A stretch of 64,000 nucleotides of DNA from the NCBI RefSeq assembly GCF_019740355.2, contig NZ_CP091819.1, positions 3,472,001-3,536,000 on the forward strand. Reading direction: 5' to 3'. A model generated the notes under the pieces. The model saw nothing but the letters and a program-made list of their open reading frames with translations, made no database searches and was not told where the DNA came from. The translations under genes and the position numbers were made by a program. The number at the start of each line of letters is the position of its first letter. Position 1 is the first letter of the stretch. This DNA is from Paracrocinitomix mangrovi. GTDB lineage: Bacteria > Bacteroidota > Bacteroidia > Flavobacteriales_D > Crocinitomicaceae. Shown here piece after piece: positions 1 through 64,000 of the stretch.

Positions 1-2595
1 AATCATACTCATAAATCCTCCAGGAACTCCATGTCCTGTACAATCCACACAAGCAATGATAATTCGGTCATCATACTCTCTGATAAAGTAAAAATCACCA
101 CTAACAATATCCCTAGGCTTAAAGTAGATAAATGAGTAAGGGAAAAGTTCTAAAAAGTATTCAGTATGAGGTAAAATAGATGACTGAATACGCTTAGCAT
201 AATTAATACTAGCAGTCAAATCCTTATTAATTTCTTGAATAATTGATGCTTTTTCAACTACCTCTTTGGTCTTAATAGCGAGCTGCTCTTCTAAATAGAT
301 TTGATTTGCCTGTAGCCTTTTTGTTCTGATTCGTACAATAAGTATCATCAGTACTATCATGGCTACTATTACAATTAAGTAGAACCATACTTTTTTCCAA
401 AATGGTTTTGCAATAGTGATGGATATTCTCGCCGGCTCTTCTGAACATAATCCATCTTCATTACAGGCAATAACTTCAAAAGTGTATTCACCATCTGCAA
501 GTCTACCATATGTTGCGGTAGCTTCTTTTGAAAAGTTTGAAAACACTTCGTCATATCCCACCAATTTATATTGGTATTTTACTTTGTCCGGGTTTTTGAA
601 ACTTATTCCCACAAAATCAAAAACTACTCGGTAATTGTCATAAGGTAAGGTTATATTCTCCTTAATAGAATATACCTTGTCACCAATGGTTACCTTAAGT
701 AAATTTATAACCGGGGGAACTGCTTTTCTTCGGTCTTTTGAGGGGTCGTATTTGATAGCTCCTCCATCAGTTCCAAACCACAAATAACCTCTTTTATCAG
801 TAAATGTGGCTCTATTATTTATTTGATCGTCTATTCCTGATTTATGGTCATAAATATCAACTTTTCCTGTTTTTACATTTAGCTTACTTAATCCACCTCT
901 ATGACCTATCCAAACATATCCGTTAGCATCTTCAGCTATGGCATAACAATAATTAGATTTTAAACCTTCATTCATGCTATAATGAGAAAGTTCATCTTTT
1001 GTTTTTCTAAATATTCCGTTTTCAGAAGTAGCAATCCAAATGTCTCCATTTTTGCTTTCAGCTATGTCAATTACCTCTAATTCACCCGCATTTGTCAATT
1101 CAAATTGGGTGAGTTCCATGTTCTGAATAGCGTAAACATAACGACTATGTGTTCCCATCCAAATTGCTCCATCTCTAGACTTAATTACAGTTTGAATTGA
1201 GTTGTGGGCAAGTCCGGATTCAGTATCAAAAAGTGAGGTTGATCCATTTTCAGGATAATATAAGATCAACCCTCCTTCAGTAGCAATCCAAACATTGTAT
1301 TTGTCTCCGGTAATTTGATTGACCCTATTTTGCAAACTTCCATAATCCCAACTCAATTTTGCCATTTTATTGGTTCTCAGGTCGAAGTAATAAACTCCTT
1401 TTGTCGCCGTACCAATCCATAAAACAGAATCAATCTGATACAAACTTGTTACATTGGCATTTATAAATCCGTTGCTACTATTGTAAAAAGTCCATCCTGA
1501 ATCTAATTCACTGTTGATTCTAATTAATCCATTTTCAACTCCGTACCATTTATTATCCTCATCCACCCAAATTGATGAAACACTGTTGCCAAATTTTGAA
1601 GGATCGTGTTCATAAAAAGTAAAGAAATCATCTATAAGGTTGCTTAATCCTTGTCCAAAAGTTCCCACCCAAATATTTCCTTCTCTGTCTTGAAATACTG
1701 AATGAACATAATCACTTGACATTCCGGTTGAAGTATTGTATTCAGTTACCTCAAATTCAGAGTTTCCTAGTGTATCTGCATGTAATTTGATTAGCCCATT
1801 TCCATTGGTGCCTAACCAAATGTTCATTTGATTATCCTCAATGATCGTTTGAATTTGAAATTCACTTAAGTCATATTCGCTATCCCATGTTTGAAATTGT
1901 AATATACCCTGATTTAATCTTGTTTTGAATATCTCACCTTCTTGTAGAGAAAGTAAATAAACACCTTGAGTTTTTGAGGGTGAAATGTCCGTGATCCAGC
2001 TGCCTTCTTTGTATAGCTTTTTGAGTTCCCACTTTTGATTGTTTTTAACTAAATGTCCAAGTCCGTCAGCAGTTCCTACCAATATATTGTTTTCATCAAC
2101 ACATTGAATGGAGCTGAACATGCTGAGGTCAAAGTCTCCAATTTTTACAATACTTCCATCAACAATTTTAAATAAACCATCATTTTGACCAACACCATAT
2201 ATTTCATTGTTTACGCCATGAATATCATTGATTTGACTTTGAAGAGTGTCTTTACCAATTATTGAAGTGAAGCTTTCATTGTCGTATTTTGAAATGGCGC
2301 CTCCAACATGTCCAAACCACTGATTGAAAGATTCATCTGTAAATGAACAAGTGATTACTTCTTCTGCCAATCCATCTTTGAGTGTGTAAGTTTCAAATCG
2401 TTTACCGTCAAACTTGCATAAGCCTTCTCCTGTACCTACCCACAAGTATCCTTTGGGGTCCTGGTTAATTGAATAAATAAAGTTCTGAGAAATTCCATCC
2501 TCCGTTGTATACTGATTAAACCTAAATGTCTGTGCAGACAAAGGCTTAATTAGTACTAAGAAAAAGACTAATAATGTTAGATGGATTTTGGTCAT
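1..2595 (-). CDS. Two-component propeller / Y_Y_Y / SpoIIE phosphatase sensor (3' truncated by window edge)
   Basis: Open frame of 865 codons starting at ATG 2595 and still open at base 1, so the C-terminus is missing. Residues 1-22 form a signal peptide (MTKIHLTLLVFFLVLIKPLSA). Residues ~25-620 are repeated propeller blades of the type 'GYLWVGT.GGL.K' and 'NIWVGTFGQGL', typical of two-component regulator propellers. A Y_Y_Y-like beta domain follows at ~625-720, one membrane helix at ~732-755, a short coiled coil, and the start of a SpoIIE-type PP2C phosphatase with KPRDIVSGDFYF (~825) and DCTGHGVPGG (~850). The architecture is a periplasmic ligand sensor controlling a cytoplasmic serine phosphatase, probably acting on a STAS-domain protein. 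The ATG directly abuts the stop codon of the upstream secreted protein, so the two are probably co-transcribed. The signal it senses cannot be told. Confidence 0.9.
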   Translation of the reverse strand, partial: MTKIHLTLLVFFLVLIKPLSAQTFRFNQYTTEDGISQNFIYSINQDPKGYLWVGTGEGLCKFDGKRFETYTLKDGLAEEVITCSFTDESFNQWFGHVGGAISKYDNESFTSIIGKDTLQSQINDIHGVNNEIYGVGQNDGLFKIVDGSIVKIGDFDLSMFSSIQCVDENNILVGTADGLGHLVKNNQKWELKKLYKEGSWITDISPSKTQGVYLLSLQEGEIFKTRLNQGILQFQTWDSEYDLSEFQIQTIIEDNQMNIWLGTNGNGLIKLHADTLGNSEFEVTEYNTSTGMSSDYVHSVFQDREGNIWVGTFGQGLSNLIDDFFTFYEHDPSKFGNSVSSIWVDEDNKWYGVENGLIRINSELDSGWTFYNSSNGFINANVTSLYQIDSVLWIGTATKGVYYFDLRTNKMAKLSWDYGSLQNRVNQITGDKYNVWIATEGGLILYYPENGSTSLFDTESGLAHNSIQTVIKSRDGAIWMGTHSRYVYAIQNMELTQFELTNAGELEVIDIAESKNGDIWIATSENGIFRKTKDELSHYSMNEGLKSNYCYAIAEDANGYVWIGHRGGLSKLNVKTGKVDIYDHKSGIDDQINNRATFTDKRGYLWFGTDGGAIKYDPSKDRRKAVPPVINLLKVTIGDKVYSIKENITLPYDNYRVVFDFVGISFKNPDKVKYQYKLVGYDEVFSNFSKEATATYGRLADGEYTFEVIACNEDGLCSEEPARISITIAKPFWKKVWFYLIVIVAMIVLMILIVRIRTKRLQANQIYLEEQLAIKTKEVVEKASIIQEINKDLTASINYAKRIQSSILPHTEYFLELFPYSFIYFKPRDIVSGDFYFIREYDDRIIIACVDCTGHGVPGGFMSMI

Positions 2596-3558
2596 TTATT
2601 TGTTGGGCGTCAGCTTTATTGAAGTGGGTGGTTTGGGTACTCCTCCAATCGGAATTGTGTAAAACGGTAGTGTTTCGTTATACTGGTTAGTAATGTAAAA
2701 ACTTACATTATTGTTTTTAGCCGGTTTGCCTTTGTGCTTATGAAACTGCACATCAAAAGACGATTCCTTTTCACTTTCTTTAATTTCGTGCTCGCTATTT
2801 TTCCAATTACCATCTCCGGATTTATCTAAATGAATGGCAAATCTAGTGTTTGTGATAATTTTCATTTCTCCATCATTGTCCCAATCAAAATTCCCTTGTT
2901 TTACAGAAATTACTTCACTATCGATATAAGGATATACGTGTGAAACTTCTTTTGGATCATCATGCATTCTAAAAGTATACTCAAAAGTAAATGCATTTCC
3001 TCCTTCAATTTCAACATTTGATGTTTTTGAAGTACTCAGAAAATATTTGTACAAATTTCCATCATCTCCCGATATACCTTCAGCGATTACTTTGAAAACA
3101 TAACCGCCATATTTTGATGTCAATTCTCCAGAAGTTGGATTAAAAGGCCCAAATGTGTACCATTTTTGATCATATCCATCACCAAATGTTTTAGTTGCTA
3201 ATAGATTTCCACTTTTATAATTACCAATAGGGTTAGATGCTCTTGCATCCTTTTCTGTAACACAGCCTTTACCACCGTAAACACTAAATTTAGTTTTGGT
3301 GTTCCATTCTCCTTTCTTTTCATCTATGGTTCCGCCAACGCCCGGATCATAAACTCTGATATAAACAGGATCTTTATGCGTTTTTGGAATGACAAAAAAG
3401 AAAGTTTGTGAAAAATCATCATCCCCCCATGACTTGTCCCCTTTATTTCCAAAAGTGACTAAATAAGGAATGTTTTCTTCAGTAGCCGGAACAGCTTGCG
3501 AAAACCCATTAAATGTGATGATAACTCCAATAAATGCGGTAAATAATAAACTTTTCAT
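2596..3558 (-). CDS. Secreted protein of unknown function
   Basis: 320 aa with an N-terminal signal peptide (MKSLLFTAFIGVIITFNGFSQA). The mature part is beta-rich, with many glycines and aspartates and a segment DWDNDGEMKI resembling a calcium-binding type loop. I do not recognise the family. There is no T9SS C-terminal sorting domain, so it is probably periplasmic or exported another way. Its stop is immediately followed by the start of the propeller/SpoIIE sensor gene, so an operon is very likely. A role as ligand-binding or accessory partner of that sensor is only an inference from context. Confidence 0.75.
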   Translation of the reverse strand: MKSLLFTAFIGVIITFNGFSQAVPATEENIPYLVTFGNKGDKSWGDDDFSQTFFFVIPKTHKDPVYIRVYDPGVGGTIDEKKGEWNTKTKFSVYGGKGCVTEKDARASNPIGNYKSGNLLATKTFGDGYDQKWYTFGPFNPTSGELTSKYGGYVFKVIAEGISGDDGNLYKYFLSTSKTSNVEIEGGNAFTFEYTFRMHDDPKEVSHVYPYIDSEVISVKQGNFDWDNDGEMKIITNTRFAIHLDKSGDGNWKNSEHEIKESEKESSFDVQFHKHKGKPAKNNNVSFYITNQYNETLPFYTIPIGGVPKPPTSIKLTPNK

Positions 3559-3804
3559 GAGTAAACTTTATTGCCTTCAATTCAAATATCAGGCCATTGT
3601 TATTCATTGTATTCTTTCCTTCCCCTTTTGGAATTTGAACAGCACTAAATATAATTAAATTAATATGAATTGATAAAACCCCGACACTCATATTATTCTT
3701 AGGTATTGATAATTAGGTTTTAACACCGAGTGAATCCAAATAAAATTTAACACTCCGATTATTTTTAGTTAAAAAATATTTAACTTGCAGCAATTCATAC
3801 CTCA

Positions 3805-6501
3805 ATGAAAGCTATAATAAACAACGTATTTGGAAAGGGAATTGCCTTTTTGGCTTTTTTACTTTTTGTAAATCAAGGTCTTGCGCAGCCATCCAATGAT
3901 GATCCATGTAATGCAATTCCGTTAACTGTAGGAACAAGTTGTTCATATTCAACTTATACAAATGCCAATGCCACGGCAACTTCAGGTGTTACAGCTCCGG
4001 GTTGTGCCAGTTACTCTGGAGGTGACGTTTGGTTTACGGTTACAGTTCCTGCAGGAGGACAAGTAACAATTGATTTTATTCAAGGTGTTATGACTGATGG
4101 TGGAGCTGCAGCATATAGTGGTAACAACTGTAATTCATTGAATCTTTTATCCTGTAATGATGACGGAAGTACAAATGGATTGATGCCCTTGTTAACAGTT
4201 ACCGGTCAAACTCCGGGTTCTACTCTTTATATCAGAGTGTGGGAGTATGGAAACAATAATAATGGAACATTTGGTATATGTGCTACTGAACCTGCAGGCC
4301 CTCCAGCGAATGATGATTGTACAGGAGCCACACCTCTTACTGTTAATCCGGATGATAACTGTGGAACGACAACTGCAGGAACAATTGAGAGTGCAACCGC
4401 ATCTTCACAAGCAAGCGGATGCAGTGGAACAGCAGATGATGATGTATGGTTTTCATTTACAGCAACAAGTACAACTCAGTATATTGATTTACTTAATGTT
4501 TCAGGGAGTACGACGGATTTATATCACAGTGTTTATTCAGGAACCTGTGGTTCAATTGGATCACCTATTTCTTGTAGTGATCCCAATAGTAGCACTGTAT
4601 CTGGTTTAACTGTTGGAAACACTTATTATGTAAGAGTTTATTCATGGACCAGTACTACAGGTCAAACAACTGATTTTGATATTTGTATTGGAACGCCACC
4701 GCCGCCTCCACCTAATGATGACTGCACTGGTGCTATTTCTTTACCAGTGAATCCAGACGATAATTGTGGATCTACAACAGCAGGAACCATTGGTGGTGCC
4801 ACACAATCTTCACAAACAAATGATTGTGGTGGAACAGCAGATGATGATGTTTGGTTTTCTTTTACCGCAACAAGTACAACTCAGTATATTGATTTGTTAA
4901 ATGTATCCGGAAGTACAACTGATTTATATCACAGTGTGTACGATATTAACAACTGTAATAGTATAGGATCTGCTTTGGTATGTAGTGATCCAAACAGCAG
5001 TACTGTGTCTGGTTTAACAATTGGAAATACATATTATGTAAGAGTTTTTTCATGGACAAGTACAGCTGGTCAGGTTACAGATTTTGATATTTGTATTGGA
5101 ACACCGCCACCGCCACCACCTAATGATGATTGTACAGGGGCAGAGCCGGTAACAATGTCTACAACAACTTGTAATTACACTTCAGGTACAATTGGAGGGG
5201 CAACACAATCTTCACAAACCAATGATTGTGGAGGGACAGCAGATGATGATGTTTGGTATTCATTTGTGGCAACATCAAATACGGCAATTGTAAGTTTGAC
5301 AAATGTGAGTGGAAGTACAACCGATTTGTATCACAGTGTTTATTCAGGTACCTGTAATTCAATTGGTACAGCAATTTCATGTAGTGATCCAAATTCAAGT
5401 TCAATAACCGGATTGACAATTGGGAACACTTATTATGTAAGAGTTTATTCTTGGACAAGTACGGCGGGACAAACTACTGATTTTGATATCTGTATTATGG
5501 AAACAGGGGCATGCGGAACTCCTGCAACACAAGATTACTGTATGGCTCCGGCATTACTTACACCAGGCGCAGGAAGTTTCTCAGCCAATACTTCAGGAAC
5601 TTATACTGATGATGAGCCCGCAAATCTATCATCACTATTTTGTGGATCAATTGAAAATAATTCATGGTATGAGTTTGTGGCCACTTCGTCAACTGCAACT
5701 TTTGACTTTGTGAGTGTGACAGGATGCACATCCGGGATTCAAGCAGAGGTTTATGATGTTACACAGGACGTAAATGGGTGTTGTACTGGTTTTACATCAA
5801 TGTCTAATTGTTGGAACCCAAGTACTGCTACAAGTGGTACAGTAACCGCAACAGGATTAACTGTTGGACAGACCTATGTATTAATGGTTGATGGTTATGG
5901 AGGGGATGTTTGTGATTTTACAGTTTCAAACTGGACAGCTTATGGTATTCTTCCTGTAACATTGGTAGATTTTGTAGGAATGACTTTGCCGGATGCAAAT
6001 CAATTAAGTTGGGTAACCAAAACAGAAACAGACAATGATCATTTTAATGTTTTGAGATCCTATAATGGAATGGATTTTGAGAAAATTGGAGAAATAGGAG
6101 GGGCTGGAACAACAGTGGCTGAACATCAATATCAATTCTCGGATAGAGAAATCCGACATGGTAAGGTGTATTATAAATTGGAACAAGTTGACTATAATGG
6201 ACAAGCCGCGGTTACCGAAACGATTGTATTGAATAGGGAAGTGACCGGGAATGGAGTGGTAGATATTTGGCCAAATCCGGCCACTGAGAAGTTAATGGTT
6301 GAAATTAACGGTGAGCACCATATTTCAGGAAAATTAGAAGTTTTGGATGCAAGAGGTGTTGTGGTTAAAGTGATAAATATTGACATAGAACATTCTCAAT
6401 TGTTAGAGATTGATTTGCTTGATTTAGAAAATGGTGTTTACATGTTAAGATACCAGGATCAAACAGGCTTAGTTCAAATGAATAAATTTATTAAGTCGTA
6501 A
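3805..6501 (+). CDS. T9SS-secreted tandem-repeat surface protein
   Basis: 898 aa. The signal peptide ends near residue 28 (NQGLAQ). The body has five ~135-residue units: a divergent first (~30-168), three closely similar ones starting with NDDCTGA at residues 169, 304 and 440, and a divergent fifth (~573-715). Each unit has DDVWFSFTATS, LYHSVY and TYYVRVYSWTS motifs and resembles bacterial pre-peptidase (PPC-like) beta-sandwich domains. Proline-rich hinges (TPPPPPPNDDC) join the central units, and paired cysteines suggest disulphides. Residues ~720-810 are the LPVTLVDF...YYKLEQVDYNG module common before sorting domains, and the last ~80 residues (IWPNPATEKL... to the end) are a T9SS type A sorting domain. 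Likely an outer-surface adhesin or secreted binding protein; the ligand is unknown. The small gene 6504-6896 follows after 2 bp. Confidence 0.88.
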   Translation: MKAIINNVFGKGIAFLAFLLFVNQGLAQPSNDDPCNAIPLTVGTSCSYSTYTNANATATSGVTAPGCASYSGGDVWFTVTVPAGGQVTIDFIQGVMTDGGAAAYSGNNCNSLNLLSCNDDGSTNGLMPLLTVTGQTPGSTLYIRVWEYGNNNNGTFGICATEPAGPPANDDCTGATPLTVNPDDNCGTTTAGTIESATASSQASGCSGTADDDVWFSFTATSTTQYIDLLNVSGSTTDLYHSVYSGTCGSIGSPISCSDPNSSTVSGLTVGNTYYVRVYSWTSTTGQTTDFDICIGTPPPPPPNDDCTGAISLPVNPDDNCGSTTAGTIGGATQSSQTNDCGGTADDDVWFSFTATSTTQYIDLLNVSGSTTDLYHSVYDINNCNSIGSALVCSDPNSSTVSGLTIGNTYYVRVFSWTSTAGQVTDFDICIGTPPPPPPNDDCTGAEPVTMSTTTCNYTSGTIGGATQSSQTNDCGGTADDDVWYSFVATSNTAIVSLTNVSGSTTDLYHSVYSGTCNSIGTAISCSDPNSSSITGLTIGNTYYVRVYSWTSTAGQTTDFDICIMETGACGTPATQDYCMAPALLTPGAGSFSANTSGTYTDDEPANLSSLFCGSIENNSWYEFVATSSTATFDFVSVTGCTSGIQAEVYDVTQDVNGCCTGFTSMSNCWNPSTATSGTVTATGLTVGQTYVLMVDGYGGDVCDFTVSNWTAYGILPVTLVDFVGMTLPDANQLSWVTKTETDNDHFNVLRSYNGMDFEKIGEIGGAGTTVAEHQYQFSDREIRHGKVYYKLEQVDYNGQAAVTETIVLNREVTGNGVVDIWPNPATEKLMVEINGEHHISGKLEVLDARGVVVKVINIDIEHSQLLEIDLLDLENGVYMLRYQDQTGLVQMNKFIKS

Positions 6502-6503
6502 AA

Positions 6504-6896
6504 ATGAAAGCATTATTTAGCATATTATTCCTTTGCAGTGGATTGTTACTGTTTGGTCAAACAACAGTTGGAGTTGAAAATAAAGGTGATTTTACAACAG
6601 ATGAGGATAAGGCTTTTGAGAAAGCTTATTATGAAGTAAAGCAAAATGGCGAAACAGCTTTTACTATTGATGTGGAATTTAAGGATGTCCCCTTTGATGT
6701 AGCAAAATTTAGAATGATTAAAGACCAAATGCTTTTAAAAGAAGGAATCTTTAAAGTGGAATTGATTAAGGATAATAAAACTATTAGAGTGTGCCATCTT
6801 TCATTTATTGAGGTAGAAACTATAAAGTCTTTTATTATTCCTTATAGACAGGATTTTGATACAACGGAAAAAGAGCCTTTTGAGTTTAAGCTCTAA
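6504..6896 (+). CDS. Small secreted protein of unknown function
   Basis: 130 aa with a signal peptide (MKALFSILFLCSGLLLFGQ). The ATG lies 2 bp after the stop of the T9SS repeat protein, indicating one operon. The mature part is about 110 residues of alternating beta/alpha character, with no cysteine pair and no sorting domain. I do not recognise a family. Its 3' end overlaps the convergent gene at 6886-7380 by 11 bp. Context suggests a periplasmic or accessory partner of the upstream surface protein, but nothing in its sequence proves that. Confidence 0.7.
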   Translation: MKALFSILFLCSGLLLFGQTTVGVENKGDFTTDEDKAFEKAYYEVKQNGETAFTIDVEFKDVPFDVAKFRMIKDQMLLKEGIFKVELIKDNKTIRVCHLSFIEVETIKSFIIPYRQDFDTTEKEPFEFKL

Positions 6897-7380
6897 AATC
6901 TGATTGAATCATGTCGTTGCTTTTGGTGTTGTTTAATGGTGTACCATAAGCTTCTAAATGCAAGTCTACTATTTCCATTAATTGACTGATTTCATATTCA
7001 AATAGAAGTTCAACATTCAATTCTGAGGTCCAAATACTCTTTAAAAAAACTGAATCAGCAATTCCGTTCACCACTAAATTGGCTACAGTATTATTGAGTT
7101 CATTTTTGTTTACCGAAGTTGCGAAAATGGCATGGCATCCTTTGTTTTCAAAATAGGAAAGTAAGCTTTGAACTGTATGCTGCGGATTTTCATGTGATAT
7201 AAATCCAATTTTCACTCTGTTTATAGTTAGAAGATGAATTGTGTCCCCTCTTAAATCTGTAGGAGCAAAAGTAGATTTTACACCTTCGTAATTTTGTTGA
7301 ATGTTGGCGATTAAACTTTTAATGTGTCTTGGTTTACCATTTCCTAGTTTGTCTTCAAGTATGTAAATTTTTGTTTTCAT
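6886..7380 (-). CDS. Hypothetical cytoplasmic protein
   Basis: 164 aa, no signal peptide or membrane segment. The N-terminal third has alternating hydrophobic strands (KIYILED, TIHLLTI, KIGFISH) in a Rossmann or P-loop-like alpha/beta pattern, but no intact Walker A motif is visible, so I do not call it an NTPase. It ends convergently within the last 11 bp of the small secreted gene. A 126-bp gap separates it from the response regulator gene downstream on the same strand. Function unknown. Confidence 0.65.
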   Translation of the reverse strand: MKTKIYILEDKLGNGKPRHIKSLIANIQQNYEGVKSTFAPTDLRGDTIHLLTINRVKIGFISHENPQHTVQSLLSYFENKGCHAIFATSVNKNELNNTVANLVVNGIADSVFLKSIWTSELNVELLFEYEISQLMEIVDLHLEAYGTPLNNTKSNDMIQSDFRA

Positions 7381-7506
7381 AAAAATAGTCTGAGGTTATT
7401 TAAATTGTAGTTGTTTGTAAGGACAGGCAATTTGGACAATATTTTGTACAATTCAATCAGGATTAAATCTGATTTTGACTAAAAAAATGATAGGTGTTTT
7501 AACCGA

Positions 7507-8181
7507 TTAAATCAAGCCGATTTTGAAAGCGTATTTTATAAGACCAGCTGTATTTTTAACTTGTAATTTACTGATAATGTTTTGTCTATGAGAGTCAATT
7601 GTACGCTTACTGACGTTTAATTCACCAGCAATTTCTTCATTGGTCATTTCAGAAGCAATCAATGCTAAAACTTCTTTTTCTCGTTTAGTTAAAATATCAT
7701 GATCCTGACTTACTGAACTTCGTAATTGCTTTTCTTTTTGAAACTTGGACTCATTGTATGGATTCATCAATTTAATGGCAACTTCATTGCTGTAATAATG
7801 TCCTCCATTAATTATGGTGTCAATGGCTTCATCAAGGATTTCAGTTCCGGCATTTTTTAGCAGATAACCCACCGCACCTGCGTTGATCATACTGCGTATT
7901 TCATACTCTTCATTGTACATTGATATGGCCACTATTTTAGTAAACTTATCTAGTTTGAGTATTTCCTGTGTTACACTTATGCCGTCTCTGTCAGGCATAT
8001 TGATGTCCATAAAGATAATATCGTAGTTGTTTACCTTACACAAAGTAATGGCATCATCACCATTGATAGCTTCATCTATCTTGTCAATCCTTCCTTGGAA
8101 TCGACCATTTTCAATTGTGTATTTGATACCATTTCGTACCAATTTATGATCATCTACAATTAAAATTCTAAACTTCTTCAT
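7507..8181 (-). CDS. NarL/FixJ-family response regulator (receiver + LuxR HTH)
   Basis: 224 aa. The receiver domain has the acidic pair D10/D11, the phospho-acceptor D59 in IIFMDINMPDRDG and the conserved lysine K109 in VGYLLKNAG. The output domain (~163-205) is a LuxR-type helix-turn-helix: LTKREKEVLALIASEMTNEE followed by NVSKRTIDSHRQNI. Its start overlaps the 3' end of the PAS histidine kinase gene by 14 bp, so the two form a cognate pair. Expected role: phosphorylation-dependent DNA binding. No target site is identifiable here. Confidence 0.95.
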   Translation of the reverse strand: MKKFRILIVDDHKLVRNGIKYTIENGRFQGRIDKIDEAINGDDAITLCKVNNYDIIFMDINMPDRDGISVTQEILKLDKFTKIVAISMYNEEYEIRSMINAGAVGYLLKNAGTEILDEAIDTIINGGHYYSNEVAIKLMNPYNESKFQKEKQLRSSVSQDHDILTKREKEVLALIASEMTNEEIAGELNVSKRTIDSHRQNIISKLQVKNTAGLIKYAFKIGLI

Positions 8182-9340
8182 TAGATTGGATTACAGGGAA
8201 AATCACATGGGTAGAAGTTCCTTTTCCTATTTTACTTTCAATAATTAATTCACCATTAAATGCTTTCACTTTTGTTTTAAGATTATTATATCCTCTGTTT
8301 TCTCTTATAACATCAAGCTTTGCTGTGTCAAAACCTACACCATTATCTTTTAATAGTAGGCTTACTTTTTTTCCATTGTCTATCAAATTTAGTTCAATCC
8401 AAAGTTTTGTGGCATTTGCATGTTTTATCATGTTGTTAACAAACTCTTGAGCAATTCTGTATATCACGATTTCCAGATCACCTTCAAAGCGTTTGACTTC
8501 ATCATTTTTTGAGAAGATAACTTCTAAATTGTCATGAACTTTTAATTTGCCAACCATATCTGCTATGGCCATGTTCAACCCACCGCGCGTTAAAACGCTT
8601 GGCATTAAGTTAAACGAAATTTCTCTTAAATGTTTTATTGAACCATCAAGAATTTCCATACAAGTGGCCATAATTTCCTGCGATTTCTCAGGATTGTCAA
8701 TTTGTTTTTTGAGATTACTGATCATCAATTTTGTCATTGATAGCTCTTGTCCGAGAGAATCATGAAGATCATCTGCAATTCTTTTATGTTCAGCTTGCTG
8801 AGTCTGGAAAATGGTTTTTAAAATGAGGTTTTCACGCTCTTTTTGTTCAGTAATATCTTTGATTGAAACTAGATATCCTTTGAAATGGTCATACCTGTCT
8901 AAAATTTTTGAGCAGGTAAGCTGACCGATTATATTCTTTCTTTTGCCTTTAACTACTGTTTCTATTAAAACACCATTTTCTCCTGCTTCTAGTTGGCTTT
9001 TGATTTTTTTAAAAATGTTCTCTTCTTGAATAAAGTCATCAAATAGATAAGAAGAATTTTCAATGGAAATACCTAGCGTCAGTTCAACCGCAATATTAAT
9101 ATCAGTTAAACGTCCTTCTTCATCCAATATCATCACCAGATCAGTCACTGCATTAAAAATGCTACTGAAATAATCTCGAGAAACATTGGCGGATTCTAAT
9201 TCTTCACCTAATATGTTGATCCCACTGATGATCATGTCCAGCTCATTGAGGTCGTCTGAAATGGGGCCTTTGTAATCGTAGTTACCTGCAGAATATTCTA
9301 CCAATAATTTACTTATTTCATCTATTTGATCTGAAGACAT
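8168..9340 (-). CDS. Cytoplasmic PAS-domain sensor histidine kinase (HisKA_3 type)
   Basis: 390 aa with no membrane segment. Residues ~1-55 are helical and linker-like, ~60-165 a PAS domain (FNAVTDLVMILDEEGRLTDI to YLVSIKDITEQKERE), and ~180-260 the dimerisation/phosphotransfer domain with the acceptor H193 in IADDLHDSLGQ, the NarX/DegS-type HisKA_3 signature. The C-terminal HATPase has an N-box (EFVNNMIKHA) and G-box (KDNGVGFD). It overlaps the response regulator by 14 bp and follows the STAS-like gene by 3 bp, making a three-gene operon. A cytoplasmic PAS suggests an internal signal such as redox state or a small ligand; which one is not visible. Confidence 0.95.
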   Translation of the reverse strand: MSSDQIDEISKLLVEYSAGNYDYKGPISDDLNELDMIISGINILGEELESANVSRDYFSSIFNAVTDLVMILDEEGRLTDINIAVELTLGISIENSSYLFDDFIQEENIFKKIKSQLEAGENGVLIETVVKGKRKNIIGQLTCSKILDRYDHFKGYLVSIKDITEQKERENLILKTIFQTQQAEHKRIADDLHDSLGQELSMTKLMISNLKKQIDNPEKSQEIMATCMEILDGSIKHLREISFNLMPSVLTRGGLNMAIADMVGKLKVHDNLEVIFSKNDEVKRFEGDLEIVIYRIAQEFVNNMIKHANATKLWIELNLIDNGKKVSLLLKDNGVGFDTAKLDVIRENRGYNNLKTKVKAFNGELIIESKIGKGTSTHVIFPVIQSNEEV

Positions 9341-9343
9341 TAT

Positions 9344-9733
9344 CTATTCTTTTTGCTCTCTCAACCACTTTATAGCTTCTTCCTCATTGGTAAACATCCT
9401 AATTGGAATATTCGATTTGACGAATGAGATTTTAATAAAAATATTTGCCAGATGAGAAGCGAATACTGATTTAGTAACAATTGCTCCAGCAATAAGTCCC
9501 TCTTGTCCTTCATCTGAAGAAAGGTATTGTCTGGCCTCCCTTGTAAATCCCTTAAACCCTGATTCAGACGCAATCATTCTTACTCGTTGATAGTTGGTAA
9601 ACTCTTTTCTCTTTTTAACGGCATCTTTAGCCATATCAAGATCAAACATTCCGCCCTTGTACCAACCGAACACAATATCGCCCCTTATTTCAAGCCTGAT
9701 ATTTTCATTTTCGAATGTCCTGTTTTCAGTCAT
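9344..9733 (-). CDS. STAS/SpoIIAA-like protein
   Basis: 129 aa, cytoplasmic. The pattern of beta-strand, central helix and C-terminal TNEEEAIKWLREQKE resembles SpoIIAA-like/STAS-SEC14-type small proteins that are common in Bacteroidota. The same overall plan appears in the gene at 19921-20316 (ending SSVDEARIWI). It is the first gene of the operon with the PAS kinase and LuxR-type regulator, 3 bp from the kinase start. By analogy with partner-switching systems it could be a substrate of one of the SpoIIE phosphatases encoded nearby. A canonical phospho-acceptor serine is not obvious, so that link is inference. Confidence 0.7.
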   Translation of the reverse strand: MTENRTFENENIRLEIRGDIVFGWYKGGMFDLDMAKDAVKKRKEFTNYQRVRMIASESGFKGFTREARQYLSSDEGQEGLIAGAIVTKSVFASHLANIFIKISFVKSNIPIRMFTNEEEAIKWLREQKE

Positions 9734-9918
9734 GAGATTCTACTTCGGTTGACCCTAATTTAATCAAGAAGTTTGATTTAATAAGTTTTAGGTGATAATA
9801 CTTAAGTTTATAAACGTATATTTCCTTGACGAAATTCAATTTTTCTACTGATGTTTTTGTCGAGCGGGAATGGGAATTTTGATGTGACAAATTACACCAA
9901 ATTATTATTCACATCAAT

Positions 9919-12354
9919 ATGAACACATCTACAACAATCGAGTCAGTTAATAATATTATTAACATCATCAAGCAAAAAAAAATTGCTCACCTTTACACAG
10001 GGCCAAACAAAATTGAAAACAACGTAATATCTATTGATAATCAAAAAGTTGTCAATTTTGGATCATGCAGTTACCTGGGGTTGGAATTTGAGAATAGGGT
10101 AACAGACGGAGCAAAAAATGCATTGGATAATTATGGATCCCAATTTTCTTGTTCAAGGGCTTATTTATCAGTTAATCTTTACGAAAAACTAGAGGAATTG
10201 TTATCCAATTTGTTTAGGCATCCGGTAGTAGTTACTCCTACAACAACTTTAGGTCATATAGCTGCAATTCCAATTTTAGTGGATAAAAAGGATGCTGTCA
10301 TCCTGGATCATCAAGTACATAGTTCTGTTCAAACCGCAGTAAAGCTTATAAAATCAGAGGGAACTCATGTTGAAATGTTGAGACATAATAATATGGAGAA
10401 ACTTGAAACGAGGATTATAGAGTTATCTGAAAAACATCAACATATTTGGTATATGGCAGATGGGATTTATTCAATGTTCGGTGATTTTGCACCTCTTGAT
10501 GAAATTCACGCTCTTCTTGAAAAATATCCAAAATTTCATTTATATATTGATGACGCGCATGGAATGAGTTGCTTTGGAGAAAGAGGTCAGGGTTATGTTT
10601 TGTCACAAATTCATCATCATGATAGGATGGTTGTAGCCACCTCGTTTGCAAAAGCTTTTGCTACAGGAGGGGGAGCATTAATTTTTCCAAATCAAGAAAT
10701 GGCGGATAGAGTAAGGAATTGTGGTGGACCAATGATAACGTCAGGTCCTCTTCAACCGGCTAATTTGGGAGCAGCCATTGAAGTTGCGAAAATTCACTTG
10801 TCAGAAGATATATTGACATATCAGAAGGAGCTTAAGGAAAAAATCAAATTCACCAATCAACTACTTAAAGAGCAAAATTTACCGAACCTCTCAAATGAAA
10901 GCACACCAGTTTTTTTTATTGGTGTAGGTATACCAAAATTAGCATATGACCTTGTGCAAAAGATGAAAGATTCAGGGCATTTCTTGAATGTGGGGATTTT
11001 TCCTGCAGTTCCGATTAAAAATTCAGGAGTCAGATTCACTATTACCAGATTGCACAGTAAGGCTCAAATCAAAAGAATGGTAGAAGATTTGGCATTCCAT
11101 TTTTATCAATCTTTAATCGAAAATAACTATGACCTTGAAAGTATTTATAAAGATTTCAGAATAAAAAGGAAAAATGTGAAAAACACTGTTTTAAAACTAA
11201 ATACCGAAAAATTTCAGGTCAATGTTTTTAAGAGTATAATAGAAATTGATAAGGATATTTGGAACTCTACATTAGGAACTCGAGGTATGTTAGATTGGGG
11301 AAATCTGAGCTTATTAGAAAAGTCGTTTGCAAATAATAAATTAAAAGAAGAAAACTGGGATTTTAACTATGTTATCATTTCTGATACAAAAGGTAAAGTT
11401 ATACTCAGTTCATTTTACACAACAGGAATATATAAAGATGACATGTTGGCATCACTTGAAATAAGTGAAGAGCTTGAAAAAATAAGATTGCTTGATCCCT
11501 ATTATGGTACTTCCAAATTCTTATGTGTTGGAAGCCTAATTACTGAAGGAGATCATATCTATTTGAATAAACAACATGACCTATGGAAAGTCGCATTAAA
11601 GCAATTTATTAATCATATTAACCAACTAAAGTCAGAAATGGAATTGGAGACCTTGATTATAAGGGATTTGCCGGCTAATGACTCTCAAATGGATGATATA
11701 ATGTTGGACAATGGTTATTTTAAGATAAATATGCCATTGTCTTATAAATTGGATCTTTCTAATTGGCAAGACGGAGAGTTTTTGGAGATACTGTCTAAAA
11801 GATCCAAAAAGCACTTCAAGCAGAATGTTCGAAGATTCATGAAGTTTTATAAGATTGACATTCCTGAAAATTTGGAGGAAAGTGAATTGTTCCACTTGTA
11901 TCAACTTTACTCAAATGTTCATGCAAAAGGCCTTGAAATCAATACGTATAAATTGCCTTTTAGTTTGTTTAAGAATATGGCCAATCATGATGAGTGGGAT
12001 ATTATAAGATTAAAGGTTGATGTTAATAAAGGAATTGGTATTCCAAACTACATAACTGCTGGAGTTGTTTTTGCCTATAAAGGTAAAAGTGATTATGTAG
12101 GTGGTTTGGTTGGAATTGATTATGACTTGAATATTGAATTTGGCGTCTATAGACAAGCTATTTATCAATTTATTCTTCGAGCAAATGAATTAAACTACGA
12201 TCATCTTGATTTCGGATTCTGTGCAGGTGTGGAGAAAAAGAAATTTGGAGCGAAGTCACATCTCGTTTGTGCTTATGTCCAACAAAACGACAATTATAAA
12301 ATGGAGTCTTTGGCATTCAACACTGCGTATCAAAAGTTGGAAGAAAGGGCATAA
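9919..12354 (+). CDS. Alpha-oxoamine synthase fused to a GNAT-like acyltransferase
   Basis: 811 aa. Residues ~1-405 are a fold-type I PLP enzyme of the alpha-oxoamine synthase family (AONS, KBL, serine palmitoyltransferase). Visible hallmarks are the NFGSCSYLGLE N-terminus, DDAHG (D212/H214, PLP ring contacts) and SFAKAFATGGGA with Schiff-base lysine K245. Members condense an acyl thioester with an amino acid, with decarboxylation. Residues ~430-811 form an Acetyltransf_6/FemAB-like GNAT region (SKRSKKHFKQNVRRF, AGVVFAYKG..VGGLVG, YQFILRANELNYDHLDFGF). The fusion could carry out C-acylation and then N-acylation, as in sphingolipid, ceramide or sulfonolipid biosynthesis; bacterial ceramide synthases are reported to be GNAT-like. 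The substrate is not determinable. It is a single gene flanked by two LuxR-type regulator loci. Confidence 0.85.
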   Translation: MNTSTTIESVNNIINIIKQKKIAHLYTGPNKIENNVISIDNQKVVNFGSCSYLGLEFENRVTDGAKNALDNYGSQFSCSRAYLSVNLYEKLEELLSNLFRHPVVVTPTTTLGHIAAIPILVDKKDAVILDHQVHSSVQTAVKLIKSEGTHVEMLRHNNMEKLETRIIELSEKHQHIWYMADGIYSMFGDFAPLDEIHALLEKYPKFHLYIDDAHGMSCFGERGQGYVLSQIHHHDRMVVATSFAKAFATGGGALIFPNQEMADRVRNCGGPMITSGPLQPANLGAAIEVAKIHLSEDILTYQKELKEKIKFTNQLLKEQNLPNLSNESTPVFFIGVGIPKLAYDLVQKMKDSGHFLNVGIFPAVPIKNSGVRFTITRLHSKAQIKRMVEDLAFHFYQSLIENNYDLESIYKDFRIKRKNVKNTVLKLNTEKFQVNVFKSIIEIDKDIWNSTLGTRGMLDWGNLSLLEKSFANNKLKEENWDFNYVIISDTKGKVILSSFYTTGIYKDDMLASLEISEELEKIRLLDPYYGTSKFLCVGSLITEGDHIYLNKQHDLWKVALKQFINHINQLKSEMELETLIIRDLPANDSQMDDIMLDNGYFKINMPLSYKLDLSNWQDGEFLEILSKRSKKHFKQNVRRFMKFYKIDIPENLEESELFHLYQLYSNVHAKGLEINTYKLPFSLFKNMANHDEWDIIRLKVDVNKGIGIPNYITAGVVFAYKGKSDYVGGLVGIDYDLNIEFGVYRQAIYQFILRANELNYDHLDFGFCAGVEKKKFGAKSHLVCAYVQQNDNYKMESLAFNTAYQKLEERA

Positions 12355-12584
12355 GTATTTTTACGTATTTATTTGGGATGATTGATTATTAATTGATATT
12401 GCGGAAAGTACTTTTTTTATAAAAAAATATTATTCGCTATCCCTGATTAAAACTGAGATTCTGAACTAGCTACTTAATTTTTAGTTGAAATTGTTTGGAA
12501 ATTATCTATTTCTAATATAGCTTTCTGATAACCAATTATTTATTTGTAAGTGTTTAATACTAGAAATTAGCGGAAGGCAATTAA

Positions 12585-13244
12585 ATGACCCAGGAAATTA
12601 AAATAGGAATAGCTGAAGACCAAACTCTTTTTCGTCACGGACTCATTCAATTATTGAATGAACTAGACGGTATGCAGGTGATTGTTGAAGCTGAAAATGG
12701 TCAGGAATTTCTTGATCAACTTGATGAAAATAAAATTGATGTAGCTCTTTTAGATTATCGCATGCCCGTTTTAAACGGAACAAAAACAGCAAGAGAGTTA
12801 GGACTTAGACATCCGGATATTAAAATCCTCTTCATCTCCATGTATAACGAAGAAGAGTTTATTATCAGTGCTATTGAAAATGGAGCTAATGGCTACATTA
12901 CAAAAGATCAAGACATCAATGAAATTGAATTGGCTATTCAAAGTTTGATGAATACAGGATATTACATGAATGATGGTACATCTAGCCTTATTATTTCAAA
13001 TCTCTTGAGCAATGGAAGGCTGTCACCAACTTTCAATAACAAATCAAATACACTAACTGATACAGAAATTACAGTTATCAAATTGATTTGTCAAGAGTAC
13101 AGAACCAGTGAAATTGCTACAATGATTCACCGCGGAACTAGAACAGTGGAAGGCATTAGATCTAATATTCTTAAAAAAATAGGAGCCAAAAATTCAAGCG
13201 GAATAGTAATGTACGCCGTGAAAAATGGCCTCATAGATTTATAA
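12585..13244 (+). CDS. NarL/FixJ-family response regulator (orphan)
   Basis: 219 aa. The receiver domain has E11/D12, phospho-acceptor D57 in VALLDYRMPVLNG and K107 in NGYITKDQD. The C-terminal LuxR-like HTH is divergent: LICQEYRTSEIATMIHRGTR and TVEGIRSNILKKIGAKNSSG. No histidine kinase adjoins it on this strand; the nearest is the PAS kinase operon 3.2 kb upstream on the other strand. It is monocistronic, with a 230-bp AT-rich upstream region and a strong intrinsic terminator 27 bp after its stop. Confidence 0.93.
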   Translation: MTQEIKIGIAEDQTLFRHGLIQLLNELDGMQVIVEAENGQEFLDQLDENKIDVALLDYRMPVLNGTKTARELGLRHPDIKILFISMYNEEEFIISAIENGANGYITKDQDINEIELAIQSLMNTGYYMNDGTSSLIISNLLSNGRLSPTFNNKSNTLTDTEITVIKLICQEYRTSEIATMIHRGTRTVEGIRSNILKKIGAKNSSGIVMYAVKNGLIDL

Positions 13245-13270
13245 TCTAAAATTTTCATGCATAGTAAGCA

Positions 13271-13314
13271 GCGCGGAGACCTTGTGTTTAATTACGGGTC
13301 TCCGCGCCTTTTTT
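13271..13314 (+). terminator. Strong intrinsic terminator
   Basis: Perfect 11-bp stem GCGCGGAGACC / GGTCTCCGCGC with a 15-nt loop followed by a run of six T. It lies 27 bp after the stop of the LuxR-type regulator gene. Confidence 0.93.
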
Positions 13315-13378
13315 GCTAAAAAATTTCTAAATTAGAAATCGTTATAAACCCTATTTATCAATTTGAATGACAGTTTGT

Positions 13379-13395
13379 TGTCAACGCCGTTGACA
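13379..13395. promoter_or_regulatory. 17-bp perfect dyad, candidate operator
   Basis: TGTCAACG-C-CGTTGACA, an 8-1-8 perfect inverted repeat. It lies 50 bp upstream of the ATG at 13446 and downstream of the terminator, in the only space where the promoter of the 13446-15395 operon could be. The symmetry fits a homodimeric repressor or activator. Identity of the binder is unknown. Confidence 0.5.
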
Positions 13396-13445
13396 TTTAA
13401 AAAATCAACCCATTTCTCAAACTCTCATTCAGCAAAAAAATCAAT

Positions 13446-14096
13446 ATGGATCAACTTTTAGTAGACTATAAAGCCTATTATAAAGCACGTATGGATCGTT
13501 GGGAAGGTAATCCGCTTTATCCCAATAGCTATCAATCTGAAAAAGCTTTATTTGAGGCTATGAATTCATGTAATGAGTTAATTGAATTCAAAGACAAAAT
13601 CGGCGATCTCAACATTAAAAATGCAATCGCCTTGGTTATAGACAAAGAAACAGCTAGGCTTAAACACTTTGAAGAATTACAGGAAACTGTAAGAGCATTA
13701 GGACCAAAGTTCACATTAGAGAGAATTGGAAATGCTTCTACAGATATAGAAGTGGCGCAAATTGCCACAGAAGCTGAACATGAAGCAATGATTCTTATCT
13801 CAGTTGATTTGATGATCGATCATTTTTACAGCGATATTATTCCAAGATTGGAAACTTTACAAATGCTTAAAACAATTGAAGGAGCAGAAAAATATCAATC
13901 AGATATTGATTATTCTATTCAAGAAGAAATTAGGCTGATTAAAGAAAATGTTCAACTGTTGGAAGATAATGCTCAGAATTGGCAACAAGGCTGGAAATTC
14001 AATCCTGATTTAGTTTGGGAATTCAGACACCGCAGAAAAATACCACTGCCGGATGAGGTATTGCAAAAAAGAATGAACGAATACAAAACCTTGTAA
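13446..14096 (+). CDS. Hypothetical helical cytoplasmic protein
   Basis: 216 aa, no signal peptide or membrane helix. It is predicted largely alpha-helical, rich in Glu, Lys and Leu, with long amphipathic stretches (IRLIKENVQLLEDNAQNWQQ) suggesting coiled-coil or bundle packing, and a conserved-looking C-terminal EFRHRRKIPLPDE. I do not recognise a family. It is the first gene of a two-gene operon: the next ORF starts 3 bp after its stop, suggesting the two products work together. A perfect dyad precedes it. Confidence 0.75.
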   Translation: MDQLLVDYKAYYKARMDRWEGNPLYPNSYQSEKALFEAMNSCNELIEFKDKIGDLNIKNAIALVIDKETARLKHFEELQETVRALGPKFTLERIGNASTDIEVAQIATEAEHEAMILISVDLMIDHFYSDIIPRLETLQMLKTIEGAEKYQSDIDYSIQEEIRLIKENVQLLEDNAQNWQQGWKFNPDLVWEFRHRRKIPLPDEVLQKRMNEYKTL

Positions 14097-14099
14097 GCC

Positions 14100-15395
14100 A
14101 TGCCAATAGATGATATGTATTTAAATCCCATGTTAGATCCGTTCAGAAACATGGCGAAAGATTGTCAGGAAAAAGGATATACTGGCGAAGCAATGGAAAA
14201 AATGATGGCTGCTCTGCAACGAATGGAACAGTTGGGGCAAGAAGAATCTGATATTGGAGCTTATTCCGGTAAAATTACTTCTGAAGGATTACAAATGACT
14301 TTTTCAAATGCATATGGAGAAGTATTGTCAAATGCAGCAAAATCTGAACAAGGAAATGCAGAGGATTATGATGATGCCGCCATGCTCAAAACCTCTGTAG
14401 ACGCGCTTAAAAATGCAATTGTTGAGTTAAACAGAGCCAAAGATGATCAAATGGCAGAGGCTGAAAAGCACGCCAAAGACAAAACAGCGCTAGAAGTTGC
14501 TCAAAATGAAATTGACGTACTCAATAAAAATGACGTAATTATCAAAGCTATTCAGGAGTTGATAGATTATGGAGAGTCGGGTGTAAATCTGCCAACCTTT
14601 TTAAGGGTGCAAATGGAACGTGGTTTGGATAAAGCCATGGAAGGTTCAACAGTGGTAAGAGACGGATTGATTTATAGTCAAGGATGGGCTGAAGCTTGTC
14701 GTATAAGTCCTTATGATATTGCTAAAAACAACGAAAAATTAGCTTCGTTTGACAATTTAGCTTCACAGGCTAAGTTTGAAGTGCCAGATTCTCTACAAGT
14801 GAGCTTGGCTGAACAAAAAATAGATCATAAGCACACACCGGACATTGCAAAATGGGACGGCATTTTAGACGCCTGGGAACGCATAATGGGATTGTTGGCA
14901 ACCTGGTCATACGCTCACATGAGCTTTGCCGATAAGATTTTTCCTTGGGATGCAATGGCAAATCCATGGCCTGATATTCAAAGAACAAAAGATATTTATC
15001 CGGGTCAAATTAAGGCCAGGTTGCAAATATTTAAGGAGAATTTCGGAATGGATTTCTACGATATTTTTCAGCACGAAACATTTAAATGGAAAGTAGAGAA
15101 TTATCAAATTGACGACTCGCAATTGTGGTTTGAAACAATGATCAATGTGATCTATCCACAGTGCAAGCCCGGTAATTATCTTAATCAGGAAACTATCACC
15201 GAGGTTGAAAGACAGTGGAAAGGTAATCTAATGGTGAATCCTGAAAGACATAAAGATGTTGATCGTTTCATTTCATTTTTTGATAGTGTTTTTGGTGCCG
15301 GTGCCTTTGCTAAGAAAACCAGAGAAACTTATGACTGGGGTGACAGACCTGCGGAGCCATGGAATTTGTCAAATTTTAATGTGCAAAAAGTATAG
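14100..15395 (+). CDS. Hypothetical helical protein, partner of the 216-aa protein
   Basis: 431 aa, cytoplasmic, mostly alpha-helical. Residues ~1-160 are Ala/Glu/Lys-rich with coiled-coil character (MAEAEKHAKDKTALEVAQNE). The C-terminal half is unusually rich in tryptophan (AKWDGILDAWERIMGLLATW, FPWDAMANPWPDIQ, YDWGDRPAEPWN). I do not recognise a family. It begins 3 bp after the stop of the 216-aa gene, so the pair is very likely translated together and may form a complex. No enzyme motif is visible. A stable hairpin follows at 15442-15500. Confidence 0.78.
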   Translation: MPIDDMYLNPMLDPFRNMAKDCQEKGYTGEAMEKMMAALQRMEQLGQEESDIGAYSGKITSEGLQMTFSNAYGEVLSNAAKSEQGNAEDYDDAAMLKTSVDALKNAIVELNRAKDDQMAEAEKHAKDKTALEVAQNEIDVLNKNDVIIKAIQELIDYGESGVNLPTFLRVQMERGLDKAMEGSTVVRDGLIYSQGWAEACRISPYDIAKNNEKLASFDNLASQAKFEVPDSLQVSLAEQKIDHKHTPDIAKWDGILDAWERIMGLLATWSYAHMSFADKIFPWDAMANPWPDIQRTKDIYPGQIKARLQIFKENFGMDFYDIFQHETFKWKVENYQIDDSQLWFETMINVIYPQCKPGNYLNQETITEVERQWKGNLMVNPERHKDVDRFISFFDSVFGAGAFAKKTRETYDWGDRPAEPWNLSNFNVQKV

Positions 15396-15441
15396 GGCGG
15401 CTATTTCGGTTCTCCGGCTTTAGTGCCCTTTTCTAAAAATT

Positions 15442-15500
15442 ACAAATACTTTTTTGAACCGCGAGTTTGCATAGCGCCACTGCGGTTCAAATGTATTTGT
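15442..15500. terminator. Long hairpin, probable bidirectional terminator
   Basis: Stem ACAAATAC...TTGAACCGC pairs with GCGGTTCAA...GTATTTGT around a ~20-nt loop. It is followed on the plus strand by an A/T-rich tail with TTTTT. It lies ~45 bp beyond the stop of the 431-aa gene. Confidence 0.65.
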
Positions 15501-15550
15501 AAATAATTTTTATCAAATGGCAGCTATCGCCTTCACCCCGGCCGTAAAAG

Positions 15551-15592
15551 GCTAAAATCTAATAGCTAATGTCTAGCAGCTAAAATCTAATT
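15551..15592 (+). repeat. Six degenerate heptanucleotide repeats before a SpoIIE gene
   Basis: Six consecutive 7-mers: GCTAAAA, TCTAATA, GCTAATG, TCTAGCA, GCTAAAA, TCTAATT. They end 15 bp before the TTG start at 15608. The same 6 x 7 bp plan with related units precedes the next SpoIIE gene at 17791-17832. Confidence 0.8.
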
Positions 15593-15607
15593 CACTATCT
15601 TGCCGGC

Positions 15608-17680
15608 TTGGGAAAAATTTTCGCAATATCACTCATTTTAATCTCTTTCTATGGCTTTGGACAACCAAAGTCAAATGATGAATTAGCGGCAGTATACAAC
15701 AATCATTCAAATCATGATAGTTTGCGCGCAGATGCTGCTATTGAAATTGCAAATCGCGTCTACTTTTTTGATCTTGATTCGGCTCAAACACTCATTCAAA
15801 ATGCCAAAAAATGGTCTTTAAGTTCAAACTATAAATATGGCTTAGCAAGAGTTGACGGTTTTTTGGGTTTTATCCACCATGTAAAAGGAGAATACCTTGA
15901 AGCCATTGAAAGTTATACTACTTCAATTGATTATAATTTAAAAAATGGCTTTGATATTGAAAGAGCTATGGATTTGGGTAACTATGGTGGTTTACTGGTT
16001 GAATTAAAAGACCCTAAAGCATTAGATTGTTACAAGCAATCAATAGAAATTTATGAAAAACACAATGCAACTGTTGACCTGGCATTTTTATACGCCAATG
16101 TAGCTCAATTTTACGCAGTTGATTTTGAAAATGACAGTTCACTTATTTATCTATATAAAGCATTACCCTTAGCCGAAACAGATGATTCAAAGTCAACGGT
16201 TTATTCTGGATTAACCAGAACGCATCTGAATAAAAAGAATCTTGATAGTGCTGATTATTATTCTAAAAAAGCATTTGAACAAGCTTTAATTCTTGCAGAT
16301 TCAACCTCTATTAGAAGGTATTATCAAGTACAAATGGAAATAAAGTATGGACAAAATCAAATTGATTCGGCTTTGTATTTTGGTAAAAAAGCACAAACTA
16401 TTAAGAATGTAACAAGTCAGATAATTTATGGCTTTAATGAAACTTACAGTGCTGTTTTACACAAAAAAGGAAGGGATAAAGAAGCTTTCGTATACCTTGA
16501 TTCAGCCTACAGATATTTCCGCGATTTCCATTCAGAGGAAATGAAAAATGCGGCTTTTAGAAATGCTGTTAGTTTTGAATATAAGGAGATGCGTTTGGCA
16601 GATTCACTCAATTACTTGAGAGAGGAAGAATTAAAAGAAGCGGAACATCAAAAAGAATTGGCCGTTGAGGCACAAAGAAGATATATTCTTTACGGCGGAA
16701 TGGGTTTGCTAGCAGTAGTCTTGTTAATGGCATATCGTGGATATCGACGAAAAAAACAAGACAATGAAATCATCAGTAAGCAAAAACGCGAGGTTGAAGA
16801 GCAAAAAATGCTGGTAGATGAAAAAAATACGGAGATTTTGGATTCAATTCAATACGCAAAACGCATTCAAACAGCCATTTTACCATCCGAAAAAACAATC
16901 AGTGAATTGTTGCCAAACTCCTTCATCTTATATAAACCAAAAGACATTGTTGCAGGAGATTTTTACTGGATTGAACCGATCCCTGAATCAGGAGGTGTGC
17001 TAATTGCTGCAGCAGATTGTACAGGACACGGAGTACCTGGAGCAATGGTATCTGTAATCTGCAACAATGCGCTTAACAGGTCGGTTAGGGAGTACAAGTT
17101 AACCGATCCCGGAAAAATATTGGATCAAACAAGAGAATTGGTTATTTCAGAATTCCAAAAATCTACAGATGAGGTGAAGGATGGAATGGATATAGCTCTT
17201 GTTTCGCTAACACTCAACACGAAGAATGAGAATGAAGATGACACTAATTCACATTCTAGTACTCATTCTCAAACTGCTTCTCATTCTCAACCTCATTCCG
17301 CTTCTCATTCTCATTCTGTCCTAAAATATTCGGGTGCGCATAATCCGCTTTGGATAATCAAAAGGGGAAGTAATGAAATTATTGAGGTAAAGGCAGACAA
17401 GCAACCAATTGGAAAATTTGATCATGCAAAGTCCTTTACAACGCATGAAATAACAGTTGAAAGTGGAGACCAAATCTACCTTTTTTCAGATGGCTTTATT
17501 GATCAATTTGGTGGACCAAAAGGTAAAAAATTCAAGGCATCCAACTTTAAGGAACTGTTGCTGTCCGTAGCAAAAGAATCACCTCAAAAACAAAAGCAGT
17601 TAATTGACGAAGCCTTTGAAAGCTGGAAGTCAAGTTTAGAGCAGCTAGATGACGTTTGCGTTATAGGTGTGAGAATATAA
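15608..17680 (+). CDS. TPR-SpoIIE membrane phosphatase
   Basis: 690 aa from a TTG start; the upstream in-frame ATG at 15569 runs into a stop after four codons, so TTG is the best choice. A signal peptide or anchor (KIFAISLILISFYGFGQ) is followed by TPR-like repeats (~30-330), one membrane helix (~358-377), a coiled coil (~380-415) and a SpoIIE/PP2C phosphatase (~430-690) with KPKDIVAGDFYW (~443) and ADCTGHGVPGAMVS (~467) carrying metal-binding acidic residues. A Ser/His-rich low-complexity insert (~548-572) interrupts the phosphatase. It is expected to dephosphorylate a STAS-type partner in response to periplasmic TPR signalling. Heptamer repeats precede it and the structured 80-bp trailer follows. 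Confidence 0.9.
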   Translation: MGKIFAISLILISFYGFGQPKSNDELAAVYNNHSNHDSLRADAAIEIANRVYFFDLDSAQTLIQNAKKWSLSSNYKYGLARVDGFLGFIHHVKGEYLEAIESYTTSIDYNLKNGFDIERAMDLGNYGGLLVELKDPKALDCYKQSIEIYEKHNATVDLAFLYANVAQFYAVDFENDSSLIYLYKALPLAETDDSKSTVYSGLTRTHLNKKNLDSADYYSKKAFEQALILADSTSIRRYYQVQMEIKYGQNQIDSALYFGKKAQTIKNVTSQIIYGFNETYSAVLHKKGRDKEAFVYLDSAYRYFRDFHSEEMKNAAFRNAVSFEYKEMRLADSLNYLREEELKEAEHQKELAVEAQRRYILYGGMGLLAVVLLMAYRGYRRKKQDNEIISKQKREVEEQKMLVDEKNTEILDSIQYAKRIQTAILPSEKTISELLPNSFILYKPKDIVAGDFYWIEPIPESGGVLIAAADCTGHGVPGAMVSVICNNALNRSVREYKLTDPGKILDQTRELVISEFQKSTDEVKDGMDIALVSLTLNTKNENEDDTNSHSSTHSQTASHSQPHSASHSHSVLKYSGAHNPLWIIKRGSNEIIEVKADKQPIGKFDHAKSFTTHEITVESGDQIYLFSDGFIDQFGGPKGKKFKASNFKELLLSVAKESPQKQKQLIDEAFESWKSSLEQLDDVCVIGVRI
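17251..17317 (+). repeat. CATTCT-type short repeat encoding a His/Ser-rich insert
   Basis: Repeated CATTCT/CATTCC hexamers inside the phosphatase domain of the 15608-17680 gene encode alternating His-Ser pairs (residues ~548-570). A shorter version occurs at the same place in the 49362-51404 paralog (about 51018-51048), and none in the 17863-19824 paralog. Confidence 0.8.
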
Positions 17681-17760
17681 TTCGAACATCTATATAAGCA
17701 GTTTACCCTGACCGCGTGTCGCAAAAGCTTTAGCGGTGGCGCAGCCTGTCGAAGGGTAAT
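17681..17760 (+). ncRNA. 80-bp structured trailer, copy 1
   Basis: Begins directly after the stop codon. Outer arms TACCCTGAC / GTCGAAGGGTA enclose an inner ACCGC / GCGGT pairing around GC-AAAA-GC. Near-identical 80-bp copies follow the other two TPR-SpoIIE genes at 19825 and 51405, with a compensatory change in the outer arms. The outer arms resemble the widespread CCCTGAGC/GTCGAAGGG intergenic palindromes. It could be a 3' UTR stability element, an attenuating terminator without a U-run, or a mobile palindromic repeat. Confidence 0.6.
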
Positions 17761-17790
17761 AGGAGTTCGCATATAAATTCCTATCAATCG

Positions 17791-17832
17791 TCTAAAGTCT
17801 AAAGTCTAAGGTCTAAAATCCAAAGTCTAAAA
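17791..17832 (+). repeat. Six heptanucleotide tandem repeats before a SpoIIE gene
   Basis: TCTAAAG, TCTAAAG, TCTAAGG, TCTAAAA, TCCAAAG, TCTAAAA: six exact-length 7-mers ending 30 bp before the ATG at 17863. It is a simple-sequence tract in promoter/leader position. Confidence 0.85.
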
Positions 17833-17862
17833 ACTACCATCTAACATCTATTTTACTATCTT

Positions 17863-19824
17863 ATGGTTTCTAAGCTCGCCATGGAACACGAAATTGCTTT
17901 AGATAATGCCCTCGATAAAGCCACTTCTTATTTTGAGAAAGTTGATTTAATCATTGATTATTGCATGACCGAAATCGATATCCACATTGGAGGCGATTAC
18001 GAGAAAAGAGTTCAACAAGGCATTGATTTCCTCAAAGAAATAGATTATCCACTTGGTGAAGCTCACATCACCATGGCTTACGCTTACAAGTTATGGAGAG
18101 AGTATGATCTTAAACAAATGCAGGATTATACGGCTAAAGCAGTAGAACTTTTTGAGAAATTAGACAGTGATAGAGGTAGAATCACTGCTTATTTTATGCG
18201 CACTTTTGGAGCCCTTTCAATTGGGAATTATGACACTGCTTTTCACTATGCCATTTTAGCGGTTAAAGAAGCAGAGAGATTAGATGGTTTAAAAGTTCAG
18301 GTAGACGGTACTGTATCATTTAGAGGCTGGGCATATTTCATGATGGGTATTATGTATTTTGATATATCTGACCACCAAAATGCGGTTGAATATTTTGAAA
18401 AAGCCTTGCATATTTTTGAAAAGTTGGATCATTTATTTGGGCAAAATAGAACCAAACCTGCTTTAAGTAGTGCACTTATAGAATTGGCTAGATATGATGA
18501 GGCAGAAATGATGCTCAATGAAGCAATAAAAGGTTTTACAGAGAATTATAATGAAGAAGGTTTAAGCAGGGCCATCAATGATTTGGGTGTGCTTTACTTT
18601 AGAACCGGAAGAAATAAAGAAGCTGAGCAAAAGTTCAATGAAGCTTATGATATCCGCATCAACCTAAAAAATAAAAGAGGGGTAAATACAACTTTGCTAG
18701 AATATGCCGAATTTAAATTGGCGCATAACAAACCATCTGAAGCATTAGAATTAATAAAAAGAGCGCAAGAATTGAGCGTCTTGAATGATGCCAAACCAAA
18801 ACAAATGAGAGCGCATCATTTGATGTATAAGGCATACAGAGAATTGGGTAATGTGGCTGAAGCATTTGATAATTTAGAAAAATATCTGGCCTTAAAAGAT
18901 GAGGTATCCAGTTCTGAAACCAATCATAAATTAAAGTTACAGGAATCCAATTTTGCTGCCGAAAAAGCCGAGCAATTGGCTGAATTGGAGAAAGAAAAAA
19001 ACAAGCAGCTTAAGGCTGCGCATGATGAAATTGCCGAGAAACAGCAAGAGATAACAGATAGTATCAACTATGCCAAACGCATTCAGTACGCCATTTTACC
19101 CTCTGACAGTTTATTTGAAAATCATCTAGAAGAAAGTTTTGTGTTGTACAAACCAAAGGATATTGTTGCGGGAGATTTTTATTGGATGCAGGTAGTTGAA
19201 AATCCTGATCAAAATAAAGTTCTTTTGGCTGCTGCAGATTGTACCGGTCATGGGGTGCCGGGAGCAATGGTTTCAGTGGTTTGTAATAATGCTTTAAATA
19301 GAAGCATCAGAGAGCATAGTTTGTATGAGCCAGGTTTAATTCTAGATCAAACCAGAGAAATTGTCATCAAAGAACTTTCCAGAAATCAGGAAGATGTAAA
19401 GGATGGAATGGATATCGCATTGGTGTCACTTGAAAATGAGAATAATCCAGATGGTGAAGCAATTTTAAAATTTGCCGGAGCCAATAATCCTTTATGGGTT
19501 ATAAGAGAAGGGGAAGTTGAAATTGAGGAGTATAAACCAAACAAGCAGCCAATAGGTAAGTTTGATTATCCACAGCCTTTTGAAACGCAAGAAATTAAGT
19601 TGAAAAAGGGAGATCAGTTTTACTTGTTTTCTGATGGTTTTGCAGATCAGTTTGGTGGACCAAAGGGTAAAAAATTCAAAGCATCCAACCTTAAAAAGCT
19701 ATTTCTATCTATTGCAAAAGAATCAATGCAAAAGCAAAAAGAAAAGGTAGACAAAGTCTTTGAAGATTGGAAAGGAGATTTAGAGCAGTTAGATGATATT
19801 TGCGTAATTGGTGTGAGAATATAA
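17863..19824 (+). CDS. Cytoplasmic TPR-SpoIIE phosphatase
   Basis: 653 aa. Unlike its neighbour it has no signal peptide or membrane helix. Residues ~1-370 form TPR-type helical repeats (HQNAVEYFEKALHIFEKLDH, YFRTGRNKEAEQKFNEAYDI), ~375-425 a coiled coil, and ~430-653 the SpoIIE/PP2C domain with KPKDIVAGDFYWMQ (~430) and ADCTGHGVPGAMVS (~457). It ends LEQLDDICVIGVRI as in the other copies. The His/Ser insert of the paralogs is replaced here by a short NENNPDGE turn. Heptamer repeats precede it and the 80-bp trailer follows. A cytosolic input suggests it responds to a different cue from the 15608 gene while acting on a similar substrate. Confidence 0.9.
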   Translation: MVSKLAMEHEIALDNALDKATSYFEKVDLIIDYCMTEIDIHIGGDYEKRVQQGIDFLKEIDYPLGEAHITMAYAYKLWREYDLKQMQDYTAKAVELFEKLDSDRGRITAYFMRTFGALSIGNYDTAFHYAILAVKEAERLDGLKVQVDGTVSFRGWAYFMMGIMYFDISDHQNAVEYFEKALHIFEKLDHLFGQNRTKPALSSALIELARYDEAEMMLNEAIKGFTENYNEEGLSRAINDLGVLYFRTGRNKEAEQKFNEAYDIRINLKNKRGVNTTLLEYAEFKLAHNKPSEALELIKRAQELSVLNDAKPKQMRAHHLMYKAYRELGNVAEAFDNLEKYLALKDEVSSSETNHKLKLQESNFAAEKAEQLAELEKEKNKQLKAAHDEIAEKQQEITDSINYAKRIQYAILPSDSLFENHLEESFVLYKPKDIVAGDFYWMQVVENPDQNKVLLAAADCTGHGVPGAMVSVVCNNALNRSIREHSLYEPGLILDQTREIVIKELSRNQEDVKDGMDIALVSLENENNPDGEAILKFAGANNPLWVIREGEVEIEEYKPNKQPIGKFDYPQPFETQEIKLKKGDQFYLFSDGFADQFGGPKGKKFKASNLKKLFLSIAKESMQKQKEKVDKVFEDWKGDLEQLDDICVIGVRI

Positions 19825-19904
19825 TTCGAACATCAATTTAAGCGGTTTGTCCTGACCGCGTGTCGCAAAAGCTTTAGCGGTGGCGCAGCATGTCGAAGGG
19901 TAAT
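19825..19904 (+). ncRNA. 80-bp structured trailer, copy 2
   Basis: Same 80-bp element as after 17680 and 51404, beginning at the base after the stop. The outer arm here reads GTCCTGAC against GTCGAAGGGT, giving a G-T wobble where copies 1 and 3 have C-G and T-A. Confidence 0.6.
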
Positions 19905-19920
19905 TAGCGTGCGGATATAA

Positions 19921-20316
19921 TTATGCCTCTTCAATCACTTCCAAAGGAATCGGATTAATCCAAATTCTGGCTTCGTCAACTGAGGAAAATTCGCGCATAG
20001 GGTAATCAGCAGTTCTGAATTTTCTGTATAATCTAAATAAATTTCTTTGAATGGTTCCTTCAATTACAAATGCCTCAGCACTACATCTCTTTTTTCTTTT
20101 TGCACCGTAATTTCGGGCCTCTCCACTAGCCGAAGCACCTTTCGGAAATATATGCAACACTTTCCATGCTTCACCCTGGCTCCATTCAGCAAAAATATCT
20201 ACGATTGTTTTAAAGTCTTCTACTTCTAATTTGCAGTCAACTTTGTATTTGATTGTGAATATGCCATGTTCATCAACGTAAACTGTCGAGTTCTTATTTT
20301 CTATGTGAAATTCCAT
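19921..20316 (-). CDS. STAS/SpoIIAA-like protein
   Basis: 131 aa, cytoplasmic. Its layout resembles the 9344-9733 protein: an N-terminal strand pair (STVYVDEHGIFTIKYKVD), a helix (VEDFKTIVDIFAEWSQ), a basic central loop (ARNYGAKRKKRCSAEA) and a C-terminal SSVDEARIWI. It lies convergent to and just behind the TPR-SpoIIE gene, separated by the trailer. The proximity makes it a candidate substrate or partner of that phosphatase, but no defined phosphoserine site is visible. Confidence 0.68.
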   Translation of the reverse strand: MEFHIENKNSTVYVDEHGIFTIKYKVDCKLEVEDFKTIVDIFAEWSQGEAWKVLHIFPKGASASGEARNYGAKRKKRCSAEAFVIEGTIQRNLFRLYRKFRTADYPMREFSSVDEARIWINPIPLEVIEEA

Positions 20317-20415
20317 TGGTAACGATTATACGTTAAAATTAAACAAAATAATCCCTACAAATGTTCAATAATCGACAAATGAACGCTTATGGTCTTTGTA
20401 ACAGGAGAAAATAAT

Positions 20416-20730
20416 CTATAAGAGGCGTTTCTTTTGTTCTTGAAACTCTTCTTCTGTTAAAGCACCTTTGTTCTTAAGCTCATTAAGTTTCTCAAGTTTT
20501 TCAATGGTGTCATGATCTATTTGTTTTTTCTCTACCAGGGGTTTGGTTTCCGTGATTTTAGGAGGAATGTTTGGTTTTACCTGAGGTTTTTGTACTTGTT
20601 TAGTAGGTTGTGGGGTGCTTTTGGTAGCGTATACAACAATTAAAACAATGGCACCTGCACCTAACAATAAAAGTAAAAATACGGCTAGCACTTGGCCACC
20701 ACCAATCATTCCAAGTAAAATAGTGTTCAT
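20416..20730 (-). CDS. Membrane-anchored SHOCT-domain protein
   Basis: 104 aa. Residues ~10-36 form a membrane helix (QVLAVFLLLLLGAGAIVLIV). A Pro/Lys/Gln-rich linker follows, and the C-terminal ~28 residues (IEKLEKLNELKNKGALTEEE then FQEQKKRLL) are a typical SHOCT motif: L..L...G.LTEEEF...K..LL. SHOCT domains are short C-terminal oligomerisation or targeting modules, and the specific role is unknown. It stands alone, about 100 bp from either neighbour. Confidence 0.85.
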   Translation of the reverse strand: MNTILLGMIGGGQVLAVFLLLLLGAGAIVLIVVYATKSTPQPTKQVQKPQVKPNIPPKITETKPLVEKKQIDHDTIEKLEKLNELKNKGALTEEEFQEQKKRLL

Positions 20731-20763
20731 GAAGTAAATATATTGAATCGAGTAAAAGAATCA

Positions 20764-20800
20764 AATAAAAAGCCCTCTTCTGAAAATTCAAAAGAGGGCC
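20764..20800 (-). terminator. Intrinsic terminator for the 20834-23142 operon
   Basis: Read on the minus strand, the stem GCCCTCTT/AAGAGGGC (20772-20779 with 20792-20799) is followed by TTTTTATTTGA. It lies ~35 bp beyond the stop of the 299-aa secreted protein. Confidence 0.85.
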
Positions 20801-20833
20801 TAGGGTTTAAACTGGATTAAATGATCCTTACAT

Positions 20834-21733
20834 CTACTTACAGTCGGTTTTATACGCACCTGGTAACTCACCATACACGTATGATTTACCGTAAGATCCT
20901 TTTACATAGTCTTGTCTTACTAGAAATTCTTTCCATTGACAAACACCATTTTGACTCATGATTACCACACAATGAATTTCTCTTCCAATTACTCTTCCGT
21001 TTGACATCATATCAGTCCATTCTTTTGAAGAAATGTATGAGCTTGATACAGATTGAGGCCATTTTTTAGCAACTGCCCAGTTTTTAATCAGGGTGTTGAC
21101 CTCTGTTTTCAAACTTGAATCAGTCAAACCTTCTGCCGGTTTTGGCTTGTCTGCAGCAACTGCATCTGAACTTAAATTACATCTCAATACTACTGCTTTT
21201 GCCACTAAATCATGATACTCAACCGGGTGTTCACACAAGTATTTGATTCGTTCTTTGTCCTTGCCTAAAATAAACTCTCTCACCAATGGCTCAACCGGAT
21301 ATACCTTACCTCCTTTTGATGGGGCATTTGATTTTGTAGGTCTTTTTAAATCTCCACAAGTAGTATTAACTGTTGTTGCAGGATCTACCACAAAAATACC
21401 TGGTTCAATTTGTAAAAGTGTCATATTGGCTAATGAACGGTGGCCAATATTTCCCATTTTGAAGAATACAATTTTACCATCTTTTACAGCCTGTAAAGTA
21501 TACTCAGTTGGAGATCCAGACATTGCTCTTTGATCTTTGTCATATACCAATGAGATGGTTTGATTGCCTGAGTTATATTTTATATCTACACTTTCATATG
21601 TACGTTTCCAGGGATGATCTAAAGTTGCGTCATAGTTTGGCTCCCCAACGTAATAGGTTCCACTTATATCCTGTGCTTTTACAGGAGTTATATTAATTGC
21701 AATAAATGCAACAAATGCTAATAAATTTTTCAT
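20834..21733 (-). CDS. Secreted protein, paralog of the upstream 468-aa protein
   Basis: 299 aa from the ATG at 21733 (MKNLLAFVAFIAINITPVKAQ, a clear signal peptide). A longer frame from 21766 would overlap the upstream gene by 31 bp and bury the signal peptide, so I reject it. The C-terminal half parallels the 468-aa neighbour: ILGKDKERI, SSDAVAADKPKP, YISSKEW, IHCVVIMSQNGVCQWKE and a final paired cysteine. An internal tandem duplication is therefore likely. No T9SS domain. Family not recognised. It follows its paralog by 2 bp and is followed by a terminator. Confidence 0.8.
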   Translation of the reverse strand: MKNLLAFVAFIAINITPVKAQDISGTYYVGEPNYDATLDHPWKRTYESVDIKYNSGNQTISLVYDKDQRAMSGSPTEYTLQAVKDGKIVFFKMGNIGHRSLANMTLLQIEPGIFVVDPATTVNTTCGDLKRPTKSNAPSKGGKVYPVEPLVREFILGKDKERIKYLCEHPVEYHDLVAKAVVLRCNLSSDAVAADKPKPAEGLTDSSLKTEVNTLIKNWAVAKKWPQSVSSSYISSKEWTDMMSNGRVIGREIHCVVIMSQNGVCQWKEFLVRQDYVKGSYGKSYVYGELPGAYKTDCK

Positions 21734-21735
21734 AA

Positions 21736-23142
21736 TTATTTCTTGTGTTTCATTGCTGTAGTACAATCAACAGGAACAATTACCGTGGTTTCATTTCCAA
21801 AGTAAGTGCTTCCATAATTTGCACCATCATAATCTTGTTTAACATATACTTCTTCCCATTTGCAAGTACCATCTTTCTCTTTCATTACTGCTACACACCA
21901 AATACCTCTGGCTACAATAATTCCGGTAATTTGATTTCTGTGAATGTTCCATTCTTTGCCTGTTACAAATACATATTGTAACTCTTGAGCCCATCTTGCT
22001 TGAGCCCATTTTAATGTAACAGCAGTCGCTTCACTACTTAATTTAGCGGTATTCATGCTGCTTGGTGAAGGCATTGGTTTTTCTGCAGCCTCTAAAGCAT
22101 CTGACTGTAAACATTCTGCTCTTGTAGCTTCTTCAGCCAATCTTTTGATTTCTTCAGGCTTTTGCATCAGCTCATCAATTCTTGCTTTGTCTTTTCCTAA
22201 CAAAATGTATTTTTCTGCTGCCTGTTCTCCAGACCAAACTACTTCTGAACATCCTCCTTTGGTTCTGAACCATCCACCATAATTAACCAGGAATAATCCA
22301 TCTTCAAGTCTTGTCAATGATTTGTATTTGAAGAAATTTACATTGTTCATGTTGTCACCAGAAAATCTGTGTACAGGATTAAGATTCCCTGCTTTAAAAG
22401 CTTTAAAACTTCTTGATCCGTCAAAGTAAAACTTGTCGTATCCGGTTTCTGTGAAGTATGCCTTTAAGTTGTAATTGTCATTCTTGTCAAGATGCATGTA
22501 AACAGCCTGTACATATTTGTTTCTTGTATCTGCATAGCTTGAGATACCGGCACAACCTGAAAGCTCAGACAAATAGTATAATCCACTAAATCCCCACTCA
22601 TCAGTCAAACTTAAGTTTGGAATCGGTAGGATATTGGCTAATTTTTCAGCTTCTTTGGCTTCTTCTTCAGCTTTTTTGATGTAAGCATCAAATTTATCCA
22701 TTGAACTTTGTAGTTCTCCGGATAATGTTTCTGTACTCACTCCTTTGGCTTCTTTTTTGTCTAAATGTCCACCAACTAATACTTGATATTTGCTGTCCTT
22801 TTCAGCAACTAAAGCAACTCTGTTGTCAGACATTACAATCAGACCTTTTTTTTCTTTCTTGTCCAAATAAGCAACATTTCCATTGTCTAAAGAAATCTCC
22901 AATGCCTTGTATTCTTTGGTGCAATTGATACTTCCGTATTTAAATATTACTGATTTATCGTCCTTCACCAATTCAATTTTTTTAGTCAAATCAGTTAATG
23001 GGTTTGCATTATAGCATCCGACAGTGATTCCCTTTGACAGGTAATATGTTTGCGCATTGGATGTTAATGTAATTATTGATACTGCTAGAATTAACCAGCT
23101 TTTCTTGGTCAATCCTTTTATTTTATCCAGTTTATTCATCAT
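21736..23142 (-). CDS. Secreted protein of unknown function
   Basis: 468 aa (M1 or M2 may be used). After a basic N-terminus comes a signal peptide (SWLILAVSIITLTSNAQ), a beta-rich domain to ~140, an Ala/Glu/Lys helix (~155-170, KKAEEEAKEAEKLANIL) and a C-terminal domain shared with the 299-aa protein downstream (LLGKDKARI, QSDALEAAEKPMP, FVTGKEWN, WCVAVMKEKDGTCKWEE). I do not recognise the family. It is first in a two-gene operon, with a TAGTTTTG -7-like box 48 bp upstream. Confidence 0.8.
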   Translation of the reverse strand: MMNKLDKIKGLTKKSWLILAVSIITLTSNAQTYYLSKGITVGCYNANPLTDLTKKIELVKDDKSVIFKYGSINCTKEYKALEISLDNGNVAYLDKKEKKGLIVMSDNRVALVAEKDSKYQVLVGGHLDKKEAKGVSTETLSGELQSSMDKFDAYIKKAEEEAKEAEKLANILPIPNLSLTDEWGFSGLYYLSELSGCAGISSYADTRNKYVQAVYMHLDKNDNYNLKAYFTETGYDKFYFDGSRSFKAFKAGNLNPVHRFSGDNMNNVNFFKYKSLTRLEDGLFLVNYGGWFRTKGGCSEVVWSGEQAAEKYILLGKDKARIDELMQKPEEIKRLAEEATRAECLQSDALEAAEKPMPSPSSMNTAKLSSEATAVTLKWAQARWAQELQYVFVTGKEWNIHRNQITGIIVARGIWCVAVMKEKDGTCKWEEVYVKQDYDGANYGSTYFGNETTVIVPVDCTTAMKHKK

Positions 23143-23189
23143 TTTTAGATTGAGTTAATTTCTAGTGTTAATAGATTTTATTTTCAATC

Positions 23190-23197
23190 CAAAACTA
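23190..23197 (-). promoter_or_regulatory. Candidate -7 box (TAGTTTTG)
   Basis: Matches the Bacteroidota TAnnTTTG -7 consensus 48 bp upstream of the ATG at 23142. No clear TTG -33 partner is visible at normal spacing, so this is tentative. Confidence 0.3.
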
Positions 23198-23319
23198 GAC
23201 TATGAATGACTCATTTTTCTGTAGTTTTTCCGGTGTACATTGAATTTCTTCTAAAGGGTATCAAACTTCTTCTAAATGACATTTAATTCCGTTCATTGGA
23301 TGTATTTTTACAGTGTCAT

Positions 23320-26142
23320 ATGAAACACTTGCTATCGTATTTATTACTGACAATTTTGTCTCATTTTACTTTTGGTCAATTTGAACCAACCTACCGACAA
23401 TTGTCTGTGGCAGATGGACTTCCTTCCAATACAATTTATGATGTCACTCAAGGAGTTAATGGTGAAATATTAATTGGACATCAATATGGTGTAAGTAGAT
23501 ACAATGGAATAAAGGTCAATGAATTTTTAACCAATGAGCAAACCCCTTCATTATCTAACATTACGCTTGTATTTGGTGATATGTATTTGTGTAGAAGTTT
23601 CAATGATCAAATTTATCTCATCAACGATAATCGCTTGTTATTATGGGATACGCAATCAAGCAAGGCAAGGGGGTATAGTACTTTTATGCGATTTAATGAC
23701 TGGATTTATCAATTAAAAGGAAATAAAATTCTAAAAATTTGGGATGGGAATAAACAAATAGAAGACAATGTGTTGGAACTAGATTCAATAAGAACTTTGT
23801 ACGCAATAGCTGAGCATCAAGGATTGCTATGTTTATCAACTCAAGATTCGGTTATTTGGATTAATCCTGTCAATAATAATGTGGAAGGGACGCTTGAAGT
23901 AGGAAGTGAGAGACACATCTTTTTATATAATCGAGATGAAAACTTGATGATTTTTAAGTCCCTAGACAATAAACTTCATTTTGTAGATCAGTCAGGCTTG
24001 TCACAGCCAATAATTTTAGAGGGATTCAATGTTAATCACAAGGTCAATTTTATAAAGGAAACTAAAGGTGGATTAACTGCCATTGGAACATTTGCCGGAT
24101 TGTATTTGTATGATCAAAATTTCAATTTAATTGGGCATTATTATCAGGATATGCAGATTTCATGTATGATGGAAGATGCAGAAAACAATATTTGGCTGGG
24201 TACACTTCAAGATGGAATTTTGATCATTCCTTCTTTGCAGATTTACAGTTTATATACCAAACAGTTGTTCAACGATAAAACTACCATTTCCAAAATAGAG
24301 ACCATTGATGATTCATTGATTGCGATTGGCACTTTTCAAGGTAAACTAGCCATTGTTGATTTGAAAGGAGAATTGCAGCATATGTTTGATTTTGAAAGGA
24401 GAGATGAAGTGCAGTCAATATATGTCAACAAAGAGAAAAATGAATTGCTTGTTTTTTGCAAAACCTTAATTAGCATTGACTTAAGTAACTGGAAAATTAA
24501 GCATGAGCAAGAGGTTTTTCCTGTAAAAAGTAGTTATGTTATTGATGATACAGTTTTTTGTGGAACATCAGCTGGTCTGTCGGTCTTTTTAAATGATATT
24601 CAAATTTATACAGGTGAAAAAGAAATGTGGATCAGGAATATTATTTCGTTTGAAAAAGGTTTGTTGCTGGATGCCCCATCCGGTATTGCCTATTTTAACC
24701 CAACTAATCTTAAAGTAGAAGATCATCCCATACTTAGCTCAATTAAAGAATATACAGATCCCACTAATTTTCTGCAAATAGGAGATACGCTATTTTTTAG
24801 CAGTAAAGGATCTGTACTGTATGTTTATCTACAAAATATTAAACCACTTTTTGAAACAGCTTCTCCTAAAATCAGATCACTCACTTATTTAAATGGCCAG
24901 ATATATGCGGCAGATAATAAAACTATCTATGCGCAGGATGGATCTATTATAAATTCTTCAAAAGGTTTAATGCTTAATGAGATAAAAGGCATGTCAGTAA
25001 TTGATAATTCTTTGCTTGTTTACAATACCGAAAAATTTCAATTGTTCAGAGCGTTTAAAACTGCAAATCATTTGTCGCCTCAATTATCTATAAAAAGTAT
25101 AAAAGGATCGTATGATGATAAGATGGTTACTTCATTTTATGATAATTCCTTGCAAATTGAATATGAAATTCTACCAAACATTTCCGCCCAGGGCAATGCA
25201 AAAATCATTTATCATTTAAGTGGTAAAATTGAAGAATCAGACACCTTAACTGCTGCAGAAGTAAACGAAGTTTCATTTGAGAGATTGCCTTATGGAGATT
25301 ACAATTTAAGCTTAACTGCACAAAATGAAGATGGAAAAACATCTGATCCATATGAGCTTCATCTTACAGTTAATAGGCCTTATTATGCAAGTTGGTGGTT
25401 CAGGATTGGGCTTGTTCTATTGGTGGTTGTGATTTCAATTGTTGTGATCAGACTACGTATCAAAGTCCTGCAAAAAAAGAACAAAGAGAAATTGGAAAAA
25501 GAGCGTCTAAAAACACACCTACTTTTATCTGAACTCAAAGCCATCAGATCGCAGATGGATCCGCATTTTATTTTTAATTGTTTAAGTGCAATTCAAAGCA
25601 ATATACTGAGTGATGAAAAAGAAGATGCTTATCAAAATTTAACCGTATTTACGCAGCTTTTAAGAGAAGCACTGCTGTATACATCACGTGAATTTAATAG
25701 TCTGGAAGAAGAGACCAGTTTTATTAAAAAATACATTCAGTTGGAGCAAATGCGTTATCAGCATCCTTTTGATTTTAGCATGGAGATAGATCCCAAGATT
25801 AAAATGGCTGTTGTAAAATTGCCATCTCTCATTACGCAGCCATTTGTAGAAAATGCCATTCGTCATGGATTGATGCATAAAGAAGGAGAGCGAACTTTAA
25901 AATATGCTGTTGCACAGCAAAACAATGGTGATATTATTATCCAAATAATTGATAATGGGGTAGGGCTTGAAAAAGCAAAAGCTATTAATGCCGAGATGAG
26001 AAAAAATCATCAGTCAACTGGTATTAAATCTATTTATGAACGCATTGAATTGTTGGGTAAAAGAGGATTCAATTATCATTTGGATATGACCTCTGACAAA
26101 TTGGGAACCACAGTTACATTTACAATTAAGAAAAATGACTGA
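23320..26142 (+). CDS. Propeller-containing LytS-type sensor histidine kinase
   Basis: 940 aa from ATG 23320. A TTG 24 bp upstream would put eight extra residues before the signal peptide MKHLLSYLLLTILSHFTFGQ, so the ATG is preferred. Residues ~22-640 are a beta-propeller of two-component regulator type (LSVADGLPSNTIYDVTQGVN, NIWLGTLQDGIL). A Y_Y_Y-like domain (~610-690) and a membrane helix (~705-727) follow, then a His_kinase/LytS domain with acceptor H749 in RSQMDPHFIFNCL, the N-box PFVENAIRHGL and IIDNGVGL. It overlaps the LytTR regulator by 8 bp, giving a cognate pair. It senses an unknown periplasmic signal. Confidence 0.94.
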   Translation: MKHLLSYLLLTILSHFTFGQFEPTYRQLSVADGLPSNTIYDVTQGVNGEILIGHQYGVSRYNGIKVNEFLTNEQTPSLSNITLVFGDMYLCRSFNDQIYLINDNRLLLWDTQSSKARGYSTFMRFNDWIYQLKGNKILKIWDGNKQIEDNVLELDSIRTLYAIAEHQGLLCLSTQDSVIWINPVNNNVEGTLEVGSERHIFLYNRDENLMIFKSLDNKLHFVDQSGLSQPIILEGFNVNHKVNFIKETKGGLTAIGTFAGLYLYDQNFNLIGHYYQDMQISCMMEDAENNIWLGTLQDGILIIPSLQIYSLYTKQLFNDKTTISKIETIDDSLIAIGTFQGKLAIVDLKGELQHMFDFERRDEVQSIYVNKEKNELLVFCKTLISIDLSNWKIKHEQEVFPVKSSYVIDDTVFCGTSAGLSVFLNDIQIYTGEKEMWIRNIISFEKGLLLDAPSGIAYFNPTNLKVEDHPILSSIKEYTDPTNFLQIGDTLFFSSKGSVLYVYLQNIKPLFETASPKIRSLTYLNGQIYAADNKTIYAQDGSIINSSKGLMLNEIKGMSVIDNSLLVYNTEKFQLFRAFKTANHLSPQLSIKSIKGSYDDKMVTSFYDNSLQIEYEILPNISAQGNAKIIYHLSGKIEESDTLTAAEVNEVSFERLPYGDYNLSLTAQNEDGKTSDPYELHLTVNRPYYASWWFRIGLVLLVVVISIVVIRLRIKVLQKKNKEKLEKERLKTHLLLSELKAIRSQMDPHFIFNCLSAIQSNILSDEKEDAYQNLTVFTQLLREALLYTSREFNSLEEETSFIKKYIQLEQMRYQHPFDFSMEIDPKIKMAVVKLPSLITQPFVENAIRHGLMHKEGERTLKYAVAQQNNGDIIIQIIDNGVGLEKAKAINAEMRKNHQSTGIKSIYERIELLGKRGFNYHLDMTSDKLGTTVTFTIKKND

Positions 26143-26890
26143 GCAAAGAGATAATTACCTGGATATTATAATAGTAGATGATGAGCAACATGCTATCAAA
26201 CTATTAAAAAATGTACTGAATCTTTTTCCTAATAACGTCCGTGTGGTTGGAGAGGCTACTGATTTGCCACAGGCGGTACAGTTGATCAATCAAACCAAGC
26301 CGCATGCAGTTTTTATGGACATCAACATGCCCAAATATTCAGGATTACAGGTAAACGACTTTTTTGATGAGAACAGAGATTTTAAGTTGGTTTATGTCAC
26401 AGCTCACAGTCAGCATGCTATTGAAGCTTTGCGAATTCAAGCATTTGATTACATCCTAAAACCAATAGAAAAGCAACAGTTGGAACGTTGCATTGAGCGC
26501 TTAAATACCTTTTTTGATCAAGAAAGAGAACAAGTAAAAGAAGCTCAGATTAGTGCAACAGAAAAAAAGGTAGCCATCAATTCACATCAAGGTATTCAGT
26601 ATCTCAATTTAGATGAAATTGATTTTGTAGAGGCATCCGGCATGTACTCAGTAGTACACACAGATAATAAACAAATCATAGTATCAAAACCGCTAAAATC
26701 TTTTGAGTTTCTTACTAAAAATGGCTTTTACCGCGTCCACCGTTCATTTTTAATCAACACACAAAAAGTAAAGCGCTACAGCAAGGTAGATGTTTACGAA
26801 ATTGAAATGCTAAGCGGCGCCAGGATTCCGGTTTCCAGAAACAAAAAAGAAGAGTTTGTTCGCTTTATGCGGGAGTTTTATAGTGGTTAA
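26135..26890 (+). CDS. LytTR-family response regulator
   Basis: 251 aa. The receiver domain has D15/D16, phospho-acceptor D62 in VFMDINMPKYSG and K109 in FDYILKPIE. The C-terminal LytTR DNA-binding domain (~147-250) has YLNLDEIDFVEASGMYSVVH, FYRVHRSFLINTQKVKRY and IPVSRNKKEEF. It overlaps the sensor kinase by 8 bp. The direct-repeat target of such regulators was not located. Confidence 0.95.
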   Translation: MTEQRDNYLDIIIVDDEQHAIKLLKNVLNLFPNNVRVVGEATDLPQAVQLINQTKPHAVFMDINMPKYSGLQVNDFFDENRDFKLVYVTAHSQHAIEALRIQAFDYILKPIEKQQLERCIERLNTFFDQEREQVKEAQISATEKKVAINSHQGIQYLNLDEIDFVEASGMYSVVHTDNKQIIVSKPLKSFEFLTKNGFYRVHRSFLINTQKVKRYSKVDVYEIEMLSGARIPVSRNKKEEFVRFMREFYSG

Positions 26891-26939
26891 AACATGATGC
26901 TTACTTCTTGTCGCAAAGAACAGCATAGCGTCTTGATTT

Positions 26940-28211
26940 TTATTTCTTCACAATTTTCACTGTCTTCAAACCCTTTTGGGTTTGACATTGAATGAAGTAG
27001 ATCCCTTTTGCTAAATAAGAAATGTCATATTTCAAAACTTCTTGTTGATTTACTTTTTCATCAATTAAAATTTTTCCCTGCTGATCAATGATTTTTATCC
27101 ATTCAAGATTTGATCCAGATTGAATTTGAATAGAATTATATGTAGGGTTAGGAAAAACGTTTAAAGAAATATCAGCTTCGTCTATGCTTGCCAATGATAT
27201 TGGTGCCTTAAGCAAATGGGATGTGTCTTGTAAAGTCCAGCCTTCATATGTTCCTGCATACAAATAATTATCTAATATTTCTATGCAATGTGGATAACTG
27301 TAATTCGCTGGAAAATCCATGCTACTCCATATAGAACCATCCCAATAGGCAATACCGTTTGCAGCAACTCCACCAATTTCATCAAAATCTCCAGCAACGT
27401 ATAATTTATTGTTATAAACTAGCATGTCTCGTATTCCGGCAGATCCGGATCCGGTAACCGATCCTCCAACATCTGACCATGTAGTACCGTTCCACTTAGC
27501 GATAAATTTAGCTCCGTTTCCACCTGCATTTAAAAACTCTCCGCCAACATATAGTTCATTGTTATAGACTGTAGTGCACCAAGCAATTGAATCAAGCCCA
27601 CTTCCAAAAGCATCCCAACTGTTGCCATTATAAGTTCCTACATAATTTAGGGTAGTACCAGCTGACGAAACAAAATCACCCGCCATCACTAATTGATCAT
27701 TGAATATCGTAAGATCTTTTATTTCATCATTGGTAGCCGCTGTTGGCGGTAATTCTACCCATTGTGCAGTGCCGGTTTTTTTAATTATTTTACCATTAAA
27801 ACCTCCTAAATACAAAACGGTATCGTTTGCATAGGCTCCAAAAAAACCTATGGAATAATTGTTTCCACCATCTATCCAGGTATTCCCATCCCATTTTGCT
27901 ATTCCATAACTGCTCCCAAAATACATCACATTGGCCGACCATAAAGTGTCATTATAAACTGCAAATCCTTGTATTCCAATTCCTGTTAAAGAATTCCCAT
28001 TATAAGTAAAAGCATTGTTTTCATAGATTGCTGAGAAATTGGAGGTGTTTCCATTGACAACGTCAAAATATCCACCGGCAAATATCTTATTTTCATGGAC
28101 TTCTAATGCATTAACCGGACCATCAAAGGCTCCAATTTCAGACCATTGATACTGGGCAAAACTTTGAATTGAAACAAAGAGAAATGACAAAAGGGAAAAT
28201 TTAATTTTCAT
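26940..28211 (-). CDS. T9SS-secreted beta-propeller protein
   Basis: 423 aa. A signal peptide (KFSLLSFLFVSIQSFAQ) is followed by about seven repeats of the type 'LxVYNNKLYVAGDFxxxGG...IAYWDGSxWS' (~25-335), a delta-60/Kelch-like propeller pattern. The last ~75 residues (NVFPNPTYNSIQIQSGSNLE to KTVKIVKK) are a T9SS type A sorting domain. It is third in the minus-strand operon with the FnIII protein (10 bp gap) and the 1008-aa protein. Likely surface exposed or released; its role in the toxin-like cluster is unknown. Confidence 0.88.
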   Translation of the reverse strand: MKIKFSLLSFLFVSIQSFAQYQWSEIGAFDGPVNALEVHENKIFAGGYFDVVNGNTSNFSAIYENNAFTYNGNSLTGIGIQGFAVYNDTLWSANVMYFGSSYGIAKWDGNTWIDGGNNYSIGFFGAYANDTVLYLGGFNGKIIKKTGTAQWVELPPTAATNDEIKDLTIFNDQLVMAGDFVSSAGTTLNYVGTYNGNSWDAFGSGLDSIAWCTTVYNNELYVGGEFLNAGGNGAKFIAKWNGTTWSDVGGSVTGSGSAGIRDMLVYNNKLYVAGDFDEIGGVAANGIAYWDGSIWSSMDFPANYSYPHCIEILDNYLYAGTYEGWTLQDTSHLLKAPISLASIDEADISLNVFPNPTYNSIQIQSGSNLEWIKIIDQQGKILIDEKVNQQEVLKYDISYLAKGIYFIQCQTQKGLKTVKIVKK

Positions 28212-28221
28212 GTTTTCGATT

Positions 28222-30189
28222 TTAAAAAATAATACTTACTTCTTCACTCATTTTTGAGGAGATACCACCTTTATACATGATTTTTATCTTGTAATGGTAT
28301 TCATTGTTTATGGTCAAGGAGCTATCGCTAAATTCATTTACGTTTTCTCTGATTGTTTGATGTAAGCGATATTTACCATCATTTTTTTTCCTATAAATTT
28401 GGATAGAATATATTGGAAGAGAAGGTTGTTCCCAACTAATAAATATTTGATTTTGATCTAGATTTGCTTTTGCCTCTATTATTTTTGGTCCGGGTCTATA
28501 ACCTACCTCATAAGCTACTGGAAGTAGTTTTGATTGACTATAATTTCCTGATTTATCTTCAGCAACCATGAAATAATCATACTTCAGACCGATATCACCA
28601 GAAGAATCTAATAAAGTGTCATGTTCTTTGTAGAATTTTAAAATAGTGTCATTGATAGAATTATGTTGTCTGATAACATATTGCTTTGAAACATCAGAAC
28701 TACCGGAGTTTGCCCATTTTAAATAAATCCCTGTTTCCCGAACTTCATACGCTTTAAATGAAGGAGGTACTGGTGGAATTGTATCTGGTTTCATCAATAA
28801 TAATGGTTTTGTATTATCTCCATTGTTGTAATTGTTGTCTACAGCTCGAACGTAATAATAAACTTCAGAAGTAAGATTGTTTAAATCTAATGTGTCTGTA
28901 AAATCTGTTTTTAATTCTAAGATGGTTGTTTTTTCAATGAATTCTTCTTTCAATGAATTTGCCCTAAATACACGATAACCTTTTAAGTCTTCATCTTCTG
29001 GTGCACTCCAACTTAATTTAGCTACTCCATTGGAGTCAATAATACCTTTAAGATCGGTAGGAATTCCAGGAGGTTCCTGATCTAAAGAAAAATGATAGTA
29101 TGGATAAGAATATGCAGTATCACCATCTGGAGACATTGCCGCAACTTTAAAGTAGTGTCGATCTCCACTTAACAATTCTGCTTTATAGTTAAAAACGAAA
29201 GATTTTTCTTTAGCGGTAATTTTTTCTAAAAGTTTGTAGTCTCCATCTATTTCATCCGCTCTTAATAGTATGAATGACGCTATTTCCTCATTTGTTTCCC
29301 CTTTATAGAAACCATTAATTTTCCTCACATATTCATTAGCTTCAACAGTGTCAATTACACAAAAACCTTTGAGCCTTTTTTGTATGTAAACTTCTATAAT
29401 GTTTGACTCTTTACCCGGATCACCAAAATGATTAATAGGTTGAACTTTATAATAATAAGTCATTCCTTCTTGAACCGTTGTATCGACATAATTGATTACT
29501 GTTTTGTCTTTTTCATATTGCGAGGTAAAATGAAAAAACGGAGTTTGATTGATTTTAGAAAAATTCTTTTTATCCACTGACTTAAGAATAAAATATCCTC
29601 CGTAAAAAGGATTTAATTCTTTAGCCTCCCATTCCATATATGCTTCTTTTAAATCTATTCTGGAATAACCACTTAGTTCCGAACAGGAAGGATTAGAATC
29701 CAGTTTTTTTGAATTAACAGTTATATCATTTGATTTTACATCTGATTTGTTGAGCTGTACGGTATAAGTGTAGTTTCCAGAACTAAGGTTATTATCCTCA
29801 TAATATAGCCCTACAATTTTTGAAATAGTTTTGTTAGCGCTGGATGCCAAAGTGAGCATAGCATAACTTTGTTTTAAAATGTTTTCATCATTTGCCTCTC
29901 GAACACCTTCTGCAAAATCAATCATTTCTGAAGCTAATGAATCATCTAATTGAAGTAATTCAGTTTTTCTATCCTTTAAAGGAGCTATTGTAATTGTTTT
30001 CTCACCTTCAGTTCCTATTCTTTTTATTGTATATCCATTTTTCAATCCATTTTGAAAAATTTCAGCATTGGTTGGTGCCCATCTTAATTGAACCAAACCT
30101 TCTGATTTTACAAAGCTTTTTAAAACAATCTGATCTTGACCAAATGACAGAAAAGTAAAAAGCAATATGAGTGTAAATAAATATCTCAC
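28222..30189 (-). CDS. Secreted fibronectin type III multidomain protein
   Basis: 655 aa. It starts at GTG 30189, where the upstream stop TAG overlaps it by one base (TAGTG), implying translational coupling. After the signal peptide (RYLFTLILLFTFLSFGQ) come about six FnIII-like beta-sandwiches, with recurring W-x-x-x-x-D..GYRVFRA and TYYYKVQPINHFGDPG strands. It lacks a T9SS sorting domain. To my knowledge, FnIII proteins of this type accompany TANFOR-domain genes in other Bacteroidota; here the TANFOR-like gene is in the divergent operon. A structural or delivery role is possible but unproven. Confidence 0.82.
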   Translation of the reverse strand: MRYLFTLILLFTFLSFGQDQIVLKSFVKSEGLVQLRWAPTNAEIFQNGLKNGYTIKRIGTEGEKTITIAPLKDRKTELLQLDDSLASEMIDFAEGVREANDENILKQSYAMLTLASSANKTISKIVGLYYEDNNLSSGNYTYTVQLNKSDVKSNDITVNSKKLDSNPSCSELSGYSRIDLKEAYMEWEAKELNPFYGGYFILKSVDKKNFSKINQTPFFHFTSQYEKDKTVINYVDTTVQEGMTYYYKVQPINHFGDPGKESNIIEVYIQKRLKGFCVIDTVEANEYVRKINGFYKGETNEEIASFILLRADEIDGDYKLLEKITAKEKSFVFNYKAELLSGDRHYFKVAAMSPDGDTAYSYPYYHFSLDQEPPGIPTDLKGIIDSNGVAKLSWSAPEDEDLKGYRVFRANSLKEEFIEKTTILELKTDFTDTLDLNNLTSEVYYYVRAVDNNYNNGDNTKPLLLMKPDTIPPVPPSFKAYEVRETGIYLKWANSGSSDVSKQYVIRQHNSINDTILKFYKEHDTLLDSSGDIGLKYDYFMVAEDKSGNYSQSKLLPVAYEVGYRPGPKIIEAKANLDQNQIFISWEQPSLPIYSIQIYRKKNDGKYRLHQTIRENVNEFSDSSLTINNEYHYKIKIMYKGGISSKMSEEVSIIF

Positions 30190-33100
30190 TAATTAATTAT
30201 TTGACATGTGGTTCCATAATCAAAATCCATGGTCACATTAAGATTAAAAATGTTGAAAATATTTGCCTGAAGATTTATCCCCCCATAGACATATGAAGGG
30301 TTCGGGAATTGTCCTTGTAATAACATAGCCATGGACGCACTAATAACAGTAAAGTTGTTCAGAATGATAGGATTTCCATATTGATCATACTGAATATTAT
30401 CATTACTGTCAAGTTCAAGTTTAGCAGCACCTGCACTCATTCCTCCATAAGCGTATAGTTGGCCTTGCATATACCATAAGTTTGCTCCTATTGGTTCTGT
30501 CATTCCTGAGCAATGTGTTCCAGAAGCGTATTTTACCATGGTCAGGTCGAATCCCGCACCAAAATAGGCATCTGCATAAGCATGCCATTTGTTAAATACT
30601 TTTTTATAGCCACCACCAACTGCAACCATTAGGCTGGCACCTGTTGCGAATCCGGTTCCATTCACAATTGCATTATTGTCTCTTCCGTTTCCAAGTCCTC
30701 CTAAAACTGAACTTACTTGTGGTGGAGGGGGTGGCATTGGTTCAAGGTTTTGACCAACCATAAAGTAGGCATCTAATGTGGCAAAATTTAGAGCATTGGC
30801 GTAGCAACGGGCACTTGGTTTACCAAAATTGAAATACCATAAACTCGGAGATATATAGAGTTGCGACCATATGCTTGCTGTAAGGGCTCCTTCAAACTGT
30901 GCGTCAGCGGTCATCTGTAAATCAAATATTTTATTGTCACAATCATAACCAACGGCTATGGTTCCTTTGGCATATTTTTTTGCTTGGCTACTTAAAATTT
31001 CACTCTTTTTGGCAAATCCATATGCATTTCCTGCTAACAATACATTTGAGAGTCCTCCATTGCTATTAAATTCTATCTGAAAAATCACTTCACCGTTAAG
31101 CAGTTTTTCAGATACTTCGCTTTCGGTTCCAACAGGTTGATATCGGAATCCGACCCCGGCACTAAAACCAATACTTTTAGTGTTGTCTGGTATATAATCC
31201 GGAGAAAAAGCATTTTCATATGTTACTGGACTTTTTACTTTATCCATTATGGTTTGTACAGATCTTGTATTATCCATATGCCAGGATAAGCCTCCACTAA
31301 TCTGTGTTAGTACTACAGAAGTTCCAACTCTTACACCATCTGCATATCCTTTTATTGCCGTTGGTAATGGCATGGGAGCAGTGACATCAACGGCCCAGTA
31401 CTTGTATCCATTGACTTTTCCAAATACGGTGTACATGACTATTGGATTTTTGTCACCCAAAACTTTTGGTATTGTAAGATCAATGCCTCCTTCAAACCCG
31501 TCGCCATAGATCGGGTGATCATCCATGAAATTAATCAGCCCTTTGAGGCCAAAAGCATTGGTGTTTAAATCAATTTCAATTGTTTGAATGTTAAATCTGT
31601 CAAAAACAAGACTTGGTTTGTTGTTTACTGTTTCAGTTCTTGCAAAAATTGAAAATCCACTGCTAACAGTTATGTCCGTTTTTGCAGTGTCTCCTAAACT
31701 TAAACCTACATTGGCCTGAATTCCAATATCACCATTATTCACACCTAATTGTAATGCATTTATCGATATAGGGAATTTAGCCATTTTAGCAGTGGATTGT
31801 TCAGGGTCGTTCTGTGTATTGGTAGAGTCTGCACTGCTTGAATCTGTTGGAGTTGGTACTAATGAAAATTGCCCATTTGTTACGTATGGAAATTCAGTTA
31901 CCAAAGTGACATTTTGGAAGTCTAAACCTTCAAAATTCGCATTTGGATTAGTCAAACTCCAGTCTCCATTAAGCACCAATGTAGGGTTAAAAAGGTCATT
32001 TTTAACGGTCATACTTAAGGTTGAACTTTGGTCAATAGTCAGTTTAGAAAAAAGTCCTCCTATGTTCATTGGTTGGTCAGGACTAGCGGAAAATAAATAA
32101 TCAGGTTTACCGGTGATTTCATTTTTTGAGATCAACGCCGAATAGTCCAATGCATTATTATTCATGATTGGAACTTTGATTTCTCCAGCCATTCCTCCTG
32201 ATGTCAGTTCATTCACTGTTAAACCAACATTTATATTATCAATAGAAAAGCCCCAGCCATTGGCATCTCCTTCTCCTACAGAAAGTACGTTGTTAGCTCC
32301 AAATGTTCCTGTTACTCCAGCTTCGTCGATAAACATGTTCTGAGCATAAATTTCCGTTGGATCATCATGTGCAGACATTTTTTCAGGTAATTGAACTTCA
32401 AGATATTTTAAATGAAATCCCCTCCATAATTTAATGTCATCTGGATATGTTTCTTGATAGCATTGCGGTAGAGTAACGTTGGGATTTTCGTAGTCACTCA
32501 TATCCACCGTGGCTTCGGTAACTGTGAACTCAAAATCGCTAAGTCCTTTGACCGTAAACGGAGAAAAGTCGACAGTTGTCATCACATTTTGAAGGTCCTG
32601 GACATTTATATCAAATGAAGCGGTTACATTTTGTGAAGTGTCTCCAACAGGAATTAATATTTCTTTTGAAAAAATGAATTCTCCTGCTAGATTAACCGAT
32701 TCAAAACCGTTACAAGACCAGCTTACATAGTTTCTCCCGTCATCAGGAAGTCGCAGTTTTGTGTGTTCACCAAGTTCAATAAAATGCTCACTTACAAGCA
32801 TTAGTTTTGATTGTTCACTTCCAATTATTCCTTCAGGATTGAATTTGATGTCTTTTGCAGCAAATGCAATTTTTTTATTACCACCCGGAAACTCAAGTGC
32901 CATGTAGGCTGAAAAATAAGCGCCATCAGTTAAAAAATAAGCGCTATCAATACAAATGATGTATTTAGTTTCTCCAATTTTTTTCACTAAACCAATGGGC
33001 AAACTTGGCGCATTATCAGGATCAAAAGTACCTACTTGTTTGTCCGGATCTTCAACCGCATGGGTCTTTGACATAACAAAATCATACATGGGATGACTTT

Positions 33101-33215
33101 GCGTTGTATCTTGCGCTAAAGTGTTGGTAACGAAGTACGTATTTATACCTAGAAAGAGCAGATAATTCAACAATTTCTTGGAAAAAGCTGTTGATTTTAT
33201 AATTTTGGGTCTCAT
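30189..33215 (-). CDS. Large secreted/outer-membrane protein of unknown function
   Basis: 1008 aa. The signal peptide ends near residue 35 (NTYFVTNTLAQ). The body is beta-rich throughout, with long stretches alternating hydrophobic and polar residues, a Ser/Asp/Thr/Gln-rich linker (~460-480, DSSSADSTNTQNDPEQ) and a C-terminal ~300 residues of glycine-rich amphipathic strands (AGVGFRYQPVG, VGGGYKKVFNKWHAYADAYF, YVYGGINLQANIF) that could form an outer-membrane barrel. Family not recognised. It is first in the minus operon, and its start codon is only 14 bp from that of the divergent 1254-aa gene. The promoter of that divergent gene lies inside this gene's signal-peptide codons. Confidence 0.8.
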   Translation of the reverse strand: MRPKIIKSTAFSKKLLNYLLFLGINTYFVTNTLAQDTTQSHPMYDFVMSKTHAVEDPDKQVGTFDPDNAPSLPIGLVKKIGETKYIICIDSAYFLTDGAYFSAYMALEFPGGNKKIAFAAKDIKFNPEGIIGSEQSKLMLVSEHFIELGEHTKLRLPDDGRNYVSWSCNGFESVNLAGEFIFSKEILIPVGDTSQNVTASFDINVQDLQNVMTTVDFSPFTVKGLSDFEFTVTEATVDMSDYENPNVTLPQCYQETYPDDIKLWRGFHLKYLEVQLPEKMSAHDDPTEIYAQNMFIDEAGVTGTFGANNVLSVGEGDANGWGFSIDNINVGLTVNELTSGGMAGEIKVPIMNNNALDYSALISKNEITGKPDYLFSASPDQPMNIGGLFSKLTIDQSSTLSMTVKNDLFNPTLVLNGDWSLTNPNANFEGLDFQNVTLVTEFPYVTNGQFSLVPTPTDSSSADSTNTQNDPEQSTAKMAKFPISINALQLGVNNGDIGIQANVGLSLGDTAKTDITVSSGFSIFARTETVNNKPSLVFDRFNIQTIEIDLNTNAFGLKGLINFMDDHPIYGDGFEGGIDLTIPKVLGDKNPIVMYTVFGKVNGYKYWAVDVTAPMPLPTAIKGYADGVRVGTSVVLTQISGGLSWHMDNTRSVQTIMDKVKSPVTYENAFSPDYIPDNTKSIGFSAGVGFRYQPVGTESEVSEKLLNGEVIFQIEFNSNGGLSNVLLAGNAYGFAKKSEILSSQAKKYAKGTIAVGYDCDNKIFDLQMTADAQFEGALTASIWSQLYISPSLWYFNFGKPSARCYANALNFATLDAYFMVGQNLEPMPPPPPQVSSVLGGLGNGRDNNAIVNGTGFATGASLMVAVGGGYKKVFNKWHAYADAYFGAGFDLTMVKYASGTHCSGMTEPIGANLWYMQGQLYAYGGMSAGAAKLELDSNDNIQYDQYGNPIILNNFTVISASMAMLLQGQFPNPSYVYGGINLQANIFNIFNLNVTMDFDYGTTCQIIN
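33178..33207 (+). promoter_or_regulatory. Bacteroidota-type promoter for the 33230-45416 operon
   Basis: TTG at 33178-33180, a 19-bp spacer, then TAATTTTG at 33200-33207, a full TAnnTTTG match. Transcription would start near 33213, about 17 nt before the ATG at 33230. The whole promoter lies within the first codons of the divergent gene. Confidence 0.6.
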
Positions 33216-33229
33216 TTAACTCTCTACTT

Positions 33230-36200
33230 ATGCCAAATATAGTAAAAGGATTTAATTGTCTAATTATCATCCTTTTTTGCGCACATTTTTCGCGTGGGCA
33301 AGTGTTGATGGATCATCCTTATTCATTGTGGGACGGGTCTGAAAATGAAGAAATCCATGCAGTGTATGAAGATACTTTGTTCGATATTTATTTTTTGGGA
33401 GGTACAATTTCTAGTGTTGGTGGGGTATTAAGTCCACATAATATTTTTTGCTTGAATCGAAGTGATTTAACCATTAATTGGGACTACACACACATGTTTG
33501 ATCCTATGGGCTATGGAGAGATAAATTCAATTGCGATTCATAGAGAAAGTTATATGGTTTCAGCTATGCCTGAACCATATGAGGAGCATGTAACAAGAAT
33601 TTATTTTGCAGGTCAATTTTCGAGTACTATTTCAATTAGTGAGCCACATATTATTGAGAAATTTGTTGATACTACAAATAAATATGGCTCAACAGGGTTT
33701 GTACAGGATTTATGGTCACCCCAAGTGTATGGTGAAGACCATAACGATCAGCTTGGCAATAGTAAAAGATGGGCTGCTCATGATATTGAAATTATAGAAG
33801 ATACTATTCTTTTTGTTGGTAAGTTTAATTTTGATTCAACTCAAGTGTTTGGGCATTTAAAAAATGCAATTGCATTTGATATAAATAATAACTGGGTTCC
33901 GGGAATTTTCGATCTTGATTCTAACGGTTATAATGACGAGTATTTTGGAATTAATCCACATTTTTCTGGCGGTTCAATTCATTCTGACACTACAAGGAAT
34001 GGAGCATGGAAGATCCAAAAGTATGGTGATAAATTGTTTATTGCTGGCGATCATTCAAGACATTTTAATCAATCAGGATATTTGTATGCGTATGATTTAC
34101 AAGGACATAAGCTTCCAGAAAATCAGTTTAATTTGGAGTACGGAAGTCAGAATTGCACGTCAATTTGGGATTTTGAAATAATAGAATTAGCAGACACATT
34201 TATTGTTTTTGGTAGAAATAATATTGACACGGCAAGTGAATATGTCATTAAAATGGATGGTTCTGAATACACAAATGGAGGAACGAATACCTATCCTTTT
34301 GATATGAGTGGTTATCCACACCAAGGAGCACCTAGTTACCCTGGAATGCATGATTTTGCACATAGAAATAACAAATTATATGGACTGGGCAGAATTGATC
34401 ATTTGTATCCTGATCATATCAAAATATACGACATGAATCAATCATTTCCTATCGTACCAGATACAATTAGAGTTAGCAATTATGTGCAGTATTATAATTT
34501 TCAAATTCATGGTACATTAAAATCTTGGCATCTAGGGGGGCCAGGGGCTAATGGCGTAGGTCTTGAAATGAGTGCTTTTCCAGCTTATGATGAACTTCAT
34601 GTAGTAGGTAATATTTTAATCTTATCTCATTACTACCTTGGTTGGGCTGATGGTCATCAAGTGCCAGGTGGTCTGGCAATGTGGTGTTTGGAACCTGATG
34701 ATCCAAAGTTTTTCTTGGATTTTGATACAACAATTTGTCATGGTGATACAGTGAAATATTCCATTCCCAAAACTGAATATGCAGAAGGGTATGAATGGTC
34801 TTATAGTGGTACAGGAATAGATTTTATTGAGGACGCATTTGGAGATACTTCTTTTTATGAGACAGACTCATTATTTGTTAATATTTTATTTCTTGAGAAT
34901 TTTACACCGGGTGTATTGTCGGTGCATCCTTATACTACATGTGGTGGATTTACATATAATTCTGAAAAAGTATATTCTAACAATGTTATAGAAATTAATA
35001 TCGGAACTAATCCGCTTCCTAATGCAGTTGCAGGAAATGATACAGTTGTTAATTGTTTCAATAATGGTGTTGTTCTTCATGGTCATTCAGACACGTCTAA
35101 TGTAAGCTATGAGTGGAATCAAATTAATAACCAGTTGTTTTTGAATTTTCAAGGTCAAGACTATGTCGCCTCGGATGAAGATGGATATGTGTTAAGAGTA
35201 GAGAATCAATTTGGGTGTCTTCAGTTCGATACGGTATTTGTAACCATGGACACGGTAAAGCCAAATTTCAACAGTATACCTTCTGCTATTTTAGGCTGTG
35301 ATGACACTCTTCAAGTAATTGGTGAATGTATCAACGGAACAGATACAACTTCATGGTGGAAGAAATTTGGTTATCCCGATACATTGAATAATCCAATTTA
35401 CATTTCTAGTCCTGGAGAGTACTGGTTTTATACCCAATTTGCGAGTAATGGCTGCGTTGATAGTATTTCTGTAAATATTTCTGAAAGTCCATTGATTCCC
35501 AACATAGAAATCTCCAATTACACAATCCCTTCTTTAGGAACACCACTTACGTATTTGACATGTGATTCAACTTCACTGACATTAACCACTTTCTCTGATA
35601 CAGCAAACACCACAATTAGTTGGGTAGATCAGGATACATTGAATCCAATTGGACCAACATTGACCGTGTTAGACTCCGGTTTATATTATATCCATGTGAT
35701 TAATAACAGTAATAACTGTCAAAATTTTCAAACTATAATCATTGGACTCGATACAGCAGCTCCTTTGGTTCCTACTATTATTCCACCATCTTCAGTTTTA
35801 AATTGTTCAAATGATTCACTTTTGTTGGATGGAACCACAGGAGGTTTAAATACGCTAGAATGGACGGGAGGAATGATTTCTCCAAGTTCAAATCCGCTTA
35901 CAATTTTTGATCCCGGATATTATATTTTAACTGCTACGTCAACACTTAACGGTTGTACTTCATCAGATTCAATCCTAATAATTCAGGACAATTCTATAGA
36001 TGTTATTGCCTCAAATGATACTGTTGGCTGTGCTGGTGATCCGGTTAATCTTAGTTCAACTTATGTTGGAAATATTACGGGAATAAACTATTTGTGGAGT
36101 AACGGTACAACAGGTTCCGGGGCAACATATACTGCAGGGTCTGACTCCATTGCCATAGTTCAAATTTCAGGTGATGGCGGTTGTGTTGGACAGGACACTG

Positions 36201-36994
36201 TTTATATTGATATTCCACCTTATCCAGCCATGAGTATTCAAGCTTATGCTCCTTGTGGAACACCTAATTCGGGTTATTTAGTATTAAATCCTATCTCAGG
36301 CTGGGGACCATATGAGTTTTCAATTGATGGAGGTGCTAATTTTCAGACATCTTCAACTATTGGAGGTTTAGGGCTAGGTACACACACTGTAACCGTTAAG
36401 GATTCTCTGGGATGTTGGTATGATTTTCCTGCTGAATTAACTGAAAGTGCTGCACCTCCAACTCCTGATTTTTTATTGTCTACAGATAATTATGAAACGG
36501 ATACAATAGCAATTGTCAATATCAGTAGCCCAATGCCGGATAGCGTAGTTTGGGTTTTCCCTTCTTCATTTGTTATTGTTGATTTGAACGATACTATGCC
36601 AATTGTGGTTTTACCTGATACCGGTTCGTTTCCTGTTACACTTGAAGGATATTATGGACAGTGTATAGGTGCTAATACTAAACTCATTAATGTAACAGAG
36701 TTTGATACCACTATTGCAACTTATTATAATCAAAATGGCATAAAATCAATGTCTTTGTATCCTAATCCAAACGCAGGTGCATTTACAGTTGATATTGAAT
36801 TTTATACCAAGCAAAATGTGAATCTGTCGATTACGGATGTTACGGGAACGGTTTATCATCCTGTTGAGTTTTTTGATACTGATTTAATTTCTTATCAATT
36901 TGATATGAATCCAGCCCTTGTAAATGGTACTTATGTTCTGCGGATTGCAGCAGAATTTGACAGTGCTTATATAACCTTTGTTTTGAATAGATAA
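33230..36994 (+). CDS. Large T9SS-secreted protein with Ig/PKD-like repeats
   Basis: 1254 aa. A signal peptide (GFNCLIIILFCAHFSRG) is followed by a ~470-residue N-terminal region with propeller-like motifs (YFLGGTISSVGG, IYFAGQFSSTIS, LFIAGDHSRH), then Ig/PKD-like modules of ~90-100 residues, each with a cysteine pair and the pattern 'G.D.....C......L.G' (for example AVAGNDTVVNCFNNGVVL). The final ~85 residues (SLYPNPNAGAFTVDIEF to ITFVLNR) are a T9SS type A sorting domain. It heads the four-gene operon that contains the barrel, toxin and putative immunity genes, at 2-bp or tighter spacing. Likely a cell-surface adhesin or scaffold. Confidence 0.87.
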   Translation: MPNIVKGFNCLIIILFCAHFSRGQVLMDHPYSLWDGSENEEIHAVYEDTLFDIYFLGGTISSVGGVLSPHNIFCLNRSDLTINWDYTHMFDPMGYGEINSIAIHRESYMVSAMPEPYEEHVTRIYFAGQFSSTISISEPHIIEKFVDTTNKYGSTGFVQDLWSPQVYGEDHNDQLGNSKRWAAHDIEIIEDTILFVGKFNFDSTQVFGHLKNAIAFDINNNWVPGIFDLDSNGYNDEYFGINPHFSGGSIHSDTTRNGAWKIQKYGDKLFIAGDHSRHFNQSGYLYAYDLQGHKLPENQFNLEYGSQNCTSIWDFEIIELADTFIVFGRNNIDTASEYVIKMDGSEYTNGGTNTYPFDMSGYPHQGAPSYPGMHDFAHRNNKLYGLGRIDHLYPDHIKIYDMNQSFPIVPDTIRVSNYVQYYNFQIHGTLKSWHLGGPGANGVGLEMSAFPAYDELHVVGNILILSHYYLGWADGHQVPGGLAMWCLEPDDPKFFLDFDTTICHGDTVKYSIPKTEYAEGYEWSYSGTGIDFIEDAFGDTSFYETDSLFVNILFLENFTPGVLSVHPYTTCGGFTYNSEKVYSNNVIEINIGTNPLPNAVAGNDTVVNCFNNGVVLHGHSDTSNVSYEWNQINNQLFLNFQGQDYVASDEDGYVLRVENQFGCLQFDTVFVTMDTVKPNFNSIPSAILGCDDTLQVIGECINGTDTTSWWKKFGYPDTLNNPIYISSPGEYWFYTQFASNGCVDSISVNISESPLIPNIEISNYTIPSLGTPLTYLTCDSTSLTLTTFSDTANTTISWVDQDTLNPIGPTLTVLDSGLYYIHVINNSNNCQNFQTIIIGLDTAAPLVPTIIPPSSVLNCSNDSLLLDGTTGGLNTLEWTGGMISPSSNPLTIFDPGYYILTATSTLNGCTSSDSILIIQDNSIDVIASNDTVGCAGDPVNLSSTYVGNITGINYLWSNGTTGSGATYTAGSDSIAIVQISGDGGCVGQDTVYIDIPPYPAMSIQAYAPCGTPNSGYLVLNPISGWGPYEFSIDGGANFQTSSTIGGLGLGTHTVTVKDSLGCWYDFPAELTESAAPPTPDFLLSTDNYETDTIAIVNISSPMPDSVVWVFPSSFVIVDLNDTMPIVVLPDTGSFPVTLEGYYGQCIGANTKLINVTEFDTTIATYYNQNGIKSMSLYPNPNAGAFTVDIEFYTKQNVNLSITDVTGTVYHPVEFFDTDLISYQFDMNPALVNGTYVLRIAAEFDSAYITFVLNR

Positions 36995-36996
36995 GC

Positions 36997-38742
36997 TTGA
37001 AAAAGAACCTCCTTTACATATTGCTCTTAACACTCCTTCCGGTATGCGGATTTGGACAAAATCTGGACAAACTTGGAAAGAAAGATGCTATTAAAGTGAG
37101 CGGAGGTTTATCCTTTAACACCATCACATATTTTCAGTCGGGCTTGCTAAATGCAAGAAGAGATCCTTTTACCTGGTTTGCCTCTGGAAATATCAATGTA
37201 TCAATATTGGACGTTTCCCTTCCCTTTACTTATTCGTATTCAAACCAAGGTGGGAAATTTACACAACCATTTAACCGTTCGGCCCTACATCCTAAATGGA
37301 AATGGATTAATTCACATATCGGATTAGTAAGCATGAACTTTTCACCATATACATTGACAGGTCACTTATTTCTGGGTGGAGGAGTTGAATTAACTCCGGG
37401 TAAATGGAAAATAAAGGCAATGGGAGGTAGGCTGATTAAACCTGTAGAATATGATGTTTTGGCGGACAATGTTAACGATATCGCATACAGAAGATGGGGT
37501 TATGGATTAAGTGTTGGATATGAAGACAAAGGATATGGTGGAGAAATTATCATTTTTAAAGCCAATGATGATCCAAATTCATTACCATTTATTCCTTTAA
37601 ATACAACTGTAAAACCTCAAGACAATTTGGTAGTAAGTGTCAAAGGTAAAGCTAACATTGTGAAAGATTTAAGTGTTCAAGCTGAATATGCGTTTAGTGC
37701 GCTTACTCAAAATGTAAATGATCTTACTGATTTGTCTCCGGATAAATCTACTTTTTTACACCCATTGATCAGAGGAAATAGTTCCACAGATTACTTCAAT
37801 GCTTTCAATGCTTCATTAAATTACAAGCACAAATTCATGAATTTTGCATTGAAATTTGAGCATATTGATCCGAGATATAAGACTTTAGGTGGTTATTATT
37901 TCAACAATGATTTACAGAATTATACTTTCGCTCCCTCTTTTAAATTAATGAAAGGTAAGTTGAGTTTAGGTTTAAATTCCGGCTTCCAAAGAAATAATCT
38001 ATCATCAGAAGAAGCTTCTACTACTAATCGTTGGATTGGATCTTTAAATGCAACTTATGTTCCATCTGCTAGTTGGGTGATAAATGGAACTTACTCAAAT
38101 TTCAGTACCTATACGAGAAACAGACCAATTTCAGATCCTTTTTACTATCAACCGGCAGATACTTTGAATTTTTATCAATTAACACAAAATGCGTCTGCAA
38201 TGATTTCATATACCGTTGGAAGTGATGATTTCAAAAATGTTATTCAACTTATTTACAATTATCAAGAAGCAACTAATGTCTCAGGAAATATTTCAACAGG
38301 TGGAGCATTTGGTGTAGGAGTACAAACCACAGCAGTGGGTATTCCTTCAAAAGTGCATATGGGAAATCTGGCTTATACCGCTCAATTTTCAAAAATCAAT
38401 GCAGGATTAACGTTAGCTGCAAATGTGAATCAAACAAATATGTTGGATCAAAGTTCAACCTTTTTCGGACCCACCATAAATTTTAATAAAGCGCTTGCCA
38501 ATAAAAAAATGAACCTAACTGTTGGAAGCACATACAATAGACAATTCTCAAATAGTGTTTTGACTAGTGATATACTCAATCACCGATTATCCTTGAGTTA
38601 TAATCCAAAATTTGAGAATGAAAAAATTGGAAAAGTTGGTTTGGCACTTAATGCCAATTTGATGCAACGTTTTGCTACTTCAAGTACTGAAACAAATGTG
38701 CATGAAATGAACGTGTTTTTTAATGTGAATTATAGTTTTTAA
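36997..38742 (+). CDS. Outer-membrane beta-barrel protein
   Basis: 581 aa from a TTG start 2 bp after the previous stop; no ATG precedes the signal peptide KKNLLYILLLTLLPVCGFGQ. The mature part is a long series of amphipathic strands (IKVSGGLSFNTITYF, WGYGLSVGYEDKGYGGEI, LSLSYNPKFENEKIG) ending in phenylalanine (NVFFNVNYSF), the classic outer-membrane barrel C-terminus. The family is not recognised. Its stop overlaps the TANFOR-like gene start (TAATG), implying tight co-expression. A role as anchor or export pore for the 1861-aa protein is inference. Confidence 0.85.
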   Translation: MKKNLLYILLLTLLPVCGFGQNLDKLGKKDAIKVSGGLSFNTITYFQSGLLNARRDPFTWFASGNINVSILDVSLPFTYSYSNQGGKFTQPFNRSALHPKWKWINSHIGLVSMNFSPYTLTGHLFLGGGVELTPGKWKIKAMGGRLIKPVEYDVLADNVNDIAYRRWGYGLSVGYEDKGYGGEIIIFKANDDPNSLPFIPLNTTVKPQDNLVVSVKGKANIVKDLSVQAEYAFSALTQNVNDLTDLSPDKSTFLHPLIRGNSSTDYFNAFNASLNYKHKFMNFALKFEHIDPRYKTLGGYYFNNDLQNYTFAPSFKLMKGKLSLGLNSGFQRNNLSSEEASTTNRWIGSLNATYVPSASWVINGTYSNFSTYTRNRPISDPFYYQPADTLNFYQLTQNASAMISYTVGSDDFKNVIQLIYNYQEATNVSGNISTGGAFGVGVQTTAVGIPSKVHMGNLAYTAQFSKINAGLTLAANVNQTNMLDQSSTFFGPTINFNKALANKKMNLTVGSTYNRQFSNSVLTSDILNHRLSLSYNPKFENEKIGKVGLALNANLMQRFATSSTETNVHEMNVFFNVNYSF

Positions 38743-41700
38743 TGTTTAGACTTTACAAATATCTAATATTGCTGTTTGTTGTTTTTACAACACTGCAGGG
38801 TCGTTCTCAAAACTATCCGGTACAGACATTTGTGTCTATTACACCTCCTTATTCATCTTATTTACCTGATTATGCTGATCCTTTCAATAATCAGATGAAA
38901 ATATTGTTGACGCTTACAGATTTTGCAGTGCCATCACATCAGGTGAAGTTAAGATTTACTATTGAAGGAACAGGATATACCATTAAAACCAAAGAAGATC
39001 TTTCAACTTTACCAACAATTACTTTAACACCGGGAGTTCCTATGGAAGTTTCGGGTTCAATGCTGGCACCTTATCTTTCATCTGATAACCTTCAGTTTTT
39101 ACAGGGAATAGATAAAGCACAGTATGAAGCTACACAGCTGTTGCCAGAAGGTTTAGCAAATGTTTGCGTTGAAGTAATCAATGCAGAAAATGCCAATCAA
39201 GCTGTATTAAGTAACCCTGCTTGTGGTCAGTATTGGTTTGCATTATATGATCCGCCCTTATTAAATCTACCTTTTTGTGGGGATGAGGTGACACCTACAG
39301 ATCCGCAACAAATAATGTTTTCTTGGTCACCTTTGCACATGGTTAATCCAACTAGTGCAGCAACTGAATATGTATTTGAAATAGTTGAGATAACACCTGC
39401 TAATGAAGGGATAGATCCAAATTTTGCATTCAGTTCAATTGGTACAAGAGATTCGATTATTACAACCAACACCTTTGTCAATTATGGAATTACTAACCTT
39501 CAGCTTCAAGTTGGCTACACTTATTACTGGAGGGTAAAAGCAAGGGATGCAACAGGTAGAAGTTTATTTGTAAATAATGGATTTTCACAAGTATGCAGTT
39601 TTAAATATGGAAATGCAGCTAGTTCATTGTTGAATGGAATTGTACTTGAACTGGAATCAGAAGGTACAGGACAAAATGTAGGTACGGCTACCTGGAATGG
39701 ATCATCCATGTTTGATGAATATGTTTTGGAAGTTAGAAAAACCGGTAATCCTGATTTTAACTGGCATCCAATATCTACTACAGATATTACTGAAAAAATG
39801 TACATGCTTGATCCTGAAACTGAGTATGAATGCAGGGTAAAAGGATTGGCTGGTGGGGCTGAAACTGATTGGAGTAATACTTCAATTTTTACAACATTGC
39901 CTGAGCGAAATTATGAGTGTGGATCTACTGCATTGCCTGGTAAACCTGCTCAGATAATACCGCTTGAATTTTTAATGCCCGGAATGAAGGTGCAAACCGG
40001 ACAGTTTATAATGGAGGTAACGGCAGCAGAACCTGCAACCAATAATCAACCGGGCCATTTTAGAGGAACAGGTAGAATCCCTATCACCTTTTTAATGACT
40101 GCAAATGTTGAGTTTGAGGATATACTAATTGATGAAAATCTCATTCATTATGATGGTAGAATTGATGTGATGACCAGTGGGGTTGAGGAGTGGGCAGGTG
40201 CATTTAACAATGTGTACATTGATGGAATTATTAGCTCTTTTGCAGTTGATTCACTTGATTCCACGGTTGTGTTCCAGATAGAAGGAATGGGTCAGCAAGT
40301 GTTTGACTGGCCTCCTCCTGGTGAAACAATCACCATAATTGATGATAGTGGAAATATCTATACCATTGATGAAAATGGTAATGTTACAGTAACGGTTATG
40401 GTGGCTCCTGATAATGATAATTTGGATGCTACCGCCAATCGTCAAATCTATTTTATTGAACATCCAAATCAGGTGTATGGATTTGATAGGTTGGAGTATA
40501 GCGAATGGACAATGCAATATCCGGCCATTGCATTGTCTGATGGCACCAACTATTTTGTCTCCTACAAATCACTAAGGATTAATCAAACGGATAAGCTTTA
40601 TGCGGTGATAAAATCAGATACATTGTTTACACCAACTTTTGTTACTGCCGGTGGAGATGAGTTAACGGCTACAATGATTGCTGATACTTTGTATGAAATT
40701 ACAGTGGGTAATTATGCAACTTCTCAAGTGATTTATGCATATGACGACAAAAATGGCAAAATAGGAAAATGCAATCTTTCAGTTTATGATGATAAACACA
40801 ATGAAGTTGTAATTGTACCAATTAACGGTGCTCAAGTTCCTTCTGCAACTGTACTAGAGAGTTCACTTAACGAGATATTTATTCAGGCTTCAGCTACTTT
40901 TAGTGTAAGCGTTGCACCAAATTATAACATCAGTTTTGATACAAATAGTAATGGTTTAGATGGCGCAAGTGATTCAACCTTGAGCTTGTATTCTGATGAG
41001 ATGAAAACCATTAGAGATGCCTATTTTGCTGACACCCTAAAAGAAAATAAGCTGTATTTATTTGTGGTTCCTCAAATTGAAGGTGACTTGGCCGGGTATA
41101 TGGTAAGGGGAAAAATTGTAGGGTTTGTAGAAGAAGGACAACCAAACAGAACTTATGCCCATGAATTAGCGCATGGAGCATTTGATTTAGAGCATACCTT
41201 CCCTGAAATTCAACAAGGTCAATCTAACAATATTTTAGATTACAGTAATGGAACTCATTTAACCCATGATCAGTGGTATCAAATCCATCATTTCAATTTG
41301 AGTTTTAGCTTTTTGGATGATGCTGAGGATGGGAGTTTACAAAATTTCTCAAGTATTCTAAGTTTCTATGAAAATAAACCAACTTGGACGGTTGTCCAAA
41401 GTCATCATGGCTTTGTATTATTGGATGGCTCCACTGTTAAAATTCCAGGTGTTACTCATGTGGTTTTTGATATTAATGGAAAGGTGTTCATGTTCAAAGC
41501 AAATGGTCAAAACTATAAACCTTATTTTGCCAAGGGGTTAATTAATGGAGGTTATTTTATAACAGGATATTACAAAGAGGAGATTACAAATTCTTTTATA
41601 AAGAGTTATCCACGTTCAGATGAGGAATTAGCGGAATATAAAGAAGATAGTCTTATTGGTTTGAGGTTTAAAAACTTTGAAAATGTAGTTCAAGGAGATT

Positions 41701-44327
41701 TCCTTTATACATATGCGCCCAAAATAGAATATGATGAATATTCGAATTGTATATGTCATCAAATTTGGCAAGCTGATGAAAATTTTAATGTACAGAGTTA
41801 TTTTTCAGCAAATGAAGATTCATGGTTTATCAATCATCAGATTATCTCAAGAATTAGTCGATCAAGTACAGTTTCGTATCAGGGCTGTAATGGAACTTGT
41901 ATTGATTATGGAATTTTTAATGTGAGTGGTCCAGCAGAAAAGTTATTTGTTCAACTAGCTCCAGATGCTCCTGACCTATTCAAATTGGAAGAATTAGTTC
42001 AATATTTAAATGAGAAGATAGATACAATAGATCGTTTTGGTTTTTATTCAAGATTAAAGGACGAATCTGAAAATAAGTACACCAGAGAGTTATATATAGA
42101 CAATGAGATTTCTCACAAAGGGTTGGCCTTATTTTGTAAGAAGCACTCAGTTTATTCTAAAACAAAGTTTCAAGAGATTTTTGGAACAACTTTACTAAAA
42201 GGAGGTCGAGATGTGTCTATAATTTTCAGTAAGGAAGATTTGTGGGTTATGGCGGACGAAACATATAATGACATATCTATAGATCATTACTATTTCAAAG
42301 TTACAGGGTCAAAGAGAAATTACGAATATTCATTTGCGGATTTAACAGAAAGGGATTACATAAAGCAGCATCATAATTTAATGTGGAGAGGGATTTTAGA
42401 TGCGGAAAACCACGGTTTTGCACAACCAATTGCATTGCATGAATACTATCAGCAATTAGTTGCTAAATATGGAACTGATAATGCTTTTATTGGACTTATT
42501 GATGCCATGAGTATTATTTCCAAACTCTACTGCCTAGATTTAATGGAGCTGGGTGAGGCAATAGGTAATGATTTGCAAAAATTTTTAAACGCTGCTGAGA
42601 TTAGCCCTGCAGTTTATAATCCAAGTGATCCAAATTATATCAGTGGTCCCATTATAGCCTATAGGCTAGTGAACGGTGATATTTGGACAGATGGTGAATC
42701 TTCTAAATTGCAATTTGCATATTTATGCGGATTGTATAACGGAGCGGTACATGAAATCCATGATATGGGACAATTAATACCTCTGTTATTTGGTTATTTA
42801 TGTGACTCTGAAATTAAAAAAGGTATAGATGATGCAATAGCCAGTTTCAGTTTGTCAACAATTGCAGAAGCTGTTGAAGAAGATTTTAGTGGAAATCAGT
42901 ATGAAAGAGCTGAAATGGCTGGAAGATATACTGTTATGGTAATAACTGCAGTTATCCCACTGAGTAAAACAAAGTTTTTCACTAAGTTGAAAAATTTCAC
43001 AAAAGTTTTAAAGAATTTACCAAAGAAACTAAAGTCATTTTTAAAGAAAGTAAATTCTGGAGATTTACCCAAATGGAAAATTAAAGATGGTAAAGTCGAT
43101 ACAGAATTGCAAAAACTAACTTTTGGTGATGAAGAGATTACTGTTTTTAGTATTACAGAGGATGAAACTCCTGTTCTGCTCATAGAACAGAATAAGTTTT
43201 TAGACGATTACCTGCCAAATGAAGTAGTTGACGATTTAGGAGAAGTTAATTACAAAGAATGGGGGGCGAATGAGACGAAATTAGATGAGCTAGTTCTAGT
43301 TGAAAAAAGTGATGGAACTGTTGGGGTTGGTAAGAAGAAAGTATTGAATTTAGACTGGGTAGATGAGTTAACTGGTCCAGGCTGGAATCAAGTAAAGAGA
43401 GATTTATTAAAAGCAGATCTGAAAGCTAATCCAAATATGTTTGATAATTTAGACAATTTGGATGGAGCTGAAGCCTGGAAAGTTATAAAAGATGCTATTC
43501 CAAATGCATCAGGAACAACGCAATTTGCAAAAGATCCTTTAGTAATCAAAAAAGTTTCTGAAATGATTCAAGAGGGTTCTGATTTTAGGATTTATGCGGG
43601 GGAGAATTGGGAGAGTTATTTAAACGATATATTATCTGTTGCAGATATAAGTCCGTGCAGTACCTGTGGTGTTGCTACTGGAATATCCAAATCAGCTCCT
43701 TCATTAGAAGTACACTTGGAAAATGTGAATTATTTTATTTCAAATTTTAATGCCAGTGGAAAAGCTTCAAAGTTTTTTTCTTGGATGAAAGGCAGCTCTG
43801 CAAATGGAAATCCTCTCTCACCATACAATAGAAGCGAAATGTTTCAAACATTGGATGAAATTAAAAAAATGGGCTTAACGGAATCTAGTCTGTCGACTGT
43901 TGGAGGTAAATTTCATACAGGATCTTCCTCTTCAAGGATGTCAGATTTACAGGTAGGTCAAGTTCATTATGAGTTTAAAAACAAGGATTTTTCGTTGGCA
44001 GCTGATGGTTCATTGTCGAAATCAGATATAGAACAAGTTTTGGGTAACGAAGGTGCTTTTTCTAGTATAAATGGAATCTCAGAATATAAATGGAAACCAT
44101 TTAATGCGAGACAAAATGTGGATTCCGATAACATTAAAAAATTGTGGCAAAAGGCTTTTCAAAATTCAGACAGCAATGCTGGACCAACCACACAGGAGAT
44201 TTATCAGAACATGAAAAGTAGTTTGAAGCAACAATTGGGTATAGATGGTATGACAGGTCAACAACAGTTTAATCAATTAATTTTAGATTTGGATTCAGAT
44301 TTGTACGGTTTTATTTTAGCTAATTAA
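38742..44327 (+). CDS. TANFOR-like polymorphic toxin candidate with zincin motif and C-terminal nuclease-like domain
   Basis: 1861 aa. The signal peptide ends near residue 22 (GRSQ). Residues ~23-290 resemble the TANFOR region known from Tannerella and relatives (YPVQTFVSITPPYSSYLPDY, LLPEGLANVCVE, DPPLLNLPFCGDEV). An FnIII-like module follows (~295-385). HELAH at 807-811 plus H818 form a zincin metallopeptidase motif. A hydrophobic segment near 1385-1400 (AGRYTVMVITAVIPL) and a Lys-rich stretch follow. The C-terminal ~220 residues contain D1735 and E1744-x-K1746 (MSDLQVGQVHYEFKN), a PD-(D/E)xK-like nuclease signature. There is no T9SS domain at its end. Architecture and the abutting next gene fit a polymorphic toxin, possibly self-processed by the zincin. 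Alternative: a surface enzyme without toxicity. Confidence 0.78.
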   Translation: MFRLYKYLILLFVVFTTLQGRSQNYPVQTFVSITPPYSSYLPDYADPFNNQMKILLTLTDFAVPSHQVKLRFTIEGTGYTIKTKEDLSTLPTITLTPGVPMEVSGSMLAPYLSSDNLQFLQGIDKAQYEATQLLPEGLANVCVEVINAENANQAVLSNPACGQYWFALYDPPLLNLPFCGDEVTPTDPQQIMFSWSPLHMVNPTSAATEYVFEIVEITPANEGIDPNFAFSSIGTRDSIITTNTFVNYGITNLQLQVGYTYYWRVKARDATGRSLFVNNGFSQVCSFKYGNAASSLLNGIVLELESEGTGQNVGTATWNGSSMFDEYVLEVRKTGNPDFNWHPISTTDITEKMYMLDPETEYECRVKGLAGGAETDWSNTSIFTTLPERNYECGSTALPGKPAQIIPLEFLMPGMKVQTGQFIMEVTAAEPATNNQPGHFRGTGRIPITFLMTANVEFEDILIDENLIHYDGRIDVMTSGVEEWAGAFNNVYIDGIISSFAVDSLDSTVVFQIEGMGQQVFDWPPPGETITIIDDSGNIYTIDENGNVTVTVMVAPDNDNLDATANRQIYFIEHPNQVYGFDRLEYSEWTMQYPAIALSDGTNYFVSYKSLRINQTDKLYAVIKSDTLFTPTFVTAGGDELTATMIADTLYEITVGNYATSQVIYAYDDKNGKIGKCNLSVYDDKHNEVVIVPINGAQVPSATVLESSLNEIFIQASATFSVSVAPNYNISFDTNSNGLDGASDSTLSLYSDEMKTIRDAYFADTLKENKLYLFVVPQIEGDLAGYMVRGKIVGFVEEGQPNRTYAHELAHGAFDLEHTFPEIQQGQSNNILDYSNGTHLTHDQWYQIHHFNLSFSFLDDAEDGSLQNFSSILSFYENKPTWTVVQSHHGFVLLDGSTVKIPGVTHVVFDINGKVFMFKANGQNYKPYFAKGLINGGYFITGYYKEEITNSFIKSYPRSDEELAEYKEDSLIGLRFKNFENVVQGDFLYTYAPKIEYDEYSNCICHQIWQADENFNVQSYFSANEDSWFINHQIISRISRSSTVSYQGCNGTCIDYGIFNVSGPAEKLFVQLAPDAPDLFKLEELVQYLNEKIDTIDRFGFYSRLKDESENKYTRELYIDNEISHKGLALFCKKHSVYSKTKFQEIFGTTLLKGGRDVSIIFSKEDLWVMADETYNDISIDHYYFKVTGSKRNYEYSFADLTERDYIKQHHNLMWRGILDAENHGFAQPIALHEYYQQLVAKYGTDNAFIGLIDAMSIISKLYCLDLMELGEAIGNDLQKFLNAAEISPAVYNPSDPNYISGPIIAYRLVNGDIWTDGESSKLQFAYLCGLYNGAVHEIHDMGQLIPLLFGYLCDSEIKKGIDDAIASFSLSTIAEAVEEDFSGNQYERAEMAGRYTVMVITAVIPLSKTKFFTKLKNFTKVLKNLPKKLKSFLKKVNSGDLPKWKIKDGKVDTELQKLTFGDEEITVFSITEDETPVLLIEQNKFLDDYLPNEVVDDLGEVNYKEWGANETKLDELVLVEKSDGTVGVGKKKVLNLDWVDELTGPGWNQVKRDLLKADLKANPNMFDNLDNLDGAEAWKVIKDAIPNASGTTQFAKDPLVIKKVSEMIQEGSDFRIYAGENWESYLNDILSVADISPCSTCGVATGISKSAPSLEVHLENVNYFISNFNASGKASKFFSWMKGSSANGNPLSPYNRSEMFQTLDEIKKMGLTESSLSTVGGKFHTGSSSSRMSDLQVGQVHYEFKNKDFSLAADGSLSKSDIEQVLGNEGAFSSINGISEYKWKPFNARQNVDSDNIKKLWQKAFQNSDSNAGPTTQEIYQNMKSSLKQQLGIDGMTGQQQFNQLILDLDSDLYGFILAN

Positions 44328-45416
44328 ATGGGGTTTTTATTCATAAAGAAAGTTCAGGATATAAAGGATTTTGTATTCTGCTTTGAATCAGTAATTAAAT
44401 TAGATTGCCAAGGTGATTTGCATTCAATCGATCAAAGTTTAAGTTGTGACATTGATATAATTGGTTCTTTTGAAAGTTTTAACGACCAAATATTTATTAA
44501 TTCATGGAATGGAAGTTATATCATTTTAGATAATAAGCTGAGTATCATAGAAAAGGGTGAAGGAAAAGGGTTTTTCAAATCATCCCAGTTTTATTTGGGT
44601 ATACAGTATTTGCAGAATGAAATTTTGTGTGAAGGAATTATGAATAGAGATTTTGAGATTTTGGATGTTGGAGAGAGACTAAAAAAAAACAATATTAATT
44701 TTTCCAATGAATCATCATATTGTTTTTTGGAAAATACCAGTATAGTGAATTTCAATATAGAACTAAAGAGTTTTGATTGGAGTTTTGATCTAAAGGTGCT
44801 AGGTACTTTTGTAAATGAAGATGGAAAAGTGAAAAATTATGTTGTAGAGCGATTTTTGGGTCTCTATAATGATGTTGAACTTTTGATTGCTTGTAACGGT
44901 AGATTGATAATCTCTATTGATATTAATTCAGGAAAATTAGAAAGGACTTGGCAACACCTAGAAGGTTTTGGTTCTGAAATATACGGAGGAGTATTTTTGA
45001 ATAAAATCCCACCGGCCAATGGTTTTCAGTTGAATATAGATAAAAACATTCTTTACAGTATTGCAGGCCAGTTTATAGTCGTAATTGAATTGAATTCTGG
45101 AGATGTTTGGTTTAAAAATTTAGAAAGTACAATGAATTCTAATTTTATTGAAAATTTCAGATATTCGATTGGTTACGCTGAGGATGAATCTCATTTTTAT
45201 ACCATAGGAGAAATGAATCAAAATCATTTTGAAACCGATTACATTCCACAGTGCCTATTGTCTATAAATAAAGTGACATTTAGCATTGATTGGGTATTTA
45301 GGTTTGAAAATGACGGAGTAAAAACGGAGTTACCTAAATTATTCAAAAATCGGCTATACCAATTGACTTCTTCAAACACCCTCCACATCTTCCAAAAACA
45401 ACAACCCCCAACCTAA
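44328..45416 (+). CDS. Beta-propeller-like protein, candidate immunity protein
   Basis: 362 aa, no signal peptide, so cytoplasmic. Its ATG begins at the base after the toxin-like gene's stop (TAAATG). The sequence has repeated strand motifs of PQQ/WD-like propellers (IFINSWNGSYIILDN, LLIACNGRLIISIDINSGKLE, LYSIAGQFIVVIELNSGDVW, LYQLTSSNTLHIF), roughly six to seven blades. Position, size and cytoplasmic location fit an immunity protein for the C-terminal nuclease-like domain; no direct homology is recognised. Its last ~13 codons (NTLHIFQKQQPPT) lie in a sequence repeated at 47414-47468, suggesting its 3' end was shaped by recombination with the repeats that follow. Confidence 0.72.
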   Translation: MGFLFIKKVQDIKDFVFCFESVIKLDCQGDLHSIDQSLSCDIDIIGSFESFNDQIFINSWNGSYIILDNKLSIIEKGEGKGFFKSSQFYLGIQYLQNEILCEGIMNRDFEILDVGERLKKNNINFSNESSYCFLENTSIVNFNIELKSFDWSFDLKVLGTFVNEDGKVKNYVVERFLGLYNDVELLIACNGRLIISIDINSGKLERTWQHLEGFGSEIYGGVFLNKIPPANGFQLNIDKNILYSIAGQFIVVIELNSGDVWFKNLESTMNSNFIENFRYSIGYAEDESHFYTIGEMNQNHFETDYIPQCLLSINKVTFSIDWVFRFENDGVKTELPKLFKNRLYQLTSSNTLHIFQKQQPPT

Positions 45417-45425
45417 CAACAATCA

Positions 45426-45458
45426 CCCCCCTTCTCGCGCTCGTTTGTAACGAGTGCG
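45426..45458 (+). repeat. REP hairpin 1
   Basis: CCCCCC-TTCT-CGCGCTCGTT-TGT-AACGAGTGCG, an 8-bp stem with one G-T pair next to a C-run. It is the left end of the RAYT remnant. Confidence 0.7.
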
Positions 45459-45483
45459 TACCTACATTCAAATACATTCAACT

Positions 45484-45762
45484 TCAACACAAAGGTTCAA
45501 CTTTCACATTTAACAGTGGCTTGTCTTCTTCATATGCCAAATAACTGCAATTTACCCATTCTCTCTCATGTTGGACAGAGCCTGCGTCAATTGGGTTATA
45601 ATGAATATAACGAAGCCTTTGCTCTCTTTTTTCGTTTGAATCCAAAGAATCATCCAAAATATTGGTGTAAGGTCTTCGAATAAATAAATCAACCCAACCA
45701 ACAATCGTAATTGTAACAAATGTAGGTACAGAGCTATCAATAACTTTGTATCTTTCTGACAT
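45484..45762 (-). pseudogene. REP-associated tyrosine transposase (Y1_Tnp) with internal deletion
   Basis: 92 aa, against roughly 180 for intact relatives. The N-terminus (SERYKVIDSSVPTFVTITIV then GWVDLFIRRPYTNILDDSL) and the C-terminus (RLRYIHYNPIDAGSV, WVNCSYLAYEED) match the two ends of RAYT/IS200-like transposases, which normally read like 'YKF.D...YFVTF..V.WID.F.R..Y..I' and 'KL.YIH.NPV.AG'. The middle with the HUH metal-binding histidines and the catalytic tyrosine is absent; the two parts are joined in frame at DDSL-DSNEKREQ. The frame is still open, so the deletion may be recent or the short protein retained. Confidence 0.8.
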
Positions 45763-45833
45763 GAACTTAAAGTTATTAAAAGTTGGTTACTAGAAATGTT
45801 TTTGAACTTTTATCACAACCTACTAATAGATTG

Positions 45834-45864
45834 CGCACTCGTTACAAACGAGCGCGAGGGGGGG
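45834..45864 (-). repeat. REP hairpin 2
   Basis: CGCACTCGTT-ACA-AACGAGCGCGAGGGGGGG, the inverted counterpart of REP 1. It is the right end of the RAYT remnant, 72 bp upstream of its start codon. Confidence 0.7.
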
Positions 45865-45945
45865 AGAAAATCCTAAACGTACCTTTAAACTATCATTATT
45901 GGATGCCTTAATTCCTGACATTGCCACGGCTGCACAAACAAAATT

Positions 45946-46335
45946 TTAATTTGTTTCAAAATACCCGCTAAAGTTTTTTTCGAGAAATTCTGTTTTCTTT
46001 TCCAATCTCTTTTTTATGGCGTCAACAGAATAATCTGACGTTGAAACGTCTGAAAATAATCTCTTTAGGAAGGCAATCATATTTTCTCTTTCAGAATAAA
46101 CCTGTGTGACAAAATACATAAATGAATGTCCATTTGATGGATCAGCATTTAAATCTGAAATTGAAATATTTTCTCCTTCAGGCGTATAAAAAGTTAAATG
46201 AATAGAGTGTTTTTTATTGGATAATGTCAATCTATCTCTATCCTGATAAGTTTCGTGTAATTTATACTTTGCTTTTAAAGATTGAGCAATAATATTTCTA
46301 GCATCAAGATAGTTTTCTCTATAATCATTTGTCAT
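45946..46335 (-). CDS. Hypothetical cytoplasmic protein
   Basis: 129 aa, no signal peptide. An N-terminal helix (DARNIIAQSLKAKYKLHETY), strands (DRLTLSNKKHSIHLTFYTPE) and a charged C-terminal helical half (SVDAIKKRLEKKTEFLEKNF). It sits between the two copies of the REP/RAYT sequence, on the opposite strand to the toxin operon. Family not recognised. It may be a cargo or immunity-reservoir gene, purely from context. Confidence 0.6.
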   Translation of the reverse strand: MTNDYRENYLDARNIIAQSLKAKYKLHETYQDRDRLTLSNKKHSIHLTFYTPEGENISISDLNADPSNGHSFMYFVTQVYSERENMIAFLKRLFSDVSTSDYSVDAIKKRLEKKTEFLEKNFSGYFETN

Positions 46336-46411
46336 ATAAAACTGCTAACCGTAAATTAAAATCTATTTAAAGATACATGAACAGATTTTGTAATCCAAAA
46401 ACAACAATCGC

Positions 46412-46585
46412 CAACCCAACCAACAATTGTAATTGTAACAAATGTAGGCACAGAGCTATCAATAACTTTGTATCTTTCTGACATGAACTTAAAGGTATTA
46501 AAAGTTGGTTATTAGAAAAATTTTTGGACTTGACTCACAGCCTTCTAATATGTTGCGCACTCGTTACAAACGAGCGCGAGGGGGG
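46412..46585 (-). mobile_element. 5' fragment of a second RAYT element
   Basis: About 174 bp nearly identical to 45690-45864. It contains the start codon (46484) and the first ~24 codons of the transposase (MSERYKVIDSSVPTFVTITI), then diverges, plus the adjoining REP hairpin. It has no transposase C-terminus. Confidence 0.8.
46556..46585 (-). repeat. REP hairpin 3
   Basis: CGCACTCGTTACAAACGAGC followed by GCGAGGGGGG, the same orientation as REP 2. It terminates the 5' RAYT fragment, ~50 bp upstream of the 240-aa gene. Confidence 0.7.
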
Positions 46586-46636
46586 AAGCACGGCTAATCA
46601 GCAATCAGTGAAAACTGTAGTGAATTTAAAGTAGAA

Positions 46637-47359
46637 ATGAAAAAGGAAGCTAAACTGAAAATTTATTCACAGATTGAATCAAAACTTATTATAACCTATA
46701 ATCAAAAGGGGTTCCGGTCAAAGAAAATTCCATTTCAATTTTATAGGAATGGGTTTACAGTGCTGATGGGAGCATCTTCAGAATATGATGATTCAATAAC
46801 AATAAGACCTTCTTTTAGTGTCAAGAATGAAACTATACAGGAGACTTTAACTCAAGTTAATTTTCCAAATCGCTTGCTCCAATTGACTTCCAAAAGAGTG
46901 CAGAATTCAAATTTTGCTCACGAATTTGGAGTAACGGAGTTTGATAATTCCTCGTTCAATTTTGTTGGAGAAGAAGGATTAAAATATGCTTCTTATTACT
47001 ACAGTATCGAAGAAAACACAAACCTAACACCAATCGTAGAAGACCACATCAACTTCATGGAAAAAGTGGGGTTTAGATATTTTGAAGCTTTGAGTACGAT
47101 TCATGGCATCAATGAATATTTTAATAATAGACTATTAGGATTGTCAGATGAATTTTTTGAAAACCCCACTAAAAAAGAAGAAATAGGAGATTCGTTTCAA
47201 AAAGAAGAAGTATTAAGTGCTATTGTGGCTGCTCATTTGGAGAAAGATGAGAGATATAAGAAAATCGTTGAGAGATATAAAAAAATTTATTCAAATAATG
47301 ATTGGTACTTGGAAGATATAGAAACGTTGGTTGAATACTTAAACCAAAACCCCACCTAA
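46637..47359 (+). CDS. Hypothetical cytoplasmic protein, possible orphan immunity gene
   Basis: 240 aa, no signal peptide or membrane helix. The N-terminal ~120 residues are strand-rich (AKLKIYSQIESKLIITYNQ, YDDSITIRPSFSVKN). The C-terminal half is helical and highly charged (YKKIVERYKKIYSNNDWYLE). Family not recognised. A REP hairpin lies on each side (46556 and 47369), and the sequence after its stop carries the repeat shared with the 3' end of the putative immunity gene at 44328-45416. That context resembles immunity-gene reservoirs behind polymorphic toxin genes, but no toxin partner is visible. Confidence 0.62.
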   Translation: MKKEAKLKIYSQIESKLIITYNQKGFRSKKIPFQFYRNGFTVLMGASSEYDDSITIRPSFSVKNETIQETLTQVNFPNRLLQLTSKRVQNSNFAHEFGVTEFDNSSFNFVGEEGLKYASYYYSIEENTNLTPIVEDHINFMEKVGFRYFEALSTIHGINEYFNNRLLGLSDEFFENPTKKEEIGDSFQKEEVLSAIVAAHLEKDERYKKIVERYKKIYSNNDWYLEDIETLVEYLNQNPT

Positions 47360-47368
47360 GACGAAAAC

Positions 47369-47399
47369 GCCCCCCCTCGCGCTCATTTGTAACAAGTGC
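47369..47399 (+). repeat. REP hairpin 4 (degenerate) with adjoining shared repeat
   Basis: CCCCCCCCTCGCGCTCATTT then GTAACAAGTGCG, the same as REP 1 with one G-to-A change in each arm that weakens the stem. At 47414-47468 it is followed by a C/A-rich sequence also present at 45377-45428, over the 3' end of the candidate immunity gene. Confidence 0.65.
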
Positions 47400-47513
47400 G
47401 TACCTACATTCAACAACAACACCCTCCACATCTTTCAAAAAGACTAACCCCCAACCTAACAACAATCACCCTCAAAATTGACCAATAGCAAATTTTCTGC
47501 TTTTGTTTTGCGC

Positions 47514-47521
47514 TAGATTTG
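47514..47521 (+). promoter_or_regulatory. -7 box (TAGATTTG)
   Basis: A full TAnnTTTG match ending 4 bp before the ATG at 47526, so transcription would begin at or next to the start codon (leaderless). No TTG at normal -33 spacing. Confidence 0.4.
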
Positions 47522-47525
47522 CTGT

Positions 47526-48119
47526 ATGAAAACATGGGTTACCCTTTTGTTGATTGGAGTGTTTAGCTTTGGTTCATTAGCAACCGAGCAGGATACTGTA
47601 CAAAGAAACTACAGGTTTTGGATGACTGCGCAGTTGGGTTTTGCCAAAATGTTTAACCAGGATCAGGGGCCAAATGAGTTTTTTCCTGTAATGGTAGGGG
47701 CTTATTTTTCAAAAAAGTATCAGGCAGTGGCATTGCACATCAATCGTTTTGAGGAGTTAACAGAAGGTTTTTGCTTTAGTTGTAATCCTCCGGATAAAAT
47801 CAATGCGATTAATTTGCTTTATGGCTTCAATTACAACCAAAAATGGTTTGGTTTAAATGCCATGGCAGGAGTTGGTGTCGCATTTGGCGAACGAACACAG
47901 TATTTGGGTATGGAGATAGATTATGGATACCTACCTCCAACAGCTTTTCCTGTTTATGAGTACAAGAGTTTTGTGACCTACAATATTCCGTTCAGCTTAA
48001 GCTCTTCCTTTATTTTTCATAAAACATCTGCCTTTACCGTAACTGGTTTTTATGCCTACAATAATCAGCTGCAAAATTATGGGGTGATGTTTGGGTATTC
48101 TTTTGGGTATATGAGGTAA
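47526..48119 (+). CDS. Predicted outer-membrane beta-barrel protein
   Basis: 197 aa with a signal peptide (TWVTLLLIGVFSFGSLA). The mature sequence has about eight amphipathic strands (RFWMTAQLGFAKMF, PVMVGAYFSKKYQAVALHI, GVMFGYSFGYMR) rich in aromatic and glycine residues, fitting a small 8-stranded barrel. One CFSC pair is present. Family not recognised. It is monocistronic and directly followed by a composite palindromic repeat unit. Confidence 0.72.
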   Translation: MKTWVTLLLIGVFSFGSLATEQDTVQRNYRFWMTAQLGFAKMFNQDQGPNEFFPVMVGAYFSKKYQAVALHINRFEELTEGFCFSCNPPDKINAINLLYGFNYNQKWFGLNAMAGVGVAFGERTQYLGMEIDYGYLPPTAFPVYEYKSFVTYNIPFSLSSSFIFHKTSAFTVTGFYAYNNQLQNYGVMFGYSFGYMR

Positions 48120-48715
48120 GGATGTTTTGTCCTTTTTTTCATTACCAAAAAAAGCTAGCATCTCGCTTCACACATTCTAATTTAAGCTCCTCAAAAGCTA
48201 AAGCCTAAATATTTTCTGACATACACCCATATCCTGGGGTCAGAAAATCGGATCGGCTTTTAACGCTTTCTGCGTCGTTAAATCGACTAAAGATGGTGTT
48301 TAAATGGATTGGAGTTAAAAAAAGAGATTCACGCGCACAAGAAAAATAAACAATGCGGCGCGCTAAATTCACGAATGATTAGAAGATGGATGCGGTTTTC
48401 AAATTTGCTAAATGTTGAAATTTATGTTAAGCGCAGAAGATGATCAATTTTCAATTTTCTATTTGTTGAAATTATCATTAACCTCCCCCTTAGTCCCCCT
48501 CCAAAGGGGGAAACAGATAAATTCTAAGATCGGCATCTGCTAATCCTATGTTATAAATTACCCCGCAAAAATCGTATTGAGGCGACCGTTGAGGCGTAGC
48601 CGAGACAATTGAGCCGAAAAGATTTAGAGGAGGATAATTTAGAGTAGGTTAGCAGCAGCCGCCACCAATGATTTTTTTTCGTTTTTTTTTCATCTAAGGG
48701 AAAAAAAGAACAAGT
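48120..48715. repeat. Composite palindromic repeat unit 1 (modules A1 + B1)
   Basis: The left poly-T/poly-A hairpin (48128-48153) is followed by module A (48154-48446), which has a perfect ATTTTCTGAC/GTCAGAAAAT stem and longer imperfect arms. A spacer with a CCCCCT-CCAA-AGGGGG hairpin (48495-48510) leads to module B (48531-48663, CTGCTAAT.../...TTAGCAG arms), and a right T/A hairpin follows (~48668-48710). Related units occur at 52.2, 55.9, 56.2, 57.8, 58.4 and 58.9 kb. It fills the 684-bp gap before the thioredoxin gene, and no coding sequence is seen. Confidence 0.85.
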
Positions 48716-48803
48716 ACCAAAGAGAATGATTTTTCAATTATGGGAAAAAAGGATAAATGCTGAAAAAAATATGATCTAAAAAAGTCAAAAAAACATCACC
48801 TCA

Positions 48804-49100
48804 TCACAAATACCCACCAATCACCTGTACCAAACTATGCAAAGGCACAACACCAGATTGTCTCCAAACCTGCTTGCCATCTTTATACAAAATCATAGTC
48901 GGAACACCTCTAACTCCTAATTGACCTGATAAAACCTGATGCTTATCTACATCAATCTTCACAATTTTTATCTGATCCTTCATCTTGTTTTTAAGATCCT
49001 TCAAAATAGGAGCCAACGCTTTGCATGGTCCACACCAGGTAGCATGAAAATCTACCAATACGATAGGATGACTTTTAACGATATCTTCAAACTTTGCCAT
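48804..49100 (-). CDS. trxA: Thioredoxin
   Basis: 98 aa from ATG 49100; an upstream in-frame TTG at 49109 would add only three residues. The active site is WCGPC (C23/C26) in VDFHATWCGPCKALAPIL. The conserved cis-proline GVPTMILYKDGK and Gly-rich C-terminus are present. No signal peptide, so cytoplasmic protein-disulphide reductase. A dedicated role is not indicated by its neighbours. Confidence 0.93.
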   Translation of the reverse strand: MAKFEDIVKSHPIVLVDFHATWCGPCKALAPILKDLKNKMKDQIKIVKIDVDKHQVLSGQLGVRGVPTMILYKDGKQVWRQSGVVPLHSLVQVIGGYL

Positions 49101-49336
49101 GTCAAACAAATTTACTGCAATCTTACTACAATTGAAAAATTCACCAGCTGCTTTGCATCAGTTTGACTTATGATAAAAATTACTCAATCCAGCCATTATC
49201 TGTAATTCATAAAAGAATGGGTTTAGAGCTATTATTGGCTTTATATCTATCTGATGGGAACTTAAATTTCTTTTATGAGTTCGTCATATTAAAACCTATT
49301 GAATCGTGATTGGAGTGTGAGTATAATTTCATTCCT

Positions 49337-49344
49337 TACCTTTG
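49337..49344 (+). promoter_or_regulatory. -7 box (TACCTTTG) of the 49362 gene
   Basis: A perfect TAnnTTTG ending 17 bp before ATG 49362. The -33 TTG is imperfect (GTG at 49315-49317 with 19-bp spacing). Its position supports ATG 49362 over the upstream TTG 49299 as the translation start. Confidence 0.5.
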
Positions 49345-49361
49345 TAGTGCTAACACTACTT

Positions 49362-51404
49362 ATGGATAGGTTCAGATTTTACGTTCTATTATTCACTTTT
49401 CTTTCTACAAATGTTTTTTCAAAATCAATTGAAGAACATTGGGCTATCTGGAAAAATGTAAATGAAGCAGACACCACGCGATTAAAGGCTCTTAAGCTTT
49501 ATACAACGAATAAATTTATTTATTCTGACCCAGATTCTGCAATTCATTATTTTGAGGAGATGCATGATTTTGCTTTGTCCAAAGAACTTAAGGATTATCA
49601 ATCTGATGCATTGAGATACATTGGTGCTACTTATCATCTGCGTGGGAATTATGTAATGTCAAATGATTATTACCATCAAAGTTTAGCTATTAGAAAAGAA
49701 ATAAAGGATACAAATAGAATAGCTTCTTCATACAATGATATTGCTGGAGTTTACCAAAATCAAGGAGATGATGATCTTGCTTTGGAATTTTATAATAAAA
49801 GCATGGAGCTTTTTGAAATCACAGGTGATAAATCTGGATTGTCAAGGTGTTTTCACAATATTGGTAGTGTATTAAGTGATAACAATGAATGGGATACTGC
49901 AGCTTATTATTTTAACCAAAGTTTATTGTTAGACAGAGAATTGGGTGAAAAGATTCCGGAAGCCTACGCACTCATTAATTTGAGCAAAATCTACCTTGAA
50001 GTAGGTGAGCTCGATTCGGCATTAGCCTTTTCTTATCAAGCAATTGCAATTCTTGAAACTAGAGTGGACAAAGAAGGTTTATCAGCTTCTTACAATGGAC
50101 TTGCCGAAATATATTTCAAACAGAAAAAGTATGATGATGCTCTGGAGTTCGCCCAAAAAGCTTATCAAATTTCATCTGAAGGTTTGTCCATTTTGCAAAC
50201 GAATCAGTCAGCTAATAACTTGTATCGCATCTACAAGAAAAAAAATGATTTCAAATCAGCTTTAGAGATGCTTGAATTACAAATGGAATTGACCGATAGT
50301 ATTAAAAATGAAGAAGCCAAACAAAAAACGTTGCAGCAAAAATATGAATTTGACTATGGACAAAAATCATTGGCAGATAGTTTGAAATTTGTGGAGGAAC
50401 AACGTATTTCTGACTTTAAACACGAGCAGGAAAGTAAACAGCAAAAATTAATTATTATTTCGGCTATAATAGGACTGATACTTGTTATTCTTTTCTCTTT
50501 TATCATATACAAAAGGCTTCAATTAACAAGAAAACAGAAGCATATAATAGAAGATCAAAAAGTAAAAGTAGAAGAGGCTCATCAAGAAATTCAAGATTCA
50601 ATTAACTACGCTAAACGTATTCAGTCAGCGATATTACCACCACCTAAAATGGTGAAGCAATATTTGGAAAAATCATTTGTCATTTACAAACCAAAAGATA
50701 TTGTAGCCGGAGATTTTTACTGGTTAGAAACCAAAGGTGATAATATTCTATTCGCTGCAGCAGATTGCACCGGTCATGGAGTTCCCGGAGCTATGGTATC
50801 AGTGGTATGTAATAATGGATTAAATAGATCTGTTAGAGAACACGGAATTACTGATCCGGGTAAAATTTTAGATAAAACCCGCGAAATTGTCATTCAAGAA
50901 TTTGAAAAGTCTGAAGAAGAAGTAAAAGACGGAATGGACATTGCGCTTGTTTCGCTTACACTCAATAAAAAGAATGAAATAGAGAATGAGAATGACAGTG
51001 GGGATGAAGAAAACACTCATACTCATTCTGCTTCCCATTCTGTTCTAAAGTATGCGGGTGCTCACAATCCACTTTGGATCATCAGAAAAGGAGCAGAGGA
51101 AGTAGAGGAAGTCAAGGCGGACAAACAGCCAATTGGAAAGTTTGACAATCCACAATCTTTTACGACTCATGAAATAACACTAAGTTCCGGGGATACTTTC
51201 TATATATTCTCAGACGGTTTTGCAGATCAATTTGGTGGAGACAAAGGTAAGAAATTCAAGGCTGCCAATATGAAAAAACTGCTTTTATCAATGCAAAATG
51301 AAAGTATGGAACGTCAAAAAGAATTGATAGATGAAGCCTTTGAAAATTGGCGTGGAAATCTGGAGCAGTTAGATGATGTTTGCGTAATAGGTGTGAGAAT
51401 ATAA
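49362..51404 (+). CDS. TPR-SpoIIE membrane phosphatase
   Basis: 680 aa from ATG 49362, giving a clean signal peptide (MDRFRFYVLLFTFLSTNVFS). The frame extends to a TTG at 49299, but a -7 box lies between them. TPR-like repeats span ~40-335 (DDLALEFYNKSMELFEITGD, KKYDDALEFAQKAYQI). A membrane helix at ~361-383, a coiled coil at ~385-420 and a SpoIIE/PP2C domain at ~430-680 follow, with KPKDIVAGDFYW (~443) and ADCTGHGVPGAMVS (~466). A short His/Ser insert (~552-562) matches the longer one in the 15608 paralog. It ends LEQLDDVCVIGVRI and is followed by the 80-bp trailer. Probably a duplicate of the 15608 gene, now ~32 kb away. Confidence 0.9.
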   Translation: MDRFRFYVLLFTFLSTNVFSKSIEEHWAIWKNVNEADTTRLKALKLYTTNKFIYSDPDSAIHYFEEMHDFALSKELKDYQSDALRYIGATYHLRGNYVMSNDYYHQSLAIRKEIKDTNRIASSYNDIAGVYQNQGDDDLALEFYNKSMELFEITGDKSGLSRCFHNIGSVLSDNNEWDTAAYYFNQSLLLDRELGEKIPEAYALINLSKIYLEVGELDSALAFSYQAIAILETRVDKEGLSASYNGLAEIYFKQKKYDDALEFAQKAYQISSEGLSILQTNQSANNLYRIYKKKNDFKSALEMLELQMELTDSIKNEEAKQKTLQQKYEFDYGQKSLADSLKFVEEQRISDFKHEQESKQQKLIIISAIIGLILVILFSFIIYKRLQLTRKQKHIIEDQKVKVEEAHQEIQDSINYAKRIQSAILPPPKMVKQYLEKSFVIYKPKDIVAGDFYWLETKGDNILFAAADCTGHGVPGAMVSVVCNNGLNRSVREHGITDPGKILDKTREIVIQEFEKSEEEVKDGMDIALVSLTLNKKNEIENENDSGDEENTHTHSASHSVLKYAGAHNPLWIIRKGAEEVEEVKADKQPIGKFDNPQSFTTHEITLSSGDTFYIFSDGFADQFGGDKGKKFKAANMKKLLLSMQNESMERQKELIDEAFENWRGNLEQLDDVCVIGVRI

Positions 51405-51484
51405 TTCGAACATCTATTTAAGCAGTTTATCCTGACCGCGTGTCGCTATAGCTTTAGCGGTGGCACAGCAAGTCGAAGGATATT
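51405..51484 (+). ncRNA. 80-bp structured trailer, copy 3
   Basis: Starts at the base after the stop. The outer arm is TATCCTGAC against GTCGAAGGATA, a T-A pair where copy 1 has C-G, so the change is compensated. The inner loop is GC-TATA-GC instead of GC-AAAA-GC. Confidence 0.62.
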
Positions 51485-51526
51485 TTAAAGAATATTGAAT
51501 CGTTATTGGAGTAAGGGTGTAAGCCA

Positions 51527-52000
51527 TTAAGGACAATCCATACAAGAGGAAGTATTGTAATAAGTAATCACAACATTCTTTGTGTCTTGCTTTAGTTTAT
51601 AAGGCATTGTCAGATTTATATCCCAGCCTTGATAATAACTCATATGATTTGATTGAGTAGATACAGCAGTAGGCATTGATTGCCCCGGTTTAATATTGTT
51701 CTCCTCAGCTGGAGTTACAAATCCGTAAGTACCCGCCGGTAATTTTGTACTGAATTCGCCATTCATTTTGGAACTAACAACAGCTACCACTTTTGGAACC
51801 GAATCATTATGGGTGATTTCTACAATCAAAATAGTGGCTGAATATGGTCTCGGCTCAAACATATAATCTGGCATTCTTGCTCCTCCACTGCTATACTCAA
51901 CAATTCCTATCTGTCCGGAGAATTCATATAAAGCTGTGTCTTTTTGTCCAAACAATGTACTTGTTAGTGACAACACCAGTATGATGAGTAAGTTTTTCAT
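51527..52000 (-). CDS. Secreted protein with transthyretin/carboxypeptidase-regulatory-like fold
   Basis: 157 aa. A signal peptide (KNLLIILVLSLTSTLFGQ) is followed by one beta-sandwich-like domain containing VAVVSSKMNGEFSTKLPAGT, the 'G.F...LPAGTY' pattern of carboxypeptidase-regulatory-like domains. It ends in a Cys pair (SSCMDCP). No sorting domain, so periplasmic or lipid-independent export is expected. It is monocistronic and convergent with the SpoIIE gene. Function unknown. Confidence 0.72.
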   Translation of the reverse strand: MKNLLIILVLSLTSTLFGQKDTALYEFSGQIGIVEYSSGGARMPDYMFEPRPYSATILIVEITHNDSVPKVVAVVSSKMNGEFSTKLPAGTYGFVTPAEENNIKPGQSMPTAVSTQSNHMSYYQGWDINLTMPYKLKQDTKNVVITYYNTSSCMDCP

Positions 52001-52059
52001 GAGTTTGTTTTCTTAATATACAGTTGTTAGATGGATTGGTTCAAATGGGATTATTCTTT

Positions 52060-52440
52060 TTTCCATTGAGCAAAAAATATACTTCCCCCTTGTGTGGGGA
52101 AATGTGAGAAGGTAAGGAGGGGGAAAAGAATGCACTGCTTTCGCAGAACAAGCGTTAGCGCAAGGGGGGAGGTTTTATCCAGATTATCATTAACCTCCCC
52201 CTCAGTCCCCCTCCAAAGGGGGAAGCAGATAAATTCCAAGTTCGGCATCTGCTAAGATTGCGTCATTTTGCAACCAGAGAATGCGTAAAGAAGCCGATCC
52301 GGATACCGCTGCAAGCGGGATCATTAAGGCTTTAGCATTCGAGGATTTGGAAAATAGCAAATTAGCAGCAGCAGCCGTTCAAGTGTTCTGATAGCTATCG
52401 GGATTTTTGTTTTTTTTTTCACTATGGGAAAAAAAGGACA
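52060..52440. repeat. G/C-run hairpins and composite repeat unit 2 (module C1)
   Basis: 52082-52170 holds CTTCCCCCTTG...CAAGGGGGGAGG arms, forming a large imperfect hairpin. 52196-52222 repeats the CCCCCT-CCAA-AGGGGG spacer hairpin seen at 48495. Module C occupies 52243-52377 (CTGCTAAG.../...TTAGCAG arms with an inner CCGCT-GCA-AGCGG tip), followed by the right T/A hairpin (~52405-52435). Module A is missing. This fills most of the 527-bp gap before the HutD-like gene. Confidence 0.78.
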
Positions 52441-52527
52441 AGTATTATAGAAAGTGATTTTTCATCAAACGGAAAAAAGAACATATATAAAAAAGCAATC
52501 ACACATTAAATCCCTACATTCACAATA

Positions 52528-53085
52528 ATGAACATCATTCGATCAAATAAAACTACCAACTGGGGTGGAGGAACAACGACAGAGCTGTATATATGGCCGG
52601 AGAATGCCACTTATAAAAACAGAGACTTTGACTTTCGCCTATCAACTGCTACTGTTGAAGTAGAAAATGCTGAATTTACTCCCTTACCTCGAGTAAAAAG
52701 AACTTTAATGGTTTTGGATGGGCAATTAGGGTTGCAACATGAAGGGCAGCACAGCAAATTTTTAAATGCCTTTGATCAAGAACAATTTGACGGTGGTTGG
52801 AAAACCAATTCAATTGGTACCTGTATTGATTTTAACCTCATGTGTATAGGAGATGTCAGAGGTACATTGACGCATTTTCATCTAAAAGAGGGTGAAAAGA
52901 GAATTATTGAGTTTAACGAAACAAGACATCTGATCTACCTTTTTAAAGGGGCTATTAAGTATCAGAATCAAACAGTAGAAGAAGGAAGTTTGATGTTATT
53001 TGATCAGGAGAATAATGTAGATTTTCAGGCCCTGAATGATTGTCAATTAGTTTTGATTCAAATCTCAGGAACTTTTCAGCAATAA
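52528..53085 (+). CDS. hutD: HutD/Ves family protein
   Basis: 185 aa, cytoplasmic. It has the family hallmark N-terminus NKTTNWGGGTTTELYIWPEN, DFDFRLSTATVE and the cupin-like FTPLPRVKRTLMVLDG, then FDGGWKT and FNLMCIGDVRG. HutD-family members are small double-cupin-like proteins linked to histidine utilisation in other bacteria, but no hut genes are present here, so a hut role is not supported by context. Monocistronic between a repeat unit and the convergent cold-shock gene. Length matches the family. Confidence 0.8.
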   Translation: MNIIRSNKTTNWGGGTTTELYIWPENATYKNRDFDFRLSTATVEVENAEFTPLPRVKRTLMVLDGQLGLQHEGQHSKFLNAFDQEQFDGGWKTNSIGTCIDFNLMCIGDVRGTLTHFHLKEGEKRIIEFNETRHLIYLFKGAIKYQNQTVEEGSLMLFDQENNVDFQALNDCQLVLIQISGTFQQ

Positions 53086-53118
53086 AAAAAGCCGCTTCAA
53101 ATTAATGAAACGACTTTA
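53086..53118 (-). terminator. Intrinsic terminator of the cold-shock gene
   Basis: On the minus strand: AAAGTCGTTTCA-loop-TGAAGCGGCTTT (G-T pairs allowed), continuing into a seven-T run. About 80 bp beyond the cold-shock stop, directly abutting the convergent hutD-like stop. Confidence 0.8.
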
Positions 53119-53197
53119 AAGGTAAAGTAAAAACTTATAGTTAGATGGTCACCTGGACCATTTGATTCTTGTTTTGAAAATACCTGGCATTTAATGC

Positions 53198-53389
53198 TTA
53201 TGCAACTTTTACGTTGATAGCGTTAAGACCTTTTTTACCCTGTCCTTCTTCATAAGTTACTTTGTCACCTTCGTTGATTTCATCAATCAAACCTGAGTTG
53301 TGTACAAAAATATCCTCAGAAGAATCTGATGGAGTAATAAAACCAAAACCTTTTTGGTAATTGAAGAATTTAACTGTTCCTTCTTTCAT
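53198..53389 (-). CDS. cspA: Cold-shock domain protein (CspA family)
   Basis: 63 aa starting MKEGTVKFFNYQKGFGFITP. RNP1 (KGFGFI) and RNP2 (DIFVH) nucleic-acid-binding motifs are intact, and the C-terminus GQGKKGLNAINVKV is typical. The frame continues 25 codons upstream to 53464, but that extension is non-homologous and contains a palindrome, so the internal ATG is chosen. It acts as an RNA chaperone in the cytoplasm. The untranslated leader may be regulatory, as in other csp genes. Confidence 0.93.
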   Translation of the reverse strand: MKEGTVKFFNYQKGFGFITPSDSSEDIFVHNSGLIDEINEGDKVTYEEGQGKKGLNAINVKVA

Positions 53390-53432
53390 GATAATAAAAA
53401 AATAATTAATGCTACACCTTTTCTTGTGTGCT

Positions 53433-53446
53433 AAAAGGGCCCTTTT
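53433..53446. promoter_or_regulatory. 14-bp perfect palindrome in the cold-shock leader
   Basis: AAAAGGGCCCTTTT, about 45 bp upstream of the cold-shock start. It could be an operator or part of a leader structure. The rest of the 53465-53791 gap is AT-rich and holds nothing else I can identify except an imperfect TGATTG/CAATCA dyad at 53761-53777 before the next gene. Confidence 0.4.
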
Positions 53447-53791
53447 TAAACTTGGTTTAAGCATGACCTAAAAGCAAGTACTTCTTTATGTACTTGTTAG
53501 ATGTTGATTCAGAAAATGTTGGTGAAGTTTAAAAGAATGAGCGAATCGCTCGGCCTAAAAAAAATTCTCTAACAAAACGAGAACGTAATAATCTGATACA
53601 AAGATATACTAATTAATTGGATAAACCTAAAAATGATTTTTTTGCCTTTTTATTTGTCTATGCCCAGTATTGAGGGCACTTGATAAAATAGTTCAAGATG
53701 GATTTGTTTAAACTATTGCATTATTGCTATTTCTTATCGTATCTTTCTTTTAACAATAATTGATTGTCAATCAATCATTAACCTAAAAAGA

Positions 53792-54151
53792 ATGAAACAC
53801 ACATTACTAATTTTATTACTATGTATCTCCACTTTCTCAATGGCACAAGAAACTACTACAAGCCGAAAAGTGGTTGGAAAAACTGAATTAGTTACTTCAA
53901 ATGATCATTTAAAAGAGCTGGCAGCAGACGTGAATGTCAAATATGAAGCATATCAAAAATCAATAACCGGAAGCAGAAGTGCTGATGGTGAAGTTGTGAA
54001 GGATGAATATCTAAAATCGCTTGACACCTATATTACTGCGCTGGAGACTGAAGTTTCTAAATCTAATGATCAAGATGCCGCTATTTTGAAGGAAGAACAT
54101 GCGCAAGCAGTAGCCTTAAGAAATAGAGTTCGCATGACAGGTTCAAAATAA
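53792..54151 (+). CDS. Small secreted helical protein
   Basis: 119 aa with a signal peptide (KHTLLILLLCISTFSMAQ). The mature ~100 residues are helical and charged (YLKSLDTYITALETEVSKSN, QDAAILKEEHAQAVALRNRV), with no cysteine or sorting domain. Family not recognised. A TGATTG/CAATCA dyad lies just upstream (53761-53777). The T9SS gene starts 30 bp after its stop, so the two may be co-transcribed. Confidence 0.7.
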   Translation: MKHTLLILLLCISTFSMAQETTTSRKVVGKTELVTSNDHLKELAADVNVKYEAYQKSITGSRSADGEVVKDEYLKSLDTYITALETEVSKSNDQDAAILKEEHAQAVALRNRVRMTGSK

Positions 54152-54181
54152 GTATTCAATAATTACTTAAATCCCAAGAAA

Positions 54182-55801
54182 ATGAATTTAAAATTATACT
54201 CAACTTATAAGTTATTTTTTATGGTTTGTGCGATTGTATTATCCAATAGGATCAATGCTCAAATCACTGAAAATTTTGATGACATTACTACGCTTACCGG
54301 ATCTGGATGGATCATGCAAAACAATAGTTCGCCTTTAGGATCAACAGATTGGTTCCAAGGTAATGCTACAGCATTTGCAGCATTCAATGGGGCCGGAGAT
54401 TCTTACATTGGTGCCAATTTTAACAACACTTCAGGTGTGGGTACTATCAGTAACTGGTTGTTAACGCCTAATGTTACTTTAAAAAACGGTGATGTAATCA
54501 CTTTTTATACCCGCACAACCATTGATAATATGTGGGCAGATAATCTACAAGTGCGCATGAGTACCAATGGAGCAAGTACCAACGTTGGAGCCACAGCAAC
54601 ATCTGTTGGAGATTTTTCAACTGTGTTGCTAGAAATCAACCCAACTTTGGCTTTGAGCACTTATCCAATGGCCTGGACCCAGTACTCTATCACAATTAGT
54701 GGTTTAACAGCTCCTACTTCAGGTAGATTGGCTTTTAGGTATTTTGTTACCAATGCAGGACCTTCTGGATCTAACTCAGATTACATTGGGATAGATGCGT
54801 TTGTTTATACACCTTATGTTTGTCCTACTTTAACTGTAACACCTGGCACGCTGAATAACGGAACAGCCGGAACAACTTATGGAGAAGTATTGGGCCAAAC
54901 AGGAGCTTTAGGTACGGCATCTTTTGCTGTAGTTTCAGGAACATTACCTCCAGGTGTAACGCTTGGAACAAATGGTACTTTTTCTGGTTCGCCAACTGCT
55001 ACCGGAACCTATACTTTTACAGTTGAAGTAACTGACCAAAGTGGATGTACAGGAACACAAACCTATTCTTTAACAATAGACTGTCCTACCAACGGAGCGA
55101 CTTTAGCCGCATTCCCGGATATGTGTGAAGGTGATTCACCATTAGTGTTAACACAAGGTTCACCATCCGGTGGAACGTATAGCGGAACGGGTGTTACCGG
55201 AAGCCAATTTGATCCATCAGCAGGAACATCAGCCATCTCTTATTCATTAACGGATGTTTATGGTTGTGTTCAAACTGCAGTGGGCACAATTACAGTAAAT
55301 CCACTTCCAACTGTTACGCTAGATCCATTTTCAACCTATTGTGAAGGTGCTGCAGCTTTTGCATTGTCAGGAGGTAATCCTACCGGCGGAACTTATAGTG
55401 GAACTGGAGTTTCTGGAGGGATGTTTAACCCTGCCACTGCCGGAACTTTTACAGTGACTTATACTTATATGGATGGTAATGGATGCACCAATACTGCCAA
55501 CGCAGATGTAGTGGTAGCAGATTGCCTTGGATTGCCGGAAACAAATGGATTAAAGAATTTCAGTTGTTATCCAAACCCAACCAATGGAGAATTATTTGTG
55601 CAGTTCAATGAATCAACGGCTGTAGATGTATCAATAAGAGTTGTTGGTGCAAATGGGCAAGTTGTTTCAATTGAAGAAATAAAAGATGTTAAGGGACAAT
55701 TTCAACATGTTTTGGACCTTTCTTCTTTTGATAAAGGAATTTATGTAATTGAAGTAACTACACCTTCAGGTACAGGAATTCAAAGAATCGTATTGCAGTA
55801 A
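54182..55801 (+). CDS. T9SS-secreted adhesin-like protein with choice-of-anchor J domain
   Basis: 539 aa. A signal peptide (LFFMVCAIVLSNRINAQ) is followed by a jelly-roll cleaved-adhesin/choice-of-anchor J domain (~25-215, ENFDDITTLTGSGWIMQNNS, SNWLLTPNVTLKNGDVITFY), a putative Ig-like domain (~220-300, GTASFAVVSGTLPPGVTLGT), two short Ig-like repeats with SGGTYSGTGV (~300-450), and a T9SS type A sorting domain from SCYPNPTNGELFVQFNE to the end. Probably a surface carbohydrate- or protein-binding protein. An intrinsic terminator follows. Confidence 0.88.
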   Translation: MNLKLYSTYKLFFMVCAIVLSNRINAQITENFDDITTLTGSGWIMQNNSSPLGSTDWFQGNATAFAAFNGAGDSYIGANFNNTSGVGTISNWLLTPNVTLKNGDVITFYTRTTIDNMWADNLQVRMSTNGASTNVGATATSVGDFSTVLLEINPTLALSTYPMAWTQYSITISGLTAPTSGRLAFRYFVTNAGPSGSNSDYIGIDAFVYTPYVCPTLTVTPGTLNNGTAGTTYGEVLGQTGALGTASFAVVSGTLPPGVTLGTNGTFSGSPTATGTYTFTVEVTDQSGCTGTQTYSLTIDCPTNGATLAAFPDMCEGDSPLVLTQGSPSGGTYSGTGVTGSQFDPSAGTSAISYSLTDVYGCVQTAVGTITVNPLPTVTLDPFSTYCEGAAAFALSGGNPTGGTYSGTGVSGGMFNPATAGTFTVTYTYMDGNGCTNTANADVVVADCLGLPETNGLKNFSCYPNPTNGELFVQFNESTAVDVSIRVVGANGQVVSIEEIKDVKGQFQHVLDLSSFDKGIYVIEVTTPSGTGIQRIVLQ

Positions 55802-55820
55802 TTTAAAATTCAAACTTTTT

Positions 55821-55853
55821 AAAAAGGGACCTGGAATTTTCGGGTCCTTTTTT
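55821..55853 (+). terminator. Intrinsic terminator
   Basis: AAAAAGGGACC-loop-GGGTCCTTTTTT, a 10-11 bp stem running into a T-run, 20 bp after the T9SS gene stop. Confidence 0.88.
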
Positions 55854-55904
55854 GTTTTTTGAAGATAGCTTTATCAATATGATCAGTAAGAGACATTCTA
55901 AGTT

Positions 55905-56070
55905 CGGCATCTCCTAATCCTGCGTCATAAATTACCCCGCAAAAATCGTATTGAGGCGACCCGTTGAGGCGCAGCCGAAACAATTGAGCCGAAAAGATTT
56001 TGAGGAGGATAATTTACAGTAGGTTAGGAGCAGCCGTTCAGAATGAATTTTTTGGTTCTTTTTTCTTCTT
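55905..56070. repeat. Composite repeat unit 3 (module B2 only)
   Basis: Module B (55905-56036) with TAAATTACCCCGC...GAGGATAATTTA arms and the right T/A hairpin. It is immediately followed by unit 4, and no module A precedes it. Together with unit 4 it accounts for the 958-bp gap between two T9SS genes. Confidence 0.82.
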
Positions 56071-56165
56071 TAGGAAAAAAGAACATATACAAAAAAGTAA
56101 TTTTTTCATCAAATAGAAAAAGTGAAAGAGCTTAAAAGGATAAAACTCCTTTAAAGAGACTGTAA

Positions 56166-56610
56166 TGTTCTTTTTTTCATTACCAAAAAAAGAACCAAAA
56201 AAGGCTAGCATCCCGCTTCACACATTCTAATTTAAGCTCCTCAAAAGCTAAAGCCTAAATATTTTCTGACATACACCCATATCCTGGGGTCAGAAAATCG
56301 AATCGGCTTTTGACGCTTTCTGCGTCGTTAAATTCACGAATGATTAGAAGATGGATGCGGTTTTCAAATTTGCTAAATGTTGAAATTTATATTAAGCGCA
56401 GAAGATGACCAATACGAGACATTCCAAGATCGGCATCTGCTAAGATTGCGTCATTTTGCAACCGGAGAATGCGTAAAGAAGCCGATCCGGATACCGCTGC
56501 AGGCGGGATCATTTAGGCTTTAGCATTCGAGGATTTGGAAAATAGCAAATTAGCAGCAGCCGCCACAAATGATTTTTTTGATCCTTTTTTCATCTATGGG
56601 AAAAAAGGAT
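56166..56610. repeat. Composite repeat unit 4 (modules A2 + C2)
   Basis: Left T/A hairpin, module A (56204-56412, lacking the ~75-bp internal segment present in A1 and A3), linker AAGCGCAGAAGATGACCAA, module C (56431-56562) and right T/A hairpin (CATCTATGGGAAAAAAGG). Confidence 0.85.
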
Positions 56611-56759
56611 AAGTACCAAAGAGAATGATTTTCATCAAATGGAAAAAAGTCAAAGAGCTATAACGAATATACGATAAGCAATAAATACAATCCCAATCAC
56701 ATCACTCTGCATCTTTTATTCAATTGATTCCGTCTGTTTAATAACTCAATTTTAAACTT

Positions 56760-57830
56760 ATGAAAATCAAAGTCATTATCGCAACACTCACTTGTTTGCT
56801 ATTTACAAGCATCTCAAAAGCTCAATGTTCTGGTTTTTCAATGACCATTTCAACTAATAACCCTACTTGTTATGGGTTTTCTGATGGATCTTTGACAGTG
56901 AATACCACCGGAGGAACAGGAAATATTAATTATACCATTACAGATTCTGTTGGGAATGTTTTGAATTTAGGAAATGCAAATACTTCAAATAATCTTCTTG
57001 AAGGATGGTATTATGTTTTGGTCACAGATCAAGTTCCGTGTACACTTTATGATTCTGTTTATCTGGATGCTCCGGATGAAATGATGATTGACCTGGTGAT
57101 TGACGAAGCGTTATGTTATGGAGATACTTCTGCTTGGGTGTATGTTGATACTATTTACAATTGGACAGGAGCCTACAACCAAATCATGTATTTCTGGAAT
57201 CCAATTCCTGTTGGAAATACAAATGGAGTAGGAACAGATTCGATATTCAATGTGCCAAGCGGTAATTATTTACTTGGTGTAGTAGATGAAAATGGATGCA
57301 GTATTAGTGAGAATTTTATTGTCCCGGATGCCCCTTCACAAGTGGTTATTGATTCTTTGGTTTACCAAAACTGTGTCAGTGGTGGTGACGGAAGCGCAAG
57401 TCTTTATGCTTCAGGTGGAACAGCTCCTTATACTTATTTGTGGTACAATAATGCCACTGGAGATTCATTAAATACCCAAAGCGTTTCAGGGCTTGATGCA
57501 GGCGTATATTATTATGAAGTGTATGATGCCAATGGATGTATCTTATCACAAGTAGGAGATTCTTTGACGCTAGGATGTGTAGGTATGGTAGATTTGGACG
57601 TAGAGTTTAAAATGTATCCAAATCCAACCACAGGATTGTTGACTGTTGATTTAGGAAATCAATTGATTGATGCACTAATGGTGTATGACCTCCTCGGAAA
57701 TGCTGTTCTTGAATTACATCATGTGTCTGGAATTATTTTCGTTGATCTTTCAGAAGTAAGTGCAGGAACATATTTGGTGTATTTGACGCATCAAGATGCT
57801 GTGAAGGTTAAAAAGGTAGTGGTGGAATAA
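56760..57830 (+). CDS. T9SS-secreted protein with SprB-like repeats
   Basis: 356 aa. A signal peptide (IKVIIATLTCLLFTSISKAQ) is followed by about three repeats of the SprB/gliding-adhesin type: NPTCYGFSDGSLTVNTTGGT, then EALCYGDTSAWVYVD, then YQNCVSGGDGSASLYASGGT with APYTYLW. The C-terminal ~75 residues (KMYPNPTTGLLTVDLGN to VKKVVVE) are a T9SS type A sorting domain. Likely a small surface adhesin. It is flanked on both sides by composite palindromic repeats. Confidence 0.87.
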   Translation: MKIKVIIATLTCLLFTSISKAQCSGFSMTISTNNPTCYGFSDGSLTVNTTGGTGNINYTITDSVGNVLNLGNANTSNNLLEGWYYVLVTDQVPCTLYDSVYLDAPDEMMIDLVIDEALCYGDTSAWVYVDTIYNWTGAYNQIMYFWNPIPVGNTNGVGTDSIFNVPSGNYLLGVVDENGCSISENFIVPDAPSQVVIDSLVYQNCVSGGDGSASLYASGGTAPYTYLWYNNATGDSLNTQSVSGLDAGVYYYEVYDANGCILSQVGDSLTLGCVGMVDLDVEFKMYPNPTTGLLTVDLGNQLIDALMVYDLLGNAVLELHHVSGIIFVDLSEVSAGTYLVYLTHQDAVKVKKVVVE

Positions 57831-57835
57831 GGATG

Positions 57836-58392
57836 TTTTTATTCTTTTTTCCCATTGCGCAAAATAGGCAAGCAGCACTGCTGCGGCGTAAAAAAAGGCT
57901 AGCATCCCGCTTCACACATTCTAATTTAAGCTCCTCAAAAGCTAAAGCCTAAATATTTTCTGACATACACCCATATCCTGGGGTCAGAAAATCGAATCGG
58001 CTTTTGACGCTTTCTGCGTCGTTAAATCGACTAAAGATGGTGTTTAAATGGATTAGAACTAAAAAAGGAGATTCACACGCACAAGAAAAATAAACAATGC
58101 GGCGCGCTAAATTCACGAATGATTAGAAGATGGATGCGGTTTTCAAATTTGCTAAATGTTGAAATTTATATAAAGCGCAGAAGATGTCCAATACGAGATA
58201 TTCCAAGATCGGCATCTGCTAATCCTGCGACATAAATTACCCCGCAAAAATCGTATTGAGGCGACCGTTGAGGCGTAGCCGAGACAATTGAGCCGAAAAG
58301 ATTTTGAGGAGGATAATTTAGAGTAGGTTAGCAGCAGCCGCCACCAATGATTTTTTTGGTCCTTTTTTCATCTATGGGAAAAAAGGATAAGT
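57836..58392. repeat. Composite repeat unit 5 (modules A3 + B3)
   Basis: Starts 6 bp after the T9SS gene stop. The left TTCTTTTTTCCCATTGCGCA hairpin carries a GCAGCA-CTGCTGC insertion. Module A is full length (57898-58191) and module B is 58210-58340, with the right hairpin CATCTATGGGAAAAAAGGAT. This is the most complete unit. Confidence 0.86.
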
Positions 58393-58431
58393 GCTTAAAG
58401 AGAGTAAATAGGATGTTTTAATTATTAATTG

Positions 58432-58865
58432 TTTTGTCCTTTTTGTCTTGACACAAAAAGAACGAAAAAAGTCAAGGTCCGCTCCTGCTTTTCTAAAATT
58501 TTACTCCTCGCAGCCTAAATAGCTCAATTGTCTCCACTACGTTCCGACGGTCGCTATTCTTAACGGCTACTTGCGGGTAAATTTTAACGAAAGCGCAGAA
58601 GATGACCAAATTTCAATTTTCTTTATGTTGAAACTTAATTCAAACGCAAAAGATGATCAGTAAGAGACATTCTAAGTTCGGCATCTGCTAAGATTGCGTC
58701 ATTTTGCAACCGGAGAATGCGTAAAGAAGCCGATCCGGATACCGCTGTAAGCGGGATCATTTAGGCTTTAGCATTCGAGGATTTGGAAAATAGCAAATTA
58801 GCAGCAGCCGTTCAAGGTGATTTTTTTTCGTTCTTTTTTTCATCTATGGGAAAAAAAGGACAATT
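58432..58865. repeat. Composite repeat unit 6 (modules D + C3)
   Basis: The left part is a different module, D (58471-58607, preceded by a TCTTGACACAAAAAGAACGA hairpin arm), whose centre matches the reverse complement of module B (AGCTCAATTGTCTC, GACGGTCGC). Module C (58679-58810) and the right T/A hairpin follow. Confidence 0.82.
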
Positions 58866-58937
58866 ATTATAGAAGGTGTTTTTTCATCAAATGAAAAAAA
58901 GTGAAAGAGCTAAAAAGGATAATAATTTCTTTACAAA

Positions 58938-59395
58938 GGTTGTTTTATTCTTTTTTCCCATTGCGCAAAAAAGAACCAAAAAAGGCTAGTATCCCGCTTC
59001 ACACATTCTAATTTAAGCTCCTCAAAAGCTAAAGCCTAAATATTGTCTGACATACACCCATATCCTGGGGTCAGAAAATCGGATCGGCTTTTAACGCTTT
59101 CTGCGTCGTTAAATTCACGAATGATTAGAAGATGGATGCGATTTTCAAATTTACTATATGTTGAAATTTATTTTAAGCGCAGAAGATGACCAATAAGAGA
59201 ATTTCTAAGATCGGCATCTGCTAATCCTGCGAAATAAATTACCCCGCAAAAATCGTATTGAGGCGACCGTTGAGGCGTAGCCGAGACATTTGAGCCGAAA
59301 AGATTTAGAGGAGGATAATTTAGAGTAGGTTAGGAGCAGCCGCCACCAATGATTTTTTTTCGTTCTTTTTTTCATCTATGGGAAAAAAAGGACAA
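58938..59395. repeat. Composite repeat unit 7 (modules A4 + B4)
   Basis: Left TTCTTTTTTCCCATTGCGCA hairpin, short module A (58985-59193, internal segment absent as in A2), module B (59212-59342) and right CATCTATGGGAAAAAAAGGA hairpin. Units 5-7 lie in tandem and fill the 1.7-kb gap before the SDR gene. Confidence 0.85.
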
Positions 59396-59530
59396 GTATT
59401 ATAGAAAGTGATTTTAATCAAATGGAAAAAAGTGAAGTAGCTAAAAGAACATAAAATAAGAAATCACATTTCTTCATCCACAACAAAAAACACCATTTAA
59501 AAATCACACTAATATCACTAAATTTACTCC

Positions 59531-60205
59531 ATGCAAAAAACAATCCTGGTAACCGGAGGCAACAGAGGAATTGGCCTTGAAACATGCAAACAATTAGCTG
59601 CCATGGGACACACTGTCATCATGGGATCCCGCAATCTTGAAAAAGGACAAGAAAAAGCCAAAGCAATAGACGGAAACGTTATCGCAAAGCAATTGGATGT
59701 TACCTCAGAAGCTTCTATCAACGCATTAAAAGCTGAAATTCAAGCTGAGTTCGGTAAATTGGATGTCCTCATTAATAATGCAGGAATAATGAGTGAAGAC
59801 AATGTCTCGGATGTGAGTATTGAAGAACAAAAAAGAGTAATGGAAACCAACGTTTGGGCGCCAATGAGAATGGTGCAAATATTCGTTCCGTTACTGAACA
59901 ATTCTGATGACCCTAGAATCGTGAATTTAAGCTCACAAATGGGGCAAAGAATGAACCAAACTGCCGATCATTCTGCTTATAGATTATCAAAATTCACTTT
60001 AAACGGATTGACACTGCAACTGGCCAATGCCTTGCCTAACATCAAAGTAAACGCCATGCATCCCGGATGGGTAAAAACCGATATGGGAGGTTCAAGCGCA
60101 CCACTTTCTGTTGAAGAAGGAGCAGACACTTCTGTTTGGTTGGCTACTGCAGATAATATCCCTAGCGGAAAACTGTTTTGCTGCCGTGAATTGATGGAGT
60201 GGTAA
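59531..60205 (+). CDS. Short-chain dehydrogenase/reductase
   Basis: 224 aa, classical SDR Rossmann fold. The cofactor motif TGGNRGIG (8-15) has an adjacent R34 that favours NADP(H). NNAG is at 82-85, the catalytic serine at 134/135 (NLSSQMG), and the catalytic pair Y150/K154 sits in YRLSK. It ends with a HPGWVKTDMGG substrate-loop region typical of SDRs related to carbonyl reductase. Substrate unknown. It converges on the beta-helix T9SS gene with 5 bp between stops and follows the tandem repeat units. Confidence 0.92.
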   Translation: MQKTILVTGGNRGIGLETCKQLAAMGHTVIMGSRNLEKGQEKAKAIDGNVIAKQLDVTSEASINALKAEIQAEFGKLDVLINNAGIMSEDNVSDVSIEEQKRVMETNVWAPMRMVQIFVPLLNNSDDPRIVNLSSQMGQRMNQTADHSAYRLSKFTLNGLTLQLANALPNIKVNAMHPGWVKTDMGGSSAPLSVEEGADTSVWLATADNIPSGKLFCCRELMEW

Positions 60206-60210
60206 TCACC

Positions 60211-62034
60211 TTACTCAATAACAAGGCGAATCACTTCACTTTTAGATCCATCATTTAATTCAACCAAATACAAACCGGGTTCAACATCCAGCTTGATCTC
60301 AGTTTTATTGCTGTTAGCAAAAGTCGAATACACAACTTTACCGTCAACGCTCAATACGCGAATGGCAGTACTTTCAGTTAATGAATTTGGCAACTCAATT
60401 GTGAACTGTCCTTTTGAAGGATTTGGATAGATTTTCACATCACTCATCTGCCAATCTTCAAAACCTACACCTTCAATCAACACACAGTCTGAAGTGTCAG
60501 AGCAGTTTCCTACGGTTACTACAACAGCATAATTTCCGTTAGCATCTGCGGTGTAAGATTGGTTGGTTTCCCCATTAATTTCTGTATTTGAATCACAGTT
60601 AATCCATTGGTAAGTGTCTCCGGTTTGAGCAGCCGTAATTGTAAAATCTGTTGTGCTGGTTGAATTGTCAATAGCAGCCTCTACTGTTAAGGTTGTAATG
60701 ATGATACTGTCACAAGTATTTGCAGCCACTAAAGTGTCATTGTAAACACCTGATGTATCATAAACACTGCTTCCAACTGAATATGTTTCACCTGCACATA
60801 TGGTAGCAGAAACATTGTAAGGCGCCTCAGGAAAGATTGTGTTTTCAAAAGCTCCCATATCTGTAGTTCCTACACGGGCTACACCTCTTTGATCTAAAGT
60901 TGGAGCGCCGGTATCTGTTCCCGCATCAATTGCCGGACTGCTGCAATACAAAGCACAAGTTTTGGTTAATCCACCATTATCGGCAGGAGCCATTAGTAGA
61001 GGATCAGTACTCACCTCATCTCCTGTTGAAACCAACAAAGCATCCATATCTGCATTGCTGCACATATTGTATCCTTCTGAAACGGCATTAACAACTCCAT
61101 TTGCATAGTACGTAAAAGAACTAGAGAAAATTGAATTCTTGGTAGTAAATGAAGGTGTACCTCCTGTATTGTCAAGGTAAATGGTAGACAAATTCTCATA
61201 CATGGTCACATTCAAAAGCGAAAGCGAAGAAGTTGAACCACTACCGTCACTCAAGTAAAAAGCACCTCCACCAAGTGATCCTAAATTGTTGCTAAATGTG
61301 CTGTTTGTTACATCTACCTGACCATTTTGGCAAGCTATAGCACCTCCCTTGTCGGCAGAACCGTTGATATCAAAAAACGAATTTTCAATTGTAATTGATC
61401 CCGCAGTTGAAAAAACGGCACCTCCGTCATCATCAGCATAATTGTCAACAAAGCTGCAATATTGAATAGTACAAATACCATTAGGGCAAAATACTGCACC
61501 TCCATCTGTAGTGGCATAGTTGAAAGTGAAATTAGTGTAGGCAAGGGTTAAATCTGCATTATTAATAAAGATGGCGCCACCATTTTGGTTGCTGTTATTG
61601 CCAATTACTGAGCAGTAATAAAGATTTAAGTTACCCAATGAATAAATTGCACCACCATGTGATAAGTTGGATCCATTTTTAATTGTCAGGTTTGAAATCT
61701 CAGCTGTCAGTCCTGAGGTGATATTAAAACATCTTGAGGCTGCATTACCGTTTATTGAAAGCGAATCCATTCCCGGCCCGTTAATGGTTAAATCTTCTGA
61801 AATGGTTAATTGACCAGTAGTTAAAACAATGTCCGCAGGATAGGCGATTCCACTAAAGTTAATATCATCAGCTCCCGCATTGGCGTTGGCATCTAAAATA
61901 GCCTGACGCAATGAACCCGCTCCGGCATCATTGGTATTGGTTACTGTGTAAGTAACAGCCTTAGCGCTCATTGAGCTAATCACTAAAACAACAGAAAAAA
62001 GTAATCTAATTGGTAACTGCTTCACTTTGATCAA
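60211..62034 (-). CDS. T9SS-secreted right-handed beta-helix protein
   Basis: 607 aa. A signal peptide (LPIRLLFSVVLVISSMSAKA) is followed by a parallel beta-helix (~28-390) of the polymorphic-membrane-protein/choice-of-anchor Q type: AGAGSLRQAILDANANAGAD at the start, then repeated GGAI/GGAVF rungs (NGGAIFINN, DGGAVFCPNG, DKGGAIACQNG). SPAIDAGTDTGAPTLDQRGV marks the choice-of-anchor Q end, followed by an Ig-like region and a T9SS type A sorting domain (KIYPNPSKGQFTIELPN). Probably surface-bound with adhesin or polysaccharide-binding activity. No lyase residues can be assigned. Confidence 0.9.
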   Translation of the reverse strand: MIKVKQLPIRLLFSVVLVISSMSAKAVTYTVTNTNDAGAGSLRQAILDANANAGADDINFSGIAYPADIVLTTGQLTISEDLTINGPGMDSLSINGNAASRCFNITSGLTAEISNLTIKNGSNLSHGGAIYSLGNLNLYYCSVIGNNSNQNGGAIFINNADLTLAYTNFTFNYATTDGGAVFCPNGICTIQYCSFVDNYADDDGGAVFSTAGSITIENSFFDINGSADKGGAIACQNGQVDVTNSTFSNNLGSLGGGAFYLSDGSGSTSSLSLLNVTMYENLSTIYLDNTGGTPSFTTKNSIFSSSFTYYANGVVNAVSEGYNMCSNADMDALLVSTGDEVSTDPLLMAPADNGGLTKTCALYCSSPAIDAGTDTGAPTLDQRGVARVGTTDMGAFENTIFPEAPYNVSATICAGETYSVGSSVYDTSGVYNDTLVAANTCDSIIITTLTVEAAIDNSTSTTDFTITAAQTGDTYQWINCDSNTEINGETNQSYTADANGNYAVVVTVGNCSDTSDCVLIEGVGFEDWQMSDVKIYPNPSKGQFTIELPNSLTESTAIRVLSVDGKVVYSTFANSNKTEIKLDVEPGLYLVELNDGSKSEVIRLVIE

Positions 62035-62149
62035 TTTAAAAATTAATAAGCGGCTAAGATAATTAATGTGCCTTGGAAGGCATGGGCATTGAATAAGTGA
62101 ATACGCCGTTAAATAAGTTAAGTGACCAGTGGTTGGTTTTGTTTTTTAT

Positions 62150-62300
62150 TTGGGGCTTTCCCTTCGGGTCGGCCTGCAAGTAGTCGCTATCTCGGCTGCG
62201 CCTCAATGAGCTCCAACAGTACTTTTCGGCCTAAGCTGGGGAGGTGAACTTCTATTGAAAACGCAGCAGCTAAGGTACTGCACAGCGGGGGGATTATGTC
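62150..62300. repeat. Degenerate relative of module B
   Basis: Reverse-complement CATTGAGGCGCAGCCGAGATAG matches the core TTGAGGCGTAGCCGAGACAA of module B, and GGCCGAAAAGTACT matches its flank. The remainder has diverged. No gene is seen between 62035 and 62320. Confidence 0.5.
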
Positions 62301-62320
62301 GAGCATCAACAAGCTTAGAA

Positions 62321-63439
62321 TTATTTCAGCTTTTTGCCAACAGCTTTGACAAAAGGCTCCATAGCTTTTTCTAGTTCTACCATTGCATCTGTAATGGCAT
62401 CTAAACTTTCAGGCCAAGTCTCTTCATCAAAAATATTGAAGTTTGTATCTTCATATTTGATTCTACATCCTCGCTTTTCATTTAGTCTTTCCCAAACAAG
62501 CGGAGCTCCAAATGCCTCTTCAATCTTGATCTTTTCCTTAAATAAAAAATCGAAGATGAATTCATTTTGTTCTTTGTCGCCTCTGTCTATGTATACTTCA
62601 GCTCTAAAGTATTTCTTTGTAGCTGCAAAATTATAGCCCACACCACGAACTCCTGATCCGGCACCTATCCAATTGTACTTCCCGGCACTGATATTTTGAT
62701 ATAGATTGGACTTTGTATTCATCTCGTTAATGACTTGCTGCCAGAATTTACGGCGAACGATATGTCGATTTTTGATCTCTTCTTTGGAAGCAATGTCTTC
62801 CTGAGTTTTCTCAGCCATGCTAATCGAGAAATCTTGAGCTTCTTTTACAGGGATGATTTGTTCAACATTCAAGAATAACTGCTCTTTAAGCGAGTAAGGT
62901 GTGACTTGAAAACACTGCACTCTTATTCCGTAATTTAATAACCACATTACAGTAGAGGTAACTTCCTTTCTAAAATTGCCAGATACCAATATCAGCCTTT
63001 GCGTCAAGCCTGAATTTAAAACAAGCTCTTCTGCTTCAACGCCATCAAAAAATTCGGAGACTAACTCTTCAGCATTTTCACCTTGAAAGTATTTATTAAG
63101 ATATTCTTGGTAGATTTTGATGATTTGTGATTTTTTCAAGCTTGAGCAATATGACGCATATTTAAGGCATTGCCAAGTAACGTTTTTACCACTATCATCC
63201 AGTTTATTCTCAATTATTACAAGGTTTCCATCTTTGTCAAGAGCCAAAAGATCAAGTCGCTCATTAGTGTCGTTAAACCCATTGAATTCCTTTTGGATTA
63301 TGAGCATTTCTTCCCCTAAAGCAGAAGGATTGTCTGCTAACCATTCTTGCAGGTTTTCTCGTTCTTTGAATCCGAGTTCAGAAAATGAGTTTTTCTCGAT
63401 TTCAACTATCTTATTTTCTTTCTTCTTAATCAAATACAT
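62321..63439 (-). CDS. PD-(D/E)xK nuclease-like protein with DUF4268 domain
   Basis: 372 aa, cytoplasmic. The N-terminal ~150 residues have the arrangement of PD-(D/E)xK folds: D63 in NERLDLLALDKDGNLVIIEN and the E77-x-K79 pair in IIENKLDDSG, as in NucS-like endonuclease domains. The C-terminal ~160 residues (RRKFWQQVINEMN to EFIFDFLFKEKIKIEEAFG and VELEKAMEPFV) fit DUF4268. Proteins of this type often lie in restriction or defence regions, and here it diverges from a HsdS-like gene 197 bp away. Nuclease activity is predicted from motifs only. Confidence 0.82.
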   Translation of the reverse strand: MYLIKKKENKIVEIEKNSFSELGFKERENLQEWLADNPSALGEEMLIIQKEFNGFNDTNERLDLLALDKDGNLVIIENKLDDSGKNVTWQCLKYASYCSSLKKSQIIKIYQEYLNKYFQGENAEELVSEFFDGVEAEELVLNSGLTQRLILVSGNFRKEVTSTVMWLLNYGIRVQCFQVTPYSLKEQLFLNVEQIIPVKEAQDFSISMAEKTQEDIASKEEIKNRHIVRRKFWQQVINEMNTKSNLYQNISAGKYNWIGAGSGVRGVGYNFAATKKYFRAEVYIDRGDKEQNEFIFDFLFKEKIKIEEAFGAPLVWERLNEKRGCRIKYEDTNFNIFDEETWPESLDAITDAMVELEKAMEPFVKAVGKKLK

Positions 63440-63584
63440 CTCTTCTTATTGGTTAAGATCAAGATAAAAATTAAATTTTCTTTTCGTTCAGATATTCTTA
63501 TCTTTTTGCTAGCATAAACAGGCATTTCAGCCTTTCTAAATTCTACAAAAATAAATTTAGTAAAAAAATACTGACCTAAAATAC

Positions 63585-63615
63585 TTGACAAATGTAATGT
63601 CTTACTGTATCTTTG
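63585..63615 (+). promoter_or_regulatory. Bacteroidota-type promoter for the HsdS-like gene
   Basis: TTG at 63585-63587, a 20-bp spacer, then TATCTTTG at 63608-63615 (perfect TAnnTTTG). The predicted transcription start is near 63621, about 16 nt before ATG 63637. Confidence 0.65.
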
Positions 63616-63636
63616 TTGTCCCTTTTAATTAATTGG

Positions 63637-64000
63637 ATGACGGACAAGTTAGGAAATAACACTAAAGTTTCTTCAGGACAAACGATAAGAGGCAGGGTTG
63701 AAAATAACCCTGATGGTTCGGTTTGGGTAATTCAGATGAAGGATTTGAGCAGTGATTATTCCTCATTGATATCTGTTCCACATCTTGTCAAGGAAGAACA
63801 GATTAGTCAAAAGCAGTTATTGAGAAAGGGAGATATTTTATTTTCTGCAAAAGGAAACAACAATAAGGCATACCTCTTTAATGAAGATCATCCTGCCGTG
63901 GCCATTTCGCTTTTTTTTGTTTTGAGAACGGATGAGAGCAGATTAGATCCTGGATACCTGACCTGGTATTTGAACAGTCGTGATGGACAGAGTTATTTTG
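63637..64000 (+). CDS. Type I restriction specificity (HsdS)-like protein, 3' truncated
   Basis: 121 codons visible, still open at the window end. The sequence MTDKLGNNTKVSSGQTIRGR, then SVWVIQMKDLSSDYSSL, LRKGDILFSAKGN, NEDHPAVAISLFFVLR and LDPGYLTWYLNSRDGQSYF has the layout of a type I restriction target-recognition domain ('G..I..G....GDILFS..G', 'Y..Y.L.S'). Its N-terminus begins directly at the domain, as in stand-alone single-TRD S-like proteins. It likely belongs to a restriction-modification locus continuing to the right. A good promoter precedes it. Confidence 0.8.
   Translation, partial: MTDKLGNNTKVSSGQTIRGRVENNPDGSVWVIQMKDLSSDYSSLISVPHLVKEEQISQKQLLRKGDILFSAKGNNNKAYLFNEDHPAVAISLFFVLRTDESRLDPGYLTWYLNSRDGQSYF

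Follow-up and report, generated by a model that had tools for sequence, protein, structure and literature searches.

The window analysed here is a stretch of 64,000 nucleotides from Paracrocinitomix mangrovi (G000:C1:3472001-3536000), whose genome is a single contig of 4,365,762 bases. Between 48.1 and 59.5 kb of the window the intergenic gaps are filled by long repeats, in which the covariance models R1 and R2 each match 12 homologous palindromic modules over a span of about 11 kb. These modules are arranged as five complete inverted pairs and two incomplete units (Table 1). All seven places at which a preliminary description of this DNA had counted units were recovered, but by both models only five of them are complete. 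Copies of modules A, B and C in the window match one another with BLASTN E-values of about 1e-56 to 1e-120. Module A occurs in a long and a short form (241 vs 156 bp), as had been described, and in the sequence the 85 extra bases of the long form have TAAAT on either side. A listing of inverted repeats bears out the mutual inversion of the terminal hairpins, and no open reading frame of at least 100 aa covers the units, which agrees with the earlier statement that they hold no conserved frame. Two whole units folded with z-scores of −4.0 and −6.1, with none of 100 shuffles as good in either case; in one of the two, both modules pair with each other.

Table 1. Repeat units in the window and a terminator-like site beside them (window positions).
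Feature	Span	Strand	Parts	Model matches
Composite 1	48123..48725	+	Left hairpin; module A, long form (48154-48394); linker from ~48429 (AGCGCAGAAGATG at about 48430); CCTCCCCC-type insert (about 48478-48512); module B, minus strand (48526-48666); right hairpin	BLASTN, R1, R2; R1 48156-48312 +, 48528-48665 - (pair starts 48156/48528); R2 48130-48294 +, 48533-48709 -
Incomplete unit	52043..52440	+	Partial left hairpin (about 52051-52077); other palindromic repeats in the position of module A; module C, minus strand (52237-52376); right hairpin	R1 52240-52378 - (partnerless C at 52240); R2 52245-52438 -
Terminator-like site of upstream gene	55820..55854		Followed by the half unit	
Half unit	55876..56085	-	Module B, minus strand (55900-56036); right hairpin	R1 55902-56040 - (partnerless B at 55902); R2 55907-56083 -
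Composite 2	56164..56612	+	Left hairpin (from 56167); module A, short form (56204-56359); linker from ~56394 (AGCGCAGAAGATG at about 56395); module C, minus strand (56425-56566); right hairpin	R2 56167-56354 +, 56433-56609 -; R1 (pair starts 56206/56428); R3
Composite 3	57837..58390	+	Left hairpin with GC-rich insert; module A, long form (57898-58138); linker from ~58173 (AGCGCAGAAGATG at about 58174); module B, minus strand (58205-58345); right hairpin	R2 57842-58038 +, 58212-58387 -; R1 (pair starts 57900/58207)
Composite 4	58433..58862	+	Hairpin, loop CTTGAC (58447-58452) complementary to GTCAAG (58471-58476); module D (58472-58610); linker from ~58591 (AGCGCAGAAGATG at about 58592); module C, minus strand (58673-58810); right hairpin	R2 58435-58605 +, 58681-58859 -; R1 (pair starts 58472/58676); R3
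Composite 5	58945..59391	+	Left hairpin; module A, short form (58985-59140); linker from ~59175 (AGCGCAGAAGATG at about 59176); module B, minus strand (59207-59347); right hairpin	R2 58948-59135 +, 59214-59391 -; R1 (pair starts 58987/59209); R3

Other sequences are interspersed with the units. A second repeat, CCTCCCCCTYAGTCCCCCTCC...GGGGGAA, lies inside units or replaces parts of them, both in the window (48478-48512 and 52080-52235) and in locus L019 (12680-12820 and 14600-14690). At 12824-12952 of L019, a C-type module has kept its outer arms while its core is swapped for another palindrome (CTCGACTACGCTCGAG and GATCGAGCGGAGTCGAGA), and R1 still matches it (E 1.9e-5). The window also contains a TPR plus SpoIIE phosphatase gene at 49299-51404, with dozens of similar stretches per genome in four relatives.

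The preliminary description had presented A to D as exchangeable modules, of which B and C would have common outer arms but different cores. B and C can, however, be aligned end to end and thus share more than their arms, and A and D align with both. When A, B, C and D were aligned jointly with modules from the congeners G001, G002 and G003, the mean column identity was 63%. The parts are exchangeable as claimed, but the possibility that they are unrelated is rejected: all four represent the same element in variant forms. The element consists of an A/T-rich hairpin with a palindrome of ~130-150 nt after it and is used either alone or as an inverted pair. The linker AGCGCAGAAGATG, present once in each complete unit, is not the separate part it had been taken for, since it matches module D at its 3' end and the other modules in their conserved 3' arm. 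G001 carries a single D-like module that stands alone. Because the modules are homologous, the linker corresponds to the 3' end of D and a D-like module is found by itself, a composite is a module in plus orientation followed by a module in minus orientation.

We examined how far the structure of the modules is conserved when their sequences change. Among the A-type copies of the genus (n = 10), 20 of 34 predicted pairs show changes on both sides. In alignment A6, 84.9% of cells pair and 15 of 21 pairs show two-sided changes; its covariation score was reached by none of 500 shuffles and its number of further pair types by 20 of 500. Sliding the pairing partners in A6 lowers these measures, except for the cells with two-sided changes, which tie at −1. 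Across 20 loci whose 5' arms are 35% identical, apex-anchored pairing of each module's own arms gave −10.9 kcal/mol vs −5.1 kcal/mol for swapped arms (0 of 5000 permutations), a test that keeps L143 and L191, in both of which the apex is anchored too early. In the stem-mismatch counts (see below), the excess of pyrimidine-pyrimidine mismatches falls mostly 15-28 nt from the apex, and from this position we attribute it to a conserved internal loop. The fold of the module is a single long arm interrupted by conserved internal loops, a structure that persists while the arm sequences change.

In many members the loop of the hairpin is complementary to, and co-varies with, a site just downstream. 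A CTTGA loop is present in 65 of the 72 distinct hairpins that have an NTCAAG site, the remaining seven comprising two with CTTGG loops and five without CTTG. The last base of the loop CTTGAN is the Watson-Crick partner of the first base of the site in 65 of 65 cases (34.7 by chance), in three combinations (45, 14 and 6), although these counts overstate the number of independent events because most loci were fetched with models that contain the hairpin and because related sequences are not independent. By eye, simple loop complementarity is absent from hairpins with a TCTAG site.

We searched the host genome and its relatives with covariance models, as the preliminary description had proposed. 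In the host genome, where 150 of 1683 candidates were scored, R1 finds at least 21 modules, grouped into three clusters except for one isolated copy: 12 in the window, three some 17-19 kb beyond it (one of them weak, E 1.9e-5), five near 2.067 Mb and one at 2.508 Mb. With E <= 1e-3 as the cut-off, R2 has matches, many of them weak, in 73 of the 399 genomes searched from the order. The loci inspected from this search retain the plan of A/T hairpin, GTCTAG or GTCAAG site and palindrome while their sequences differ, and most of them have the palindrome apex AACTC ... TCAAACAG. A pattern scan of GTDB contigs returned 31 stretches, which among the named records come mostly from Crocinitomicaceae and other Flavobacteriales MAGs and include a Fluviicola MAG and Aestuariivivens marinum; the exact B-core pattern had no match over genome contigs.

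Model R3 comprises 17 modules, none from G000-G003 and four from named records of unchecked genus. At E <= 1e-5 its matches lie in 40 of 395 Bacteroidota genomes, which represent 28 of 171 genera. R3 recovers seven places in the host genome (best E 2.4e-9), including composites 2, 4 and 5 of the window; on 48 other loci (218,883 bases), used as a control, it gave two weak matches (E 6e-4 and 2e-3). Copy numbers are lower bounds, because the R2 and R3 scans scored only 6 and 8 candidates per genome, respectively, and covariance-model E-values are rough. Some carriers are GC-rich, at 61-69% GC. The element is thus a real, phylum-wide, structure-conserved repeat. The preliminary description had regarded copies limited to this locus, with no structure-preserving substitutions, as the mark of simple local duplication; confinement to the window is rejected by the R1 matches in the genome and the R3 matches across Bacteroidota, and the arms carry compensatory changes.

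Besides the window, genus g35 and a further family of the class (L271) have inverted pairs. The 16 composites of g35 stand in tandem, separated by a 48-bp spacer, and most measure about 451 or 319-328 bp. R3 matches are clustered and often co-oriented; in G682, for example, six of seven lie within 31 kb on one strand. If the element were old and immobile, its clusters might have arisen by local duplication and unequal recombination, through tandem growth and deletion alone. The clustering, the common orientation, the tandem composites with their 48-bp spacer and the persistence of one site over 14% flanking-gene divergence would all fit such a history, but we consider it improbable because the JAJRQQ and JAHEMJ records carry copies at unrelated sites on many contigs per genome. 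Moreover, 12 copies in the JAJRQQ MAG have a mean identity of 96%, which therefore reflects recent copying or homogenisation; the corresponding mean in Ww7 is 85% (26 pairs).

Comparisons of orthologous sites bear on persistence of the element. At one site in g35, six of the eight loci whose flanking gene is at least 86% identical carry the element and two lack it; the contig of one locus, L207, ends inside the element. Since the two element-free loci resemble the query more than three carriers do, loss is more probable here than gain. Between each pair of three species, hairpin and first module differ at this site by 0 substitutions in 178 positions, with gene divergences of 5.4-6.2% on the left and 7.8-9.0% on the right. 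The intergenic flanks diverge by 0.9-5.1% and the rest of the composite by 2.0-4.6%; compared with the flanks only, hairpin and first module stand out little. At a second orthologous site, the hairpin and module diverge by 5.1-8.5% vs 12.7-17.7% for the gene; the near flank differs by 34-59% and the sequence after the module by 13-17%. The low divergence of hairpin and module at these two sites, both in one genus, could be due to constraint or homogenisation.

The outer flanks read, 13 on the left and 10 on the right, show no target-site duplication, though the true ends are uncertain, and a clean empty site was obtained neither at the mfd site in G001-G003 nor at the g35 site. No element lies downstream of mfd (Pfam; L021 7349-10771) in G001, G002 or G003, and the gene that follows in the host genome was not seen in their mfd stretches. 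In L021 (7349-12573), mfd is followed by a unit and then by a MATCAP-domain gene with units on both sides. G001 shares synteny with the host to the left and right of the unit region of the window, but inside that region synteny is absent; R2 finds no match in the G001 stretch L132.

To describe the placement of the element relative to genes, we used 57 of the 81 R3 matches in forty other stretches (all with E <= 1.2e-6). Five overlap predicted ORFs and the rest lie in 47 distinct gaps, of which 33 are co-directional, 9 convergent and 5 divergent, as compared with 472, 81 and 77 neighbouring ORF pairs of these stretches (p = 0.40). In co-directional gaps the module runs against the genes 17 times and with them 16 times. 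An earlier set of 23 placements comprised 7 divergent, 6 convergent and 10 co-directional cases, three of the divergent ones being a single orthologous site. Because the gap counts show no orientation bias, a role as terminator or as leader does not account for where the elements lie. A fixed polarity to genes is rejected by the 47-gap test, and replication-strand-biased insertion by the comparison of module strand with local GC skew (20 agree and 20 disagree in 42 stretches, two near zero being left out).

The option of bidirectional transcription terminators, raised in the preliminary description, or of 3'-end stabilisers is accordingly very unlikely. Several units do start no more than about 15 bases from a stop codon (48119 and 57830; L019 12634 and 14014), and T runs follow the palindromes, but terminator-like sites with a GC stem directly before a U tract are not above chance in the region (11 vs 7.7 ± 2.8 in shuffles) and gaps with elements are not enriched for convergent genes.

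Constraint at the RNA level is expected to leave more G-U than A-C mismatches on the transcribed strand. In 54 modules less than 75% identical, stem mismatches comprise 62 G-T vs 71 A-C beside 2002 Watson-Crick pairs, under an alignment scoring that treats all mismatches alike; with no G-U excess on either strand, there is no wobble signature. This pattern favours selection at the DNA level but is compatible with RNA. The modules might nevertheless belong to a new structured RNA family, in which the module would be transcribed, the loop-site pairing would be a pseudoknot and the internal loops (AACTC / TCAAACAG) would bind a protein or ligand. Conserved loops, drifting compensated stems and pseudoknot-like pairing are typical of such RNAs, and possible constraint at orthologous sites also speaks for this explanation. 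We regard it as rather unlikely given the mismatch counts, the lack of gene-orientation bias, the absence of Rfam matches on the window (at gathering scores) and at modules in the carrier loci tested, and the absence, by eye, of a conserved promoter-like stretch outside the hairpin in the alignments.

We looked for an enzyme that might mobilise the element. The host genome has three matches to Y1 (RAYT-like) transposases, at G000:C1:138085-138309 and 1581554-1583094 (L050-L052), two of which are about 1.3 kb apart and near-identical, with one frame broken. All three loci are flanked by other, short GC-rich palindromes, and among 302 other loci one has a weak relative, 9 kb from an element; RAYT mobilisation in the host genome is thus not supported. 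By eye, GC-rich REP-like hairpins like those at the Y1 loci lie inside the A/T hairpins of some units, and because of this location REP-like repeats seem to have entered the element. Among 85 flanking proteins from 45 of the 57 R3 matches (proteins over 900 aa left out), no common partner was found with Pfam (the 25 commonest of 140 families) or padloc, and these 25 families include no recurrent mobility family and no integrase. Plasmid and phage collections gave no match in distant BLASTN searches with two plasmid queries and one phage query, nor did viral contigs in two pattern scans. The view that this is a structured non-coding family without an entry holds for the libraries checked (Rfam, plasmid, phage and viral).

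The units share with classical MITEs, i.e. deletion forms of DDE transposons with terminal inverted repeats, their inverted outer hairpins, their length of a few hundred bp, their lack of coding sequence and their multiple copies. Such an origin is nonetheless scarcely credible: outer hairpins are inverted in composites, whereas single modules exist that have one hairpin, target duplications are absent from the flanks read and no transposon with such ends was found among the loci searched.

The reading that we prefer, with a probability of roughly 45%, is that the window's units are local copies from a family of large palindromic elements, intergenic and non-coding, that extends across Bacteroidota, is recognised as folded DNA, is copied by an enzyme and is subject to selection at some sites. 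Folded DNA, either single-stranded or cruciform, would be the recognised form, as with REP/REPIN sequences and IS200/IS605-type ends. An endonuclease or transposase, together with local recombination, would copy the element into nearby intergenic sites, where copies would often land as tandem composites, and at some sites selection on the hairpin and first module may then keep them. In the window, such copying would have given 12 modules within about 11 kb. We read the element as a DNA-level, structure-recognised and presumably mobile repeat with a REPIN-like build, though far larger. We are more tentative about a broader proposal, namely an unnamed phylum-wide structured nucleic-acid element under selection, spread in intergenic clusters, whose loop-site pairing, compensated stems and constant internal loops would form a platform to which a conserved Bacteroidota protein, either an ssDNA-processing enzyme or an RNA partner, might bind.

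That a large structured repeat spans genomes of about 30% to 68% GC, diverges less than the adjacent gene at the two sites compared and yet lacks an entry in the libraries used would indicate that a DNA- or RNA-processing system has gone unrecognised in a major bacterial phylum. The family also accounts for one kind of long palindromic mosaic between Bacteroidota genes. No published description of it was recognised in the open-access literature searched, and a text search for exact motifs listed nothing relevant.

Several known systems resemble the element in part. The ends of IS200/IS605 elements and their non-autonomous derivatives, such as PATEs, have subterminal hairpins, are recognised as folded single strands and use short guide-site pairing. 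Subterminal hairpins and guide-site-like pairing are shared by the element, but no such ends or transposase were identified here and there is no strand bias. Integron attC sites keep their structure while their arm sequences vary, and they form arrays between genes. The likeness to the element lies in this conservation of structure over sequence and in the intergenic arrays; unlike attC sites, the modules have no fixed gene orientation, and no integrase is among the 25 commonest flanking-protein families. BrickBuilt MITEs contain minisatellites. As described in PMC5771137, BrickBuilt MITEs of Porphyromonas gingivalis are likewise multi-copy intergenic repeats of Bacteroidota.

REP, REPIN and BIME sequences (PMC3733652 and PMC6006769) are likewise intergenic non-coding palindromes, often in inverted twos, that form clusters and mosaics. 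The inverted-pair unit of REPINs is found here in the five window pairs and the 16 g35 composites. However, a REP palindrome is about 20-40 bp long, whereas the modules are 130-190 nt and match 138 to 179 model positions. The REP foot GTAG, GTGG or CGTC has no counterpart here as a conserved tetranucleotide (alignments A5 and A6, by eye), and the cognate RAYT (TnpA-REP) flanked by the same repeat was not found beside the copies tested. The loop-site pairing and conserved internal loops also set the element apart from REP/REPIN sequences. It works most like a very large REPIN, yet it falls outside REP sequences in length, foot and cognate gene. According to PMC6006769, the palindromes adjoining Bacteroidetes TnpA-Y1 of subclass 2.6 are atypical and have copies elsewhere in the genome. 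They share with the element the phylum and, by description, atypical secondary structures, and the family may be among them; the Y1 loci of the host, in contrast, are flanked by palindromes other than the element.

Individual carrier loci have features of their own. L274 (13800-20000; G479:C19) has at least seven modules around a sugar epimerase/aminotransferase (polysaccharide-type) locus, in two sets within one genome that have common ends and apex but different arms. A Bacteroidales small SRP RNA (Rfam RF04183) lies close to an element at 1766-1871 of L151. In L185 (JAHEMJ010000013.1), on the minus strand from 6267, a module is broken halfway, with unrelated sequence at the break beside a gene.
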